From Serratia nematodiphila DZ0503SBS1 (lineage in GTDB: Bacteria > Pseudomonadota > Gammaproteobacteria > Enterobacterales > Enterobacteriaceae), in contig NZ_JPUX01000001.1 of the NCBI RefSeq assembly GCF_000738675.1, positions 3,906,001 through 3,970,000 of the forward strand: a stretch of DNA of 64,000 bases, written 5' to 3'. Under the pieces are notes generated by a model that searched no databases, was not told the DNA's origin, and saw nothing but the letters and a program-made list of their open reading frames with translations. The position numbers and the translations under genes are program-made. Of this stretch, positions 1 through 64,000 are shown one piece after another; the stretch's first letter is position 1, and each line of letters starts with the position of its first letter.

Positions 1-42
1 TTCCTCATAAATGTTAACAAAACGCTGTCCAAGATACCCTAG

Positions 43-70
43 ATCGTATGGGCATTCGTCACAGTTTCAA
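43..70 (-). promoter_or_regulatory. Leftward sigma-70-like promoter
   Basis: On the minus strand TTGAAA (70-65) is followed after 16 bp by TACGAT (48-43). This is a reasonable sigma-70 match pointing out of the left edge. Upstream of it, minus-strand positions 111-97 read GTAAA-N5-GTATT, close to the CpxR pattern GTAAA-N5-GTAAA. That would fit htpX, which is Cpx-controlled in E. coli, but the gene itself is not visible. Confidence 0.3.
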
Positions 71-296
71 GAGTCGCGCGCCATTAACCTACTAAAAATA
101 CGAAACTTTACAAAAACGACGCGCGACCGGGATTTGGCAAATTGTAAACGATTGTTGCGCAAGGCGGAGGGATTTTGCAGAAAAATTTCTTTGCCCGCAC
201 GCCATGACAACGAGAAACGTTATCCTCACGCTTTATAGGCCAATATCCGCTCGGCGCGCTTCATCATGCCCCGCCTGATCCAGCGGCGACGAAAGT

Positions 297-325
297 TTGA
301 ATCTCGCGATTAATTGTTACATTAT
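297..325 (+). promoter_or_regulatory. Promoter of the metallophore operon
   Basis: TTGAAT (297-302) and CATTAT (320-325) are separated by 17 bp, each matching sigma-70 consensus at four of six positions. TATAAC at 323-328 is an alternative -10. The Zur-like operator covers the -10, so a bound repressor would block RNA polymerase directly. The first gene starts about 30 bp downstream. Confidence 0.4.
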
Positions 326-329
326 AACA
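315..329 (+). promoter_or_regulatory. Zur-like operator
   Basis: TGTTACATTATAACA matches the core of the E. coli Zur consensus (TGTTATANTATAACA) at all defined positions but one. It overlaps the putative -10 of the operon. Zur with bound zinc represses such promoters, so the operon should be expressed under zinc starvation. The site also sits inside a larger perfect inverted repeat: CGATTAATTGT at 307-317 and ACAATTAATCG at 332-342, whose role I cannot assign. Confidence 0.6.
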
Positions 330-358
330 CCACAATTAATCGTAAAGGGATGTCAATC

Positions 359-1450
359 ATGTTATCGCGTATCGTCTGGATGCTGGCGACGTGGCTGCTT
401 TTCTGCCAGGTCGCGCACGCGGAAATTCACCTCACCGACGTTGAAGGACGCCAGGTTACCCTGGCCGCCCCCGCACAGCGCGCCTATATCGGCTTTTACT
501 ACGAAGATTTTCTGGCGGTGAACGGCCCGGAGAGTTATCAACAGGTCGTCGCCTTCTCCAAAAGCGACTGGGCGTTGCGTGCCAGCCAATGGGCGCGCTA
601 TCAGGCGGCGCTGCCACGGCTCGCTCAGCTGGTCGATGTCGGTTCGCTCTATAACCAGAGCTTCGATTTTGAACGCCTGCTGACCACGCGGCCAGATCTG
701 CTGATCCTGGCGAAGTGGCAGCTCGACGGCTTCGCCAACTTCCTGCCGGTGCTGCAACGGCTCAACATTCCTTACATCGTCGTCGACTTCAATCAGGGCG
801 TTGAAGTCAAGCTCGCCAGCATCCGGTTGATGGGCCAGGCGATGGGCCACGCCGAGCGAGCGGAACGGCTGGCCGACGAATATCGCCAAAGCCTCGAGGA
901 TACCCGGCGGCGCATCCGCCAGGCGCAGCTGCCGCCGCCGGTCACCTACATTGAGCTGGGGGACAAGGGCCCCGGCGAGTACGGCAGCAGCTATGGCGCA
1001 TCGATCTGGGGGCCGCTGCTGCAGCTGGCCGGCGCCGACAATATCGCCGCCGGCGTCGTCGGCAGCCCTTCCCCCTTGCGCGCCGACTATGTCCTGACCC
1101 AACGGCCCGAGGTGATTTTTCTCGCCGGTGGCGACTGGGAAAACATGCCGAACGCCGTGCCGATGGGCTACGGCACGCAGGCAGCCCCCCTACAGACGCG
1201 CCTGACGCAATACGCCCGGCGGGCGGGATGGCCGCAGCTGCCGGCGGTAAAAAATCAGCGTCTTTATGCGCTTTACCATGGCGGCGCGCGCACGATATAC
1301 GACTTTATTTTTGTCCAGTATCTGGCGAAAGCGCTCTATCCCGCCGCGTTTGCCGATGTTGATCCCGCGCGCAATCTGGCGCAGTTCTACCATCAATATT
1401 TGCCGATAGAGGCGGACGGCGTCTTCTTGCAACGCTGGCAAGGAGAATAA
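359..1450 (+). CDS. Periplasmic metal-metallophore binding protein (FecB/FhuD-like)
   Basis: A 363-residue ABC importer substrate-binding protein with a signal peptide ending near VAHA before EIHLTD. The start at 359 is preferred because AAAGGGA lies about 8 bp upstream; ATG at 350 in the same frame is too close to that site. The body has the class III binding-protein layout (an early VDVGSLYNQSFDFERLLTTRPDLLI block, a long linking helix rich in Glu/Arg, and a C-terminal lobe) used for siderophores, haem and cobalamin. As first gene of an operon with CntL and CntM homologues it most likely captures the metal-loaded opine in the periplasm. No outer-membrane TonB receptor is encoded nearby. Substrate assignment is inference. 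Confidence 0.75.
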   Translation: MLSRIVWMLATWLLFCQVAHAEIHLTDVEGRQVTLAAPAQRAYIGFYYEDFLAVNGPESYQQVVAFSKSDWALRASQWARYQAALPRLAQLVDVGSLYNQSFDFERLLTTRPDLLILAKWQLDGFANFLPVLQRLNIPYIVVDFNQGVEVKLASIRLMGQAMGHAERAERLADEYRQSLEDTRRRIRQAQLPPPVTYIELGDKGPGEYGSSYGASIWGPLLQLAGADNIAAGVVGSPSPLRADYVLTQRPEVIFLAGGDWENMPNAVPMGYGTQAAPLQTRLTQYARRAGWPQLPAVKNQRLYALYHGGARTIYDFIFVQYLAKALYPAAFADVDPARNLAQFYHQYLPIEADGVFLQRWQGE

Positions 1451-1452
1451 CC

Positions 1453-2493
1453 GTGGCCCACACAGGACGTGCGTTTTTGCGACGGCGCAGGCTGCGCCGC
1501 GGGCTATTGACGCTGGCGCTGCTCGGCGCGCTGCTGGCGGCGACCGCCATCGACCTCACCGTCAGCGCCGCGCAACTTGGCCTCACGGATATCGTGCGGA
1601 TGCTTTGGCCTGGCTCTGCGCCTGGCAACGAGCTGCATCAGGTGGTTTTCTGGTCGATTCGCTTGCCGATGACGCTCACCGCCCTGGTGGTCGGCGCCAG
1701 CCTGGCGCTGGCGGGCCTGCTGATGCAGACCGTGCTGGCCAATCCCCTCGCCAGCCCCTATACGCTGGGGATCTCTGCCGCGGCGGGGTTCGGCGCGGCG
1801 CTGGCGATCCTCACCGGCTTCAGCCTGGGCGGCGCGTTGGCGCTGGGCACGCCGCTGCTGGCTTCGCTGATGGCGTTGCTCGCCTGCGTGCCTGTCTATC
1901 TGCTGGGACAACGCCGCGGCATGACGCCGCAAATATTGGTGTTGAGCGGCATCGTGGTGCTGTTTTTCTTTCAGTCGCTGCAATCGCTGCTGCTGTTTCT
2001 GGCCTCGCCGGAAGCCATGCAGCAAATTGTCTTTTGGCTGTTTGGCAGTCTGCTCAAAGCCAATATGCACGGCGTGGCGATCACCGGCGTCGTGTTGCTG
2101 TGCGCGCTGTTCGTCAGTCTGCGGCTCGCCTGGCGGCTGACGGCGCTGTCCGCCGGCGAAGAGCAGGCCCAGGGGCTGGGCATCAATGTCAGCGCCTTGC
2201 GCAAGCTGGCCTTTCTGCTGGCGACCTTGCTGACGGCCGCCTCGGTCTCGTTTGTCGGCACCATCGGGTTCGTCGGGCTGATCGCCCCGCATTTCGCCCG
2301 CTTTCTGGTGGGTGAGGATCAGCGCTACCTGATCTGCATTTCCGCCCTCTGCGGCAGCCTGCTGCTGCTGTGCGCCTCGATCGTCGCCAAGCTGGTGATG
2401 CCGAACGGCGTGGTGCCCATCGGCATCGTTATCGCCCTGATCGGCGTACCGGTGCTGTTTTACTTCGTCACTCGACAGGTTAAACGCCCATGA
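1453..2493 (+). CDS. FecCD-family ABC permease
   Basis: A 346-residue inner-membrane permease of the FecCD/BtuC type, with about ten hydrophobic segments and the family stretch RLPMTLTALVVGASLALAG followed by NPLASPYTLGIS. It starts with GTG two bases after the preceding stop. The gene overlaps the ATPase by 4 bp (ATGA), so the two should be translationally coupled. It would form the membrane channel that carries metal-metallophore complex from the binding protein into the cytoplasm. The family is secure; the substrate is inferred from the operon. Confidence 0.85.
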   Translation: MAHTGRAFLRRRRLRRGLLTLALLGALLAATAIDLTVSAAQLGLTDIVRMLWPGSAPGNELHQVVFWSIRLPMTLTALVVGASLALAGLLMQTVLANPLASPYTLGISAAAGFGAALAILTGFSLGGALALGTPLLASLMALLACVPVYLLGQRRGMTPQILVLSGIVVLFFFQSLQSLLLFLASPEAMQQIVFWLFGSLLKANMHGVAITGVVLLCALFVSLRLAWRLTALSAGEEQAQGLGINVSALRKLAFLLATLLTAASVSFVGTIGFVGLIAPHFARFLVGEDQRYLICISALCGSLLLLCASIVAKLVMPNGVVPIGIVIALIGVPVLFYFVTRQVKRP

Positions 2494-3275
2494 CTCAACT
2501 GACCCTCGCCCGCGTCGGCGTCTCGCTGCATCGCCGCTCGCTATTGGCAGACGTTTCATTGAGCTGGCCGGAGGCGCAGCTCGGCGGCATCATCGGCCCC
2601 AACGGCGCCGGCAAATCGACGCTGCTCAAAGCGATTAACCGCATGGTGCCATGCAGCGGCGAGATCGCTTACCGCGAACGCCCTCTCGATCCGAAAACCA
2701 GCCGTATCGCCTATGTGCCGCAGCTTAATCGCTGCGATTCGGCATTGACCGCTTTTGACATGGTGCTGCTGGGCAAGGTACGCCAGTTGAGCTGGCGCGT
2801 CAGCGCCGCCCAGGCCGATGCGGTCGAGCAGGCGCTTACGGAATGCGGCATTTCCGCGCTCGCCGATCGCCCCTTCAACCGTCTCAGCGGCGGGCAGCGG
2901 CAGTTGGTGATGCTGGCTCAGGCCTTCGTCTCTCAGCCGCAGATCATTTTGCTCGACGAACCCACCAGCGCGCTGGATATCCACCACCAGCTGCGCGTGC
3001 TCAATCAGATCGCCGACTATGGCCGGCGTCACCGCTGCATCACGCTGTTGGTGATCCACGATCTGGGATTGGCGCTGCGCTATTGCCACTCACTCACGCT
3101 GCTCGCGCACGGACGCGTCGTTTGCCACGGCGATACCCATCAGATGATGGGACATCCGATGGTGTCTCGCGTATTTGGCGTCGGCATCGAAAACGGCGTC
3201 AGCCCGCAGGGCTACCCCTATCTGCTGCCGACACAGCTGTTACACGCACACGGAGAATCCCCATGTACACTCTGA
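2490..3275 (+). CDS. ABC transporter ATPase for metallophore uptake
   Basis: A 261-residue ATPase of the FecE/BtuD class. Walker A GPNGAGKST is at residues 36-44, the Q-loop near 78, signature LSGGQRQ at 132-138, Walker B IILLDEP around 152-158 and the switch His near 190. All catalytic motifs are intact. It overlaps the permease gene by 4 bp, and its 3' end overlaps the CntL-like gene by 13 bp, so importer and biosynthesis genes belong to one transcript. It energises uptake of the presumed metal-opine complex. Confidence 0.85.
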   Translation: MTQLTLARVGVSLHRRSLLADVSLSWPEAQLGGIIGPNGAGKSTLLKAINRMVPCSGEIAYRERPLDPKTSRIAYVPQLNRCDSALTAFDMVLLGKVRQLSWRVSAAQADAVEQALTECGISALADRPFNRLSGGQRQLVMLAQAFVSQPQIILLDEPTSALDIHHQLRVLNQIADYGRRHRCITLLVIHDLGLALRYCHSLTLLAHGRVVCHGDTHQMMGHPMVSRVFGVGIENGVSPQGYPYLLPTQLLHAHGESPCTL

Positions 3276-4060
3276 CCAAGGCGGACATGCTGGCGCAACT
3301 CGCCGGCTTGCAACAGGAAATTCACCAGCTACACCGCTCCGCCCGGCAAGATCGGCGCCATTTTTCCCTGCTGGAACGCCGTTTCAGCCGCCTGCAAGCC
3401 TTTAACGACGAACCACAGCTGCAGGCCTACCGTCGAAAACTGGAAAACGACCGTTTGATAACGGCGCAGATCGCCCAACTGCGGGCGACAGCCAACGCCG
3501 CGTTGTGCGACTACGAGAAACATCGCGTCTCGGCGCTGTGCCGGGAACCGGCGCAAACCAACGCCTACCTGAACAGTTTCGACCGCGCGCTGCAGCTGGA
3601 GATCGCGGCCGCCGACATTAAACCCGGCGAACGGGTGCTGCTGGTGGGCAGCGGCGCATTGCCCACCACGGCGCTGGCGCTGGTCGCCAGGCTCTCCGCC
3701 ACCGTCATTTGCTACGATTGCGATCCGGGGGCCCAGCGTTTTGCCCGCCGGCTCACGCGCCACCTGGGGCTGGTGCAGCAGATGCCCTGCATCGACAAGC
3801 TGAACGGCCTGACGCGAAACGATATCGATCACATCATCATCGCCTCCCTGGTGGCGGACAAGCAGGGTTTGCTGAAGGCGCTGCGGCCTTTGCTGCCCCA
3901 GTGCGGCAAATTGCTGGTGCGCTATGGCAACGGCCTCAAGTCGATCTTCAACTGCCCTTACCACCACCAGGCCGCCGGCTCGCCCTGGCGCGTCAGCGGT
4001 AAACCGCTCGCCACCCCGCTGTACGATCTGTTGATTTTGGAGCCCCACCGCCATGAATAA
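3263..4060 (+). CDS. cntL: Nicotianamine synthase-like metallophore synthase
   Basis: A 265-residue protein resembling bacterial CntL. It carries the VGSGALP SAM-binding motif (about 118-124), the counterpart of VGSGPLPLT in plant nicotianamine synthase, and an N-terminal helical region. CntL enzymes transfer an aminobutyrate unit from S-adenosylmethionine to an amino acid (histidine in staphylopine and pseudopaline) and release methylthioadenosine. ATG at 3263 follows GGAGAATCCCC and begins inside the ATPase gene; longer frames upstream are shadow of that gene. It is followed with an 8-bp overlap by the opine dehydrogenase. Which amino acid it uses cannot be read from the sequence. Confidence 0.8.
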   Translation: MYTLTKADMLAQLAGLQQEIHQLHRSARQDRRHFSLLERRFSRLQAFNDEPQLQAYRRKLENDRLITAQIAQLRATANAALCDYEKHRVSALCREPAQTNAYLNSFDRALQLEIAAADIKPGERVLLVGSGALPTTALALVARLSATVICYDCDPGAQRFARRLTRHLGLVQQMPCIDKLNGLTRNDIDHIIIASLVADKQGLLKALRPLLPQCGKLLVRYGNGLKSIFNCPYHHQAAGSPWRVSGKPLATPLYDLLILEPHRHE

Positions 4061-5360
4061 TGCCTTTCCCACCCTGATCCTCGGCGCCGGCCCGGCGGCG
4101 ATCCAACTGGCTGCGGACATCAAGGCCGCGGCCAATGCGCGCATCGGCCTGTACAACCGCCCCAGCGAAAAAGGGCGCCGCCTGAAGCAACATCTGGCGC
4201 ACACGCCCAGCCTGTGGCTGACGGGCGCCGGTAAGGCGCAGCGCACCCAAGACGATGCGCAGGTGACGATTGATCGCTATTACGATGATCTGTCACTGGT
4301 CGGCGGCGCCTGGCGCAGACTGATCCTTGCCGTCCCCGCCGATCAATACCATGACGTGCTGCGACAGGTGCCATGGGCGGCGTTGCCCCAACTGCGCTCA
4401 CTGATCCTGCTCTCTCCCTCCATCGGCTCCGGCCTGATGGCGCAAAGCCTGCTGCAGGACGCCGGACAATCCCACGTCGAGGTCATCAGCCTGTCGAGCT
4501 ACTACGCCGATACCAAGTACCAGAACGCCGAGCAGCCTTACCGCGCCTACACCAAGGCGTTCAAGCAGCGGATTTATCTGGCCGGTGCAGGCGCAAGGTC
4601 AGACTGCGCCGAACTCGACTGGCTTTGCTCGCTGCTGGCGCGTCACGGCATTGACGCCCAACGCGGCGACAGCCTGCTCGCCGCCGAGCGCTTCAGCATC
4701 ACCAATTATGTTCATCCTCCGCTGGCACTGGCCGATACCACGCTGCAGGCGATATTCCAGCCGCAGGGGCCGATCCAGTACCTGTATAAAACCCACCCCG
4801 AGGGCCCCATCTGTCCCGAGGCGATCGCCGACATGCTGGCGCTCTCGCAGGATTACCAGCAGTTGCTCAACCGGCTCGGCATCGAGGCCATTAACCTGCT
4901 GCGCTTTTTGAATGACGACAACTACCCGGTTCCGCCCCGTATGGTGAGCCGCCGCTGGATTGACCAATTCCCGCAGCTCGCGCCGACGGAGCAATGCTAT
5001 GCGCTGTTTACGCGTTATACCGCGCTGCTGGTCGACCCCTATTCCGAGCCGGACGCGCAGGGCCGCTACTATGATTTTTCCGCCGTCAGGGTCGCCCGCG
5101 TCTTCCAGGATGCCCAGGGGCGCTGGCGCCTGCCGCGCGTGCCGCAAGAGGACGTGTGCAAACTGCGCGTCCTGGTCTTGCTGGCGCAGCGGCTTGACGT
5201 CGAGATGCCCGCCGCCCAGCGTCTGTTGGCGCGCTTTCAGCAGGCGCTGCAGCGCTTCGTCACCCGGATCGGCGCCGAGCATTGCCATCCTTCGTTGCTG
5301 GACGATACCTGCGACGAGCAGGCGGACATCATTTACCGACAATGGCGGAGGCAAGCATGA
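4053..5360 (+). CDS. cntM: Opine metallophore dehydrogenase
   Basis: A 435-residue staphylopine/pseudopaline-type dehydrogenase. The N-terminal Rossmann motif LGAGPAAIQLA (about 10-20) binds NAD(P)H, and the stretch SSYYADTKY (148-156) lies where the active-site pocket is expected. CntM enzymes reductively condense the CntL product with a 2-oxo acid (pyruvate for staphylopine and yersinopine, 2-oxoglutarate for pseudopaline), giving the finished opine metallophore. The length is typical. The 5' end overlaps cntL by 8 bp and the 3' end overlaps the exporter by 4 bp. The 2-oxo acid used here is undetermined. Confidence 0.82.
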   Translation: MNNAFPTLILGAGPAAIQLAADIKAAANARIGLYNRPSEKGRRLKQHLAHTPSLWLTGAGKAQRTQDDAQVTIDRYYDDLSLVGGAWRRLILAVPADQYHDVLRQVPWAALPQLRSLILLSPSIGSGLMAQSLLQDAGQSHVEVISLSSYYADTKYQNAEQPYRAYTKAFKQRIYLAGAGARSDCAELDWLCSLLARHGIDAQRGDSLLAAERFSITNYVHPPLALADTTLQAIFQPQGPIQYLYKTHPEGPICPEAIADMLALSQDYQQLLNRLGIEAINLLRFLNDDNYPVPPRMVSRRWIDQFPQLAPTEQCYALFTRYTALLVDPYSEPDAQGRYYDFSAVRVARVFQDAQGRWRLPRVPQEDVCKLRVLVLLAQRLDVEMPAAQRLLARFQQALQRFVTRIGAEHCHPSLLDDTCDEQADIIYRQWRRQA

Positions 5361-6202
5361 ATCAGGGTGCGTTACTGGCCATTTTTGCCTCGTTGATTTT
5401 CAGCGTCATGAACGCGCTGGTTAAAACCATCTCCGATGCTATTCCCACCGGTGAAATCGTGTTCTTTCGCAGCAGCATCGGCTGTCTGCTGGTTCTGCTG
5501 CTGATGTACCGCCACCGCATCGCCTTCAGCCGCGCAGACCGGCCGCTGCTGGTGTTGCGCGGCACCATGGGCGGGCTGTATCTCATTTGTTATTTTTACA
5601 GCATCGCCCATCTGACGCTGGCCGACGCCAGCATGCTGGCCTATCTGTCGCCGTTTTTCTCCATTTTGCTCTCCTTGCTGGTGCTGCGTGAACGGGTCAA
5701 CGCCAATACCGCATTTTGGCTGGCGATGGTCATCATCGGCGCCGTGCTGCTGGTGCGGCCGTGGCACTTCTCGGCCTATACCCTGGCGTCGCTGGTCGGC
5801 GTGATGAGCGCGGTGTTCGCCTCGATCGCCTATCTGTCGGTCAACAAACTCAGCAAGCGCCACCATAACTACGAGATCGTGTTCTATTTCCTGTTCATCG
5901 CAACGCTGATCTCGCTGCCGCTGATGTGGAACGCATTCGTTTGGCCCAACGCCTATCAGTTCGCCATTCTGCTCGCCATCGCCCTGGTGTCGCTGTTGGG
6001 GCAGGTCGTCTTAACCCAGGCCTTTTCTTCCGATAACCTGATCGTGGTCTCGGTGGTGCGCTATATCGGCATCGTGTTCAACATCGCCTGGGGTTGGCTG
6101 TTCTGGCATGAGATCCCGCTGCTGCTGTCGCTGTTCGGCTGCCTGCTGGTGGTGGTTTCCTGCATTCAGCTCGGGCTGCGTCACCGCAAGAAACCGGCTT
6201 AA
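5357..6202 (+). CDS. cntI: EamA-family exporter, probably for the metallophore
   Basis: A 281-residue inner-membrane protein with about ten hydrophobic segments and two EamA repeats (roughly 5-135 and 145-275). The ATG at 5357 is preceded by GGCGGAGGCAAGC and overlaps the cntM stop. Pseudomonas aeruginosa CntI, which exports pseudopaline, is an EamA protein in the same position after cntM, so export of the finished opine is the best guess. It is the last gene before a strong terminator. The family is sure; the substrate is inferred from context. Confidence 0.7.
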   Translation: MNQGALLAIFASLIFSVMNALVKTISDAIPTGEIVFFRSSIGCLLVLLLMYRHRIAFSRADRPLLVLRGTMGGLYLICYFYSIAHLTLADASMLAYLSPFFSILLSLLVLRERVNANTAFWLAMVIIGAVLLVRPWHFSAYTLASLVGVMSAVFASIAYLSVNKLSKRHHNYEIVFYFLFIATLISLPLMWNAFVWPNAYQFAILLAIALVSLLGQVVLTQAFSSDNLIVVSVVRYIGIVFNIAWGWLFWHEIPLLLSLFGCLLVVVSCIQLGLRHRKKPA

Positions 6203-6229
6203 GCCGGGCTTGCCGCAACCCCAAAAAAA

Positions 6230-6252
6230 ACGCACCCGAGGGTGCGTTTTTC
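6230..6252. terminator. Bidirectional terminator between metallophore operon and prc
   Basis: ACGCACCC and GGGTGCGT form an 8-bp perfect stem (6230-6247) with a two-base loop, flanked by A8 on the left and T5 on the right. It can therefore serve both the rightward operon and leftward prc. Confidence 0.85.
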
Positions 6253-6270
6253 ATCCTGCCAGACGCGGCC

Positions 6271-8319
6271 TTACTTAGCCGGCGTTGGCTGCTGAGCGGG
6301 CTGATCCTTTTCCAGATGAGCCAGGTCCAGCGCGATATGCACGGTTTCATCCAGGTACGGATCCGGTTCCTGGTAATCCTTCGGCAGATCGTCGAGCGAT
6401 TTCAGCGGCTTCTTACCCGCGCGCTCCAGACGCTCGTTGATGCGTTTCAGACGGGTCGCATCGTCATCGTGGTTCTCTTTCTCGCGCACCGCCAGATTGA
6501 GGGACACGATGTTGCGTTTATCCTTCAGCGCCTTGTAATGCGCGATATCCTGCGCGATGTACTGGAACTCCGGATTCTGCGCGATGCGCTGTTGGTGATC
6601 TTTCAGCAGTTCCGGCTCGAACGGCGCCATATCGCCGGTCTTGCTGTAGGTCGCCGCATTGATGCTGTCCCACGGCATGGCGTTGTCTTCAAACGCTTCG
6701 CCGGTTTCCGCCGGATCAACGCCGGTCGGCATCAGAATATCCGGCGTCACGCCCTTGCGCTGGGTGCTGCCGCCGTTGACGCGGTAGAACTTCTGAATGG
6801 TGTACTGCACCGAACCGAGCGCCGGCCACTCAGGGCGCAGCATCTGGTCGTAGATGCGGTTCAACGAACGGTACTGCTGCACGGTGCCTTTACCGAAGGT
6901 CGGTTCGCCGACGATCAGCGCGCGGCCGTAATCCTGCATCGCCGCCGCGAAGATCTCGGAAGCGGAGGCGCTGAAGCGATCGACCAGCACCACCAGTGGG
7001 CCTTTGTAGTAGGTCACGCCGTCGGTGTCGGCGTCTTCACGCACTTTGCCGTTGTTGTCGCGCACCTGCACCACCGGGCCGCTCGGAATGAACAGGCCGG
7101 ACAGCGACACCGCTTCAGTCAGCGCGCCGCCGCCGTTGGTGCGCAGATCGATGATCACGCTCTTGACGTTCTGCTTGGCCATCTTCTGCAGCTGCACTTT
7201 CACGTCATCGGTCAAGCCGACGTAGAAGCCAGGGATGTCGAACACCGCCACCTTCTCTTTGCCGACGGTCTTGATGGTCATTTTCACCGCGCGGTCTTCC
7301 AGGCGGATGCGCTCGCGGGTCAAGGTGACCACGCGGGTTTTGGTGCCCTTGCCGGCCGGCAGGATCTCCAGGCGCACCTTGCTGCCCTTCGGCCCTTTGA
7401 TCAGCGACACCACGTCGTCCAGACGCCAGCCGATCACGTCCACCATCGGTTTGCCGGCCTGGCCGACGCCGACGATGCGATCGCCTACGGTGATCGCCTT
7501 GCTCTTCGCCGCCGGGCCGCCCGGCACCATCGAGTTGATCAGGGTGTAGTCATCATCCATCTGCAGCACCGCGCCGATGCCTTCCAGCGACAGGCTCATC
7601 TCGGTGTTGAACTGCTCGGTATTGCGCGGAGACAGATAGTTGGTGTGCGGATCGATTTCATGCGCAAAGGCATTCATCGCCAGCTGGAAGACATCTTCGC
7701 TGTTGCTTTGCGTCAGGCGCTTGATGGCGAACTGATAGCGTTTGGTCAGCGTGTCGTGGATTTCTTTGTCGGTCTTGCCGGTCAACTTGAGGTTCAGCTC
7801 GTCATAGGTGACTTTCGCATCCCACAGGCTATCCAGCTCAGCCTTGTCTTTCGGCCACGGCGCTTTGCTGCGGTCGAGATCGATAGTGCCGTTGCCGGTA
7901 AAGTTCATCGGCTTGTCCAGCAGCGACAACGCATAGGTGTAACGCTCGAAACGACGTTTCTGCGCCAGATTGAACAGCGCGTAGAAGGTGTCCAGCTTAC
8001 CGGTTTTCAGCTCTTCGCCAACCTGATTACGTTTGCCGGCGAACTGCGCCACGTCGGCAGCCAGCAATACGTTATGGTTGTAGTCCAGCATGTTCAGGTA
8101 GCGATCGAAGATCTTGCCTGAAAACTCCGCGTCAAGGGCGAACTGGCGGTAATGAGAGCGAGTGAAGCGCGAGGTAACGCGTTCACTCACCGTAGCGTGC
8201 TGGGGTTCCTGTTGCAGTTGGGGCAGTTGGCCGATACGGATGTTGGCTGTTTCCGCGCCGTAACTGACACCCGCCCACAGCAGCCCTGCAATCGCTGTTA
8301 ATCTGACGAATTTGTTCAT
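6271..8319 (-). CDS. prc: Tail-specific periplasmic protease Prc
   Basis: A 682-residue protease, the same length as E. coli Prc. Start at MNKFVRLTAIAGLLWAG gives a signal peptide. After a helical N-terminal domain (with QHATVSERVTSRF) comes a PDZ domain (about 240-320) and the S41 protease core with SASASE near residue 450 and the catalytic Lys in FGKGTVQ about 25 residues later. Prc trims or degrades periplasmic proteins with unstructured hydrophobic C-termini, such as FtsI precursor and MepS. It lies 19 bp downstream of proQ on the same strand, as in E. coli. Confidence 0.97.
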   Translation of the reverse strand: MNKFVRLTAIAGLLWAGVSYGAETANIRIGQLPQLQQEPQHATVSERVTSRFTRSHYRQFALDAEFSGKIFDRYLNMLDYNHNVLLAADVAQFAGKRNQVGEELKTGKLDTFYALFNLAQKRRFERYTYALSLLDKPMNFTGNGTIDLDRSKAPWPKDKAELDSLWDAKVTYDELNLKLTGKTDKEIHDTLTKRYQFAIKRLTQSNSEDVFQLAMNAFAHEIDPHTNYLSPRNTEQFNTEMSLSLEGIGAVLQMDDDYTLINSMVPGGPAAKSKAITVGDRIVGVGQAGKPMVDVIGWRLDDVVSLIKGPKGSKVRLEILPAGKGTKTRVVTLTRERIRLEDRAVKMTIKTVGKEKVAVFDIPGFYVGLTDDVKVQLQKMAKQNVKSVIIDLRTNGGGALTEAVSLSGLFIPSGPVVQVRDNNGKVREDADTDGVTYYKGPLVVLVDRFSASASEIFAAAMQDYGRALIVGEPTFGKGTVQQYRSLNRIYDQMLRPEWPALGSVQYTIQKFYRVNGGSTQRKGVTPDILMPTGVDPAETGEAFEDNAMPWDSINAATYSKTGDMAPFEPELLKDHQQRIAQNPEFQYIAQDIAHYKALKDKRNIVSLNLAVREKENHDDDATRLKRINERLERAGKKPLKSLDDLPKDYQEPDPYLDETVHIALDLAHLEKDQPAQQPTPAK

Positions 8320-8338
8320 GCCTGGGTTGGCCTCCGTA

Positions 8339-9049
8339 TCAGAACTGCAAGTGTTCTGCGCGCACAATCATCGCCAGACCGGAAGAGAGCTGCACACGTA
8401 CGCCATCTTTAGCGATTTCGAGTACGGTAGCATCCATCGCGCTCTTGCCTGCTCTGACTTTGATTTCCTGGCCAATTTGCAGTTTAGAGATATCCGTGAC
8501 TGGCGCATAACGCGGCTGGCTTTCCTCTTTGGCTGCACGAGGTTGGCGAGCGGGCTGTGGGCGAGTTTGTGGGCGCGGCTTGCGGTTTTCCGGCGCGGCT
8601 CCGCCTTCGCGACGTGCAGCGGGCTTTTTACCGGCTGGACGCGGACGGCGTGGCGCAGCATCGGCGGATTCACCGGCGGCTTCACGTTTTTTGGCGTTTT
8701 GTTCGGCACGCTGTGCCTGAACGCGCGCTTTGGCTTCTTCAAGCTGCTGGCGAGCATGATCGACATGCTGCTGTTCCAGTTCACCGCACGGATTGCCGTC
8801 CAGATCGACGCGCTGCGCGCCGACTTTAACGCCGTACAGGTAACGCCAGCTTGAGGTGTACAGGCGCAGGGCAGAACGCAATTGCGTTTTGCTGAGATTC
8901 TCTTCCCCCTGCACGCGCTCTACCAAATCCTGAAAAATACCGATTTTCAGCGGACGAGCTTCGCCTTCGGCGCTAAAGCAGAGCGGAAAACGCTCGGCAA
9001 GAAAAGCAATGACTTCTTTACTAGAGTTCAACTTAGGTTGATTTTCCAT
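8339..9049 (-). CDS. proQ: RNA chaperone ProQ
   Basis: A 236-residue FinO-domain RNA chaperone. The N-terminal domain (about 1-120) contains the conserved FPLCFS and [15 protein letters not shown] helices; a basic Ala/Arg/Pro-rich linker (about 120-180) leads to a C-terminal Tudor-like domain. ProQ binds structured 3' ends and small RNAs and influences osmoadaptation through ProP. Upstream of prc on the same strand, the conserved enterobacterial arrangement. Confidence 0.97.
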
Positions 9050-9145
9050 GAAATTTCCTGATTACAACGGTATTGCCAACAAGCCACAGGCATGAACAGG
9101 CGTCATTATAATGACGCCATCGGTAATTGCCACGTTAACCGTCGA

Positions 9146-9643
9146 TCAACTTGCCGCCACAGTCACATATTTCGCACTGTCGCACTGTTCCAGTTGCTCA
9201 CAAAGCCCCGCCACCACTGCTTTCAGGCCCGCTTCGTCCCGTTCGTCGAAGCGTTGATAAACCGTGCTATCGATGTCCAAAACGCCGATCGCTCGGCCGC
9301 CAACCGCCAGCGGCAGCACGATTTCCGCGTTGCTGGCCGCATCGCAGGCGATATGGCCCGGGAACGCATGCACGTCGCCGACGCGCTGCACGCGATTTTC
9401 CGCCACCGCCGTGCCGCACACGCCCTTGCCCACCGGGATGCGCACGCAGGCGATCTTGCCCTGGAACGGCCCCAGCACCAGCTGAGCGCCATCCATCAGA
9501 TAGAAACCGACCCAGTTCACGTCATCCAGACGCTCGTTGAGCAAGGCGCTGGCGTTGGACAGCGCCGCGATAAAGTTGGTCTCCCCGCCGAGCAACGCGC
9601 TCAGATCACGTTTTAATTCCGCGTAGAATTGTTCTTTTGTCAT
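9146..9643 (-). CDS. msrC: Free methionine-R-sulfoxide reductase (YebR)
   Basis: A 165-residue GAF-domain enzyme that reduces free methionine-(R)-sulfoxide. The three conserved cysteines are present at about 66, 76 and 100 (KIACVRIP, GVCGTAV, HIACDAAS). The chosen ATG at 9643 gives MTKEQFYAEL, aligning with the E. coli protein; the longer frame to 9727 has no homologous N-terminus. It is divergent from letA, as in E. coli. Confidence 0.95.
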   Translation of the reverse strand: MTKEQFYAELKRDLSALLGGETNFIAALSNASALLNERLDDVNWVGFYLMDGAQLVLGPFQGKIACVRIPVGKGVCGTAVAENRVQRVGDVHAFPGHIACDAASNAEIVLPLAVGGRAIGVLDIDSTVYQRFDERDEAGLKAVVAGLCEQLEQCDSAKYVTVAAS

Positions 9644-9898
9644 GTGATAACCATTGAAACAGTGAAGATGGCCAGAAGCCCAAAGCTTAGGCCCTATAAA
9701 ATAAGCATTAAATGCGTATAGCCACAAGGTTAATCATCTGTTGCTTCACAAAACCCCGTCGCTCGGGGTATGTTTGCCGCTCAGAATCCCGGTTTACCTC
9801 GTTTTACCGTCCGGCGCCCGATCGCCGGTGACGCGGCCGGTTTATTTTTCAGCTACGCTGACAGTTCCGGCGGGCTCAAGGGCAGCTACTTGTCAAAA

Positions 9899-11146
9899 AT
9901 GAAAATACACGCGATCACCGCCCCCCTTTCCAAAGCGCGCCACCAACGCTGCTGCGAGTGCGACCTGCTGTTCATGCTGCCGCCGCTCAGCGGCAATCAG
10001 GCCGCTTATTGCCCGCGCTGCAACGCCAAGGTGGTGCACGGCCGCGACTGGTCGATGACGCGTCTGACCGCCATGGCGATCACCATGCTGCTGCTGATGC
10101 CGTTCGCCTTCACCGAACCGCTGATCAGCATCCGCCTGCTCGGCACGCGCATCGACGCCAGTTTGCTGGAGGGCATCTGGCAGATGAGCCGCCAGGGCGA
10201 TCCGCTCACCGCCAGCATGGTGGCGTTTTGCACCATCGGCGCCCCGCTGACGCTGGCGCTGTCGTTGCTGTACCTGCGCTTCGGCCACGCGCTCGGCATG
10301 AACCTGCGCCCGGTGCTGCTGATGCTGGAGCGGCTCAAAGAGTGGGTGATGCTGGACATTTATCTGATCGGCATGGCGGTGGCGGCGATCAAGGTGCAGG
10401 ATTACGCCGACATCCAGGCGGGCAGCGCGCTGATCGCCTACCTGTCGCTCACCCTGCTCAGCATCCTGACGCTGATCCACGCTAACCTGGAGCAGCTGTG
10501 GGAGCGTTACTATCCGCAGGAACAGCCGGAAGGCCCGCCGGCGGCGCTGCATATTTGCCTGTCCTGCCACTATACCGGCTACCCTGACGCGCGCGGCCGC
10601 TGCCCGCGCTGCCATGTGCCGATGTGCCACCGCCAGCCCTACAGCCTGCAGAAAACCTGGGCGGCGCTGATCGCGGCGATGATCCTGCTGATACCGGCCA
10701 ACCTGCTGCCGATTTCCATCATTTACGCCAACGGCGTGCGGATGGAAGACACCATCTTCTCCGGCGTGGTCTCACTGGCCACCTCCGGCAATGTGCCGAT
10801 CGCCGCCATCGTGTTCATCGCCAGCGTGCTGGTGCCTTTTACCAAGGTGATCGTGCTGATCACGCTGTTGCTGAGCATCCACCTCAAAACCTCGCACAGC
10901 CTGAAGACACGCATTCGTCTGCTGCGTCTGGTCACCTGGATCGGCCGCTGGTCGATGCTCGATCTGTTCGTTATCGCCTTGATGATGTCGCTGGTAAACC
11001 GCGACCAGCTGTTATCTTTTACTATGGGACCGGCCGCGTTTTACTTTGGCTCGGCGGTCATTTTGACTATTCTTGCCGTTGAGTGGCTCGATAGCCGATT
11101 GATTTGGGATGCACATGCAACAGGAAACGCCGACTACACCGACTGA
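9899..11146 (+). CDS. letA: LetA (YebS), PqiA-family membrane protein
   Basis: A 415-residue inner-membrane protein with two PqiA modules. Each module begins with a zinc-ribbon ([12 protein letters not shown] and [15 protein letters not shown]) and is followed by four membrane segments. LetA works with the MCE protein LetB in lipid transport between inner and outer membranes. The ATG at 9899 ([10 protein letters not shown]) is the most plausible start, but its ribosome site is weak and the N-terminus before the first zinc ribbon is poorly conserved. letB begins inside its 3' end. Confidence 0.92.
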
Positions 11147-13745
11147 AGCGCGGGTCAAGAACAAACGCCGCATTTCACCGTTCTGGTTACTGCCGTTCAT
11201 CGCCCTGCTGATCGCCGGGTGGCTGGTCTATAACAATGTCCAGGAACGCGGCACCACCGTCACCATCGATTTCCAATCGGCGGCGGGCATCGTCGCCGGC
11301 CGCACGCCAGTGCGCTACCAGGGCGTTGAGGTCGGCACGGTGCAAAAAATCAGTCTGAGCAAAGATCTGCGCAGCATCGTGGTGGAAGCCAGTATCAAAA
11401 GCGATCTGGAAGACTCGCTGCGCGAAGGTACCCAGTTCTGGCTGGTGACGCCCAAGGCCTCGCTGGCCGGGGTATCCGGGCTCGATGCGCTGGTCGGCGG
11501 CAACTATATCGGCATGATGCCCGGCAGCGGCAAGGAGCAAACCCACTTCACCGCGCTCGATACCCAGCCGAAGTACCGCCTGAACACCGGCGAGCTGATG
11601 ATTCACCTGCACGCCGACGACCTGGGTTCGCTCAACAGTGGCTCGCTGGTCTATTACCGTAAAATCCCGGTCGGCAAGGTGTATGACTACACCATCAGCG
11701 AAGGCAACAAGGGCGTGACCATCGACGTGCTGATCGACCGCCGCTTCGCCAACCTGGTGAAGAGCAACAGCCGCTTCTGGAACGTTTCCGGCTTCAAGGG
11801 CGATTTCAGCCTGTCCGGTGCCACGGTGCAGATGGAGAGCCTGGCGGCGCTGGTCAACGGCGCCATTGCCTTCGATTCTCCTGCCGATGGCCAGCAGGCC
11901 AAGGGCGATCAGAGCTATACCCTTTACCCGGACCTGGCCCACAGCCAGCGCGGCGTCAATATTCTGCTGGATCTGCCGAGCGGCAACAATTTGAGTGAAA
12001 ACCGCACGCCGCTGATGTACCAGGGGCTGCAGGTCGGCACCCTGACCAAACTGACGTTGCAACAGGACAGCAAGGTCATCGGTGAACTGACCATCGATCC
12101 TTCGGTGGTCGATCTGATGCGCAGCGGCACCCGCATCGTGATGCGCAGCCCGCGCATCAGCCTCAACGACGCCAAGCTCAGCCAACTGCTGACCGGCACC
12201 ACGCTGGAACTGGTGCCGGGTGAAGGCGAACCGCAGCAGCGCTTCAACGTGCTGGACAGCAGCGAAACGCTGTTGCAACAGCCGGGCGTGTTGACCGTCA
12301 CGCTGACGGCGCCGCAAAGCTACGGCATCGACGTCGGGCAGCCGCTGGTGGTGCACGGCGTGAAAGTCGGCCAAATCCTGAGCCGCACCTTGACCGCCGG
12401 CGGCGTGGTGTTCACCGCCGCCATCGATGCGCAATATCGCGGCCTGCTGCACAAAGACAGTAAATTCGTGGTCAACAGCCGCCTCGACGTCAAGCTGGGC
12501 ATCGACGGCATGGAAGTGCTCGGCGCCAGCGCGCAGGAGTGGGTAGACGGCGGCGTGCGCATTATCCCCGGCAGCAAAGGGGAGCCTGGCGGCCAGTACC
12601 CGCTGTACGCCAACAGCGAAAAAGCCGAGGAAGGCATCGTCGGCAACGCCCCCGCCACCACCCTGACCCTCAGCGCTACCAGCCTGCCGGACGTGCAGGC
12701 CGGCTCAGTGGTGCTGTATCGTAAATTCCAGGTGGGCGAGATCGTCAATGTTCGGCCGAAGGCCAACGAGTTTGAGGTGGATGTCTACATCAGCCCGGAA
12801 TACCGCAAGCTGCTGACGCGCGAAAGCATCTTCTGGGCCGAAGGCGGCGCCAAGGTGCAGCTCAACGGCAGCGGCCTGACGGTGCAGGCTTCGCCGCTCA
12901 ACCGCGCGCTGAAAGGCGCCATCAGCTTCGATAATCTACAGGGCGTGACGCTGAACAAAGGCGCCAACCGCGTGCTGTACGCCAGCGAAACCGCCGCCCG
13001 CGCGGTGGGCAGCCAAATCACGCTGAAAACCTACGACGCCAGCAAGCTGTCGGCGGGTATGCCGCTGCGCTACCTCGGCATCGACGTCGGCCAGGTAGAG
13101 TCGTTGCAGCTGGCGCCGGAGCGCAACGAAGTGTTGGCCAAGGCGGTGCTGTATCCGGAATACGTGCAGACCTTCGCGCGTCTCGGCAGCCGCTTCTCGA
13201 TCGTCTCGCCGGAGATCTCCGCCGCCGGCGTCAGCAACCTCGACACCCTGCTTCAGCCTTATATCAACGTGGAGCCGGGGCGCGGCCGCGAGCTGCGCAC
13301 CTTCGAGCTGCAGCAGGCCAGCATCACCGACTCGCGCTATCTGGACGGCCTGAGCGTGGTGCTCGACGCCGCCGAAACCGGCTCGCTGCAGATCGGCACG
13401 CCGGTGCTGTTCCGCGGCGTGGAGGTCGGCACCATCACCGGTTTCTACCTTGGCGCCATGTCCGACCGGGTGCACGTCGCGCTGCGCATCAGCAAGAAGT
13501 ATCAGCATCTGGTGCGCAACAACAGCGTGTTCTGGCTGGCGTCGGGTTACAACCTGCAGTTCGGCCTGACCGGCGGCGTGATCAAGAGCGGCACCTTCCA
13601 GCAGTTCATCCGCGGCGGTATCGCCTTCGCCACCCCGCCGACTATTCCGCTGGCACCGAAAGCGACGCCGAACAAGCACTTCCTGCTGAATCCGGAAGAG
13701 CCGAAGGACTGGAAAACCTGGGGCACCGCCATTCCGCGCGATTAA
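11115..13745 (+). CDS. letB: LetB (YebT), seven-domain MCE lipid transport protein
   Basis: An 876-residue periplasm-spanning protein with one N-terminal membrane anchor (about 20-40, [17 protein letters not shown]) and seven tandem MCE domains, seen as repeats of [17 protein letters not shown] sequence. In E. coli LetB forms a stacked hexameric tunnel linking the two membranes. ATG at 11115 is chosen over 11109 because it aligns with E. coli (MSQETP versus MQQETP) and has TTGGG at better spacing. The 32-bp overlap with letA implies coupled translation. Confidence 0.95.
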
Positions 13746-13760
13746 CTTTCGCGTTTCCCT

Positions 13761-13792
13761 CAGGGCCCGGCAACGTCGGGCTCTGTTTTTTT
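13761..13792 (+). terminator. Terminator after letB
   Basis: CAGGGCCCG (13761-13769) pairs with CGGGCTCTG (13777-13785) with one G-U pair, followed by T7. A clean intrinsic terminator 16 bp after the letB stop. Confidence 0.8.
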
Positions 13793-13847
13793 CCGCTTTG
13801 TGATAAACTCTCGCCCTTGTCTTTATTGCACCCTGAGAGTTCGCCCC

Positions 13848-15284
13848 GTGGCCAAATCCACCGCCGTTTTTCTGCCCCCCGCTTTCCTTGACGCCACCCG
13901 CGCCATCATGCCCGCCGAGCTGGCGATGGAAGATTTTATCGCCGCCTGTCAGCGCCCGCTGCGCCGCAGTCTGCGCGTCAACACGCTGAAAATCAGCGTC
14001 GCCGACTTCCTAGTGCTGGTGCAGGATTACGACTGGCGACTGGAGCCCATTCCCTGGTGCGCGGAAGGGTTCTGGATCGAACGTGACGATGAGGAACTGC
14101 GCCTCGGCAGCGCCGCCGAACACCTGAGCGGCCTGTTTTACATTCAGGAGGCCAGTTCGATGCTGCCGGTCAGCGCGCTGTTCGCCGGCGCCGCGGCGCC
14201 GAATCGCGTGCTGGACGTGGCGGCGGCGCCAGGATCCAAAACTACCCAGATCGCCGCGTTGATGGGCAACCAGGGCGGCATCGTCGCCAACGAATACTCC
14301 GCCAGCCGGGTGAAAGTGCTGCACGCCAATATCAGCCGCTGCGGCGTGAAGAACACCGCGCTGACCCACTTCGACGGCCGGGTGTTCGGTGCCGCGCTGC
14401 CGGAGAGCTTCGACGCCATTCTGCTCGATGCCCCCTGCTCCGGCGAAGGCGTGGTACGCAAGGATCCGGACGCCATGAGCAACTGGTCGCCGGACAGCGT
14501 CGCCGAAATCGCCGCCACCCAACGCGAGCTGATCGACAGCGCGTTCCATGCGCTGGCGCCGGGCGGCGTGATGGTTTACTCCACCTGTACCCTCAATGCG
14601 CAGGAAAATCAGCAGGTGGTGCGTTGGCTGCTGGACACCTACGGCGACGCGGTCAGCGTCGAGCCGCTGGGTTCGCTGTTCCCCGGCGCCGACAAGGCAT
14701 TGACCGCCGAAGGTTTTCTGCACGTCTTCCCGCAGATTTACGACAGCGAAGGCTTTTTCGTCGCCCGTCTGCGCAAACAGCACGCCGTGGCACCGTTGGC
14801 GAAGCCGACCTATAAAGTCGGTAAGTTTCCGTTCAGCCCGCTGTCCGGCAAAGAGACGGCGCTGGTCGCCCAAGCCGCCGCCGCATCCGGCTTAACCTGG
14901 GGCGATGACAGCCGGCTGTGGGAGCGCGATAAGGAAATCTGGCTGTTCCCGGCCGAGCTGGAGCCGCTGTTCGGCAAGGTGCGCTTCTCGCGCATCGGTC
15001 TCAAGCTGGCGGAGCGTTTCCCGAAAGGTTTCCGTTGGCAGCACGAAGCGGCGATCGCCCTCGCGGGCGCCGGCGGCAAACAGCATTTCGAGCTGGACGC
15101 CGCGCTGGCCCAGGAGTGGTATCACGGCCGCGATCTCTATCCGCAGCAGCCACCGGCGGGCGACGAGTGCATCGTCACCTATCAGGGGCAACCTCTGGGC
15201 ATCGCCAAGCGCATTGGCAGCCGTATCAAGAATAACCTGCCGCGCGAGCTGGTGCGGGATGGCGCACTGGATTTCCACCTGTAA
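13848..15284 (+). CDS. rsmF: 16S rRNA m5C1407 methyltransferase RsmF
   Basis: A 478-residue SAM-dependent RNA (cytosine-5) methyltransferase. The NSUN-type motifs are present: [12 protein letters not shown] for SAM binding, [11 protein letters not shown] and YSTCTLN with the two cysteines used in catalysis and release, and a C-terminal region [18 protein letters not shown] as in E. coli. GTG at 13848 ([14 protein letters not shown]) matches the length of the family; upstream in-frame extension is not conserved. It normally precedes yebV, but here a pilus operon intervenes. Confidence 0.95.
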
Positions 15285-15293
15285 ACAATACCG

Positions 15294-15318
15294 CGCCGGG
15301 GAATGAAACTCCCCGGCG
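15294..15318 (+). terminator. Hairpin after rsmF
   Basis: CGCCGGGGA and TCCCCGGCG form a perfect 9-bp stem with a 7-base loop, 10 bp after the rsmF stop. There is no proper T-tract, so it may be a weak or factor-assisted terminator. The rest of 15319-15558 is AT-rich and presumably contains the pilus promoter. Confidence 0.55.
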
Positions 15319-15558
15319 ATAAAATAACGCTAATAATATTCCCATCGCCGTTCGTTATTATTCTAATCATTTCACTTTATCGGCATACCTCGCCTGAAAG
15401 CCCCGCCAGCCGGGGAATGAGAATAAAAAGTTTCTCGTTTTCATCAAGACAATTCCCGATTCTTATTCTATTAATTAAAGTGCAGCTAAATGAATACGTT
15501 CAACCCACCTCTGGGTGGCGTCTTTGCGGGCTTTCTCTCATACGGCAAGGAATATAAG

Positions 15559-16098
15559 ATGAAAAAAACTCTGATGGCATTGACCTCGGTAGCAACCCTG
15601 CTGTGCGCCAACGGCGCGGCTAACGCAGCAGGCACCATTCAAGGCACGTTAGGCGTGACGCTGACCATCGGCGCCGGTTGCGTCGTGGGAGGCGGCAACA
15701 GCAGCGGTTCCGTCAACGACTTCGGCTCTATCAGCTTCGGCACTTACTCTTCACTGGCCAACATCATCGACGCCAGCGCCACCGGCGCAGGGGGGGCCGG
15801 TACGCTGTCATTGACCTGCACCACCGGCACAGACTACACGGTGGCGCTGGACAACGGGCTCCACGTCACTTCAGGCACCCAACGCCGCATGGCCAGCACG
15901 GCAGGCGCATTCATCAGTTATAACCTGTACCAGGATGCCGCACGCACCACCGCCTGGGGCAGCGGCGCCAACGCGCGAACCGGCACCGGCACCGGCGCCG
16001 CCGTTCCGCTGATCGTCTATGGCCGCGTACCGGCGGCCGGATCTACCCCGGCGGCGGACACCTATAACGACACCGTCACGATGACGGTCACCTGGTAA
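15559..16098 (+). CDS. Archaic-pilus major subunit, SCPU domain (CsuA/B-like)
   Basis: A 179-residue secreted subunit with a signal peptide (MKKTLMALTS... NAANA-type cleavage) and a spore-coat-protein-U domain: GTLGVTLTIGAGC at the start, paired cysteines, and a C-terminal VTMTVTW beta strand. ATG at 15559 follows AAGGAATATAAG. It is the first and best-translated subunit gene of a six-gene operon, so it probably forms the pilus rod. Archaic (Csu-type, sigma class) pili mediate attachment and biofilm on abiotic surfaces in other bacteria. Confidence 0.85.
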   Translation: MKKTLMALTSVATLLCANGAANAAGTIQGTLGVTLTIGAGCVVGGGNSSGSVNDFGSISFGTYSSLANIIDASATGAGGAGTLSLTCTTGTDYTVALDNGLHVTSGTQRRMASTAGAFISYNLYQDAARTTAWGSGANARTGTGTGAAVPLIVYGRVPAAGSTPAADTYNDTVTMTVTW

Positions 16099-16100
16099 CG

Positions 16101-16604
16101 GTGCGGCGCGCGCTTTGCTGCTGCGGATTATGGGCGTGCAGCCTGTTGGCGCAGGCCGACAGTAAAACCGCGACCCTCGGCGTCAGCGCGACCTTGCTCA
16201 GCGCCTGTGAGGCCGGCAGCAGCTCAGGTGGCAACGTCAGCTTCGGCACGCTGAATTTCGGCACGCTGTATTTTCTCAGCACCGCAACCAGCGTCGCCGG
16301 GCAGCAAAACGCCGGCGCCATTCGGGTGAAATGCACCAACGGCACCAGCTACAGCGTTCTGCTTGGCGGCGGGCAAAGCGGCAATACCGCTGCCCGCTAC
16401 CTGCAAAGCGCGGCAGGCCAACGGGTGAATTACAACCTGTACACCAACGCCGCCCACAGCACCATTTGGGATAATCTGACGGGCGTGTCACAAACCGCCA
16501 ACGGTACGGACAACTGGCTGCCGGTCTATGGCATGATCCCGGCGCAGTCCACACCCCCGACAGGCAGCTACACCGATACGGTACAGGTCACGATCAATTG
16601 GTAA
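16101..16604 (+). CDS. Archaic-pilus subunit, SCPU domain (CsuA-like)
   Basis: A 167-residue SCPU-domain subunit with a signal peptide (CCCGLWACSLLAQA). GTG start two bases after the previous stop, so translation probably depends on coupling. It shares the SFGTLNFGTL core, a central cysteine pair and the terminal VQVTINW donor-like strand with its neighbours. Probably a minor or adaptor subunit. The pairwise similarity to the first subunit is modest apart from the domain core. Confidence 0.8.
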   Translation: MRRALCCCGLWACSLLAQADSKTATLGVSATLLSACEAGSSSGGNVSFGTLNFGTLYFLSTATSVAGQQNAGAIRVKCTNGTSYSVLLGGGQSGNTAARYLQSAAGQRVNYNLYTNAAHSTIWDNLTGVSQTANGTDNWLPVYGMIPAQSTPPTGSYTDTVQVTINW

Positions 16605-17158
16605 TGACGATGCGCGCTTCCATTTGCGGTTTGCTGTTCTGCCTGCCGCTCTCCCCGGCCCAAAGCGATACCGGCGTCAACGATTTGACCAAAAGCCAGC
16701 CGTTCACCGTCAATGCAACCGTGGTAAAAGGCTGCGTATTGGGCAGCGGCGTCAGTGACGTGACCACCTTCGGCACCCTGAACTTCGGCCAGTTGTCCTC
16801 GCTGAGCAACGCAGTCAGCATCGTCTCCAGCAGCGGTGCCGGTTCGGTGCTGTTTCGCTGCAACCCGGGGCTGAGCGTTACGCTGGCCCTCGGCGTCGGC
16901 AATCACGTGACCGGATCCATCGCCGGCGGCAGAAAATTACAAAATGCCGTCACGGCGGAAACGCTGCTGTATCAACTTTATCAAGACAGCAACTACGCCA
17001 CCCTTTGGGGAGATGGCGCCAACGGCGGTGCGGCGCAGACCGTCGCCGCCACCGGCAGCACGCAAGAAATCAAGGTTTACGCCCGTCTGTTTTCGACCAG
17101 TACCCTGCCCACCAGTGGCGTTTACAGCGATACGGTCTTGTTGACGGTCACTTATTAA
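16604..17158 (+). CDS. Archaic-pilus subunit, SCPU domain (CsuB-like)
   Basis: A 184-residue SCPU-domain subunit whose ATG overlaps the previous stop codon (TAATG). ATG at 16610 is an equally possible start. The signal peptide ends near SPAQS. It has the core FGTLNFGQLSSLSNA, a cysteine pair and the terminal VLLTVTY strand. Third of three tandem subunit genes, as in csuA/B-csuA-csuB of Acinetobacter. Confidence 0.8.
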   Translation: MTMRASICGLLFCLPLSPAQSDTGVNDLTKSQPFTVNATVVKGCVLGSGVSDVTTFGTLNFGQLSSLSNAVSIVSSSGAGSVLFRCNPGLSVTLALGVGNHVTGSIAGGRKLQNAVTAETLLYQLYQDSNYATLWGDGANGGAAQTVAATGSTQEIKVYARLFSTSTLPTSGVYSDTVLLTVTY

Positions 17159-17182
17159 GTTTTTTGCAATAAGGATTGAGTT

Positions 17183-17947
17183 ATGCGCATACCCTTCCGA
17201 CTGCCGTTAACGGCAGCCTTGCTCCTGGCAAGCCAACAGCACGCCCTGGCCGCGGCTTCCATTCTCATTTGGCCGATCGATCCGGTGATTGAAGATCAAC
17301 AGCAGGCCACCGCGCTGTGGCTGGAAAATCGCGACAGCAAACCGGTCTATATGCAAATTCGCGTGCTGGGTTGGCAGCAAACCGCCAGCAAAGACGATTA
17401 CAGCAACCAAAGCGACGTGATCGCCAGCCCGCCGGTGGCGTCGATAGCGCCAGGCAAACGCCAACTGATACGCCTGATCAAACAGTCGGCCCCGGCGGCG
17501 GGACAGGAGCGCGCCTACCGCATTTTGGTCGATGAAGTGCCGGTGAAAGAACCAGCGTCGAGCGCCGCTCCCGGCGGCGCGGAGATGGGGCTGAAATTCC
17601 AGATGCGCTACTCGGTGCCGCTGTTCGTCAGCGGCAAAGGCATTTGGACCAAACAGGACAGCGAAAAACCGCGCGATTACGCGACCGCCAGCCAACCCCA
17701 GCTCAGCTATCGTCTACAGCAGCAAAGCAGCGAACGCTGGCTGGAGGTGCGAAACCAAGGCGCAGTGCATGCCCGTATCTCGAAAGTGACGCTGCAAGGC
17801 CGCAGCCTGAATCCTGGCCTGATGGGATACGTGCTGCCCGGTTCACAGATGCGCTTCGCCTTGCCGCCCGCAGGCGCTTTCAGCAGCGGCAAGCTGATGG
17901 CCACGGTCAATGACAACAAACAGCCCGTAGTCATTCCGTCTTATTGA
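17183..17947 (+). CDS. Periplasmic pilus chaperone (CsuC-like)
   Basis: A 254-residue PapD-family chaperone with signal peptide (LLASQQHALA). The N-terminal Ig domain has LIWPIDPVIEDQQQATALWLENRD and the conserved Arg/Lys pocket region (KRQLIRLI), with YRILVDEVP ending the first domain; a second domain follows to about 240. It holds SCPU subunits in the periplasm and delivers them to the usher by donor-strand exchange. AAGGATTGAGTT precedes the ATG. Confidence 0.9.
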   Translation: MRIPFRLPLTAALLLASQQHALAAASILIWPIDPVIEDQQQATALWLENRDSKPVYMQIRVLGWQQTASKDDYSNQSDVIASPPVASIAPGKRQLIRLIKQSAPAAGQERAYRILVDEVPVKEPASSAAPGGAEMGLKFQMRYSVPLFVSGKGIWTKQDSEKPRDYATASQPQLSYRLQQQSSERWLEVRNQGAVHARISKVTLQGRSLNPGLMGYVLPGSQMRFALPPAGAFSSGKLMATVNDNKQPVVIPSY

Positions 17948-17954
17948 GGCCCAG

Positions 17955-20435
17955 GTGCAGCCGACAGGGAGGCTATCGACGCGGCGCTTCAGCCTTAAGC
18001 CGCTGGCGTTTGCCATGCTGAGCATGGCGGCCGGCGGCTGGCTGCCGTTTGCGCTCGGCGACGATCTGCCGCCGCCGCCCAGCGCCGTCAGCATGCCGGA
18101 CACCACGCTGTATCTGGAGCCGGTCGTCAACGGGCGCCAAACCGGCAACGTCGTGCCGGTCAACTACCGCGGCGGCCATTACTACATGACACCCCAACAA
18201 CTGCTCGACGCCGGGCTGCCGGTAGCGGATAAACAGGCGAAAGAAATCGCCGTCGATCGGCTGGAGAAGGTGGATGTCAGCTACAGCGGCGAGAGCCAGC
18301 AGTTGCTGATCAACGTGCCCAACGACTGGTTGCCGCAGCAAACCATCAGCGCCCGTTCACCGTTGCAGCGCTTGCCGGCGCAAAGCAGCCTCGGTTTGCT
18401 GTTCAACTACGACATCTACGCCAGCCAAAGCAACGGCAATGGCCGGCCGGGCTACCTGTCGGCGTGGAGCGAACAGCGCCTGTTCGACGGGTTCGGCGTC
18501 GTCGCCAACACCGGCATCTACCGCAGCGGGTTTAACGGCGGGCCAAACGACGATGGCGGTCGCTATATTCGGTACGACAGCTACTGGCGTTTCAACGATG
18601 ATCAACGGATGCTGAGTGTGATCGCCGGTGACCTTACCACCGGCTCGCTCCCCTGGAGCAGCGCCGTGCGCATCGGCGGCTTGCAATTGGCGCGCAATTT
18701 CGCGGTGCGCCCGGATCTTATCACCTACCCGTTGCCGCAGTTTTCCGGCCAGGCGGCATTGCCCAGCAGCGTCGATTTATACATCAACAGCTATAAAAAC
18801 AGCACCACCAACATTAATCCCGGGCCGTTTACCCTCAACAGCGTGCCCTACATTAACGGCGCGGGTCAGGCCACCGTCGTCACCACCGACGCCCTCGGCC
18901 GCCAGGTCAGCACCACGGTACCGTTCTACGTGGCCAGCAACCTGCTGCAGACCGGCATGAGCGATTTCAGCATTTCCACCGGCTTGCTGCGACGCAACTA
19001 CGGGTTGAATTCTGCCGATTACGGGCAATGGGTAGGCAGCGCCAGTTTACGTTACGGCGTCACTGATTGGTTAACCCTGGAAGGGCGCGCCGAAGGCGCA
19101 GCCGAGTTGGCGGTCGGCGGCGGCGGCGCCGACATTCGCGTCGGACAATGGGGGGTTCTCAACGCGTCCTACAGCGTCAGCCAGGCCAGCGACGACGCGT
19201 TTAACGGCGGCCGGCCGATACCATCCCCCGCCTATTATGACCCGCTGACCGGCAGGCCGTTGCAGCAGCCAGATCCTCAGCCCGTCTATCGCTACACCGG
19301 CAACCACGGCGATCAGAGCAGCTTTGGCTACACCTACAGCAACCCACGTTTCAGCCTCAACGCGCAACGCATCCTGCGCAGCGCCGATTTTGGCGACATT
19401 TCCGTGTATAAAAGCGACTACCGTCTGAGCCGTCGCACCGATCAGTTGACCGGCAGCGTCAGCCTGGGCCGGCTAGGCAGCCTCGGCGCCGGTTATTTTG
19501 ACGTTCGCGACGCCATCGCTCAACGGACCCGCCTGGTGAACCTGTCCTACAGTGTGTCGCTTTGGCGCAACAGCAGCCTGTACGCCTCCCTCAACCGGGA
19601 AATCGGCAGCAGCGGTTACAGCGCCCAACTGCAGCTCTCCATTCCGTTTGACAGCTGGGGCACGGCCAGCCTCAGCGCCGCGCGCGACAACAACAACCGC
19701 TGGAGCGAACGCGTCAGCTACAGCCGCGCCGCGCCGACCGATGGCGGTTTCGGCTGGAATCTGGCCTACGCCAATAACCCGAGCGGCGGCGATTACCGCC
19801 AGGCGGATCTGACCTGGCGAACCCGCAGACTCGAAGCCCGAGCGGGCGTATACGGCACCCGCGATGAAACCAACCACTGGGGCGAAATCAGCGGTTCGCT
19901 GGTGGCGATGAACGGCGGCGTATACGCCACCAACACCATCAACGATGCCTTTGCGCTGGTGTCCACGCAAGGATACGCCGACATTCCGGTGAGCTATGAG
20001 AACCAGCCGATCGGCAAGACCGATGCCCAGGGCTATTTACTGGTGCCTACCGTCACCTCTTACTACCATGCGAAATTCCAGATTGATCCGCTTAGCCTGC
20101 CCGCCGACGTCGCGCTGCCGACGGTGGAAAAAACCGTCGCCATTCGCGATCACAGCGGTTTTCTGGTTGAGTTCCCCATCCAACCCATCTCCGCCGCCGA
20201 CGTCGAACTGGTTGACGAGCAAGGCAAACCGCTAGCCAACGGCAGCCAGGTGGCGGTGGTTGGCGGCAATCAGCAAAGCTATGTCGGTTGGGACGGCATG
20301 ACCTATATCGACCCGGTGCAACAACACAATCGTCTGAGCGTGATCCCGGCCGACGGCAGCCCGCCGTGTCAGGCGGAATTCAGTCTGGCGAAGCCTCAGG
20401 GCATCCAGCGCGTCGGCCCGGTTGTCTGCCGCTAA
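17955..20435 (+). CDS. Outer-membrane usher (CsuD-like)
   Basis: An 826-residue FimD/PapC-type usher. A GTG start with GAGG upstream gives a signal peptide ending near FALGDD. The N-terminal chaperone-binding domain (about 35-150) is followed by a long beta-barrel rich in alternating hydrophobic/Ser/Tyr strands and C-terminal domains with NQQSYVGWDGMTYI and paired cysteines near the end (PPCQAEFSL...VGPVVCR). It forms the pore that assembles and secretes the pilus. It is intact and of normal length. Confidence 0.92.
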   Translation: MQPTGRLSTRRFSLKPLAFAMLSMAAGGWLPFALGDDLPPPPSAVSMPDTTLYLEPVVNGRQTGNVVPVNYRGGHYYMTPQQLLDAGLPVADKQAKEIAVDRLEKVDVSYSGESQQLLINVPNDWLPQQTISARSPLQRLPAQSSLGLLFNYDIYASQSNGNGRPGYLSAWSEQRLFDGFGVVANTGIYRSGFNGGPNDDGGRYIRYDSYWRFNDDQRMLSVIAGDLTTGSLPWSSAVRIGGLQLARNFAVRPDLITYPLPQFSGQAALPSSVDLYINSYKNSTTNINPGPFTLNSVPYINGAGQATVVTTDALGRQVSTTVPFYVASNLLQTGMSDFSISTGLLRRNYGLNSADYGQWVGSASLRYGVTDWLTLEGRAEGAAELAVGGGGADIRVGQWGVLNASYSVSQASDDAFNGGRPIPSPAYYDPLTGRPLQQPDPQPVYRYTGNHGDQSSFGYTYSNPRFSLNAQRILRSADFGDISVYKSDYRLSRRTDQLTGSVSLGRLGSLGAGYFDVRDAIAQRTRLVNLSYSVSLWRNSSLYASLNREIGSSGYSAQLQLSIPFDSWGTASLSAARDNNNRWSERVSYSRAAPTDGGFGWNLAYANNPSGGDYRQADLTWRTRRLEARAGVYGTRDETNHWGEISGSLVAMNGGVYATNTINDAFALVSTQGYADIPVSYENQPIGKTDAQGYLLVPTVTSYYHAKFQIDPLSLPADVALPTVEKTVAIRDHSGFLVEFPIQPISAADVELVDEQGKPLANGSQVAVVGGNQQSYVGWDGMTYIDPVQQHNRLSVIPADGSPPCQAEFSLAKPQGIQRVGPVVCR

Positions 20436-20455
20436 TTCAACGACGGAGAGTCACT

Positions 20456-21388
20456 ATGTTTCGGGGATTGAAAGCCTTATTGCTAACCCTCTCGCTGCTG
20501 CTCTGTCAGCGCGCATTCGCCGACTGCGCCACCACCAACGGCACCGTCACCTTACCGGGAAGCAGCTCTTTCGTGGTCTACAACGGGCAGATTAACGCCC
20601 AGGGCACTGCCGGCCTCAACTGCACCGGGCTTGGGCTCAGTTTGCTGTCGCAAAACACCGTCACGGTTAAAATCGCCTCCACCACCAACAATATGGCGGT
20701 TGCCAACACCGACGGTTCCGGCGATAAAATCGCTTACCTGATCTATCCCGACGCCAACTACCAATATCCTTACAGCATCGGCCAAACCATCGACTACAGC
20801 TCGCTCAACCTACTGTCGCTGATCCTGATTTCCTCCAACGTCAACTTTCCGCTGTATATCAAAACCACCGCCGGCGCCAACGTGCGCGCAGGAACCTATA
20901 CCGACAGCATCAACCTGATCTGGAATTACCATATTTGCGGTCTGGGCGTGCTCGGCCTGTGCGTTTGGTGGGACGGCGTCGATAAACCCAGCACGGTCAG
21001 CGTCAGCGTCACCATCACCAAAGATTGCCTGATCGGCACCGCGCCCAACGTCAACTTCGGCAGCATGGCGTTGGTCGGGCAGTTCAATCCTGTCAATCAG
21101 AGCATCACCCTGACCTGCACCAAAACCGAGGGATACAACACCTATTTCACCAACGGCAATAACCCGGTCACCGGTTGGCGGCGCATGAAAAGCGGCACCA
21201 GCAACTTCATGCAGTACCAGATTTACTTGCCTAACACGACGACCGTTTGGGATAGCACCAACAAACAGAGCGGCGCCGGCACCGGGCTGGCGCAAAGCAT
21301 CCCGTATAAGGCGGCGGTCAATGCGGCGCAGACGGAAGTGGCGGTCGGCAGCTATCAAGACAACCTCAGTTTTGTGGTGGAGTACTAG
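20456..21388 (+). CDS. Archaic-pilus tip adhesin, two SCPU domains (CsuE-like)
   Basis: A 310-residue secreted protein with signal peptide (LLLTLSLLLCQRAFA). Two SCPU domains are visible, about 22-165 and 170-310; the second begins with ITKDCLIGTAPNVNFGSM and ends in QDNLSFVVEY. In Acinetobacter, CsuE is the two-domain tip subunit whose exposed hydrophobic loops bind plastic. ATG at 20456 after GGAGAGTCACT is far better than the long frame overlapping the usher. Last gene of the operon. Confidence 0.88.
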   Translation: MFRGLKALLLTLSLLLCQRAFADCATTNGTVTLPGSSSFVVYNGQINAQGTAGLNCTGLGLSLLSQNTVTVKIASTTNNMAVANTDGSGDKIAYLIYPDANYQYPYSIGQTIDYSSLNLLSLILISSNVNFPLYIKTTAGANVRAGTYTDSINLIWNYHICGLGVLGLCVWWDGVDKPSTVSVSVTITKDCLIGTAPNVNFGSMALVGQFNPVNQSITLTCTKTEGYNTYFTNGNNPVTGWRRMKSGTSNFMQYQIYLPNTTTVWDSTNKQSGAGTGLAQSIPYKAAVNAAQTEVAVGSYQDNLSFVVEY

Positions 21389-21523
21389 GCGTTGTGTTTT
21401 GCCGGCGTGGAAATTGTTTCCAAAATGTAATTTTTATGTGGCATTTTTTGCTCATTTGGCTATGCTCTTACCGATGACCGAACTGGTCTAACCTCCTACC
21501 ACACCATTGAGCAAGGAGTTCCC

Positions 21524-21763
21524 ATGAGCAAAACCGTCGTAAAAATTGGCAGCTTCGAGGTCGATGACGCGCATCTTCACGCCGGCGCCGACCGTGCCGG
21601 CACCCTGAGCATTCCCTGCAAGTCCGATCCGGATCTGTGCATGCAGCTGGACGGCTGGGATGAACACACCAGCATCCCGGCGATCCTCGACGGCAAACAG
21701 TCGCTGCTGTACAAGCAACACTACGATCGGCAGGCGGACGCCTGGGTGATGCGGCTGGCATGA
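21524..21763 (+). CDS. yebV: YebV, DUF1480 family
   Basis: A 79-residue protein closely matching E. coli YebV, with the conserved segments IPCKSDPDLCMQLDGWD and a C-terminal DAWVMRLA. Function unknown. AAGGAGTTCCC precedes the ATG. In E. coli yebV directly follows rsmF, so the pilus operon interrupts an otherwise conserved pair. Confidence 0.93.
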   Translation: MSKTVVKIGSFEVDDAHLHAGADRAGTLSIPCKSDPDLCMQLDGWDEHTSIPAILDGKQSLLYKQHYDRQADAWVMRLA

Positions 21764-21784
21764 TAGTGCATCAGAACGGCTGAC

Positions 21785-21820
21785 AACGCGCTGTTTTCAT
21801 CGGAAACAGCGCGTTTTTTT
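21785..21820 (+). terminator. Terminator after yebV
   Basis: AACGCGCTGTTT and AAACAGCGCGTT form a perfect 12-bp stem with a 7-base loop and a following T-run. Strong intrinsic terminator. Confidence 0.9.
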
Positions 21821-22418
21821 ATGCGATGGCGATGCCGCGGCCGGCAAAGAAAGCGGCGAAGCGGCTGAGCGGCAGGCATACCCGCTCGCGCGTCGCCGGG
21901 CTGTCGCCCGAAGGGTTGTGGAAGGTCACGCTTTGCGCATCGGCGGCGGTGATCAGCACCAGATGCCCGCCCCTGTGCGGCGGTGTGCTCTCCGGCCGGC
22001 GAATGGCGGGATGCACCGAAGCGATAAAGTAGCGGCATTCGCTGAGCAGCGCCGGCACGTCGGCAGCTTCCAGCCCCACCTTCACCTCCGCGTGCAGCGC
22101 GAACTGCTCGCGCACGTACTCGACGAACGGCGCGTAAATCAGGCCCTTTATCCGTTCACCCTCGCGCACATAGGCGCCGTAGGGCAGGCTGCAGCGCGCC
22201 AGTTCCAACAGCGGCGGCGTTTCGCCGTCGCGATGGCCCAGCACCATTTTCAGGCAGGCCATGCCGCACACGTGGTTGGCCCACTCGATGTACTCTGCCC
22301 GATCGCGGGCGCCGCTGCGCGCCCAATTTTCGTCTTGTGCCAGCGTCGCGCGGCCGGCTATCAGATCGGCGGCCAACTCCGGGCTCGCCCACTGGCACTC
22401 GTAGGGAACGGCGCGCAT
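21819..22418 (-). CDS. C39-like peptidase family protein
   Basis: A 199-residue protein with the papain-like C39 layout: candidate nucleophile Cys in NHVCGMACLKMVL (about 50-60), His in GGHLVLI (about 155) and Asn/Asp in FHNPSG. No signal peptide or membrane segment, and no fused transporter, so it is not a bacteriocin exporter. Related stand-alone C39-like proteins are mostly uncharacterised. It may be co-transcribed with the upstream ASCH gene 4 bp away. Confidence 0.7.
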   Translation of the reverse strand: MRAVPYECQWASPELAADLIAGRATLAQDENWARSGARDRAEYIEWANHVCGMACLKMVLGHRDGETPPLLELARCSLPYGAYVREGERIKGLIYAPFVEYVREQFALHAEVKVGLEAADVPALLSECRYFIASVHPAIRRPESTPPHRGGHLVLITAADAQSVTFHNPSGDSPATRERVCLPLSRFAAFFAGRGIAIA

Positions 22419-22422
22419 AAGA

Positions 22423-22815
22423 TTAGAATTTGTCGACGACTTTGAAATTCATCAACACCAGCGTCATGTCCGGCGAGAACAGATCGTACTCTTCGAAGAA
22501 GCGCTGCAGCTCTTTGCGCCAATGCGCCAGCGAGCGATCGCCCTCGCCTTCGGCAAAGGCGTGCGTTTCATCGACCTGATCGTAAGTTTTCATTTCCACC
22601 GCGGTCAGCTCAACCGCGCAGACCGGTTTCCCCTTGCCGTCCACCACCAGGAACAGATCGCCGGCCTGCGGGATCCCCTCGCCGTCCAGGTTGGAACAGG
22701 TGGCCGTTTTGGTGCCATTGAGGATCAATTGCACCACTTCATCGGCCTGCTGCTCGGTATCGCCGAATGCCCAACGCTCAAGGTGTTCGTATTTCTGTGG
22801 AATTGCCGTCGCCAT
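22423..22815 (-). CDS. ASCH domain protein
   Basis: A 130-residue protein with the ASCH fold: LILNGTKTATCSNL near the N-terminus, IPQAGDLFLVVDGKGKPVCAVELTAVEMKTYDQVDE in the middle and a helical C-terminus. ASCH domains resemble PUA domains and are thought to bind RNA or modified nucleosides; the E. coli ASCH protein YqfB hydrolyses N4-acetylcytidine, but that protein is shorter. Activity here is unproven. Four bases separate it from the C39-like gene downstream. Confidence 0.75.
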   Translation of the reverse strand: MATAIPQKYEHLERWAFGDTEQQADEVVQLILNGTKTATCSNLDGEGIPQAGDLFLVVDGKGKPVCAVELTAVEMKTYDQVDETHAFAEGEGDRSLAHWRKELQRFFEEYDLFSPDMTLVLMNFKVVDKF

Positions 22816-23015
22816 GATTATACCTTTTGGAAAAATGCCTCAATGCAGACAGGATAGTACAACGTATTGCCGGCCGTCTGCATCCGTCGCAGGCGCGACT
22901 GCGCGTTCCGCCACCGCCACCTTTACGCGTTTTTACCGTTCTTCGCTGTGCCTGTCGCGCGGCGGGGGGCATACTGTGAACATTATTCACCCAATGGCGT
23001 CCGCCAGGCGGTAAC

Positions 23016-23126
23016 ATGCGGCAAAATGACATCGATGCTGACGATACGTTCAGCGACTTACTCAACGGCGTCGCGTTAGTGACGCTTTTCCTCATCCTCC
23101 TCGCCGGCGGGTGGTATTTCAGCTAA
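23016..23126 (+). CDS. Small single-span membrane protein, 36 aa
   Basis: A short frame with an acidic N-terminus (MRQNDIDADDTFSDLL) and one hydrophobic segment (about 18-33, GVALVTLFLILLAGGWYF). Acidic outside and no basic cluster before the helix suggests that the N-terminus could be periplasmic. The upstream site GGCGGTAAC is poor, but the gene is followed 13 bp later by a second small membrane protein with an excellent ribosome site. I recognise no family. Confidence 0.5.
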   Translation: MRQNDIDADDTFSDLLNGVALVTLFLILLAGGWYFS

Positions 23127-23139
23127 AAGGGAGGACAGC

Positions 23140-23247
23140 GTGGCAACAAAGCGCATGGGCAATAAGCTCGGTAAAATGGTGGTGGTGCTGCTGCTGATCT
23201 GCCTAGCGCTGCTGCTGTTGCGTTGGGCGGCGATCGCCTTCGGTTGA
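23140..23247 (+). CDS. Small single-span membrane protein, 35 aa
   Basis: GTG start preceded by AAAGGGAGGACAGC, one of the strongest ribosome sites in the window. The peptide has a basic N-terminus (MATKRMGNKLGKM) and one Leu/Val-rich membrane segment (about 13-32) ending AAIAFG. The basic N-terminus predicts cytoplasmic N-in topology, opposite in charge to the preceding small protein. The two may form an operon and perhaps interact. Function unknown. Confidence 0.6.
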   Translation: MATKRMGNKLGKMVVVLLLICLALLLLRWAAIAFG

Positions 23248-23283
23248 TCCCGCGAAATGACGCCGGCAACGCCGGCGCCCTGT

Positions 23284-23436
23284 TCACCGCCGCCGTGGCG
23301 CGGTCGGCTCCAGCAACTCCCGCAAATAGGCCAAACGCGCCTCCCCCTGAAGCAACCAGCGGCGACACAGCCAATGCTGCGTTTCACCCGTGCGGCTCAG
23401 GCGGTAGTACTCCGCCAAGGTTTCGACCCAGTTCAT
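23284..23436 (-). CDS. Small hypothetical protein, 50 aa
   Basis: Starting at 23436 (MNWVETLAEYYRLSRTGETQ), with AGGAGAAAACATC just upstream, which decides the start over the longer frame. The peptide is Arg/Leu/Trp-rich and probably helical (RRWLLQGEARLAYLRELLE). No family recognised. It is convergent with the pair of small membrane proteins. Confidence 0.5.
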   Translation of the reverse strand: MNWVETLAEYYRLSRTGETQHWLCRRWLLQGEARLAYLRELLEPTAPRRR

Positions 23437-23593
23437 GATGTTTTCTCCTGCTTTTCGACACCGCAAGTATTGAGCGTAAAAACCAGAAGAAATACTGATG
23501 GCTTGTTTTTTATATTTCCTGTTTTATGCGGCGGGTAGCGAAGCCGCAGCTCAGCTGCTACATTGGGCAGAAATCAACCAGCCGAGGTAGACC

Positions 23594-23803
23594 ATGACGT
23601 TCTCGGAACAGGAGATTAAACCCGTATGGGATGAGGTCGCACGCCTGATCGGCGACGGCGTGATGCAGCTGCGTCATCGCGGCGAAGCGCTGTCGGTGGA
23701 AACGCTGGAAAAACATCTGGCGCGGCAGCTGGCGGACAGCAACGATATCGAACGGCGCATCCTGCTCGGCGCCGCCATCAACATGCTGAAAGGCGGAAAA
23801 TGA
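23594..23803 (+). CDS. Small protein, possibly YmgB/AriR-like
   Basis: A 69-residue, mostly helical protein (EVARLIGDGVMQLRHRGEALSVETLEKHL...). The size and the pattern of a G-x-A/V-L...ENL...L...LL spacing recall the YmgB/AriR/BDM family of biofilm and acid-resistance regulators, but the resemblance is weak and seen only by eye. ATG follows GAGGTAGACC. A 10-bp perfect hairpin (23804-23829) begins right after the stop, without a T-run. Confidence 0.55.
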   Translation: MTFSEQEIKPVWDEVARLIGDGVMQLRHRGEALSVETLEKHLARQLADSNDIERRILLGAAINMLKGGK

Positions 23804-23829
23804 ATCGCCAACCGAAGAAGGTTGGCGAT
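23804..23829 (+). terminator. Hairpin following the 69-aa gene
   Basis: ATCGCCAACC and GGTTGGCGAT form a perfect 10-bp stem with a GAAGAA loop immediately after the stop codon. No T-run follows, so it may act as an mRNA 3' stabiliser or a weak terminator. Confidence 0.45.
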
Positions 23830-23950
23830 CCGACAGAAGCCCGAGGTATGCAAGCCCGGCCTTCTGCGCGCTACTATGTCACGCTAATATGACGTAATTA
23901 ATAGGAATTGTCGGGTTTTTGCCCAAAGTGCCCTATTTTTGTTGTCTGCA

Positions 23951-25702
<1,752 letters not shown>

Positions 25703-27046
25703 TCAGACTAACCAACCAAGCAGCAGCGTCGCGCCGATGACCGTGGAAGCGCCGCCGATGCGCGTGGCGATTTGGGCGAACGGCATCAGCCCCATGCGGT
25801 TCGACGCCGACAGGATCGCCACGTCACCGGTGCCGCCCAGGCCACTGTGACAACAGGTGACGATCGCCGCTTCCACCGGAAACATCTTCAGGTAAGGCGC
25901 AATCAGAAAACTGACCAGCCCCATCGACAGCACTACCGAGCCGCAGACCACCACATAACCGACCGAGAACACCGCCACCACGCTTTCCAGCGGCACGTAC
26001 AGCATACCCAGACCGATCATCAGCGGCCACACCAGCGCGGTGGAGACGAACTTGTAGAAACTGTGCGCGCCGGTTTCCATCGAAGCCGGGATCACCCGGC
26101 AGTACTTGCACAGCACCGCGAACAGGATCATCAGCACCGGGCCGGGAATATGCACGATGTGTTCGAACAGGCCGCCGACGATAAAGAAGGCGCAGATCAC
26201 CAGCAGCCCGCCGCCCATCAGTTGGAAATCGACGTTGCCGCCTTGCTCCTTGATGGCGAACATCGCGTTCTCCTGCGCCGAACGGATCAGCATGCCGTCG
26301 CCGCTCAGCGCCTTGCGCTGCATGCCGATGCGCGCCAGCACCCCGGCGGTCACGATGGCGAAGATGTTGCCCAGCACCGCCGCCGGCGCCAGCTGCGCGA
26401 CATAGACGTCCGGCGTCGAGCCCAGGATCGCCGAATAGGCCAGCGACAGCGGTAAAATCCCCTCGCCGATGCCGCCGCCGATGATCGGCACGATGATAAA
26501 GAAGAAGGTGTGATAGAAGGTAAAGCCGAACAGCTTGCCCACCAGCAGCCCGGTGATCACCGCCGTGATCGTGCCCACCACCAGCGGCACGAACATGCGA
26601 ATCATCCCCTGGATCAGGATCACCCGGTTCATGCCGAGAATGCTGCCGACCACCAGACTGGCGATGACGAAATAGAGCAGGTTGGCGTCTTTCATCAGCA
26701 GATGGACGGTGCCCATGACGTTAGGCTGGAAGACATTGAAATAGACCAGCACCGACGGCACCATCAAACACAGAATGGCCGGCCCGCCGATATCGCGCAG
26801 CACGGGAATACTTTTTCCCAACTGCGCCAGCGCGAAGCCCAGCGTCATTATCACCGCCAGGCCGCCGATCATATTCTTCGGCAGGAAGTTGGCGTAGGCG
26901 GAAATCGCTACGATCGCGCAAATCGTGATAAACAAGGCGATCGGTACCGCGCCGATATCCATTTGACGAAGTTGATTAATTAACCCTGAGGATTCGGACG
27001 ATGCCGTATTTTTATCACAGGCCAGTTCTGCATTTATCTGTTTCAT
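25703..27046 (-). CDS. 2-hydroxycarboxylate transporter (CitS/MleP family)
   Basis: A 447-residue symmetric transporter with about eleven membrane segments. The two re-entrant-loop motifs of the 2HCT family are visible: GGGIGEG in the first half and CHSGLGGTGDV in the second. Members carry citrate, malate or lactate with Na+ or H+, or in exchange. It stands alone and is divergent from pckA across 432 bp, which suggests a link between dicarboxylate uptake and gluconeogenesis, but no citrate lyase or two-component genes are present. Substrate cannot be decided here. Confidence 0.88.
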   Translation of the reverse strand: MKQINAELACDKNTASSESSGLINQLRQMDIGAVPIALFITICAIVAISAYANFLPKNMIGGLAVIMTLGFALAQLGKSIPVLRDIGGPAILCLMVPSVLVYFNVFQPNVMGTVHLLMKDANLLYFVIASLVVGSILGMNRVILIQGMIRMFVPLVVGTITAVITGLLVGKLFGFTFYHTFFFIIVPIIGGGIGEGILPLSLAYSAILGSTPDVYVAQLAPAAVLGNIFAIVTAGVLARIGMQRKALSGDGMLIRSAQENAMFAIKEQGGNVDFQLMGGGLLVICAFFIVGGLFEHIVHIPGPVLMILFAVLCKYCRVIPASMETGAHSFYKFVSTALVWPLMIGLGMLYVPLESVVAVFSVGYVVVCGSVVLSMGLVSFLIAPYLKMFPVEAAIVTCCHSGLGGTGDVAILSASNRMGLMPFAQIATRIGGASTVIGATLLLGWLV

Positions 27047-27478
27047 TATTCACCCTGCTGACAAGCGTACAGTACGGTTAGATTCACCTGGCGCAAAAAC
27101 TCTGCCATAGCCAAGCAAAAACAAATGATTACGAAAAATCCTATTGTGGATTTCGCTTTTTCTAATAAGAAATAAAACAGTAGACAGCCCTGACAATATG
27201 ATAAAAAATAAAAATGCAAAACTAAATTACGCCGGCGAAATTCAATATTGTGACCCTCCGCCAAGGTTGGTTTTAATTAATTATCGTCAGCATTTTGTAA
27301 TTAAAGTAAGCAGGCTTAAATTCGCTGCTATGCTATAGGAGGGCGAAAAAGCCCCCTGTTTTATTAATAAAGAACCGGAAACGCATTAGCTGAATCCGGT
27401 CAGCTTGATCCGAATCTCAATCCTGCGCGCGGCACCGCACGGGAAAGAGGCATAATATGACTCATAAGGAAGTAGAAT
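27047..27478. other. AT-rich divergent intergenic region, 2HCT transporter / pckA
   Basis: Very AT-rich for this genome. It contains a TTGTGA half-site near 27246 and an imperfect hairpin (AGGAGGGC at 27337-27344 with GCCCCCT at 27351-27357, then GTTTTATT) that could be a small terminator. A 64-codon frame at 27144-27338 has no ribosome site. The pckA ribosome site AAGGAAGTAGAAT is at the right end. Confidence 0.4.
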
Positions 27479-29098
27479 ATGTCTTCACGCGCTGTTACCC
27501 CACAAACCCTCGCTCGCTACGGCATCCATCAGGCCGCCGACATCGTCTATAACCCCAGTTATGAATTGCTGTTCGCCGAAGAGACCCGCGCCGACCTGCC
27601 GCCGCTGGAGCGCGGCACCCTCACCCAACTGGGCGCGGTCAACGTCGCGACCGGTGAATTTACCGGCCGTTCGCCGAAGGACAAATACATCGTGCGCGAC
27701 GACACCACGCGCGATACCGTCTGGTGGTCGGACAACGGCACCGGCAAGAACGACAACCAGCCGCTCTCGCCGGAAGTCTGGCAGCATCTAAAGACGCTGG
27801 TGGGCAATCAGCTCTCCGGCAAGCGTCTGTTCGTGGTGGACGCGTTCTGCGGCGCCAACGCCGACACGCGTCTGAAAGTGCGCTTCATCACCGAGGTGGC
27901 CTGGCAGGCGCACTTCGTGAAAAACATGTTTATCCGCCCGAGCGACGAAGAGCTGGCTGACTTCGAGCCGGACTTCGTGGTGATGAACGGCGCCAAATGC
28001 ACCAACCCGGACTGGCAGCAGCAAGGGCTGCACTCGGAGAACTTCGTCGCCTTCAATCTGAGCGAGCGCATGCAGCTGATCGGCGGCACCTGGTACGGCG
28101 GCGAAATGAAGAAAGGCCTGTTCTCGATCATGAACTATCTGCTGCCGCTGCAGGGCATCGCGTCGATGCACTGCTCGGCCAACGTCGGCGAGCAAGGCGA
28201 CGTGGCGGTATTCTTCGGCCTGTCCGGCACCGGCAAAACCACCCTCTCCACCGATCCTAAGCGTCAGCTGATCGGCGATGACGAGCACGGCTGGGACGAC
28301 GACGGCGTGTTCAACTTCGAAGGCGGCTGCTACGCCAAAACCATCAAGCTGTCGCCGCAGGCGGAGCCGGAAATCTATCAGGCGATCCGCCGCGATGCGC
28401 TGCTCGAAAACGTCACCGTGCTGGCCGACGGCAGCATCGACTTCGACGACGCCAGCAAAACCGAGAACACCCGCGTCTCTTACCCGATTTATCACATCGA
28501 GAACATCGTCAAGCCGGTGTCCAAAGCCGGCCACGCGCGCAAAATCATCTTCCTGACCGCCGACGCCTTCGGCGTGCTGCCACCGGTATCGCGCCTGACG
28601 CCGGAGCAGACTCAATACCACTTCCTGTCCGGCTTCACCGCCAAGCTGGCCGGCACCGAACGCGGCATCACCGCGCCGACGCCGACCTTCTCCGCCTGCT
28701 TCGGCGCCGCGTTCCTGACGCTGCACCCGACGCAGTACGCCGAAGTGCTGGTGAAACGCATGGAGGCCGCCGGCGCCCAGGCTTACCTGGTGAACACCGG
28801 CTGGAACGGCAGCGGCAAACGCATCTCGATCAAAGATACGCGCGGCATCATCGACGCCATCTTGAATGGCGACATTGAGCAGGCCGAGACCTTCACGCTG
28901 CCGATCTTCGGGCTGAACGTGCCGACCGCACTGCCGGGCGTCGATCCGTCGATCCTCGATCCGCGCAAAACCTACGCCGACGAATCGCTGTGGCAGGAGA
29001 AGGCGCAGGATCTGGCACAGCGCTTTATCGACAACTTCGCCAAATATACCGTCACCCCGGCGGGCGAAAAGTTGGTGAAGGCCGGGCCTAAGCTGTAA
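27479..29098 (+). CDS. pckA: Phosphoenolpyruvate carboxykinase (ATP)
   Basis: A 539-residue PEPCK closely resembling E. coli PckA. The P-loop [11 protein letters not shown], the metal/oxaloacetate site regions [11 protein letters not shown] and [19 protein letters not shown], and the lid-region TGWNG are all intact. It converts oxaloacetate and ATP to phosphoenolpyruvate and CO2 in gluconeogenesis. In E. coli the gene sits next to envZ/ompR and hslO; none of those is here, so this copy is in a different neighbourhood. Confidence 0.97.
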
Positions 29099-29105
29099 AG
29101 CAACC

Positions 29106-29161
29106 AGGGCGCCGCAGCGCCCTTCATACCTGTCTGCAAGGGCCGAACCCTCGGCCCTTTT
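29106..29161 (+). terminator. Tandem hairpins after pckA
   Basis: A first hairpin AGGGCGC/GCGCCCT (29106-29123) is followed by AAGGGCCGA/TCGGCCCTT (29138-29159) with a short T-run. The second is the likely intrinsic terminator. Confidence 0.8.
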
Positions 29162-29162
29162 C

Positions 29163-30197
29163 TCACGCCGCCGACGGCACGAAAACGCCGCGAAAACGCA
29201 TGTTGCCAGAGGCAAGCCGCTCATAAGCCTCCGTGGCTTGATCCAGCGTGAAAGTCTCGACCATCGGCTTCACTTTGCCTTTCGCCGCCAGGTTCAGCAC
29301 CTCACTCAGGTAGTGCTGCCCGCCGTGGGTCGATCCGATCACCCGCTGACGCATCATATGGAACGGCACCCCTTCGGAAGAGATCGCGAACGGTTTACTG
29401 AAGTCCAGCCCGCACAGCACCACGCGGCCATCGACCCGCAAGCCGCTCATCGCCTCCTGCGCGGAGTCGAAGTCATTGGTGGTCACCAGCAGAATGTCCG
29501 CGCCGCCGTTCTCCCGCAGCGCCTGGCCGGAGGCGACGATGCGATCGGCGCCCAGTTGCTTCGCCAGCGCGTGCTTGTCCGGCGAATGGGTGATGGCAAC
29601 GGTATCGAAACCGCAGGCTTTCGACAGTTGCAACGCGACGTGCCCCAGCCCGCCAATGCCTAACACCGCCACCGTCTCATGCGGCAGCGGCGCCGCGTCG
29701 CGCAGGCCGCTCCAGGTGGTATACCCCGCACACATCATCGGCGCGGCGTCGATGTAAGACAGCCCGTCCGGCAGCAACACCGTGCCTTCAGCGGCGATGG
29801 CGATATACTCGGCGTGGCCGCCCTGGGCGGCAAAACCGGTGGTGCGCGGCGCCGGGCAGTTCATCGCCGTTTGCCCGGTTAGCGGCCGATTCTCGCGGCA
29901 GTACGGACAGCGGCCGCAGGCCGATTGCACCCAGGTGGTGCCGACGCGATCGCCAATCTGCCGCGTATGCACGCCGGCCCCCACCTCAACCACTTCCCCC
30001 ACCACTTCATGGCCGGGCGTTTGCGGATAAATATCGCCGCCATATCCTTGCGTCGCCCATACGTCGGTATAACACATGCCCGAGGCGTGCACTTTGACCA
30101 GGACCTGCCCCGGTTCCGCCCGGGGCATCGGTACCTGTCTGATTTCCCAGGGCCGATTGGCGCCGGTCATAACCACCGCTTTCATCTTCTTTTCCAT
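29163..30197 (-). CDS. Zinc-dependent alcohol dehydrogenase (AdhP-like)
   Basis: A 344-residue medium-chain dehydrogenase. Catalytic zinc ligands are in GMCYTD and TPGHEVVGEV; the structural zinc site is CGRCPYC with a further cysteine (MNC) downstream; the NAD-binding motif GIGGLGHVA is near residue 180. Substrate is likely a primary alcohol or aldehyde. The start at 30197 is set by GAGGAG 6 bp upstream. A LysR gene lies just upstream on the same strand and may regulate it. Confidence 0.88.
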   Translation of the reverse strand: MEKKMKAVVMTGANRPWEIRQVPMPRAEPGQVLVKVHASGMCYTDVWATQGYGGDIYPQTPGHEVVGEVVEVGAGVHTRQIGDRVGTTWVQSACGRCPYCRENRPLTGQTAMNCPAPRTTGFAAQGGHAEYIAIAAEGTVLLPDGLSYIDAAPMMCAGYTTWSGLRDAAPLPHETVAVLGIGGLGHVALQLSKACGFDTVAITHSPDKHALAKQLGADRIVASGQALRENGGADILLVTTNDFDSAQEAMSGLRVDGRVVLCGLDFSKPFAISSEGVPFHMMRQRVIGSTHGGQHYLSEVLNLAAKGKVKPMVETFTLDQATEAYERLASGNMRFRGVFVPSAA

Positions 30198-30352
30198 CAT
30201 CAACTCCTCGCAGCAGGGTGGCGCCCGGCGGTTGCCCGGCGTCTCCTCATGAGCGTAAGGCAGGCTCCGCGCCGCAACAATGCAGGCGAACCTCACTGTG
30301 GAGATGAAGGCGGCTCACTAATTGGCGTAGCCAAAAGCAGAACGCGAACGCA

Positions 30353-31264
30353 TCAGGACTGCGCCGCGCGCAGATACTCGATCAACGCCTTCAGCGCGCC
30401 CGACACGTGGCGATGGCCGGAGTAGTAGAGGCACAGCCCCGGATAAGCCGGACACCACGCGTCCAGCGCGCGCTCCAGACGCCCGTCGTGCAGCGCTTCC
30501 AGCGCCAAATGCTCAGGAACGAAAGCGATGCCGATACCGTCGATGGCGGCGTCCACCATCAGAGGCTGATCGGTCAGCGTCAGCGAGCCGGTAACGCCGA
30601 TCGACTCGCTCACGCCATCACGTTCGAATTCCCAGCGGTAAATCGTGCCGCTGTCGAAGCGAAAGCGGATGCAGTTATGATGCAGCAAATCCTGCGGCGT
30701 CGCCGGGCGCCCATGGACGGCGAAATAGCCGGGCGCGGCGATGGCGGCGAAACGTACGGGCGGGCTGACGCGCATCGCGATCATGTCCTGCGGTACGGCT
30801 TCCGCCAGCCGAATGCCGGCATCAAACCCCTCGGCGACGATATCGCTCAGCTTGCCGTCGCAAACGATGTCCAGATGGATATGGGGGTACTCGCGCAGGA
30901 AATCGGCCAGCAACGGACGCAATACCAGCCTGACTGCCCCTTCGCTGGCGTTGATGCGTACGGTGCCGCTCGGCGTGGCGCGCCATTCATCCACTTCGTG
31001 CAGCGCCTGCGAAATAGACGACAGCGCCGGGCGCAGCTGCGCCGCCAAACGCTCACCCGCTTCGGTCGGCGCCACGCTGCGCGTGGTGCGGTTGAACAAC
31101 CTCACCCCAAGCCGCTGTTCCAGGTTTTTTATCGAGTGGCTGACCGCCGACGGCGTCACCTCCAGCTCCACCGCCGCCGCGTGAAAGCTGCGATGGGTGG
31201 CGACGGCCAGAAAAACGGTCAAGGCGAACAGATCGCCCTGTTTGAACGGGTAAGCAGCATTCAT
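30353..31264 (-). CDS. LysR-family transcriptional regulator
   Basis: A 303-residue regulator. The N-terminal winged helix-turn-helix (ALTVFLAVATHRSFHAAAVELEVTPSAVSHSIKNLE) is followed by a PBP2-type effector domain (about 95-300). The sequence TTRSVAPTEAGERL is typical of the subgroup often found beside oxidoreductases. MNAAYPFKQGD at 31264 is taken as start, though the ribosome site is poor and 31288 is possible. Target probably the downstream alcohol dehydrogenase; that is inference. Confidence 0.85.
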   Translation of the reverse strand: MNAAYPFKQGDLFALTVFLAVATHRSFHAAAVELEVTPSAVSHSIKNLEQRLGVRLFNRTTRSVAPTEAGERLAAQLRPALSSISQALHEVDEWRATPSGTVRINASEGAVRLVLRPLLADFLREYPHIHLDIVCDGKLSDIVAEGFDAGIRLAEAVPQDMIAMRVSPPVRFAAIAAPGYFAVHGRPATPQDLLHHNCIRFRFDSGTIYRWEFERDGVSESIGVTGSLTLTDQPLMVDAAIDGIGIAFVPEHLALEALHDGRLERALDAWCPAYPGLCLYYSGHRHVSGALKALIEYLRAAQS

Positions 31265-31324
31265 GGGGGCATCGCAAAATAGTGACATAAATTGAACAAT
31301 TAACATGCCACAGATGAATGCGGC

Positions 31325-31990
31325 TCACAATGCGGCGCAATCCGCGTTTTCGCCGCGCAGCAACCCCGGCATCACCAGCGCCACCGCCGCCGCGATGCGT
31401 TCGTCGATCGCGCTGCCTGGCGGCAGCAGCCCCAACGTCATCTGGCGCAGCGGTTCGGCGATGGTCATCGCCAGCAGCAGATCGCTGGTTTGCGCCCAGT
31501 CGCGCGCAAGCAACCAGCCGTATTGCTGCTGGCGCCGCAGCCAATCCGCCACCGTCGCTCGCCCGCGCTGAATGCCGTTGCGCTGGTAGCTGTCCAGCAG
31601 CGCCTCACGCCCCGGGAAATCGCTCTGCAGCAGCCGAAACATGCCCACCGCTTCGGCGCTCAGCACCTGCTGCGCCACCGCCTTCAGTCCCGTTTCCAAC
31701 AGCGGCGCAACCGCCTCCCGCCGCCCGGCATCCTGTGCGAAGGCCGGCTGAAACGCCTCGGTCCAGCCGCTCACCGCCTGCGCCACCAGCTCATCGCGAT
31801 TGGCGGCAAAGCGATACAGGGTTTTTTTAGCTACCCCGGCGCGTTTCGCCACTGCATCCACCGTTGCCGCGGCGTATCCGCCGTCGAGCAGCAGCGCCAG
31901 CGTCGCCTGCGTCAGCGCGGCGCGCAGCGCCGTTTCCGGCGTGGCCGGCCGGCCGCGATCGCGCAGCGGTTCTTCATTCGGGTTCGCCAT
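31325..31990 (-). CDS. TetR-family repressor (PhlH-like context)
   Basis: A 221-residue TetR regulator with the N-terminal helix-turn-helix ATVDAVAKRAGVAKKTLYRF and a C-terminal ligand-binding domain of the TetR_C type. GAGGAACAATT precedes the ATG. It is divergent from a DAPG-hydrolase-like gene, and a perfect 14-bp inverted repeat lies between them. In Pseudomonas, the TetR repressor PhlH controls phlG in just this relation, so this is likely a dedicated repressor of its neighbour. Confidence 0.85.
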   Translation of the reverse strand: MANPNEEPLRDRGRPATPETALRAALTQATLALLLDGGYAAATVDAVAKRAGVAKKTLYRFAANRDELVAQAVSGWTEAFQPAFAQDAGRREAVAPLLETGLKAVAQQVLSAEAVGMFRLLQSDFPGREALLDSYQRNGIQRGRATVADWLRRQQQYGWLLARDWAQTSDLLLAMTIAEPLRQMTLGLLPPGSAIDERIAAAVALVMPGLLRGENADCAAL

Positions 31991-32008
31991 AATTGTTCCT
32001 CACAAGCG

Positions 32009-32037
32009 TTGACAGACTCAGCATAACGACATAGCTT
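32009..32037 (+). promoter_or_regulatory. Promoter of the PhlG-like gene
   Basis: A perfect TTGACA (32009-32014) is followed after 17 bp by TAGCTT (32032-32037), a weak -10. The operator begins at 32036, so repressor would cover the -10 and start point. Confidence 0.4.
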
Positions 32038-32070
32038 TATTTTGGAAACACATTTAGTTTCCAAAATAAA
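32036..32070. promoter_or_regulatory. Probable TetR operator, 14-bp perfect inverted repeat
   Basis: TTTATTTTGGAAAC (32036-32049) and GTTTCCAAAATAAA (32057-32070) are perfect inverted arms with a 7-bp spacer, placed 14 bp before the hydrolase ATG and 46 bp from the divergent tetR ATG. The position suits repression of the hydrolase and autoregulation. Confidence 0.75.
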
Positions 32071-32083
32071 ACAGGAACCCATT

Positions 32084-32782
32084 ATGACACACCCTTCCCT
32101 GCTGGCGCCCTGGGGCGTCAACGATATCAACGAGTTGCTCAGGCCCGAGCCGCTGCGGCTGGAAATGGGGCTGAGCCGCAGCGCCGACGGCCTGCTCACC
32201 GTAGCGGTTCGAACCGATCTGCACGGTTGTAAAGGGCGCATGCTGGACTGGTGGTTCACCTTCTTCGAGAACACCCAGCACATCAACTGGTGGCACCCGC
32301 ACGATCACGTCGAACATCGCGGCTGGGATCGCCACTGGAAAAAAGGGGAAAGCTACGTCGGCGCCAGCATCGAAGCGGTCGAATGGCTGGCGGAGCTGCC
32401 GCCGGTTGCGGCGCGCCTCAAGTTTCACGCCGCCGAGGACTTCTTCGCGCCGCAGCCGCTGCGCCAGGCGCGCGACGCGCAGGCAATCTCCGCCGCCGTT
32501 TGCGCGCGCATCGGCTTCGGCGATCAGGTGGCGTTGGATGACAACGGCGATCCCTGTGACGGCGAGATGCTGCATCTGGTACGTGATACGCCCTATGGGT
32601 GCGTGCTGCGCAGCCGCTTCCTGCTAGGTAAAGCCTGCGCCAACGCCCACGACGAACTGGCGGACGACATCGGGTTTAACCTGATGCGCCACTGCTACAA
32701 CGAGTTCAGCTATCTGGCGCAGTTCCTGCCGTCGCTGTACTACGCCGAAAATGGCCGTGAGCCAGCGCCGTTGCTCTGGTGA
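32084..32782 (+). CDS. DAPG hydrolase PhlG-like protein
   Basis: A 232-residue protein with the signature of the PhlG (2,4-diacetylphloroglucinol hydrolase) family: MLDWWFTFFENTQHINWWHPHDHVEHRGWDRHW with the His and Asp/His residues expected to bind zinc, and a later Glu/His-containing segment (DDIGFNLMRHCYNEFSYLAQFLP). PhlG cleaves a carbon-carbon bond of acylphloroglucinol antibiotics. It is somewhat shorter than Pseudomonas PhlG, and no DAPG biosynthesis genes are present, so the natural substrate is open: detoxification of a competitor's polyketide is one possibility. AGGAACCCATT precedes the ATG. Confidence 0.72.
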   Translation: MTHPSLLAPWGVNDINELLRPEPLRLEMGLSRSADGLLTVAVRTDLHGCKGRMLDWWFTFFENTQHINWWHPHDHVEHRGWDRHWKKGESYVGASIEAVEWLAELPPVAARLKFHAAEDFFAPQPLRQARDAQAISAAVCARIGFGDQVALDDNGDPCDGEMLHLVRDTPYGCVLRSRFLLGKACANAHDELADDIGFNLMRHCYNEFSYLAQFLPSLYYAENGREPAPLLW

Positions 32783-32875
32783 ATCGCGCCTCACAGTTCC
32801 CGCTGAAATCAATTGATTGTTTTGTCGTATAAATTTAGAACAGATGAACAATAATTCAAAAGTATGGGAACGGGG

Positions 32876-34180
32876 ATGAATCAACAGACTCTCGACGCGC
32901 GCCGCTCGCGTCAGGCGTTGCTGGCCGGATCGGTCGGCAACTTTATCGAATGGTATGAGTTCGGGGTATACGGTTTTCTGGCCACCGTCATCGCCGCCAA
33001 TTTTTTCACCCTGCAGGGTGAAAATGAAATCACCAGCCTGATCCTCACCTACGCCGCCTTTGCGCTGGCGTTTTTCTGCCGACCGATCGGCGCGGTGATC
33101 TTCGGCCGCATCGGCGATCGCATCGGCCGCCGGCCGACGCTGATTGCGGTTCTGCTGCTGATGACGCTGGCCACCGCGCTGATCGGCGTCATGCCGACCT
33201 ACGCCTCGATCGGCGTCGCCGCCCCGCTGCTGCTGACGCTGCTGCGCATGTTTCAGGGGTTGTTCGCCGGCGGCGAATTCGGCGGCGCGGTATCACTGAT
33301 GACCGAGTTTGCTCCCAAGGGCAAGCGCGGGCTGTTCGGCGCCTGGCAATCGCTGACCGTCGCGCTCGGCCTGCTGGCCGGGGCCGGACTGGTGGCGCTG
33401 CTGGCCGCGCTGCTCAGCGCACAGCAGTTGCATGACTGGGGCTGGCGTATTCCCTTCCTGCTGGCGCTGCCGATGGGCGCCGTGGCGCTGTGGCTGCGGC
33501 TCAAGCTCGAGGAAACGCCCACGTTCACCCAGGCGCAGCAACGTGCGGAACACGCCGCCCCACCGCCGGAAGCGAAGCTGGGCGGCGTGGTGAAAACCAT
33601 TCTGATCGGCATCGGCCGCATGATGGGTTGGTCGGCCGCCGGTTATACCTTCCTGGTGGTGATGCCTTCCTATTTGCAAACCTCGCTGCACGCCACCTTC
33701 CAACAGGCGCTGGTGGCGACGGTGCTGGCCAACGTCGGTTTCGCCCTGACCATTCTGCCGGCGGGCATCATCAGCGACAGGCTGGGACGAAAAACGGTGA
33801 TGCTGACGGCGGTGACGGCGGTGATCCTGTTCACCTTTCCGCTGTTGCACCTGTTGCAGGATGCGCAAAGTTCACTGTGGGTCAAAGGGCTGGCGGTGAT
33901 GATCGCCGGCGCCGTGGTCGGCCTGCTGGCCGGTCCCGGCCCGGCGATGCTGGCGGAGATGTTCCCGACCCGGGTGCGCTATACCGGTTTGGGGCTGGCT
34001 TACTCACTTTCCAATGCGGTGTTTTCCGGCTCTGCCGGATTGATTATCACCGGCCTCATCAAACAGACCGGCAATATCGATATTCCCGCCTACTACGTGG
34101 TCGCCACGTCGGTGGTCAGCCTGTTTGCGCTGATGACGCTGCGCCGTGACGATCACCTGCGTTCGCTGAGCGAACGTTAA
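32876..34180 (+). CDS. MHS-family MFS transporter
   Basis: A 434-residue twelve-helix transporter of the metabolite:H+ symporter family (ShiA/ProP-like). Family features: GNFIEWYEFGVYGFLA in helix 1, FCRPIGAVIFGRIGDRIGRRPTL at the 2/3 loop, LRMFQGLFAGGEFGGA in helix 4 and SDRLGRKT in the second half. ATG at 32876 has GGAACGGGG before it; ATG at 32864 is in frame but without a good site. It follows the PhlG-like gene by 93 bp and could carry an aromatic or dicarboxylic acid; substrate unknown. Confidence 0.85.
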   Translation: MNQQTLDARRSRQALLAGSVGNFIEWYEFGVYGFLATVIAANFFTLQGENEITSLILTYAAFALAFFCRPIGAVIFGRIGDRIGRRPTLIAVLLLMTLATALIGVMPTYASIGVAAPLLLTLLRMFQGLFAGGEFGGAVSLMTEFAPKGKRGLFGAWQSLTVALGLLAGAGLVALLAALLSAQQLHDWGWRIPFLLALPMGAVALWLRLKLEETPTFTQAQQRAEHAAPPPEAKLGGVVKTILIGIGRMMGWSAAGYTFLVVMPSYLQTSLHATFQQALVATVLANVGFALTILPAGIISDRLGRKTVMLTAVTAVILFTFPLLHLLQDAQSSLWVKGLAVMIAGAVVGLLAGPGPAMLAEMFPTRVRYTGLGLAYSLSNAVFSGSAGLIITGLIKQTGNIDIPAYYVVATSVVSLFALMTLRRDDHLRSLSER

Positions 34181-34185
34181 TCTCG

Positions 34186-35415
34186 CTACAGGGGGCGACG
34201 CCGCCCCCTCAGCGCGGCGCGGCGTTCGGCGCTGAAGCCGCGCTTTGCACTGCCCCAGGCAATGCTCCACCCCACCAGCAACAGGGAAAAAACCATCCAG
34301 GGGATGGCGTTAGCGCCGACGTTTGCCAGCAGAATTCCGCCCAACGCGCCGCTGACGGCAAAAGCCAGATTAAAGAAAGTGACCAGCAGCGACTGGGCGA
34401 GATCGGCATGCTCACCCGCGGCATCCGCCAGTGATGTCTGCAACAGCGTCGGCGCACCGCCGAAACTCAATCCCCATGCCACCATGCCAACGTAAACCGC
34501 CCCGGCGGGCAAACCGTCCACGCCAAACGCCAGCGCCACCAACGCGAAGGCCGCCAGGCTGAACAGCACCAGCGCACGCAGCCAGCGATCCACCCATAAG
34601 CCGGTCAGCGCAATGCCCGCAACGGCGGCGATGCCGAACGCCAACAGCGCCAAATCCACCCTGGCCGCCAGGCCGCGCGCGGCAAGATAGGGCGCAAGAT
34701 AGGTATACAGCGTGTAATGAGCCAGGATCCAACACGCCAATACGGCAAGGATAGGCCGCACGCCGGGAAGACAGAAAACCTCACGCAAATGCGCATTGCC
34801 TGGCGTTCGGCGACCGTAAAATTCGGGCAGCGTCAGCCGGATCCACACTAGCAGCAACGCGCTCAAGCTCGCCAGCACGGCAAAAATCCAGCGCCAATCC
34901 AACAGTTCGCCAAGCCAGGCGCTCATCGGTACGCCCAACGCCAACGCCAGCGGGATCCCCAGCATGGCGATCGCCATCGCCCGCCCTTGCAATGAGACGA
35001 TGGCCAGACGGCGCGCGTAACCCGCGAGCAGACTCCACGTCACCCCGGTAGCGATGCCGACCAAAAAGCGCGCCCCCAGCGTCACGCCAAAACAGGGTGA
35101 CAACGCCGTCACCGCGTTGCAGATCAAAAAGATGCCGATCGCCAACAGCAGCAGTCGGCGACGCGGCCACCCGCCCAGCGCCAACGTCAGCGGGATCGCC
35201 GCCGCCCCGGCGCCCAGCGCGCACAACGTCACCATTTGCCCCGCCCACGCCTCGCTGATGCTCATGCCTCGGGCTATCTGCGGCAGCATGCCGGCCGGCA
35301 CAGTCTCATTAGCGGTCGCGATGAAGCTGCTCATCGTCAGCGCCAGCAATGCTTTCAGCGGCGGCAGCGCGCCATGCGCATTATCGCTATCGGTGGAAAC
35401 AGAGTGAACATTCAT
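34186..35415 (-). CDS. MFS transporter, DHA1 drug-efflux type
   Basis: A 409-residue MFS protein with about twelve membrane segments, resembling the AraJ/YdhP-type drug-H+ antiporters (MLPQIARGMSISEAWAGQMVTLCALGAGAAAIP, then ARFLVGIATGVTWSLLAGYARRL). The GGGAG site 8 bp upstream supports the ATG at 35415. It is divergent from a LysR gene, the usual arrangement for an efflux pump and its activator. Substrate unknown. Its 3' end nearly abuts the convergent MHS transporter. Confidence 0.82.
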   Translation of the reverse strand: MNVHSVSTDSDNAHGALPPLKALLALTMSSFIATANETVPAGMLPQIARGMSISEAWAGQMVTLCALGAGAAAIPLTLALGGWPRRRLLLLAIGIFLICNAVTALSPCFGVTLGARFLVGIATGVTWSLLAGYARRLAIVSLQGRAMAIAMLGIPLALALGVPMSAWLGELLDWRWIFAVLASLSALLLVWIRLTLPEFYGRRTPGNAHLREVFCLPGVRPILAVLACWILAHYTLYTYLAPYLAARGLAARVDLALLAFGIAAVAGIALTGLWVDRWLRALVLFSLAAFALVALAFGVDGLPAGAVYVGMVAWGLSFGGAPTLLQTSLADAAGEHADLAQSLLVTFFNLAFAVSGALGGILLANVGANAIPWMVFSLLLVGWSIAWGSAKRGFSAERRAALRGRRRPL

Positions 35416-35490
35416 TACCAACAACTCCCATGGTCAATTGCAGAGTCATCAGCGTCTCACCTTGCATACGGATTGATAATTAGCCTACCA

Positions 35491-35507
35491 TTTGAATTAT
35501 TTTCAAA
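35491..35507. promoter_or_regulatory. Candidate LysR-type binding site
   Basis: TTTGAA-TTATT-TTCAAA is an inverted repeat in the 107-bp divergent region between the efflux gene and the LysR gene, 16 bp before the LysR start. It contains a T-N11-A core of LysR sites. Confidence 0.4.
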
Positions 35508-35522
35508 TCCAGATTGATAAAA

Positions 35523-36464
35523 ATGGCAACGGACAGACTGGGCGACATGCGTTTATTTGCCGAAGCGGCGGCATCGGGCAGCCTTTCTGCCGCCGGCCGC
35601 AAACTCGGCCTTTCCCCCGCCGCCGCCAGCGCGCGGTTGTTCAAGCTGGAAGCGGCGCTGCACAGTAAACTCTTCGATCGCACCACTCGCCGCCTGCGTC
35701 TCACTGAAGAAGGGCGCATTTATCTGCAACACTGCACCCTCGCGTTGCAGGCGATTGCCGACGGCGAGGCGGCTCTGCAGGCCAGCCAAAGCGGCGTGTG
35801 CGGTAAACTTCGCCTCTCGGCCTCCGCCGATTTCGGGCGCAACCTTCTCAATCAGTGGATTGAAGAATTTTGCGCCGAACACCCCCGGCTGCAGATCGCG
35901 CTGACACTGTCGGACTCCCTATCCAACCTGCTGCAGGACGATCTGGATATCGCCATTCGTTTCGGCGCGCCGCGCGAAGAAACGCTCATCGCGCGGCGCC
36001 TGGCCGCCAGCCGACGCGTGCTGTGCGCCTCTCCGGCGTATCTGGCGCAATATGGCGAGCCGCGCACGCCGGCCGATCTCACCGGCCATCGTTTTATCGT
36101 ACTGGTGACCGCAGCCGGCCCGCTGAATACGTTCCATTTCTCCCTGGACGGCCAGGCCTGGAGCCACACGGTGCCGCTGGAGAGCGCCTGGGAGACCAAT
36201 GACGGCGCGCTGGCGCGCCAGTGGGCTTTAGCGGGGCACGGCATCGCGCGTAAAACCATCTGGGATGCGGCGGACGATATCCGCCGCGGGCGTCTGAAAG
36301 TCATTCTTCCCGACTTCACCCCGCATGAAGCCGGGATCTACGCCGTGTTTCGCCGCTCGCCCTATCAGCCGCCGCGCGTGCGCCTGCTGTTGGATTTCTT
36401 GATCGCCCGCTTTGCGGCCGCCAGCCAATCGCCGCCGTTTCATGTCCCCCCGCAGGATGAGTAA
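35523..36464 (+). CDS. LysR-family transcriptional regulator
   Basis: A 313-residue regulator with helix-turn-helix MRLFAEAAASGSLSAAGRKLGLSPAAASARLFKLE and an effector domain of the CrgA-like subgroup (DLDIAIRFGAPREETLIARRL). ATG at 35523 (MATDRLGDM). Divergent from the MFS efflux gene and so probably its regulator. Not part of the sucrose locus that follows, which has its own control region. Confidence 0.87.
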   Translation: MATDRLGDMRLFAEAAASGSLSAAGRKLGLSPAAASARLFKLEAALHSKLFDRTTRRLRLTEEGRIYLQHCTLALQAIADGEAALQASQSGVCGKLRLSASADFGRNLLNQWIEEFCAEHPRLQIALTLSDSLSNLLQDDLDIAIRFGAPREETLIARRLAASRRVLCASPAYLAQYGEPRTPADLTGHRFIVLVTAAGPLNTFHFSLDGQAWSHTVPLESAWETNDGALARQWALAGHGIARKTIWDAADDIRRGRLKVILPDFTPHEAGIYAVFRRSPYQPPRVRLLLDFLIARFAAASQSPPFHVPPQDE

Positions 36465-36489
36465 CCACGCTCGTTAATCCGCGTCTCTG

Positions 36490-36505
36490 CGTGAGAAACA
36501 TCACA
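36490..36505 (+). promoter_or_regulatory. CRP-like site upstream of cscB
   Basis: CGTGA-GAAACA-TCACA matches TGTGA-N6-TCACA with one mismatch. It lies about 120 bp before cscB and just upstream of the first LacI-type operator. Confidence 0.6.
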
Positions 36506-36515
36506 AATCAATGAT

Positions 36516-36527
36516 GTTAACGTTAAC
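36516..36527. promoter_or_regulatory. LacI-type operator 1 for CscR
   Basis: GTTAACGTTAAC, a perfect palindrome with the central CG typical of LacI/GalR operators. An identical copy lies 64 bp downstream. Confidence 0.7.
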
Positions 36528-36530
36528 TTT

Positions 36531-36546
36531 TGTGATTAACATCGCA
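36531..36546 (+). promoter_or_regulatory. Second CRP-like site upstream of cscB
   Basis: TGTGA-TTAACA-TCGCA, one mismatch from the CRP consensus arms, located between the two operators. Confidence 0.45.
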
Positions 36547-36579
36547 TGTGTGATATCGGACAGCTTCATCCCTTCGCGA

Positions 36580-36591
36580 GTTAACGTTAAC
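36580..36591. promoter_or_regulatory. LacI-type operator 2 for CscR
   Basis: GTTAACGTTAAC again, 35 bp before the cscB ATG. The centre-to-centre distance of 64 bp to operator 1 is about six helical turns, so looping by a tetrameric or paired repressor is possible. Confidence 0.7.
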
Positions 36592-36625
36592 AATAAAGCT
36601 TATTTCACTCACCGGGACCTTATCC

Positions 36626-37885
36626 ATGAACCGCGAAACGAAAAAATATTACGTGCTGCTCAGCAGCCTGCTGTTCTTCTTTTTCTTCACCTGGTCTTCC
36701 AGCTTTTCACTGATCTCACTCTGGCTGAATCAGAAGATCGGCCTGAAAGGCGCCGAGACCGGCCTGATCTTCTCCGCTATCTCGCTGGTGGCGCTGTGCG
36801 CACAGCCGCTGTACGGCTTTATTCAGGACAAACTTGGGCTGCGCAAGCACCTGCTGCAGTTTCTCGGCGTGATGCTGCTGCTGACCGGCCCGTTCTTTAT
36901 CTACGTTTACGCCCCGCTGCTGGCGAGCAGCCTGCCGCTGGGTGCGTTGGTCGGCGGGCTGTTCATCGGTGCCACTTTCTTCGCCGGCATCGGCGCGCTG
37001 GAATCTTATACCGAGCGCGTCAGCCGCATCAGCGGTTTCGAATTCGGCCGCGCCCGCATGTGGGGCTCGCTCGGCTGGGCCAGCGCCACCTTTCTGGCCG
37101 GTTTTATCTTCAATATCGATCCGAACATCAATTTCTGGCTGGCCTCCGCCGCCGCCGTGGTGTTTCTGTTGCTGCTCAGCCAGGTGCGCGAGCTGAAGCC
37201 GAACGCCATGGCCGGCCTGGCGTTCGGCAAACCGGAGAACCTGCGGCTGCAGGACGCGCTGGCGCTGCTGCGCATGCCGGGCTTCTGGGCGTTGGTGGTG
37301 TTTGTGCTCGGCATCAGCGTATACAACGTTTTCGATCAACAATTTTCGGTCTACTTCGCCTCACAGTTCGCGTCACGCGAACAGGGCAACGAGATGTACG
37401 GTTTTCTCAACTCGCTGCAGGTCTTCCTCGAAGCCGGCGGTATGTTTCTGGCTCCGCTGCTGGTGAACCGCATCGGCGCCAAGCAGGGGCTGTTGCTGGC
37501 GGGCAGCGTGATGGCGCTGCGCATGTTCGGCTCCGGCTTGGTCAGCGGCGCCTTGATGATCTCCGCCATGAAACTGCTGCACGCCGTAGAGTTGCCGATC
37601 CTGCTGATCGCTATCTTCAAATACATCGCCAGCCGCTTCGACAGCCGCCTCTCCTCCACGCTGTACCTGGTGGGCTTTCAGTTTATCACCCAGGTGATGG
37701 CCAGCTTCCTGTCGCCGCTGGCGGGCTACGGTTATGACCGCATCGGCTTTGCCGACACCTATCTGCTGATGGGCTGTGCGGTCGCCGCCACGACGCTTGT
37801 TTCCTGTTTCCTGCTGCGCGGCGAACGTTCCGCCACGGCAGCGCCCTTTCCATCCGCCATTAAATCAAGTGAGTCTGTCCAATGA
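36626..37885 (+). CDS. cscB: Sucrose:H+ permease, LacY/CscB family
   Basis: A 419-residue oligosaccharide:H+ symporter. It follows CscB closely in layout: aromatic-rich helix 1 (LLFFFFFTWSSSFSLISLW), YGFIQDKLGLRKHL at the 2/3 loop, YNVFDQQFSVYF and YGFLNSLQVFLEAGGMF in helices 7-8, and MKLLHAVELPILLIAIFKYI with the charged residues of the proton path. It forms an operon with cscA (4-bp overlap). Repression by CscR and activation by CRP are predicted from the upstream sites. No PTS EIIscr is present here. Confidence 0.9.
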   Translation: MNRETKKYYVLLSSLLFFFFFTWSSSFSLISLWLNQKIGLKGAETGLIFSAISLVALCAQPLYGFIQDKLGLRKHLLQFLGVMLLLTGPFFIYVYAPLLASSLPLGALVGGLFIGATFFAGIGALESYTERVSRISGFEFGRARMWGSLGWASATFLAGFIFNIDPNINFWLASAAAVVFLLLLSQVRELKPNAMAGLAFGKPENLRLQDALALLRMPGFWALVVFVLGISVYNVFDQQFSVYFASQFASREQGNEMYGFLNSLQVFLEAGGMFLAPLLVNRIGAKQGLLLAGSVMALRMFGSGLVSGALMISAMKLLHAVELPILLIAIFKYIASRFDSRLSSTLYLVGFQFITQVMASFLSPLAGYGYDRIGFADTYLLMGCAVAATTLVSCFLLRGERSATAAPFPSAIKSSESVQ

Positions 37886-39324
37886 ACACTGCCTTAGCTC
37901 AAGCCGACCATGCGGTCGAGGCCCTGCGCGCAGAGCGCCGAGATGATTACTACCCGCAGTTCCATCTCGCGCCGCCCGCCGGCTGGATCAACGATCCCAA
38001 CGGCCTGATCTGTATTGACGGCGTCTATCATGCGTTCTTCCAGCATCACCCCTATAACGAACACTGGGGGCCCATGCACTGGGGGCACGCGACCAGCCGC
38101 GATCTGATCCGCTGGCAGCACCAGCCCATCGCCCTGGCACCCGATGCGCCCTATGACCAAGACGGTTGCTTTTCCGGCTGCGCCGTGGATGACAACGGCG
38201 TGCTGACGCTGATTTACACCGGCCACGTGTGGCTGGGCGAGCCCGGCGACGACAGCCAGGTGCGGGAAGTGCAATGTCTGGCCACCAGCGAAGACGGCAT
38301 ACGCTTCGTCAAGCACGGGCCGGTGCTGGCCCCACCGGACGGCATTCAGCATTTCCGCGATCCGAAAGTCTGGCGCGAGAACGGCGAATGGTGGCTGGTG
38401 GTCGGCGCTAAAGAAAACGGCCTGGGCCAGGTACGCCTGTACCGTTCTGCAGACCTGCGCGCCTGGCGCTTCGATCGGGTGCTGGCCGGCGCGCAAACGG
38501 CGCATCAAGGGTATATGTGGGAATGCCCGGATTTCTTCCCGCTGGGGGAACAACACCTGCTGCTGTTTTCGCCGCAGGGCCTGGCGGCACAGGGCTACCG
38601 CTACCGCAATCGCTTCCAGAGCGGCTATCTGCTCGGCCACTGGCGACCGGACGGCGACTTCAGGGTGACCCAACCCTTCTGCGAGCTGGATGCCGGCCAC
38701 GATTTCTATGCGCCGCAGACCTTCACCGCCGCCGACGGCCGTCGGCTGCTGTTTGCCTGGATGGATATGTGGGAATCACCGATGCCCAGCAAAGCGCACC
38801 GTTGGGCCGGCGCCCTCACCCTGCCGCGCGAGCTGACGCTGGCCGCCGACGGCAGCGTCCGCATGAACCCGGCGCGTGAACTGGCGGCGCTGCGCCGAGC
38901 GTCGCACTCGTTTTTGGCGCAGACGCTGACCAATCAGCATTTACCGCTGGCGAACGATGTGCAGGAACTCACTCTGACATTGAGACCGGCCGACAACGAC
39001 GCCGAGCGTTACGGGCTGGCCATCGGGAGTGCGGCGCGGCTGTTCGTCGATAATCAGGCGCACCGACTGGTACTGGAACGTTTTCATGAAAACCCCGCCC
39101 TGAGCACCTGCCGCAGCGTGCCGCTGCCGGAGGGTGACATCCTGTCGCTGCGGATCTTTATCGACCGTTCATCGCTGGAGATTTTCGTTAATCAGGGATT
39201 GGCCTGCCTGACCAGCCGCATTTATCCGACGGAGGGGGATCGCCGCCTCAGCCTGTTTGCCGAGGGCGGACGGGCTGAGTTCGAGCCCATCACAGGATGG
39301 CGGCTGGCTAGCATCTGGGGGTAG
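37882..39324 (+). CDS. cscA: Sucrose hydrolase (invertase, GH32)
   Basis: A 480-residue GH32 beta-fructofuranosidase. The catalytic nucleophile Asp is in WINDPNG (about 36-42), the transition-state stabiliser in FRDPKVW and the acid/base Glu in WECPDFF. The C-terminal beta-sandwich ends near residue 475 with DRSSLEIFVNQG. It splits sucrose or sucrose-6-phosphate to glucose and fructose; with a permease neighbour, free sucrose is the substrate. No signal peptide, so cytoplasmic. No fructokinase gene accompanies it. Confidence 0.93.
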   Translation: MNTALAQADHAVEALRAERRDDYYPQFHLAPPAGWINDPNGLICIDGVYHAFFQHHPYNEHWGPMHWGHATSRDLIRWQHQPIALAPDAPYDQDGCFSGCAVDDNGVLTLIYTGHVWLGEPGDDSQVREVQCLATSEDGIRFVKHGPVLAPPDGIQHFRDPKVWRENGEWWLVVGAKENGLGQVRLYRSADLRAWRFDRVLAGAQTAHQGYMWECPDFFPLGEQHLLLFSPQGLAAQGYRYRNRFQSGYLLGHWRPDGDFRVTQPFCELDAGHDFYAPQTFTAADGRRLLFAWMDMWESPMPSKAHRWAGALTLPRELTLAADGSVRMNPARELAALRRASHSFLAQTLTNQHLPLANDVQELTLTLRPADNDAERYGLAIGSAARLFVDNQAHRLVLERFHENPALSTCRSVPLPEGDILSLRIFIDRSSLEIFVNQGLACLTSRIYPTEGDRRLSLFAEGGRAEFEPITGWRLASIWG

Positions 39325-39333
39325 TGGAAATGA

Positions 39334-39363
39334 GCACCGGGCGCGCAGCGACGCACCCGGTGC
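39334..39363. terminator. Hairpin between convergent cscA and cscR
   Basis: GCACCGGG (39334-39341) pairs with CCCGGTGC (39356-39363). It lies between the two stops. No T-run, so efficiency is uncertain. Confidence 0.5.
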
Positions 39364-39365
39364 GG

Positions 39366-40367
39366 TTACAGCGAACCACGCTCCAACAGCGGGCAAGGCA
39401 CTTTCACCGTATCACGCTGTTCCCGCTGCTCGATCACATGCAGCGCCGCAAGGCGGCCCAGCTCGTAGTGCGGCAATTGCACCGTCGTCAACGCCGGCAG
39501 GAACAGCTCGCCGATGCCAACCATGTTGTCGTAGCCCAGCACCGCCACCTGTTGCGGTATCCGCCATCCTTGCGCCAGCAATACCTGATACACCAGAAAG
39601 GCTATCCGATCGTTCCCGCATACCACGACATCGCAATCGCGCCGGCCGGCAGAGAAATGCCGCGCCAGCAGCGCGACGCAGCCGCGATAGCCTTGATCGC
39701 CGCCGCTCAGATCGAGATGATACTGCCGCAGCTGTTCAACATCGCGCCCAGCTTCGCGCCAGGCGCGCTCCAGACCGCGGCGGCGCAGCCCCGCCGCCAG
39801 CGTATCCGCCGGTAAATGTATGCACAGCGGCGTACGATAGCCTTTGGCGATCAGCGTGCGCATCGCGTCATACTGGCCTTGCTCGTCATCAGGAATGTAG
39901 CTGGCGATCGCATGCGCCGGGCTGACGCAGTTGGCCAGCACCAGCCTTTTGTCCAACAGTTTGGCCGGCACATCCACCTGACGCAGCCCCATGGTGGTGA
40001 AGATCACGCCGTCCGGGCGATGCGCCAGCAGCAGATCGACGGTCTGTTCGGCGTTGTCGTCGGCAAACAGATTGACGACGAAGCTGTTCCAGCCGTGCTC
40101 GCGCGCGGTTTTTTCAATCGACAGGATCATGTCCACCGAGAACGGCGTCGTGGCGGTGTCCAGCGCCAGCACGCCGAGCGTCTGTACGCGATTTCCGTCA
40201 CCACGAATACGCCGCGCCGACAGATCCGGCACATAGTCCAACTGGTCGATAGCCTGTTTGACGCGCCGATAGGTTTCCGGCCGCAGCTTGCCGGGCTCAT
40301 TGATGGCGCGGGACACCGTCATCAACGAGACTCCGGCAAGTTTTGCGACGTCTTTCAGCGAAGCCAT
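39366..40367 (-). CDS. cscR: LacI-family repressor of the sucrose genes
   Basis: A 333-residue LacI/GalR regulator. The DNA-binding domain MASLKDVAKLAGVSLMTVSRAIN with hinge region (KQAIDQLDYVPDLSARRIRG) is followed by a periplasmic-binding-like core (about 60-330). It is convergent with cscA, as in E. coli csc loci. The twin GTTAACGTTAAC palindromes before cscB are its likely operators; none is seen before cscR itself. Confidence 0.87.
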   Translation of the reverse strand: MASLKDVAKLAGVSLMTVSRAINEPGKLRPETYRRVKQAIDQLDYVPDLSARRIRGDGNRVQTLGVLALDTATTPFSVDMILSIEKTAREHGWNSFVVNLFADDNAEQTVDLLLAHRPDGVIFTTMGLRQVDVPAKLLDKRLVLANCVSPAHAIASYIPDDEQGQYDAMRTLIAKGYRTPLCIHLPADTLAAGLRRRGLERAWREAGRDVEQLRQYHLDLSGGDQGYRGCVALLARHFSAGRRDCDVVVCGNDRIAFLVYQVLLAQGWRIPQQVAVLGYDNMVGIGELFLPALTTVQLPHYELGRLAALHVIEQREQRDTVKVPCPLLERGSL

Positions 40368-40436
40368 GCGCCCTTCTTTATGATTAATGAGGAAAAGTGA
40401 ATAATCCCATAACCAGGCGCAGGACTCTACTCCGCG

Positions 40437-41000
40437 TTAGCAGGCTGTGATGTCCGCCCACAGAATAGCGCCGTCGGCCGTCAGCGGCCTCACCTCGCCG
40501 CTCACCGCCTGCGCCGCCCACCAGACGCCCTCGCGCGCGCTCAGTTCGCCGCCCCCCGGCAGCGACCAGACCCCGCTCAGCACATACAGCACGCCTGCCC
40601 GGTTGGGTAGCAGGGTGACGGGCGCCGTGCTGCGCCGCACCTCGGCCGCCTGCCGGCCGCGGCGCGTCATGATGTTGAAATCCTGACTGGCGTCGCCCAG
40701 CAGCGTCGCTTCCAGCGCCACGTCGCCGGAAAACGCGAACGGCTCCCCGACGCGCGCCAACTGATGGTCGATATGCCCAGCGCTGAACAGCCGCACGCCG
40801 TCGCCTTCCAGCAGGGTGATCGAACGATCGATGCCCGCAAAGGCGGAAAACGGCCCGTCCTGCGCGATGGTGGCGATGCTGGCGCGCCAGTCAAAATCCT
40901 GCGCGCCCGGCGGCCAGCTGACGATTTCGCGGGTTTCCCCACCGCCGTTGCGCCACGGGCTGACCGGCAGCGCGGCGAAGTTAAAACGGGTCAGGCTCAT
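40437..41000 (-). CDS. hutD: HutD/Ves family protein
   Basis: A 187-residue cupin-like protein with the HutD signatures SPWRNGGGETREI near the N-terminus, DFDWRASIATIAQDGPFSAFAGIDRSI, and GDVALEATLLGDASQDFNIMTRR. HutD is associated with histidine utilisation in Pseudomonas, where it is proposed to limit hut expression, possibly by binding formylglutamate. Its ATG overlaps the hutF stop (TAATG), so it is co-translated with hutF. Confidence 0.88.
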   Translation of the reverse strand: MSLTRFNFAALPVSPWRNGGGETREIVSWPPGAQDFDWRASIATIAQDGPFSAFAGIDRSITLLEGDGVRLFSAGHIDHQLARVGEPFAFSGDVALEATLLGDASQDFNIMTRRGRQAAEVRRSTAPVTLLPNRAGVLYVLSGVWSLPGGGELSAREGVWWAAQAVSGEVRPLTADGAILWADITAC

Positions 41001-42370
41001 TACGCCTCCTGCTGAAAGGTTTTCAGCACCTGCAGGAACTCGGCGCTGCTCTGCTGCTGCAGCGCGTGCCGTCCCTGCTCGATCACCTGCCGGCCGCCGA
41101 CGAATACGTCGCGAATTTGCTCTTTGCCGCCGGCGAACAGCCAGCGGTTAAGGATCGAGGCGTCCGGCGCCGCCGCCAGATACGGATCGTCGCCGTCCAG
41201 CACCAGCCAGTCGGCGCGATAGCCGCTCTGCAGCCGACCGATCGGCGCGCCGCACGCCTGCGCGCCGCCCTGCAGCGCCTGCGAGTACAGCACATCGCCC
41301 ACCGCCGACTGTTCCGGCGTCGTCAGGCGATTGCGACGCTGATCGCGCAGCCGCTGGCCGTATTCAAACCAGCGCAGCTCTTCCACCACGTCGAGCGAAA
41401 CGTGGCTGTCGGAACCGATGCCCCAACGCCCCTGCTGCTGCAGGTACGCGTCGCCGGGGAAAATACCGTCGCCGAGGTTGGCTTCGGTGGTCAAACACAG
41501 GCCGGCCACCGCACGGCTGCGCGCCAGCGCTTCCAGCTCGTCGCGATCCAGATGGGTGGCGTGCACCAGACACCAGCGCTGATCCACCGGCAGATGGTCA
41601 TACAGCCAGGCCACCGGGCGCTGCCCGCTCCACGCCAGGCAATCGTTCACCTCTTTTTGCTGCTCGGCGATATGAATATGCACCGGCAAGGTGCGATCCG
41701 ACGCGGCCAAAATCTGCTGCATCTGCCCCAGCTCCACCGCACGCAGCGAGTGGAAGCACAGCCCCTGATTCTGCAACGGGCGATCCGCCAGCTGGCGGGC
41801 AATCACCTGCTGCTGATGCAGATAGCTTTCGGTGTCCTGGATAAAACGTTTCTGCCCCGGCTGGGCCGGCTGGGCGCCGAAACCGGCGTAGCTGTACAGC
41901 ACCGGCAGCATCGTCATGCCGATGCCGGCCTGATGCGCCGCCTCGCTGAGCCGGCCGGTCATCTCACCGCGATCGGCGTAGGGCTTGCCGTCGGCGTCGT
42001 GATGCAGGTAGTGGAATTCGGCCACCTGGGTGTATCCGCCCTTGAGCATTTCGATATACAGTTGACGGGCGACCACCTCCACCTGCTCCGGCGTCAGACG
42101 CTGCACCAGGCGGTACATCAGATCGCGCCAGGTCCAGAAGCTGTCCTGCGGGTTGCCCGCCACTTCCGCCAGCCCCGCCATCGCGCGCTGGAAAGCGTGG
42201 GAGTGCAGGTTCGGCATGCCCGGCACCGCGTCGCCGTGCAGCCGGGTGCAGCCTTGCGGTTCAGCGTCGGCGGTAACTTGAGTCAGATAACCTTGCGCAT
42301 CGACGTCCAGCCGGACGTTATGCGCCCAGCCCTCAGGGAGCAAAGCGCGTGGGGCAAAATAAGCAGGCAT
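41000..42370 (-). CDS. hutF: Formimidoylglutamate deiminase
   Basis: A 456-residue amidohydrolase that deiminates N-formimidoylglutamate to N-formylglutamate and ammonia. The metal site residues are visible: GMPNLHSHAFQRAM, HIHIAEQQKEV, LVHATHLD and GIGSDSHVSLD. Start at 42370 (MPAYFAPRALLPEGW) gives normal family length; the longer frame starts within the operator region. Divergent from hutC, with the HutC-like operator in between. Together with HutG it defines the five-step route to glutamate. Confidence 0.93.
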   Translation of the reverse strand: MPAYFAPRALLPEGWAHNVRLDVDAQGYLTQVTADAEPQGCTRLHGDAVPGMPNLHSHAFQRAMAGLAEVAGNPQDSFWTWRDLMYRLVQRLTPEQVEVVARQLYIEMLKGGYTQVAEFHYLHHDADGKPYADRGEMTGRLSEAAHQAGIGMTMLPVLYSYAGFGAQPAQPGQKRFIQDTESYLHQQQVIARQLADRPLQNQGLCFHSLRAVELGQMQQILAASDRTLPVHIHIAEQQKEVNDCLAWSGQRPVAWLYDHLPVDQRWCLVHATHLDRDELEALARSRAVAGLCLTTEANLGDGIFPGDAYLQQQGRWGIGSDSHVSLDVVEELRWFEYGQRLRDQRRNRLTTPEQSAVGDVLYSQALQGGAQACGAPIGRLQSGYRADWLVLDGDDPYLAAAPDASILNRWLFAGGKEQIRDVFVGGRQVIEQGRHALQQQSSAEFLQVLKTFQQEA

Positions 42371-42474
42371 GGCAGTATTCCACGGTTGATGTAACGGTGA
42401 ATGAGGCGCGGCGATGGCGCGCATTCAGGAATTTTTGGCGGCCGCCGGCAAGTTTCTGGCGCGACGGCCACTAG

Positions 42475-42486
42475 TTGTATATACAT
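42475..42486. promoter_or_regulatory. HutC operator between hutF and hutC
   Basis: TTGTATATACAT, followed by a second overlapping ATATACATA unit. It matches the TGTATATACA core reported for HutC and the copy upstream of hutI. It sits 104 bp from the hutF start and 64 bp from hutC, suitable for controlling both. Confidence 0.7.
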
Positions 42487-42550
42487 ATACATACGCCGAC
42501 ATCAACAGTAAACTGGTGTTATTATTTTTTTATTTGACGAGGTTAACGTC

Positions 42551-43306
42551 GTGGCTGAACAACAGACCGTGTTACAACTGGCGGCTGCAATGAGCGATGC
42601 CCCCGCCCCGATCTACCAACGGGTCAAACAGGCGATCGTGAATCAAATCCGTGCGGGGCATTGGCAACCGCACCAGCGCGTGCCCTCCGAAAGTGAACTG
42701 GTGGCGGAACTGGGCGTCAGCCGCATGACCATCAACCGCGCGCTGCGCGAGCTGACCAGCGAAGGTTTTTTGATCCGCATGCAGGGCGTCGGCACCTTCG
42801 TCGCCGAAGCCAAGGCGCATACCGCACTGCTGGAAGTGCACAACATCGCCGATGAGATCGCCGCGCGCGGTCATCGCCACGGCAGTAAAATCCTCGAGCT
42901 GAAGGCCCGCCCGGCCAGCGAGGAAGAAGCGACGGCGCTGGGCATTCAGCCCGGCCAACGGCTGTTCTACTCCCAGATCGTGCATTACGAAAACGACGTG
43001 CCGGTGCAGGTGGAAGACCGCTGCGTCAACCCGCTGGTGGCGCCGGATTACCTGAAGCAGGATTTCGACCGCGTCACCCCTTACACCTACCTGACGCAGG
43101 CCGCGCCGCTGACCGCCGGCGAACACATCGTCGAAGCGGTGATCCCCACCCGGCGCGAGCGCGAGCTGCTGCAGCTGGAGGACCACGAACCCGGCCTGCT
43201 GATCCATCGCCGCACCTGGTCCGGCAAAACCGTGGTCACCTCGGCGCGGTTGCTGTACCCCGGCAGCCGCTATCAGCTGTTCGGCCGCTTCACCAGCGAA
43301 GTCTGA
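42551..43306 (+). CDS. hutC: Histidine utilisation repressor HutC
   Basis: A 251-residue GntR/HutC-family regulator. The winged helix-turn-helix (YQRVKQAIVNQIRAGHWQPHQRVPSESELVAELGVSRMTINRALREL) is followed by a UTRA effector domain (about 95-245) that binds urocanate. GTG start with GAGG 8 bp upstream. Flanked on both sides by TGTATATACA-type operators, implying autoregulation and control of hutFD and hutIG. Confidence 0.93.
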   Translation: MAEQQTVLQLAAAMSDAPAPIYQRVKQAIVNQIRAGHWQPHQRVPSESELVAELGVSRMTINRALRELTSEGFLIRMQGVGTFVAEAKAHTALLEVHNIADEIAARGHRHGSKILELKARPASEEEATALGIQPGQRLFYSQIVHYENDVPVQVEDRCVNPLVAPDYLKQDFDRVTPYTYLTQAAPLTAGEHIVEAVIPTRRERELLQLEDHEPGLLIHRRTWSGKTVVTSARLLYPGSRYQLFGRFTSEV

Positions 43307-43416
43307 ACCCCGGCGGGCGCGCCCTGCGCCCGCATCTCCGCTGTCGATCACATCCTGATAACAAAATCTCGCCCGCCTCTTGTGACATCCCGGTGAATGC
43401 GTTAGGTTGTTTTTAA

Positions 43417-43428
43417 TTGTATATACAA
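43417..43428. promoter_or_regulatory. HutC operator upstream of hutI
   Basis: TTGTATATACAA, a perfect 12-bp palindrome 36 bp before the hutI start. It implies a separate HutC-controlled promoter for hutIG. Confidence 0.75.
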
Positions 43429-43463
43429 CCATGTGGGAGCTGCGGCTCCGGCGGAGGAAAGCA

Positions 43464-44687
43464 ATGACGTCTGAGATCCACTGTGACAGCCTGTGGCACG
43501 GCGCCGATATCGTCACCATGCGCGACGGTAAATATCACACCCTGACCGACGGCGCGATCGCCGTACGCGACGGCAAGATTGTCTGGATTGGCGAACATGC
43601 GGCGCTGCCGCCCGATCTTATCGCGGACGAAACGGTGAAATTCGACGGCGGCATCATCACCCCCGGCTTTGTTGACTGCCACACGCACCTGGTGTTCGGC
43701 GGCAACCGCAGCGGCGAGTTCGAACAGCGGCTGAACGGCGTAAGCTACGCCGACATCGCCGCGCAGGGCGGCGGCATCATCTCCACCGTGAAAGCCACCC
43801 GCGAGGCCGACGAAGAGTTGCTGCTGGAGCAGGCGCTGTTCCGCCTGCGGCCGCTGCTGGCGGAAGGCGTCACCTGCGTGGAGATCAAATCCGGCTATGG
43901 CCTCAGCCCGGAGAGCGAACTGAAAATGCTGCGGGTGGCGCGCAAGTTGGGCGAGCTGCTGCCGGTCGAGGTGAAAACCACCTGTCTGGCGGCCCATGCG
44001 CTGCCGCCGGAATACGCCAACCGCGCCGACGACTACATCAATCTGGTCTGCGACACCATCATCCCGCAGGCGGCGGCCGCCGGTCTGGCGGATGCGGTCG
44101 ACGCCTTCTGCGAGCATCTGGCGTTCTCACCGGCGCAGGTGGAGCGCGTCTTCGCCGCCGCCGAAGCCGCCGGTCTGCCGGTCAAACTGCACGCCGAACA
44201 GCTCTCCGCCCTCGGCGGCAGCACGCTGGCGGCGCGCCATCACGCGCTCTCCGCCGACCATCTCGAATACGCTACCGAGCAAGACGCCCGCGCCATGGGC
44301 GACGCCGGCACCGTGGCGGTGCTGCTGCCGGGCGCTTACTACCTGCTGCGTGAAACCCAATGCCCGCCGGTAGCGCTGTTCCGCAAACACCACGTGGCGA
44401 TGGCGATCGCCAGCGACGCCAACCCCGGCACGTCGCCGGCGCTGTCGCTGCGCCTGATGATCAACATGGCCTGCACGCTGTTCCGCCTGACGCCGGAAGA
44501 GGCGCTCGCGGGCGTCACCACCCACGCCGCCAAAGCGCTGGGGCTGCAGCACAGCCACGGCACGCTGGAAACCGGAAAGGTGGCGGACTTCGTTCACTGG
44601 CCGCTGTCGCGGCCGGCGGAACTGGCTTATTGGTTGGGCGGCCAGCTGCCCTGTACGGTGATTTTCCGAGGAGAAGTACGTCAATGA
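43464..44687 (+). CDS. hutI: Imidazolonepropionase
   Basis: A 407-residue amidohydrolase that opens 4-imidazolone-5-propionate to formimidoylglutamate. Metal ligands: [13 protein letters not shown], the His of KLHAEQ and the Asp of [11 protein letters not shown] at 43464 follows GGAGGAAAGCA, and the upstream extension is rejected because it would read through the operator. Overlaps hutG by 4 bp. hutU and hutH, needed for the first two steps, are not in the window. Confidence 0.95.
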
Positions 44688-45487
44688 CCATTCGCGATCC
44701 TTTTAGCTTCCAGACCGGCAGCCTGCCGCTGCTGATCAGCATCCCACACGCCGGCACACAACTGACGCCGGCGGTCGAGGCCGGGCTGACCGACGATGCC
44801 CGTCCGCTGCCCGATACCGACTGGCACATTCCGCAGCTGTACGACTTCGCCCGGGCGATGGGCGCCAGCGTACTGGTCGGCAACTATTCGCGCTTCGTCA
44901 TCGATTTGAACCGCCCGGCGGACGACAAGCCGCTGTACACCACCGCCACCACCGGTCTGTATCCCGACGTGCTGTTCGACGGCCGCCCAAGCTTCCTGCC
45001 GGGCAAAGCGCCGACGGACGAAGAACGCGCCGTCTACCTGCAGCAAATTTGGCAACCTTATCATCAGCAGTTGCAGAACGAACTGGCGCGCCTCAAAGCG
45101 CGCCACGGCTATGCGCTGCTGTTCGACGCGCACTCGATCGCCTCGGTGATCCCGCGGCTGTTCGACGGCCAGCTGCCGGATCTCAATCTCGGCACCAACG
45201 GCGGTGAAAGCTGCGCCCAGGCGCTGAGCGATCGGCTGGTCGCCTGCTGCGAGCAGCAACAGCAGTACACCCACGTGCTGAATGGCCGCTTCAAGGGCGG
45301 TTATATCACCCGCGCCTATGGTCAACCGCAGCAGCAACAGCATGCGATCCAGCTCGAACTGGCGCAGGTCAACTACATGTCCGAACAGTATCCTTTCGCG
45401 TTCGAGCCCCAGCGCGCCGCCTCGCTGCAGCGCCTGCTCAAGCAGATGATTGAAAGCCTGTTGGACGGTGCCGCCAGACTGAATTGA
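44684..45487 (+). CDS. hutG: N-formylglutamate deformylase
   Basis: A 267-residue enzyme of the N-formylglutamate amidohydrolase family that yields glutamate and formate. Characteristic segments: [12 protein letters not shown] near the N-terminus, [13 protein letters not shown], and [18 protein letters not shown] with likely zinc-binding His/Asp residues. Coupled to hutI through ATGA. Its presence with HutF shows the formate-releasing branch rather than direct formamide release. Confidence 0.94.
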
Positions 45488-45497
45488 ACCCCCTTTA

Positions 45498-45523
45498 CAG
45501 GCGCCGCCGGGCGCCTGTTTTTC
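45498..45523 (+). terminator. Terminator after hutG
   Basis: CAGGCGCC (45498-45505) pairs with GGCGCCTG (45510-45517), followed by T5. Confidence 0.85.
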
Positions 45524-45724
45524 TCCTGCCTCTAACCGCAACGCCAGCAGCAATCTGCGCGCTATATCAAAGTTTCGCGTGATTCCCCGCTAACTGGTCC
45601 AAACAGCGCACAAAACGGCGGCCGACGAAAAACGCACTGCGCCACAATCAGCCCAAAAGCCCGCGCTCAGCGCCGGGCGGCGTGTGGCCGAGCTGGCCCG
45701 TTTCGAATACTCTCTGGAGGCCCT

Positions 45725-47260
45725 ATGTCTGTAACACCGTTAAACTGGCGCGCTGCCGGCGCCTTGGCCGAACAACTGCTGGCCGGCTGGCAACGGCATG
45801 GCGAACCCGGCGGCGCCATCACCCTGTTTGACGCCCAACAACGCCGCGCCACCGCCTGCGCCGGCCTGGCCGATCTGGCGCAGAACACCCCCTTCACCGC
45901 CGACAGCGTGGTGCGTTATGCCTCAGTGACCAAGCATATCTTTGCCGCGCTGGCGCTGAACGCCACCGAGCGCGCCATTCGGCTGGAGCAACGCCTGGGT
46001 GAACTGCTCCCCGCCCTGCAGCCCGCGTTGGCGGACGTTACCGTCGGCCAGGCGCTGGACATGACCGGCGGCCTGCCCGACGTGCGCGAGACGCTCGGCC
46101 TGCTGGGCATCTCGCTGCACGCCGTCAGCGAGGCGCAGCCGGTGATGCAGTTTGTCGAGGGGCTGGAGAAATTGAACTACGAAGCCGGCAGCGAGATCGC
46201 CTACAGCAATACCGGCTATCGGCTGCTGGAGGCCGCGCTGCGCAGCAAAGGGTATGATTTCGACCAACTGGTGCAACAGCACATCGCCCGGCCGCTGCAG
46301 GTGCAGATGCGGGCGCCGGAAAGCTGGTTCGACGTGGTGCCGGGGTTGGTGCCGGGTTACTGGCGTGCGCCGCAGGGCTGGCAACACGCCAGCGCCGGCC
46401 TGCACCTTTCCGCCTCCGGCAGCCTGACCGGCAGCCTCAACGCCCTCACCCGCTGGCTGCAGACGCTGTTGGCGGACGAAGGCCCCGGCCAGGGCGTGCT
46501 GGCGCAACTCGGCGCACCGCGCCGCCTTAATCAGGGCCAGCTCAGCGCCTATGGCCTGGGTCTGGCGCAAACCCCGCTGGGCCGCCGCCGCTTGCTCGGC
46601 CACGGCGGTTCCCACGCCGGTTACAAAACCTATTTCCTGCTGGAGCCCGACCGTCAGGCCGGCGTCGCGCTGGTGGCCAACCGAGAAGATTGCGACAGTT
46701 TCGGTATGGCCCTGCAGGTGATGGCCGCGCTGCTGGGCGAACCGCTGCCGCAGCGCAGCGCCGCGATCCCCGACGGCCTCTACGCCACCCTGGCGGAGCC
46801 GCACTGGCTGGAGGTCAAAGATGGCAACCTGGCCTATCTGGGCAGCGATGAACCACTGTATCAGGGCGAGGATGGGTACGCGGTGTCGCTGTCCGCCCAT
46901 ATGCCGATCAAATTGAAATGGACTGGCGAAGCGATCGAGGGCGAAGTCGGGCATGTGGCGCGCCGTTTCCTGCCGGTCACGGCCAACGGCGACTGCCTGA
47001 AGCATGTACAGGGGCTGTGGTATCACCCGCACTATCGCACCGCCTTTGAAATTCGCGGCAATCGGGTGCATATCGGCGTCGGCCCGGCGGCGCAGACCGG
47101 CACGCTCAGCCCGCTCGGCCAGGGCCGCATGCTGGTGGAGTGCCAGGACGGCCCGTGGTTAAAACGCTTTTGCCTCTATTTCCGCGGTTACAACGTGGAT
47201 CTCATCGCCAACCGCAGCCGGATGCTGACCTTCCGCCGCAGCACCGTCGGCCGCGACTGA
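45725..47260 (+). CDS. Beta-lactamase-fold serine hydrolase, D-aminopeptidase-like
   Basis: A 511-residue protein of the class C beta-lactamase/DD-peptidase family. Catalytic SVTK (about residue 67), YSN (about 160) and HGG in place of KTG (about 297) are visible. After the catalytic domain (to about 340) come C-terminal beta-rich segments (for example LYATLAEPHWLEVKDGNLAYLG), the layout of Ochrobactrum D-aminopeptidase. No signal peptide, so cytoplasmic. The HGG triad fits D-aminopeptidases and esterases rather than beta-lactamases. GGAGG precedes the ATG. No obvious operon partners. Confidence 0.78.
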   Translation: MSVTPLNWRAAGALAEQLLAGWQRHGEPGGAITLFDAQQRRATACAGLADLAQNTPFTADSVVRYASVTKHIFAALALNATERAIRLEQRLGELLPALQPALADVTVGQALDMTGGLPDVRETLGLLGISLHAVSEAQPVMQFVEGLEKLNYEAGSEIAYSNTGYRLLEAALRSKGYDFDQLVQQHIARPLQVQMRAPESWFDVVPGLVPGYWRAPQGWQHASAGLHLSASGSLTGSLNALTRWLQTLLADEGPGQGVLAQLGAPRRLNQGQLSAYGLGLAQTPLGRRRLLGHGGSHAGYKTYFLLEPDRQAGVALVANREDCDSFGMALQVMAALLGEPLPQRSAAIPDGLYATLAEPHWLEVKDGNLAYLGSDEPLYQGEDGYAVSLSAHMPIKLKWTGEAIEGEVGHVARRFLPVTANGDCLKHVQGLWYHPHYRTAFEIRGNRVHIGVGPAAQTGTLSPLGQGRMLVECQDGPWLKRFCLYFRGYNVDLIANRSRMLTFRRSTVGRD

Positions 47261-47263
47261 CGC

Positions 47264-47794
47264 TCAGCGTGCGCTGCCGGTTTTGACCGCCAGCAGCGCA
47301 TCCGCCAGCCGCCGTTTGTCGGCGTCGCTGAGATTCACCTGATCCACCGACGCCATAAACGCCGCCCGATCCGCCTCGCCGAGCGGGCCGGCACGCAGCC
47401 GCTCCGCCAACCGTTGCAATATCTGGCTGCTCAGTTGCGCGATCTGCGGGCGCACCTGCGCCAACGGGCGCGGCTGCCAGCCGGATCCCGGGCTCGCCAG
47501 CCAGTCGGCGCGATAGCGGTACTGAATCGCCTTGGCGGCGTCCATCTGCGCGGCGATAAAAGGCCGCACCGACGCCGGCTCCAACCCCAAACGCCCCGCC
47601 TCCGCCTGCGCGCTGGCCAACACCTTCGCCTCCTGCGCCAGATCTTCGATCGGCAAATGCTGCTGCGCCTTGTAACCGGCCACGTCTTTCATCAACGACA
47701 GCCGTTGGTTCACCAGCTCGCCGATAGCGGCGCCGCCGCCCGCCAACGCGGGAAAACTGGTCAGGCAACACGCTATCAATAACGCCCTGAACAT
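47264..47794 (-). CDS. Secreted chorismate mutase (AroQ-gamma type)
   Basis: A 176-residue protein with a signal peptide (MFRALLIACCLTSFPALA) and an all-helical AroQ domain: LVNQRLSLMKDVAGYKAQQHLPIEDLAQEAKVLA carries the basic and acidic residues of the active site. Secreted AroQ-gamma enzymes convert chorismate to prephenate in the periplasm or outside the cell; their purpose is debated. The start at 47794 is set by AAGGGAGGCGCC. The 3' end lies 3 bp from the convergent hydrolase stop. Confidence 0.82.
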   Translation of the reverse strand: MFRALLIACCLTSFPALAGGGAAIGELVNQRLSLMKDVAGYKAQQHLPIEDLAQEAKVLASAQAEAGRLGLEPASVRPFIAAQMDAAKAIQYRYRADWLASPGSGWQPRPLAQVRPQIAQLSSQILQRLAERLRAGPLGEADRAAFMASVDQVNLSDADKRRLADALLAVKTGSAR

Positions 47795-47860
47795 GGCGCC
47801 TCCCTTATGATGCAGTGAAAACGTAAGGCCCAAAGTTCACCACGTCCGCCCCGCGCTGGC

Positions 47861-47889
47861 AAATAAAAAGGCCCCGCCGCAGCGAGGCC
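47861..47889 (-). terminator. Terminator after the CigR-like gene
   Basis: On the minus strand GGCCTCGC (47889-47882) pairs with GCGGGGCC (47877-47870) apart from one mismatch, followed by T5ATTT. It lies 20 bp beyond the stop. Confidence 0.8.
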
Positions 47890-47908
47890 CGATAACGCTC
47901 GACAAACG

Positions 47909-48439
47909 TTAGTCGAAAACGCCATTGATCACGGAGGCCACAATCGCGGTGCTGAGTGCGACCAGCACCAGATCGTCGCCGGCGATACGCCACTCATAAC
48001 CCGGGTACTGCGGCAACTCACGCAGCATCGAGTAAGGCACCACTTTTTTGGCGATGCCCGGCGGCAGCGGTTTACCGCGCGCCAGATTTTTGGCGATGCC
48101 CGGTGGCAGCGAGCTGTAGCCGGTCAAGCCATAGTTGTGCGCCAGCGAACGGGCGCGGTCGCGCGAGAGGCTGACTGATACCAGATTATCGTCGTTCCTA
48201 TAGCCGCCTTTATCTTTATTGCCTTTGTTGCCGTGATTGCCGTTGTTACCGTTGTTGCCATGGTTACCGTTATTGCCGTTGTTGCCATGGTTACCGTTAT
48301 TGCCGTGATTGCCGCTGTTGCCATGGCCGTTTCCGTTGCCGTTACCATTGCCGCCTTTGTCGGCCAAGGCCGGGGCGGATGACAACCCCAGCGATGCAAT
48401 CAGCGCCAACACCGTGAGAGTCGTACGACGTTTGTTCAT
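47909..48439 (-). CDS. CigR/RcnB-like protein with Asn-Gly-His repeats
   Basis: A 176-residue secreted protein. A signal peptide (ending SAPALA) is followed by a low-complexity stretch (about 28-75) made of NGNG and NHGNNG units, then two PPGIAKxLARGKPLPPGIAKK-like motifs and a C-terminal RcnB-type domain (YPGYEWRIAGDDLVLVALSTAIVASVINGVFD). This is the layout of Salmonella CigR, an inner-membrane anti-virulence factor. The His-rich repeats might bind metal. The terminal hydrophobic segment could anchor it to the membrane. Confidence 0.75.
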   Translation of the reverse strand: MNKRRTTLTVLALIASLGLSSAPALADKGGNGNGNGNGHGNSGNHGNNGNHGNNGNNGNHGNNGNNGNHGNKGNKDKGGYRNDDNLVSVSLSRDRARSLAHNYGLTGYSSLPPGIAKNLARGKPLPPGIAKKVVPYSMLRELPQYPGYEWRIAGDDLVLVALSTAIVASVINGVFD

Positions 48440-48881
48440 GTTGTGTATTCCTGCGTGGGTGACTCTGTTGACTATAGCTGGCCTTTTCCAGACAAAGTAT
48501 AAGGAAAAATCCGAGATAACGGCGCGCTTTTACGGCATTCGCTTTCAAACCTTGTCTCAACGCAAAACGCCTCGAAAATGCCGATGCTTGTTTCAGATTT
48601 TTCTTGAAGAAAAATAAGCCTTACGCTAGCGTGGGAAGGTAACAAAAAAGAGTTAGCGTGCTCTTTTTCGTCGCACCTCAAATCTTATTCTTATCATCCA
48701 TAATGATAATAGCGAACATTTCCCGCCTCTCCGTGCGGGATTCTTTTTCCCGCCGCTGTCGCCCCAATCTGGTGCTTTATGTTGAGATTTCGTTGCCGAT
48801 AATTTACATTCGCTGTCTGAGAAACCTCAACCTCCCGCGGTGGCCAGGCTGGCAACGGGTGGGCGTTCAGGAGCAAAAGAC
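48440..48881. other. AT-rich intergenic region with hairpins
   Basis: No gene is supported between the CigR-like gene and the 59-aa gene. Three structures stand out: GAG-ttagcgtg-CTC flanked by A6 and T5 (48645-48670); a perfect 7-bp inverted repeat TTATCAT/ATGATAA (48691-48709) that is somewhat Fur-box-like; and CCCGC/GCGGG (about 48722-48739) followed by ATTCTTTTT. These could be the operator and terminators of a small RNA or a leader, but I cannot assign one. Confidence 0.4.
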
Positions 48882-49061
48882 GTGCAAATGACCCTCATGG
48901 AATACATCACTCGGCACTTTAACGGCGATCTTCATCAGTACGCGCAGTCGGAAGGCGTCAGCCGTGAACAAATCATTAGTTGGATAAATAATGAATGTCA
49001 CGTGATCAAAGGCAGACTGTTTATGCCGGTGAAGCATCTCCCGGTTGAACAAGCCCAGTGA
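48882..49061 (+). CDS. Small hypothetical protein, 59 aa, possible helix-turn-helix
   Basis: The GTG start at 48882 has GGAG 8 bp upstream; ATG at 48888 is the alternative. The peptide (TLMEYITRHFNGDLHQYAQSEGVSREQIISWINNECHVI...) has the spacing of a helix-turn-helix with recognition-helix-like EQIISWINN, as in phage Cro-like proteins. No family recognised with certainty. A bidirectional terminator follows at once. Confidence 0.55.
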   Translation: MQMTLMEYITRHFNGDLHQYAQSEGVSREQIISWINNECHVIKGRLFMPVKHLPVEQAQ

Positions 49062-49065
49062 TGAC

Positions 49066-49095
49066 GAAAAAAAACCCCGCCAGGCGGGGTTTTCT
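49066..49095. terminator. Bidirectional terminator, small gene / tsx
   Basis: AAAACCCCGC (49071-49080) and GCGGGGTTTT (49084-49093) form a 10-bp stem with a three-base loop, with A- and T-runs on both sides. Serves the rightward small gene and leftward tsx. Confidence 0.9.
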
Positions 49096-49115
49096 GTTTC
49101 TGATAGCACGGAAAA

Positions 49116-49997
49116 TCAGAAGTTATAGCCGACCACGAGGTAATAACCCCAACCGGTAGACTTGATCGGGCCCTGCGGGGTGCCGATATCCGCGCCATCC
49201 TGCCACTGGCCGCCGTTATGGAAATAACGCGCCACGAAAGAATAGTGCCAGTGATCGTAGTTCAGCGCCAAAATGTGGCTGGAGGCGATAGAGTTGCTGG
49301 TGCGCACCTGTTTGCCGGTGCCGTCAACCCAATGGCTGTCCTTGCCCAGATCGGAGCCGAAGTCGAAGTTGGTGAAGCCGATGTAGCTCAGGTTGCCGCC
49401 CCACACCTGGGTCAGCGGCACGAAGTATTTCACCTTGAAGCGGTAACCGTCCCAGCTGTTCTCGTTGGCGGCCTGGTAGTTTTCCCACTGGTATTTGGCA
49501 TAGATGTTCATCGACAGGCTCATCGGCAGACCGGTGTCGATATCGGTGCCCAGACCCATGTACCAGGTGTTTTGACGGCCGTCGGCGTTGTGGCCCAGAT
49601 CATAGATGTAGTTGTTGGCGAAGTACCACTCTTTGAACGGACCGAAGCTCAGATCGGTGCCGGTCAGTTTGTCGATGGAGAAACGTGGTTCAATCTCCAT
49701 AAACAGTGGGGAGCCTTTGTCCCAGATGCCGCGATCCGGGGTATTGCCTACGCCGAAGAATTTCGGCACGTCAACGTAACCGTAGAAATCGAACCAGTCT
49801 TTCTTGGCGAAGGCTTCGTATTCGAGATACACGTCGTTATTCAGCTGCGGCCCGAAACGGGTGTGGTAGCTGCCCACCACGTTGACGCTCTGGTGCCACC
49901 AGTCGGAGACATATTGACTGTCTTTGCTATCAGCCATTGATGATGCACTGTAAGACGCTGCGAGCAGTACACCTGCTGCGAGAGCTATTTTTTTCAT
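49116..49997 (-). CDS. tsx: Nucleoside-specific outer-membrane channel Tsx
   Basis: A 293-residue outer-membrane beta-barrel. Signal peptide ending near SSMADS, mature start with [23 protein letters not shown] and typical Tsx strands ([27 protein letters not shown]). The C-terminal residue is Phe (VVGYNF), the BAM recognition signature. It lets nucleosides and deoxynucleosides cross the outer membrane. Confidence 0.96.
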
Positions 49998-50359
49998 TTT
50001 ATTACCACATGCTTAAAGGGCCATTTCCTGCCCGTTTAGAAAAGATGACAATGAGTCTGCCGACACCTGGCGTTGTCTTCACACAGAAACTCGGATGACG
50101 CGCGCATTATAGAAACCACTGACTGTAAGAATCTGTGATCCAGTTACGCATTTCGCGAATAGGTAATCGATTGCGTTCACATTTGTCAAATTATGTTTCA
50201 TGCAAATTCACATTCGCTGTGATTTTTGTCATGCACCGCGTTTTTTAGCGCAGTTTTTGAGCCAAATGACATCAGGGCGTGATCACGCCCTGGAAAAGAA
50301 AAAGCCGACGCGCCAGCGTCGGCCTTCATCAGAATCAGGAGAAAGTGCGGAACGTAAAA
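49998..50359. other. Upstream region of tsx
   Basis: A minus-strand TATAAT (50111-50106) lies about 110 bp before tsx, with no good -35, which fits activator dependence. Upstream are several TGTGA and TCACA half-sites (for example near 50135 and 50205-50222) but none forms a proper CRP palindrome. The right part holds two hairpins listed separately. No gene is seen. Confidence 0.45.
50273..50323 (-). terminator. Two hairpins after the 90-aa gene
   Basis: Reading leftward, GCCGACGC/GCGTCGGC (50323-50304) with a four-base loop is followed by a T-rich tract, a good terminator. Just beyond is a perfect 20-bp palindrome with GATC at its centre (50273-50292). Confidence 0.8.
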
Positions 50360-50632
50360 TCAGTTCACCGCCGGCACCGCTTTGGCGATGTTTTCCTGGC
50401 GGAACGCCACCTCTTCGCCGTTTTTCACCTCCCAACTGGCGACAGGAATATCGGTCTTGGGCGCCGCCGCGACGACCGAGCCGTAAATCAGCTTGTCGTC
50501 GCGACGCAAAATATAAACGTCGAGCTGATATTCATGTCGCAAATTCGCCGTGGTCAGGCGAACGGTATCGCCGCGCTCATAGTGATGCACGTCGATTTCA
50601 GGCTGTTGAATAAATTGAATGTCGCTTCTCAT
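50360..50632 (-). CDS. Hypothetical protein, 90 aa
   Basis: Starts MRSDIQFIQQPEIDVHHYERGD; upstream GGAACGACGACG gives a modest ribosome site. Composition suggests a small beta-rich cytoplasmic protein (TVRLTTANLRHEYQLDVYILRRDDKLIYGSVVAAAPK). No signal peptide, membrane segment or recognised family. It has its own terminator, which supports that it is a real transcription unit. Confidence 0.65.
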   Translation of the reverse strand: MRSDIQFIQQPEIDVHHYERGDTVRLTTANLRHEYQLDVYILRRDDKLIYGSVVAAAPKTDIPVASWEVKNGEEVAFRQENIAKAVPAVN

Positions 50633-50705
50633 CGTCGTCGTTCCTTCAGGCAACATGGCTAGTTAAATTCTAGTTCAACATTGCGACGACAGCGGATAAT
50701 TTCCG

Positions 50706-51599
50706 TTAATTTCCGCGAGTTGCCCGCCAACAGATCAGCGAACCGAGAGTGACCATCGCCACGCCCTGCCAGAAATTGACGGTCAGCGAGGTGTGCAACA
50801 CCAACGCGGCGAACACCGCCGACAGCACCGGGGTAAAATAGGAGACGGTGGCCAGCAGCGTCATGTTGCCGTGCAAGATGCCGACGTTCCAGGCGGCATA
50901 CCCCGCCCCCATCGCCACCCCGGCGCACAGCAGCGTTACGGTCACGCCGAGGCTGAACTGCATGCCGCTTTCCGCGCTGAAGGCATACTTCAGCCACAGC
51001 GCCAGCGCGGTCAGCACGATGAACAGCACCACGCCGTTGCTGCCCTGGGCGATCTTCTTGGTCAGGTTGCAATACAGCGCCCAGATCACCGCGCCGCTGA
51101 AGGCCAGCGCGTAGCTGAGCGGGTTGCTGCGCACGTTGGCCAGCATCTGCGCCGGCGACCAGCCGCCCTCGCCGCTCATGATCCAACCGATGCCGAACAG
51201 CGACAGCAGCAGCCCCGGCAGCAGCCACCATTTCGCTCTTTGGCCGTTAAGCACCAACGCCATCAGCACGGTGAAACAGGGCCACAGGTAGTTGATCATG
51301 CCCACTTCTATCGCCTGCAGGCGGGTATTGGCGTAGCCGAGCGACAGCGACAGGCAGATCTCGTAACTGACGAACAGCAGGCTGCCGACGATGAGATAAG
51401 GCCGCGGAAAGCTGCGCCATTTCGGCACGCCGAGCGCCACCAGCAAAAACACCGCGCTGACGCTGTAGATCATCGCCGCGCCGCCGATCGGCCCCAGCCC
51501 TTCGCTGACGCTGCGGATCAGGCCGACGACGCTGCTCCACAGCACGATGGCCAACAAACCGAGCAACGTGGCGCGGGTACGCAAGGGCAAAGCGGGCAT
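50706..51599 (-). CDS. yddG: YddG-type EamA exporter
   Basis: A 297-residue ten-helix drug/metabolite transporter. The sequence follows E. coli YddG (aromatic amino acid exporter), for example LLAIVLWSSVVGLIRSVSEGLGPIGGAAMIYSVSA and EVGMINYLWPCFTVL, with a second EamA repeat from about 150. Exports Phe, Trp, Tyr and structurally related compounds in E. coli. Monocistronic by position. Confidence 0.83.
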   Translation of the reverse strand: MPALPLRTRATLLGLLAIVLWSSVVGLIRSVSEGLGPIGGAAMIYSVSAVFLLVALGVPKWRSFPRPYLIVGSLLFVSYEICLSLSLGYANTRLQAIEVGMINYLWPCFTVLMALVLNGQRAKWWLLPGLLLSLFGIGWIMSGEGGWSPAQMLANVRSNPLSYALAFSGAVIWALYCNLTKKIAQGSNGVVLFIVLTALALWLKYAFSAESGMQFSLGVTVTLLCAGVAMGAGYAAWNVGILHGNMTLLATVSYFTPVLSAVFAALVLHTSLTVNFWQGVAMVTLGSLICWRATRGN

Positions 51600-51665
51600 A
51601 AGGCAGGTCCAATAGGTTATTTTTTATCAGTTTTTTCACTCTACTGCCGCACGCGCCAAAAAGAA

Positions 51666-51684
51666 AGGCGGGAAACTCCCGCCT
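51666..51684 (-). terminator. Terminator after puuP
   Basis: AGGCGGGA and TCCCGCCT form an 8-bp stem with a three-base loop; on the minus strand TTCTTTTT follows. It sits 7 bp past the puuP stop. Confidence 0.85.
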
Positions 51685-51690
51685 GTGAAT

Positions 51691-53061
51691 TTATTGCTGC
51701 GGTTGCCGCTCCAACTGCGGCGGCGGCTGACGAAAACGTCGGGTCAGCCAGGCCAAATAGCCGAAACCCAGCGTCGCCCAGATAAGCCCCATGGTCAGCG
51801 AGCTCTTCTCCAGGTTCAGCCACAGCACCCCCACCGTCAACGCCCCCACCAGCGGCAGGAACAGGAAGTTGAAGCGATCCTTCCAGCTTTTGTTGCGCCC
51901 TTCGCGAATAAAGAAGTGGCTGATCACCGACAGGTTAACGAAGGTAAAGGCCACCAGCGCGCCAAAGTTGATCAGCGCCGTAGCGGTCACCAGATCGAAC
52001 GACAGCGCCGACAACGCCACCAGCCCGACCATCAGTACGTTCAGCGCCGGCGTGCGCCATTTGGGGTGGATATAGCCGAAGAATTTCTCCGGGAACACGT
52101 TGTCACGCCCCATCACATACAGCAGGCGCGACACGCTGGCGTGCGACGCCAGGCCGGAAGCCAACGTGTTGATAAAGGTCACGCACAGGAAAATCGACTG
52201 GAACAGCTTGCCGCCGACGTACAGCGCGATCTCCGGCAGCGCGGCGTCGGGTTGGTGAAAGCGTTGAATGGTCGGGAAAAACAGCTGGATAAAGAACGAA
52301 ACGCTAATAAAGATCACCCCGCCGTACAGCGCAGTCAGGAAGATGGCGCGCGGAATAACCTTGGCGGCGTCGGGCGTCTCCTCGCACAGCGTGGTGACCG
52401 CGTCAAAACCGAGGAACGAGAAGCACAGGATAGTCGCGCCGGTAATGATCGGCAGCAGGTGGGCATTCTCGCTGAGGAACGGCCGCAGGCTCCACACCGT
52501 GCCCACCCCCTCGCCGTTGTGCAGGCCGCGCACCACCAGGTAGATAAATACCAGAATGATCGCCACCTGCGCCAGCACGAACAGGGTATTGAAGTTGGCC
52601 ACCAGATTGACGCTTTTCAGGTTGATGGCGGTGATCAGGATGACGAAGCCCACCACCCACACCCAGGGCGGCACTTCCGGGAACAGCGCGGTCAGGTAAA
52701 TCTTCGCCAGCAGCGTATTGATCATCGGCAGGAACAGATAGTCCAGCAGCGACGACCACCCCACCAGAAAACCGACGTGCGGGTTGATCGCCTTCTGCGC
52801 ATAGGTGTAAGCGGAACCGGCGGTGGGAAACTGGCGCACCAGTTTGCCGTAGCTGATGGCGGTGAACAGCACGCCGGCCAGCGCCAGCAAATAGGAGGTC
52901 GGCACATGGCCGTCGGTGAGGCCGGAGACAATGCCGAAGGTGTCGAACACTGTCATCGGGGTCAGATAGGCCAGGCCCATCATCACCACCTGCCACAGCT
53001 TGAGGGATTTGCGCAGCTGTGGTTTGCCCGCCGGGCCGCTGTCGATGGCTTTAATCGTCAT
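51691..53061 (-). CDS. puuP: Putrescine importer
   Basis: A 456-residue APC-family permease with about twelve membrane segments, close to E. coli Puu[36 protein letters not shown] in helix 1 and [35 protein letters not shown]. It imports putrescine as carbon and nitrogen source. AAGGGGAACTGCC precedes the ATG. A 62-codon frame ends 11 bp inside its start and may couple its translation to an upstream signal. Confidence 0.92.
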
Positions 53062-53239
53062 GGCAGTTCCCCTTTTGGTCCTCTGCTGTCAACCGTGCAA
53101 TGTCATTCAGAGAGGCCGCGGGGAAACTGCTGTTCAGGCGGCGGGAAAAACGATTTGGGGTCACTGTCGGGCGGCCGGCGACCGGCCCGTAGGCACTGCG
53201 GCACAGGCAAACGCCTGCGCATGGGGATGACTGAGTCAT
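53051..53239 (-). CDS. Small ORF translationally coupled to puuP, 62 aa
   Basis: Between puuA and puuP, an ATG at 53239 follows GAGGAAATAACC, a strong ribosome site, and the frame runs to a TAA overlapping the puuP start by 11 bp. The peptide begins [15 protein letters not shown]. The SPCxGVC opening and the later [13 protein letters not shown] recall DUF1289 proteins, but the CxGC motif is absent, so it may be a decayed member or a leader ORF. It occupies a region that otherwise would be a 308-bp gap. Confidence 0.4.
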
Positions 53240-53369
53240 GGTTATTTCCTCGTCGGCGTCCTGTACGCCGTGATAGAAGAAATTCTTTACCGCAGCGCGC
53301 AGCCTCACCGGCCACAGGAGAGCCGATGAAATGCGCCGGACGCGCGCGGTAGTCGCAGGGTGAGCGGGA

Positions 53370-54788
53370 TCAGGCGTTTTTCAGCATCCACTCGATTTCG
53401 GTTTCGGTGATCAGGCGCTCGAACTGCACCAGCTCGTCGGTTTTGCAGGCCAGGTAGACATGGCTGAAGCGTTCGCCCAGCAATGCATTGAGCACCGGCT
53501 GATGTTCAAACTCGTACAGCGCGTCGCTCTGGCGGATTGGGAACGGCAGCCCGTCCTGCTCCAGCCCGTTGCCGGTCACCGGCTCAGGCAGCGACAATGC
53601 GGTTTCCAGGCCGTAGACAATGCCGGCCAGAATGGTCGCCATCACCAGATAAGGGTTAGCGTCGGCGCCCGCCACGCGATACTCCACGCGGTGGTTGTCG
53701 CGATCGCCGCAGGGAATGCGCAGCGCCACGGTGCGGTTGTTATGCCCCCAGGAAGCCTGGGTCGGCACATACATGCCGGGCTGGAAACGGCGATAGGCGT
53801 TGACGTTCGGCGCCAGCAGCGCCATCGAGGACGGCATCAGGGCGATCATGCCCGCCAGCGCCTGTTTCAGCAGCGCCGAATCTTCGCCGTCGTCGTCGGC
53901 GAACACATTGTCGCCTTGCGCATTCAGCATGCTGATGTGCACGTGCATGCCGCTGCCGGCGTGCTCCTCATACGGCTTGGCCATAAAGGTGGCCTGCATA
54001 TTGTGGTTCTCGGCCACCATGCGCACCAACCGTTTCAGCGCCAGCGCATGGTCGCAGGCCTGCAGCACATCATCGGTATGGTGCAGGTTGACTTCGAACT
54101 GCCCCGGCGACGCCTCCGCCACCGCGCCGTCCGCCGGAATGCCCTGCAAACGGGCCAGCTCGTCGATTTCGCTCAGCACATCGGCGAAATGGTTCAGGTT
54201 ATCGACGGAGTACACCTGGCTTTGGGTGTTGCGCTCCTGGGTTCCCGGCGCGCAAGGCGGCTGCAGATAGCCCTCCGCATCGCGTTGACGATCGATGAGA
54301 TAGAACTCCAACTCTACCGCTACCACGGGGGAAAGCCCGCGCTGACGCAAACGCTGCCACACTCGGTTCAGCACATTGCGCGGTTCAACGTCAAAGGGAG
54401 TGCCATCTTCATCCAGCATGGTGAGCAGCACCTGCGCGATATATTGCGGGTCCGCGGCCGACGGCGTCAGCGTGCCCGGCACCGGCACGCACACGTGATC
54501 CGGCTCGCCCAGCTCCTGCCCCAGCCCGGCCTCTTCTACGACGTTGCCGAGAATATCCATCGCAAATACCGACGCGGGGAAATAACAGCCCTTCTCCAGT
54601 TTGTTCAGGCCGCCGACCGGGATGCGTTTGCCGCGGAAGCTGCCGTTCAGATCGGTCAGCAGTACGTCGACATGTTGGGTTAACGGATAACGTTCCAGGT
54701 ACTTCTTCACTTCGCGCTGGAACGCGCTACTTCGTCTCTCTTCACTGTGCTGAACAAAGTTTTCCACTTCTACGATGTTGGTCTGCAT
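53370..54788 (-). CDS. puuA: Glutamate-putrescine ligase
   Basis: A 472-residue glutamine-synthetase-fold enzyme that joins glutamate to putrescine at the expense of ATP, the first step of the Puu pathway. GS motifs are present: ELEFYLID, the GSGMHVHIS region of the active site, and the NAYRRFQPGMYVPTQASWG and RIPCGDRDNHRVEYRVAGADANPYL stretches. Divergent from puuD, with probable PuuR sites between. Likely transcribed with puuP downstream. Confidence 0.95.
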   Translation of the reverse strand: MQTNIVEVENFVQHSEERRSSAFQREVKKYLERYPLTQHVDVLLTDLNGSFRGKRIPVGGLNKLEKGCYFPASVFAMDILGNVVEEAGLGQELGEPDHVCVPVPGTLTPSAADPQYIAQVLLTMLDEDGTPFDVEPRNVLNRVWQRLRQRGLSPVVAVELEFYLIDRQRDAEGYLQPPCAPGTQERNTQSQVYSVDNLNHFADVLSEIDELARLQGIPADGAVAEASPGQFEVNLHHTDDVLQACDHALALKRLVRMVAENHNMQATFMAKPYEEHAGSGMHVHISMLNAQGDNVFADDDGEDSALLKQALAGMIALMPSSMALLAPNVNAYRRFQPGMYVPTQASWGHNNRTVALRIPCGDRDNHRVEYRVAGADANPYLVMATILAGIVYGLETALSLPEPVTGNGLEQDGLPFPIRQSDALYEFEHQPVLNALLGERFSHVYLACKTDELVQFERLITETEIEWMLKNA

Positions 54789-54839
54789 GGTTCACCCGCC
54801 GTTTGTGTTTTGCTGTCGTCGATGTTTATTGACCGTTTT

Positions 54840-54848
54840 GTTCAATAT
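54840..54848. promoter_or_regulatory. Candidate PuuR site near puuA
   Basis: GTTCAATAT, part of TGTTCAATATAAT, resembles the reported E. coli PuuR site (reverse form TGTTCATTATATTTT). It lies 52 bp upstream of puuA, in the region expected to hold its promoter. Confidence 0.45.
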
Positions 54849-54941
54849 AATGCCCACAAATGAAACGTAGATGAAACAAATTTGTTTTGCAAGTGTTACT
54901 TTTGGTTTGAATATTGCCCAATCGACTGCTAGATTTATAGA

Positions 54942-54950
54942 ATATTGAAC
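54942..54950. promoter_or_regulatory. Candidate PuuR site near puuD
   Basis: ATATTGAAC, the exact inverse of the unit near puuA, 58 bp before the puuD start. The two sites face each other across the divergent promoter region. Confidence 0.45.
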
Positions 54951-55007
54951 GAAATCGGCGGTGGAGAAGCTTATCGTTCATAATTTCGAACGTACCAAGG
55001 GGATAGC

Positions 55008-55769
55008 ATGGACAATATATTTAACAGACCAGTCATCGGCGTCGTCATGTGCAGGTATAGGTTAAACGGGCACCTCACACAGACCTTGCAAGAAAAGTAC
55101 CTGAATGCCGTTATCACCGCCGGCGGCTTGCCGATCGCCCTGCCGCACGCGCTGGCGGAGCCGGAAATGCTGGCGGAACTGTTGCCGCGCCTCGACGGCA
55201 TTTTGCTGCCGGGCAGCCCCAGTAATGTGCAGCCGCACCTTTATGGTGAAAACGGCGATGAGCCTGACGCCGATCCCGGCCGAGACGCGTTGAGCCTGGC
55301 GCTGCTTCGCCAGGCGTTCGACAGGCGCATTCCCCTTTTCGCCATTTGCCGCGGCATGCAGGAGATGGTGGTCGCCACCCAAGGCACCCTGCATCGCCGC
55401 CTGTACGAACTGCCCGAGCTGCTGGAGCATCGTGAAGATCACGACCTGCCGCTGGAACAGCAATACGCCCCCGCCCATGAAGTCATCGTTCAGGAAGGGG
55501 GGCTGCTTTCGCAACTGATACCGGATTGCAACAGATTCTGGGTGAACTCGCTGCACGGCCAGGGCGCCAAAACTCTGGGCGCGAGCGTTCGCATCGAGGC
55601 GCATGCCGCCGACGGACTGGTGGAGGCGATCAGCGTGCGCGATCAGCCCTTCGCGCTCGGCGTGCAATGGCACCCGGAGTGGAACAGCGACGAGTACGCC
55701 CTGTCGCGCCTGTTGTTTGATGGTTTCATCACCGCCTGTCGGAACTATCAAAAGGAAAAACGCCCATGA
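55008..55769 (+). CDS. puuD: Gamma-glutamyl-GABA hydrolase
   Basis: A 253-residue class I glutamine-amidotransferase-like hydrolase that frees GABA from gamma-glutamyl-GABA. The nucleophile Cys is in FAICRGMQEM (about 113) and the catalytic His/Glu pair is in GVQWHPEWNSDE. It overlaps puuR by 4 bp. Standard length and order puuD-puuR-puuC-puuB. Confidence 0.95.
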   Translation: MDNIFNRPVIGVVMCRYRLNGHLTQTLQEKYLNAVITAGGLPIALPHALAEPEMLAELLPRLDGILLPGSPSNVQPHLYGENGDEPDADPGRDALSLALLRQAFDRRIPLFAICRGMQEMVVATQGTLHRRLYELPELLEHREDHDLPLEQQYAPAHEVIVQEGGLLSQLIPDCNRFWVNSLHGQGAKTLGASVRIEAHAADGLVEAISVRDQPFALGVQWHPEWNSDEYALSRLLFDGFITACRNYQKEKRP

Positions 55770-56323
55770 GCGACGTCAGCTTGGCACCGGGAAAACGTCT
55801 GTCGCAGATCCGTCAACAATTGGGGTTGTCGCAGCGCCGGGTCGCCGAACTGTCTGGGTTAACCCACAGCGCCATCAGTACTATCGAGCAAGATAAGGTC
55901 AGCCCGGCCATCAGCACGCTGCAAAAACTGCTGACGGTATACGGTCTGTCGCTGTCGGCGTTTTTCGCCGAGCCGGAAAAACCGGCGCAGCCGCAGATCG
56001 TGATAGGCAGTGACGATCTGATCGAAATCGGCAGCCAGGGCGTTTCGATGAAGCTGATCCACAACGGCGATCCGAACCGCACGCTGGCAATGATGATCGA
56101 GACCTACGAACCGGGCACCACCACCGGCGAGCGCATCAAACACCAAGGGGAAGAGATCGGCACGCTGCTGGAGGGCGAAGTGGTGCTGCAGGTCAACGGC
56201 CAGAGCTATCACCTGCTGGCCGGGCAGAGCTACGCCATCAATACCGGCATTCCCCACAGCTTCAGCAACACGTCGGCGCGCATTTGCCGGATTATCAGCG
56301 CCCATACGCCGACGACATTCTGA
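55766..56323 (+). CDS. puuR: Repressor of the putrescine operon
   Basis: A 185-residue regulator with an N-terminal XRE helix-turn-helix (LSQIRQQLGLSQRRVAELSGLTHSAISTIEQDKVSPAISTLQKLL) and a C-terminal cupin domain (about 110-180, EPGTTTGERIKHQGEEIGTLLEGEV). PuuR represses the puu genes and is released by putrescine. Coupled to puuD by ATGA. Confidence 0.95.
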   Translation: MSDVSLAPGKRLSQIRQQLGLSQRRVAELSGLTHSAISTIEQDKVSPAISTLQKLLTVYGLSLSAFFAEPEKPAQPQIVIGSDDLIEIGSQGVSMKLIHNGDPNRTLAMMIETYEPGTTTGERIKHQGEEIGTLLEGEVVLQVNGQSYHLLAGQSYAINTGIPHSFSNTSARICRIISAHTPTTF

Positions 56324-56339
56324 TCCAACGGAGCCAGGC

Positions 56340-57836
56340 ATGAACTTTCACCATTTGCAGTATTGGCAACAACGGGCGCAGGCCCTGAAGATTGAGCACC
56401 AGCTGTTTATCGACGGCCGCTACCAGCCGGCCGCCGCGGGGAAGCGTTTCGCCGTGGAAGATCCCGCCGGCCGCCGTGAGCTGGCGCAGGTCGCGCGCGG
56501 TGAAGCCGCCGACATCGATCGGGCGGTCAGCGCGGCGCGCGCCGCCTTTGAACGCGGCGACTGGGCGCAGGCCGCGCCGGCGCAACGCAAAGCCACGCTG
56601 CTGCGCTTCGCCGATCTGATGGAGCAGCATCACGAAGAGCTGGCGCTGCTGGAAACGCTGGACACCGGCAAACCGATTCGCCACAGCCTGCGCGACGACG
56701 TGCCGGGCGCTATCCGCTGCATCCGCTGGTACGCCGAAGCGATCGATAAGGTGTACGGCGAAATCGCCCCCACCGGCCGCGATGCGCTGGCGCTGATCGA
56801 GCGCGAACCGATCGGCGTGGTCGGCGCCATCGTGCCCTGGAACTTCCCGCTGCTGCTGGCCTGCTGGAAACTCGGCCCGGCGCTGGCCGCCGGCAACAGC
56901 GTGGTGCTCAAACCCTCCGAAAAATCGCCGCTGAGCGCCATCCTGCTCGGCAAACTGGCGCAACAGGCCGGGTTGCCGGACGGCGTGCTGAACGTGGTGC
57001 CCGGCTATGGCCACGACGCCGGCAAGGCGCTGGCGCTGCACCGCGACGTCGATGCCCTCACCTTTACCGGCTCTACGCTGGTGGCGAAACAGCTGATGAT
57101 TTACGCCGGCGAATCGAACATGAAACGCGTCTGGCTGGAGGCCGGCGGCAAAAGCGCCAACATCGTCTTCGCCGACTGCCCGGATCTGGATCAGGCCGCC
57201 CGCAGCGCCGCCGCCGGCATCTTCTACAATCAGGGTCAGGTGTGCATCGCCGGCACTCGCCTGCTGGTCGAGGCGAGCATTCAGCAAGCGTTCCTGCAGG
57301 CGCTGCGCAAACATGCGGCGGCCTTCATCCCCGGCGACCCACTCGATCCCGCCACGGTGATGGGCACGCTGATCGACAGCGGCCACTGCGAGAAAGTGGC
57401 CGGCTATATCGAGCGGGGGCTGAGCCAGGGCGCCGCACTGTTCCTCGACGGGCGCGACCATCCACAGGGCGACCACGCCGGCTATCTGGGGCCGACCATC
57501 CTCACCCAGGTGGACAATGCCATGAGCGTGGCGCGCGATGAAATCTTCGGCCCGGTGTTGGCGGTGACCGCCTTCGACGACGAGCAACAGGCGCTGCAAC
57601 TGGCCAACGACAGCGACTACGGCCTCGGCGCCGCGGTCTGGACCCGCGATCTGGCGCGGGCGCACCGCATGGCGCGCCAGCTGAAAGCCGGCACAGTGTT
57701 CGTCAACAACTACAACGACGGCGACATGACCGTGCCGTTCGGCGGCTATAAGCAGAGCGGCAACGGCCGCGACAAATCGCTGCATGCGCTGGACAAATTC
57801 ACCGAATTGAAAACCACCTGGATCTCGCTGGAATAA
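56340..57836 (+). CDS. puuC: Gamma-glutamyl-gamma-aminobutyraldehyde dehydrogenase
   Basis: A 498-residue NAD(P)-dependent aldehyde dehydrogenase. Motifs: VPWNFPLLL, FTGSTLVAKQ, the Glu of WLEAGGKSANIV and the catalytic Cys in GQVCIAGTRLLVE (about residue 302). It oxidises gamma-glutamyl-gamma-aminobutyraldehyde to gamma-glutamyl-GABA. Lies 16 bp after puuR and 11 bp before puuB. Confidence 0.95.
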   Translation: MNFHHLQYWQQRAQALKIEHQLFIDGRYQPAAAGKRFAVEDPAGRRELAQVARGEAADIDRAVSAARAAFERGDWAQAAPAQRKATLLRFADLMEQHHEELALLETLDTGKPIRHSLRDDVPGAIRCIRWYAEAIDKVYGEIAPTGRDALALIEREPIGVVGAIVPWNFPLLLACWKLGPALAAGNSVVLKPSEKSPLSAILLGKLAQQAGLPDGVLNVVPGYGHDAGKALALHRDVDALTFTGSTLVAKQLMIYAGESNMKRVWLEAGGKSANIVFADCPDLDQAARSAAAGIFYNQGQVCIAGTRLLVEASIQQAFLQALRKHAAAFIPGDPLDPATVMGTLIDSGHCEKVAGYIERGLSQGAALFLDGRDHPQGDHAGYLGPTILTQVDNAMSVARDEIFGPVLAVTAFDDEQQALQLANDSDYGLGAAVWTRDLARAHRMARQLKAGTVFVNNYNDGDMTVPFGGYKQSGNGRDKSLHALDKFTELKTTWISLE

Positions 57837-57847
57837 GGGCTTACATC

Positions 57848-59128
57848 ATGACTGAACACGTAAAAAGCTATTATGCGGCCACGGCCAACGCTCATCAGCC
57901 CTATCCGCAACTGAATGAATCGATCGAATGCGACGTCTGCGTGATCGGCGGCGGCTATACCGGCCTCTCCTCCGCGCTGTTCCTGGTGGAAGCCGGTTAC
58001 GACGTGGTGGTGTTGGAAGCGGCGCGCATCGGTTTCGGCGCCAGCGGCCGCAACGGCGGCCAGTTGGTCAACTCTTACAGCCGCGACATCGATGTGATTG
58101 AAGAGCGTTACGGCGCGGAAAGCGCCCGCCTGCTCGGCAGCATGATGTTTGAAGGCGCGGAGATCATTCGCAGCCGCATCAGCCGCTACGCCATCGACTG
58201 CGACTACCGCCCCGGCGGCATCTTCGCCGCGCTGAACAACAAGCAGTTTCATGCGCTGATCGAGCAAAAGCGCAACTGGGAGCGCTACGGCAATACCCAG
58301 CTCGAGCTGCTCGATGCGGACCGGGTGCGCCAGGAGGTCGCCAGCGATCGCTACGTCGGCGCGCTGCTCGATCACAGCGGCGGCCACATCCATCCGCTCA
58401 ATCTGGCGCTGGGCGAGGCCGAGGCGATTCGCCTGCAGGGCGGGCGCATCTTCGAGCAATCGGCGGTGACGAACATCCGCCACGGCGAACCGGCGCTCAT
58501 CAGCACCGCCAACGGCCAGGTGAAGGCGCGCTTCGTCATCGTCGCCGGCAACGCCTACCTGGGCGATAAGCTGGAGCCGCGGCTGGCCAAACGCAGCATG
58601 CCGTGCGGCACTCAGGTGGTGACCACCGAACCGCTGGCGCCGGAGATCGCGCAGGCGCTGATCCCGCAGAACTACTGCGTGGAAGACTGCAATTACCTGC
58701 TGGATTACTACCGCATCACCGCCGATCATCGCCTGCTGTACGGCGGCGGCGTGGTGTACGGCGCGCGCGATCCGGACGACATCGACAACCTGATCCGGCC
58801 AAAGCTGCTGAAGACCTTCCCGCAGCTGAAAGGGGTGCGTATCGACTATCGTTGGACCGGCAACTTCCTGCTGACGCTGTCGCGCATGCCGCAGTTCGGC
58901 CGGCTGGAGAATAACGTGTACTACATGCAGGGCTACAGCGGCCACGGCGTGACCTGCACCCATCTGGCGGGCAAGCTGATCGCCGAGCTGATGCGCGGCG
59001 ACGCCGAACGCTTCGACGCCTTCGCCAAGCTGCCGCACCTGCCGTTCTTCGGCGGGCGCAACCTGCAGATCCCGTTCACCGCCATCGGCGCGGCCTACTA
59101 CACGCTGCGCGACCGCATCGGCGTCTAA
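57848..59128 (+). CDS. puuB: Gamma-glutamylputrescine oxidase
   Basis: A 426-residue FAD-dependent oxidase of the DAO family. The dinucleotide-binding motif VIGGGYTGLSSALFLVEAGYDVVVLEA is at about 35-60, followed by GFGASGRNGGQLV; the C-terminal FAD contact is MQGYSGHGVTCTHLAGKL. It oxidises gamma-glutamylputrescine to the aldehyde, releasing ammonia and H2O2. Last gene of the operon, followed by a 12-bp hairpin. Confidence 0.95.
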   Translation: MTEHVKSYYAATANAHQPYPQLNESIECDVCVIGGGYTGLSSALFLVEAGYDVVVLEAARIGFGASGRNGGQLVNSYSRDIDVIEERYGAESARLLGSMMFEGAEIIRSRISRYAIDCDYRPGGIFAALNNKQFHALIEQKRNWERYGNTQLELLDADRVRQEVASDRYVGALLDHSGGHIHPLNLALGEAEAIRLQGGRIFEQSAVTNIRHGEPALISTANGQVKARFVIVAGNAYLGDKLEPRLAKRSMPCGTQVVTTEPLAPEIAQALIPQNYCVEDCNYLLDYYRITADHRLLYGGGVVYGARDPDDIDNLIRPKLLKTFPQLKGVRIDYRWTGNFLLTLSRMPQFGRLENNVYYMQGYSGHGVTCTHLAGKLIAELMRGDAERFDAFAKLPHLPFFGGRNLQIPFTAIGAAYYTLRDRIGV

Positions 59129-59133
59129 AACAG

Positions 59134-59160
59134 CAGGCCCGGTCATCCTGACCGGGCCTG
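59134..59160. terminator. Hairpin between convergent puuB and budC
   Basis: CAGGCCCGGTCA and TGACCGGGCCTG form a perfect 12-bp stem with a three-base loop. On the minus strand it is followed by CTGTTTT. Likely terminator for both genes. Confidence 0.8.
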
Positions 59161-59171
59161 TGCGTTAACGC

Positions 59172-59927
59172 TTAGACGATCTTCGGTTGGCCGTCCGAGG
59201 CGGTCGCCCCGCCATCGACCGGAATATTGGCGCCATTGATAAAGCTGGCGTCGTCGCTGGCCAGGAACGCCATCACCGCCGCCACTTCTTCCGGCTCCGC
59301 CGCGCGCCCCAGCGCGATGCGCTCATTGAACTTATCGCGGATCTCCTGCGGCCAGCCGTTGGTCATGTTGGTTTTGACCAGGCTCGGGCAGACTGAGTTG
59401 ATGCGCACGCCGTCACCGCCGTGATCGAGCGCCATGGCGCGCGTCAGGTTGACCACCGCGCCTTTCGCCGCGCAGTAATAGGCCGCGCCCCAGTCACCGC
59501 CCAGGCCGGACACCGACGCGGTATTGACGATGCAGCCCTTGGTCTTCAGCAGGTGCGGCAAGGCGAATTTGGAGCAGAACACCACGCCGTCAATATCAAC
59601 CCCGGCGATGCGACGCCAGTCGTCGACGCTGGTTTCCAGCACGCTGCCCGCCACGTGCACGCCGGCATTGTTCAGCAGGACGTCGATGCGGCCCAGTTTT
59701 TCCACCACCTCGTTCATCATTTTTTCAACCGCGACGTGATCGGACACATCGATATGCACCGCCATCGCCCGGCCCTTCGGCAGCGAAGCGGCGACCTTGT
59801 CCACCGCTTCCTTGGCCCAGTCGGCCAGCACCACAATGGCGCCCTCGGCGGAGAAACGCCGCGCCGCCGCTTCCCCCATGCCATTGCCCGCACCAGTGAT
59901 AACCACGACTTTATTGTCAAAACGCAT
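59172..59927 (-). CDS. budC: Acetoin reductase / 2,3-butanediol dehydrogenase
   Basis: A 251-residue short-chain dehydrogenase matching Serratia marcescens BudC as I remember it. Cofactor motif TGAGNGMGEAA (10-20), NNAGVHVAG, catalytic Ser in NTASVSGLGGDWG and YYCAAK (Tyr-x-x-x-Lys). It interconverts acetoin and 2,3-butanediol with NAD(H). It stands apart from budA/budB, which are not in the window. Confidence 0.9.
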   Translation of the reverse strand: MRFDNKVVVITGAGNGMGEAAARRFSAEGAIVVLADWAKEAVDKVAASLPKGRAMAVHIDVSDHVAVEKMMNEVVEKLGRIDVLLNNAGVHVAGSVLETSVDDWRRIAGVDIDGVVFCSKFALPHLLKTKGCIVNTASVSGLGGDWGAAYYCAAKGAVVNLTRAMALDHGGDGVRINSVCPSLVKTNMTNGWPQEIRDKFNERIALGRAAEPEEVAAVMAFLASDDASFINGANIPVDGGATASDGQPKIV

Positions 59928-60242
59928 GAGACCTCCTCCATGTGAACGTATTTATATAAGTCATACAAATCTCATTACCCCGAGGATAAGACGCCTCTTC
60001 GCGGAGAGCCAGTCAAAACGTGCGGTTTATTAACCAAAAAGAGGTATGGCAGTGATTTCAATGCGCTGGATTAACCTTTATCGGATTTTGGCCAACATAT
60101 TGATGGAGAAAATAAAATTCCAGGCAGTCACTATTTTTCGTGCGGATTGTCAGCAAGCGAAATTATTGCAGGTATGCGGTTATCTTCACCCAGAGATAAG
60201 CGATGCGAATGGAAAACGGCAGCCGCCCGCAGGCGGCCGCGA
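59928..60242. other. Intergenic region budC to universal stress gene
   Basis: AT-rich left part is the leader of budC, whose ATG is preceded by GGAGGTCTC. No supported gene; a frame at 60046-60300 overlaps the terminator and the stress gene. The right end holds GCCGCC/GGCGGC (60222-60237) with a leftward T4, probably the stress gene terminator. Confidence 0.45.
60216..60237 (-). terminator. Probable terminator after the UspA-like gene
   Basis: On the minus strand GCCGCC-TGCG-GGCGGC is followed by TGCCGTTTT. Six-bp GC stem with a short, displaced T-run. Confidence 0.5.
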
Positions 60243-60671
60243 CTATTTTTTCTCGATGGGAACAACCAGCAGATCAACGTTCAGCTCGTTGATCGCCTGA
60301 CGCGCCGAAGAGACCAGTCGGCTCCAGACATCATGATGATGGCCGAAGATCACCAGATCGAACCCTTTTTCCTTCGCCACCCGGTTCAGCTCTTCCGTCA
60401 ACGCGCCGCGGCTGACGATCACCTCTTCCACCGGATACGACGACTGCCCTTTGATCGCATTGAGCATATTCTTCACCCGCTCCGAAAAGGTGCGATCGGT
60501 GTAGTTGTAATCGCCCACGCCCAGATCGACGTAATAGCCGGCGCGGTGGATGTCGATATAGATCAGGGAAAGTTTGGCATTGAGCGCGGCGGCCAGTCTG
60601 GCGCCCTTGCCCAGCAGGAACTCGGCGTCTTCGCTGAGATCCGTGGCGACAACGATATGCCGGTAAGCCAT
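60243..60671 (-). CDS. Universal stress protein, UspA family
   Basis: A 142-residue UspA-type protein: MAYRHIVVATDLSEDAEFLLGKGARLAAALNAKLSLIYIDIH at the N-terminus, and GFDLVIFGHHHDVWSRLVSSARQAINELNVDLLVVPI at the C-terminus, as in E. coli UspA. The ATP-binding G-2x-G-9x-G(S/T) motif is absent, which puts it in the non-ATP-binding UspA group. GAGGAGGGCCGCC gives a good ribosome site for the start at 60671. Probably a paralogue of the main UspA. Confidence 0.9.
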   Translation of the reverse strand: MAYRHIVVATDLSEDAEFLLGKGARLAAALNAKLSLIYIDIHRAGYYVDLGVGDYNYTDRTFSERVKNMLNAIKGQSSYPVEEVIVSRGALTEELNRVAKEKGFDLVIFGHHHDVWSRLVSSARQAINELNVDLLVVPIEKK

Positions 60672-60950
60672 GATGGCGGCCCTCCTCGTCAGATCCGTAA
60701 ACAGGATGGCGCTCCTTGCCGCATGTTTCTTATGCATCTTAAGTTTAGCCCAGCGCCGGTTCCCTCGCCTGCCCCCTCGGCAAACGGTCGACGAGCGCCA
60801 TCGCCTCGGTGTCCCAGACATTCACCGGAATGTGCCGCATGCGTAATTCTTCCCGGCCGTCATCGGAGCGGCGGCGCGATCGGTCGGGTGGATTCTGTGC
60901 GGGATTCGTTATAAAACTAACGGTACTCTTGTTGTAACAGGCAATCTTCC

Positions 60951-61568
60951 ATGATCGATATGTCCGCCGTACTCGCCGTTTTCACCGTGTATATTGTCGG
61001 CGTGGTGATCCCCGGCCCCAATTTCGTCGCTGTCGCTCACAAAGCCGTTTCAGCACGCCGGACAGAGGCGTTTGCCTTGGTGGCCGGCATCGTGCTGGTC
61101 AATCTGTTCTGGGCGAGCAGCGCCCTTCTTGGCATCGGCGTGGTTTTCGCCCTGTTCCCCTGGTTGGCTATGGCGATTAAAATCGCCGGCGCCGGCTATT
61201 TAATGTGGTTCGGCTATCGGCTTATCGCCCAGGCGGCGCCCTCTTCCGGCACCCCTGCGGCCACCGGAAAAAGCGGTTTTCGCGCCGCCTTTCTACAGGG
61301 TATTGCCACCAACATCGCCAACCCCAAATCCATTGCGTTTTACGCCGCCGTCTTCTCATCAGCGGCGCCCAGCCATGTTTCTACACCGACTTTCCTCGCC
61401 ATGCTGCTGGAGGTCGCGGTGATAGCCAGCTTGTGGTACGGGCTGGTGGCGCTGGTATTGTCGCACGCGCCTGTCGCCGGCGCCTACCGCCGCAGCAAGG
61501 CTTGGATCGATCGCGCCTGCGGCACCTTGATCATCGCACTGGGACTGCGGCAGTTACTCAGCCGATGA
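60951..61568 (+). CDS. LysE/RhtB-family exporter
   Basis: A 205-residue inner-membrane amino-acid exporter with about six hydrophobic segments. Family motifs: VVIPGPNFVAVAHKAVSARRTEAFALVAGI near the N-terminus and FLQGIATNIANPKSIAFYAAVFSS in the middle. The substrate is unknown. Its last 11 bases overlap the convergent qnr gene, so the two transcripts overlap at their 3' ends. Confidence 0.88.
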   Translation: MIDMSAVLAVFTVYIVGVVIPGPNFVAVAHKAVSARRTEAFALVAGIVLVNLFWASSALLGIGVVFALFPWLAMAIKIAGAGYLMWFGYRLIAQAAPSSGTPAATGKSGFRAAFLQGIATNIANPKSIAFYAAVFSSAAPSHVSTPTFLAMLLEVAVIASLWYGLVALVLSHAPVAGAYRRSKAWIDRACGTLIIALGLRQLLSR

Positions 61569-62202
61569 TCGCGATCCCCAGCCGCTCCAGCAGTTGAGCG
61601 GCCTGGTGACTGTCCATTTTAACGCCCTGCAGAGCGGTGGTGCGTAAATCCAACTCGCCCAGTTCCGCGTTGCTCAAATCACATTGGGTGACATCGGCGG
61701 CGCGCCAGTCGAAACCGGAGAATTCACCGCCGGACAGATCGGAACCGCTGAAACTGGCGCCGAGCACCTGCGCCCCGTGCCAGCGGTTTTCCCACAGCTC
61801 GCATTTCTCCAGCACCACCTTGGCGAAGTTGGCATAGCTCAGGTTGCTTTTGGTGATATAGGCGCTGCAAAACCAGGTGCGGCTGGTGATCATGTTCATA
61901 AAGCTGGCGCCGCGAAAATCGGCGCCCTGCGCGCGGCATTCGCGGATCTCCACCCCCAGCGCGCTGGCATGGCGGAAATCGGCCATCGACAAATCGCAGC
62001 TTCTGAAGCTGGCGTCTTTCAGGATCGCGCGGCTGAAATTACCGCCCTGTCGGCTGTCGCGATCGTAAAACTGGCAGCCGATAAACTCGGTGCCGGTCAA
62101 ATCGGCGCCTGAAAAATCGCACAGCATAAAGCTGCCGTTTTCAATTTTTTCGCCGGTAAAGCGGTTACGGTCAATCTTTTCACCCTTCAACATCAGACTC
62201 AT
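61558..62202 (-). CDS. qnr: Qnr pentapeptide-repeat protein (Smaqnr type)
   Basis: A 214-residue right-handed quadrilateral beta-helix made of pentapeptide repeats (for example DFSGADLTGTEF, CDLSMADFRHASALG, SDLSGGEFSGFDW). It has the Qnr features: a first block interrupted by the YDRDSRQGG loop region, the single Gly hinge, and a C-terminal dimerisation helix (SHQAAQLLERLGIAIIG). It resembles the chromosomal Serratia Qnr and QnrB. Qnr proteins shield DNA gyrase from quinolones. A LexA box lies 11 bp upstream. Confidence 0.92.
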   Translation of the reverse strand: MSLMLKGEKIDRNRFTGEKIENGSFMLCDFSGADLTGTEFIGCQFYDRDSRQGGNFSRAILKDASFRSCDLSMADFRHASALGVEIRECRAQGADFRGASFMNMITSRTWFCSAYITKSNLSYANFAKVVLEKCELWENRWHGAQVLGASFSGSDLSGGEFSGFDWRAADVTQCDLSNAELGELDLRTTALQGVKMDSHQAAQLLERLGIAIIG

Positions 62203-62212
62203 CGCAGCACAC

Positions 62213-62228
62213 CTGTTTATTTATACAG
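62213..62228 (-). promoter_or_regulatory. LexA (SOS) box upstream of qnr
   Basis: CTGTTTATTTATACAG: a perfect CTGT-N8-ACAG site with the AT-rich centre of strong LexA boxes, 11 bp from the qnr start. qnrB genes have a LexA box in the same place, and are induced by DNA damage including quinolones. Confidence 0.85.
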
Positions 62229-62276
62229 TCAGTGCGCATTTAATCCTATTCCGGCGCGGTTGGCAATCGTCGTCGA

Positions 62277-63350
62277 TCAGCGGCCATCCGCTGCGGCCGG
62301 CTCGAACGTCACCTTGACGATACTGAACGTCTTGGTACTTTCCGCCTGAGCGACGTCGGCAAACAGCCGGGGGTAACGGGAGTTGACGACCCACACCTCG
62401 CCATCGCGCAGCGCGGCGCCGGTCGGCCCATCCAATCCCGGCGGTGCGGCGACCGCGGCGACACGCGCACTCGCCCAGCCGTCGGTCGAGGAGAGCAGCG
62501 TCACGTCACCGGACATGCTCCCCTTTTCACCCGGAAAAGACTGTACGATCACCAATTCATGGGCGTTTTTGAGCCGCAACCCGTCCGGCCCTTTTAAGCG
62601 TTGCGGCAACCTGATTGCACTTACCGCAGGCGCGTTATCCAGCGTCACCTTCCACAGCAGCCCGCGGGTGTAGTCCGCCGCAATCAGGAAGCCGTCCGGG
62701 TGATACACGACGCCATTGAGATAGGGCCGCGTGCCCTGCGCAGCGGCGGGTGCGTCTGCCGGCATCAAGCGCGCTGAGCGCACCAAAATCGACACCTGGT
62801 GCGTTGCCCGATCAATCTTGTAAATCTGCGGCTGGAAGCTGTCGGTGACGTAGATATTGCCCTGCGCGTCGAGCGTCAGATCGTTGGCCAGCGTCGGCCC
62901 ATGGCTTAGCGATGAAAGGTCGTACGTCTGCTGCAGCACGCCGGTATCGAGATTGAACTCCAGCACCTGCGCCACGCGATTGCGCGTGCCGGCGGCAGAG
63001 TTGCGGGACACGCCCACGTCTTCGTTGCACACCAGCACCCGGTTGCGTTCGGCGTCCACCAGCATGCCGGAGGTGGTGATAAGCCCCTTGCCGGTGGAAA
63101 ACCGCCGATAGCGGCCATCCGGGTAGACCAGGCCAAGCTGCCCGCCGCGCAGGGAGGAGATAAGGAACGCACCGGCGCGTGCATTCCAGGCAATGCCCTC
63201 AGGGTAGGCGCCGGCGGGGTCCGGTGAAAACTCGATGCGTTGCGTGGCCTGCGCCTGCATAACGCCGCAGAGCAACAGCGCAGCGCCGGCCAACTGGGTG
63301 ACGCATCGGCGGCACGGCAATAAGAAAGAAAAGAAGCTGAAGCGGAACAT
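62277..63350 (-). CDS. Secreted SMP-30/gluconolactonase-like beta-propeller
   Basis: A 357-residue protein with a signal peptide (CVTQLAGAALLLCGVMQAQA) and a six-bladed beta-propeller pattern (YPEGIAWNARAGAFLISSL, GPTLANDLTLDAQGNIYVTDSFQPQIYKID, YLNGVVYHPDGFLIAADY). The SMP-30 family includes calcium-dependent lactonases; the Glu and Asn/Asp positions are present but activity is uncertain. Start at 63350 or 63356; the longer frame from 63434 would add an unlikely N-terminus. Confidence 0.72.
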   Translation of the reverse strand: MFRFSFFSFLLPCRRCVTQLAGAALLLCGVMQAQATQRIEFSPDPAGAYPEGIAWNARAGAFLISSLRGGQLGLVYPDGRYRRFSTGKGLITTSGMLVDAERNRVLVCNEDVGVSRNSAAGTRNRVAQVLEFNLDTGVLQQTYDLSSLSHGPTLANDLTLDAQGNIYVTDSFQPQIYKIDRATHQVSILVRSARLMPADAPAAAQGTRPYLNGVVYHPDGFLIAADYTRGLLWKVTLDNAPAVSAIRLPQRLKGPDGLRLKNAHELVIVQSFPGEKGSMSGDVTLLSSTDGWASARVAAVAAPPGLDGPTGAALRDGEVWVVNSRYPRLFADVAQAESTKTFSIVKVTFEPAAADGR

Positions 63351-63457
63351 GAGCATGACCCTGATGAGGACTCGGATCGCTAGAGTAGGATCGCGCCGCT
63401 CGTGGCACCAGCCGGGAAAAAGGCAATGCGCCACTAAAAAAATCGCAGTAATCGGCG

Positions 63458-63486
63458 CAAAAAAAAACCGCCCGATACGGGCGGTT
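63458..63486 (-). terminator. Terminator after the 69-aa gene
   Basis: AACCGCCCG (63466-63474) pairs with CGGGCGGTT (63478-63486) with a three-base loop; the A-run on the left is a T-tract leftward. Strong terminator 17 bp beyond the stop. Confidence 0.85.
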
Positions 63487-63503
63487 GACGTGACGGCGAA
63501 CCG

Positions 63504-63713
63504 TTACTTCAGGGCTTCCTGAATGGCGTCGGCCATCGGACCGATGTGCTTCTCCGCCGCCTTCAGCTGGAAGTCCACGCCGTTGCCATCGTTGGTGTCT
63601 GACAGCGTGGCCTTGATCAGTTCCAGCGCCGCCTGCACCGCCACCAGCCGTTTGTGCTGTTCGTCCGTGACCGGTTCGGCGCCCATATTGGCCGGATAGT
63701 AATGTTCTAACAT
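63504..63713 (-). CDS. Small hypothetical protein, 69 aa
   Basis: MLEHYYPANMGAEPVTDEQHKRL... is a helical, cytoplasmic small protein with no recognised family. AAGGAGATCGCG upstream is an excellent ribosome site, and the gene has its own terminator. Confidence 0.75.
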   Translation of the reverse strand: MLEHYYPANMGAEPVTDEQHKRLVAVQAALELIKATLSDTNDGNGVDFQLKAAEKHIGPMADAIQEALK

Positions 63714-63854
63714 CGCGATCTCCTTTTGATGACGTTAACCTCTAACCTACCAGAAAACCGTGCATTTACTAAGGAAACCAGACCGGGTGCGGCCGAGTGA
63801 CGATAAATTGCACTATACTGGGCAAACACCCTCCCCTGTTACAGGATCATCGCC

Positions 63855-64000
63855 ATGTCATTCCAGGGAAGCTGCCACTGCGGCGCCGTCACCTTCTCCG
63901 TAGACGCCGAACTGCCGACCGAAGCCCTCAGCTGCAACTGCTCGATCTGCCGCCGCAAAGGCCTGCTGCTGTCTTTCTTTCCCATCAGCGCGTTCACGCT
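63855..64000 (+). CDS. GFA-family protein, 5' part only
   Basis: The first 48 codons of a gene running off the right edge: MSFQGSCHCGAVTFSVDAEL then SCNCSICRRKGLL. The CHCGAV and CNCSICRRKG cysteine motifs are those of the glutathione-dependent formaldehyde-activating (GFA) zinc-fold family. TATACT at 63814-63819 is a possible -10. The members are usually 120-150 residues; activity is not certain. Confidence 0.8.
   Translation, partial: MSFQGSCHCGAVTFSVDAELPTEALSCNCSICRRKGLLLSFFPISAFT

Follow-up and report, generated by a model that had tools for sequence, protein, structure and literature searches.

Opine metallophore clusters without a histidine racemase, which combine an EamA exporter with a FecCD importer, were described in a network survey of zincophores published in 2020, and Serratia marcescens is among the pathogens named there (PMC7438024). 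According to the sections of the survey that we draw on, two rules connect such clusters with their products: Asp at the selectivity position of the opine dehydrogenase goes with pyruvate and Ala with 2-oxoglutarate, and a cluster without a histidine racemase uses L-histidine; the position-150 rule is imperfect, and further residues likely contribute (PMC7438024). Within the genus, antiSMASH-based reports give an 'opine-like-metallophore' cluster in Serratia sp. BRL41, for which yersinopine is the most similar known cluster at 100% (PMC10651056), and a yersinopine cluster in S. sarumanii (PMC12127232). A literature search of titles and the starts of abstracts found no chemistry, isolation, expression or enzyme data for yersinopine in Serratia. 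The initial annotation of the locus described here had stated that no product was known from Serratia; this holds for product chemistry, but S. marcescens already appears in the 2020 survey and antiSMASH already calls a yersinopine cluster.

The locus lies in a 64,000-nucleotide stretch of Serratia nematodiphila DZ0503SBS1 (the window: contig NZ_JPUX01000001.1, positions 3,906,001 to 3,970,000), and the host genome, of 5.22 Mb in two contigs, has one CntM. Six genes on the plus strand fill positions 359-6202 of the window. The first three encode an importer: a periplasmic binding protein (359..1450; Peripla_BP_2, Pfam 65.1 bits, cut-off 27.5), a FecCD-family inner-membrane permease of 346 aa in a single open frame (1453..2493; FecCD, 286.5, cut-off 26.5) and an ABC ATPase (2490..3275; ABC_tran, 102.9, cut-off 25), all with intact frames. 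They are followed by a CntL-type, nicotianamine-synthase-like aminobutyrate transferase of 265 aa (3263..4060; NAS, 30.1, cut-off 27.1), a CntM-type opine dehydrogenase of 435 aa (4053..5360; Staph_opine_DH, 541, cut-off 25) and an EamA/DMT-family exporter of 281 aa (5357..6202; EamA, 95.6, cut-off 28.2). The Pfam and NCBIfam matches agree with the original reading as a Yersinia-type opine-metallophore operon with a FecCD importer and an EamA exporter. The six genes had been called overlapping, which is right for four of the five junctions (4, 13, 8 and 4 nt); the first is a gap of 2 nt between the binding protein and permease genes. For the binding protein, a start at ATG 359 fits better than the in-frame ATG 350, because the preceding AAAGGG then stands at normal spacing. 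Beyond the last gene, an inverted repeat read by eye at 6231..6251 (CGCACC-CGAG-GGTGCG, with an A run before and a T run after it) is likely a terminator shared with the convergent prc; the terminator scan did not report this repeat and gave instead one other weak site, at 6194-6207 on the minus strand.

CntL has NAS as its only Pfam match and CntL as its only NCBIfam match (E up to 0.001), so that an ordinary methyltransferase, the outcome under which the original assignment of the 265-aa protein would have failed, is ruled out. It also matches solved structures of the S. aureus protein (E about 1e-17), and its gene is adjacent to that of CntM. The NCBIfam CntL model scores 81.9 against a staphylopine-specific cut-off of 350, and the staphylopine dehydrogenase model, the only one to match CntM, scores 301.3 against a cut-off of 675, which is likewise staphylopine-specific. 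Scores below these cut-offs are to be expected, since the Serratia proteins are relatives of the S. aureus enzymes and not those enzymes themselves. Among solved structures, CntM is closest to yersinopine dehydrogenase (6c4l, 653 bits), followed by pseudopaline dehydrogenase (348) and staphylopine dehydrogenase (219), and its identity to the crystallised yersinopine dehydrogenase is about 70% (306 of 434 positions). In the alignments, the residue equivalent to Asp150 of S. aureus CntM, at the 2-oxo-acid selectivity position, is Asp153, encoded at 4509..4511 on the plus strand. All nine close CntM relatives, namely the window protein, those of seven other Serratia and that of Arsenophonus, have Asp here, and the three distant ones examined (Vibrio, Photobacterium and Paenibacillus) have Ala.

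Racemase genes are absent from the six-gene operon by Pfam. Given Asp153 and an operon without a histidine racemase, the published rules therefore predict that the product is most likely yersinopine, composed of L-histidine, aminobutyrate and pyruvate, or a close likeness of it; the use of L-histidine by CntL is suggested by the racemase-free operon and not by the CntL pocket. The initial annotation had instead expected an uncharacterised compound, possibly one that pairs an amino acid and a 2-oxo acid in a new way. In favor of such a new opine, with a different amino acid, a different 2-oxo acid or both, one may cite the lack of Serratia product chemistry in our literature search, the scores of CntL and CntM under the staphylopine-specific cut-offs, and an insertion of about 20 residues that the crystallised Y. 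pestis CntM has just past the selectivity Asp and that the Serratia enzyme lacks, so the edge of the pocket may differ between the two. Set against these are Asp153 together with the CntM identity of about 70% to yersinopine dehydrogenase, and gene types that match the published Yersinia cluster (FecCD and EamA, no racemase), and we regard a new opine as improbable. The operon is a known system in a known carrier, and the initial annotation recognized the system correctly. Its expectation that the compound is probably new finds no support, and correcting this matters in that the rules predict yersinopine and the species is already on the published list.

D-histidine could also be supplied from elsewhere in the genome, and the product would then be staphylopine-like. 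The S. aureus histidine racemase CntK belongs to the DAP-epimerase superfamily, and DapF has a catalytic Cys in each of its CGNG and ACGSG motifs. Our genome-wide racemase search covered this one superfamily, which leaves room for a racemase of another family, and gave two proteins, the canonical DapF and a paralog (C2, about 199045-199920) that passes the NCBIfam DapF cut-off (221.8 against 114.65 bits). However, the paralog has Ser in place of both Cys, for which reason we consider D-histidine supply by this protein unlikely, and its gene lies away from the operon, beside a transporter-like ORF. Taking the paralog and any racemase of another family together, a staphylopine-like product seems very improbable, and we retain yersinopine or a near equivalent as the predicted product.

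We suggest that the operon is controlled by the zinc repressor Zur through a predicted box upstream of the first gene. A Zur-box-like palindrome, TGTTACATTATAACA, was found at 315..329 by a degenerate pattern match; the box published for Zur of Y. pestis reads AATGTTATANTATAACATT (PMC2706843). Across the 5.22-Mb genome the pattern gave six exact sites, and 11 at no more than one mismatch, compared with a single site when it was read backward as a control. The box before the operon fits the pattern in all eight Serratia operons, six of which share the same 15 bases while two have a different center base, and the box of the Arsenophonus operon has one mismatch. Boxes of this type precede folE2, zinT, a dksA-like gene and a ZnuA/AztC-type importer in this genome, which supports the Zur reading. 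Other sites adjoin a DUF1007 gene, a further importer of the FecCD type and a TonB receptor, as well as cysS and an azoreductase, two neighbors that were not expected. By eye, the gene beside one site was read as ykgM (L31), and a weaker copy of the box was seen in the znuA-znuC gap. A scan of positions 200-480 for a sigma-70-like promoter found none, which counts against the proposed reading.

In other bacteria, Zur controls pseudopaline genes, folE2, dksA and TonB receptors, according to the portion of a review that we cite (PMC6103462). Against Zur control of the operon, the main text of a Y. pseudotuberculosis Zur paper contains no opine, metallophore or yersinopine wording. In Y. pestis, YPO1343-1348 may be the yersinopine operon. 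These genes are strongly repressed by Zur, but the parts of the same report cited here predict a Zur site at four Zur-dependent genes or operons only, with YPO1343-1348 not among them (PMC2706843).

CntM was present in eight of 30 Serratia genomes and, in a sample of 394 genomes drawn from the whole order, in one, the window's own. Carriers with a name are S. ureilytica, S. marcescens 106R and S. nevei. At E up to 1e-20, 211 CntM relatives were found among 8000 scored candidates from the protein database, and within the best 120 of the 211 every one that carries a name is from Serratia. All eight CntM-positive Serratia, the window included, have the six genes in identical order, as does Arsenophonus nasoniae; since this order recurs in the seven other Serratia and in Arsenophonus, the six-gene set is not a chance assembly. 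The binding protein follows the same pattern, with orthologs of at least 79% identity in the same eight of 30 genomes as CntM and in no Serratia genome of the 30 without it; the other listed matches reach at most 38%. In every CntM-positive genome the operon sits between htpX and prc, and in all 22 CntM-negative Serratia htpX adjoins prc, 297-902 nt apart, which points to a single insertion point. In the window genome the neighbor on the htpX side was seen as an M48 peptidase. No near DNA match of the operon was found by megablast in 20,395 E. coli records. What the sequences show directly is the gene content and order with their conservation, Asp153, the Zur-like box with its conservation, and the single insertion point.

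Outside the genus, the CntM of Arsenophonus nasoniae matches at 79.8%; four plasmid records carry it, and in each of them CntL and the exporter are annotated next to it. Two of these plasmids were opened; both are MOBP-typed and carry all six genes, with IS91-family transposase genes some kilobases away on both sides of the operon. An Arsenophonus contig also has the complete set. The operon has a G+C content of 55%, and the pArsFIN7 sequence before and after it 37% and 44%, respectively; the Arsenophonus flank, with masked N excluded, has 43%. The CntM tree gave no settled placement of Arsenophonus. The plasmid copy in this insect symbiont shows that the whole unit for making, exporting and importing the compound can travel.

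As the initial annotation had noted, an outer-membrane receptor is absent from the operon; none was found among the six genes by Pfam. The genome has 17 TonB-barrel genes, and a Zur-type box lies upstream of one of them, at C2:307719-309890. This box has no mismatches, compared with four to seven in the best windows of the other 16. Orthologs of the receptor occur in 19 of 30 Serratia, and the box is kept in all 19 at 0-2 mismatches. The receptor is a candidate for the yersinopine receptor, and it is present in all eight CntM-positive genomes as against 11 of the 22 CntM-negative ones (hypergeometric p 0.013, or 0.048 when four genomes of 1.5-3.6 Mb are left out, kinship being ignored in both); with half of the CntM-negative genomes also carrying it, this co-occurrence is too weak to prove a link between receptor and CntM. 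Moreover, the receptor heads an operon of its own, comprising a binding protein, a methyltransferase, a FecCD permease and an ATPase. Because of this separate importer and of the 11 genomes that have the receptor without CntM, it may serve another zinc chelate. In the window genome two open frames make up the permease of the receptor operon, as against a single frame of 341-349 aa in the three relatives examined. The nearest solved relative of the receptor is a TonB-dependent receptor, and chains labeled CntO match it much more weakly. Nor were any relatives of the receptor found at E up to 1e-100 in the plasmid collection, although the Arsenophonus zincophore operon resides there. On this evidence, import of the zinc complex through the Zur-boxed receptor is a possible but rather doubtful route.

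The complex might equally need no dedicated receptor. Yersinopine is of a size that enterobacterial porins admit, and those of P. aeruginosa are tighter; entry by diffusion through general porins would account for an operon that has no receptor, unlike that of P. aeruginosa, which has one. None of the eight Serratia has a receptor gene among the six genes or between the operon and htpX or prc, and no receptor is annotated in the opened stretches of the two Arsenophonus plasmids. The porin route is conjectural, and the matches listed for a literature search on yersinopine with porin, TonB or uptake do not treat the question in their titles or abstract starts. We give porin entry something close to an even chance, and consider it at least as open as the receptor route.

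Taken as a whole, the locus is very probably a Zur-controlled zincophore operon of the yersinopine type, with a complete set of genes for making, exporting and re-importing the compound. We infer every biochemical step, as well as export, import and the metal, as follows. When zinc is short, Zur would leave the promoter. CntL would transfer the aminobutyrate moiety of SAM to L-histidine, and CntM would condense the resulting intermediate with pyruvate, using NAD(P)H, to give yersinopine or a very similar compound, which the EamA protein would export and which would bind Zn2+ outside the cell. The zinc complex would then pass the outer membrane by a route encoded outside the operon, either general porins or the TonB receptor at C2:307719-309890. 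Its passage through the inner membrane would fall to the binding protein, FecCD permease and ATPase of the operon itself. Relative to the first description of the locus, our analysis adds the Zur-type box, a fixed point of insertion, a copy on plasmids and an outer-membrane question that can be tested. More tentatively, and with somewhat less than even confidence, we suggest that the pathway, which has a broken importer in Y. pestis, is complete and working in Serratia, that entry is either receptor-free or relies on a receptor taken over from another importer operon under Zur control, and that the operon moves as a unit among insect-associated bacteria, carried by plasmids in Arsenophonus nasoniae and located in the Serratia chromosome at a single fixed point.

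Comparison with the known systems places the operon beside that of Yersinia. The S. aureus staphylopine cluster shares the CntL/CntM chemistry and the Asp that marks pyruvate use, but it has a histidine racemase, an MFS exporter and an Opp-type importer (PMC7438024); none of the three is in the Serratia operon, which is thus not of the staphylopine type. The pseudopaline cluster of P. aeruginosa, cntOLMI, has in common with it CntL, CntM, an EamA exporter and L-histidine (PMC7438024), as well as control by Zur (PMC6103462). In the same survey, however, cntOLMI has an outer-membrane receptor, no inner-membrane importer, and Ala with 2-oxoglutarate (PMC7438024), and a pseudopaline type is rejected for an operon without the receptor and with Asp rather than Ala. 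With the Yersinia yersinopine cluster (network cluster 3), as far as the cited sections describe it, the Serratia operon shares an NAS-like CntL, a CntM with Asp at position 150, the EamA exporter, the FecCD importer and the lack of a histidine racemase (PMC7438024). Two differences are apparent: the shorter Serratia CntM, without the residues that follow the selectivity position in the crystallised Y. pestis enzyme, and the FecCD system, which is truncated or frameshifted in Y. pestis (PMC7438024) and has intact frames in Serratia. With an intact importer in the same operon, zincophore import and its outer-membrane step could be studied outside Y. pestis.

The Zur-boxed operon at 304151-309890 of C2 (one of the two contigs, C1 and C2, of this genome, G000; positions 2151-7890 of its stretch L089) encodes a TonB receptor, a binding protein, a methyltransferase, a FecCD permease and an ATPase. 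A frame change splits the permease in the G000 assembly, and the same gene is a single open frame in all three of the relatives examined. A further FecCD-type importer, consisting of an ATPase, a binding protein and a permease, lies at C2:233036-235801 (positions 3036-5801 of the stretch L090) with an exact Zur-type box immediately upstream. Its binding protein is dissimilar to that of the yersinopine operon. Zur-type palindromes also precede cysS (C2:451411) and an azoreductase gene (C1:3050318), neither of which is, to our knowledge, an expected Zur target.

The same window as the yersinopine operon carries the histidine-utilisation genes HutD, HutF, HutC and HutI (40437-44687) and a Qnr-family pentapeptide repeat protein (61558-62202). 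The latter scores above the threshold of the general Qnr model, and its nearest specific models, QnrB and QnrE, give scores under their cut-offs. Elsewhere in the genome, at about C2:199045-199920, a second DapF-like protein scores above the NCBIfam DapF cut-off and has serine at two positions where the canonical DapF of the same genome has cysteine. A transporter-like ORF adjoins its gene.

In Arsenophonus nasoniae, a yersinopine-type operon is found at 1268-7138 of contig L016, flanked by ORFs of the integrase-core and Y2_Tnp transposase types, and on plasmids NZ_CP038619.1 and NZ_CP123565.1, both of which also carry IS91-family transposase genes. Just past CntM residue 161, no gaps were seen among the nine Serratia and Arsenophonus enzymes compared. 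The crystallised Y. pestis enzyme, a yersinopine dehydrogenase, has about 20 additional residues in the alignment at this point, soon after the selectivity aspartate.
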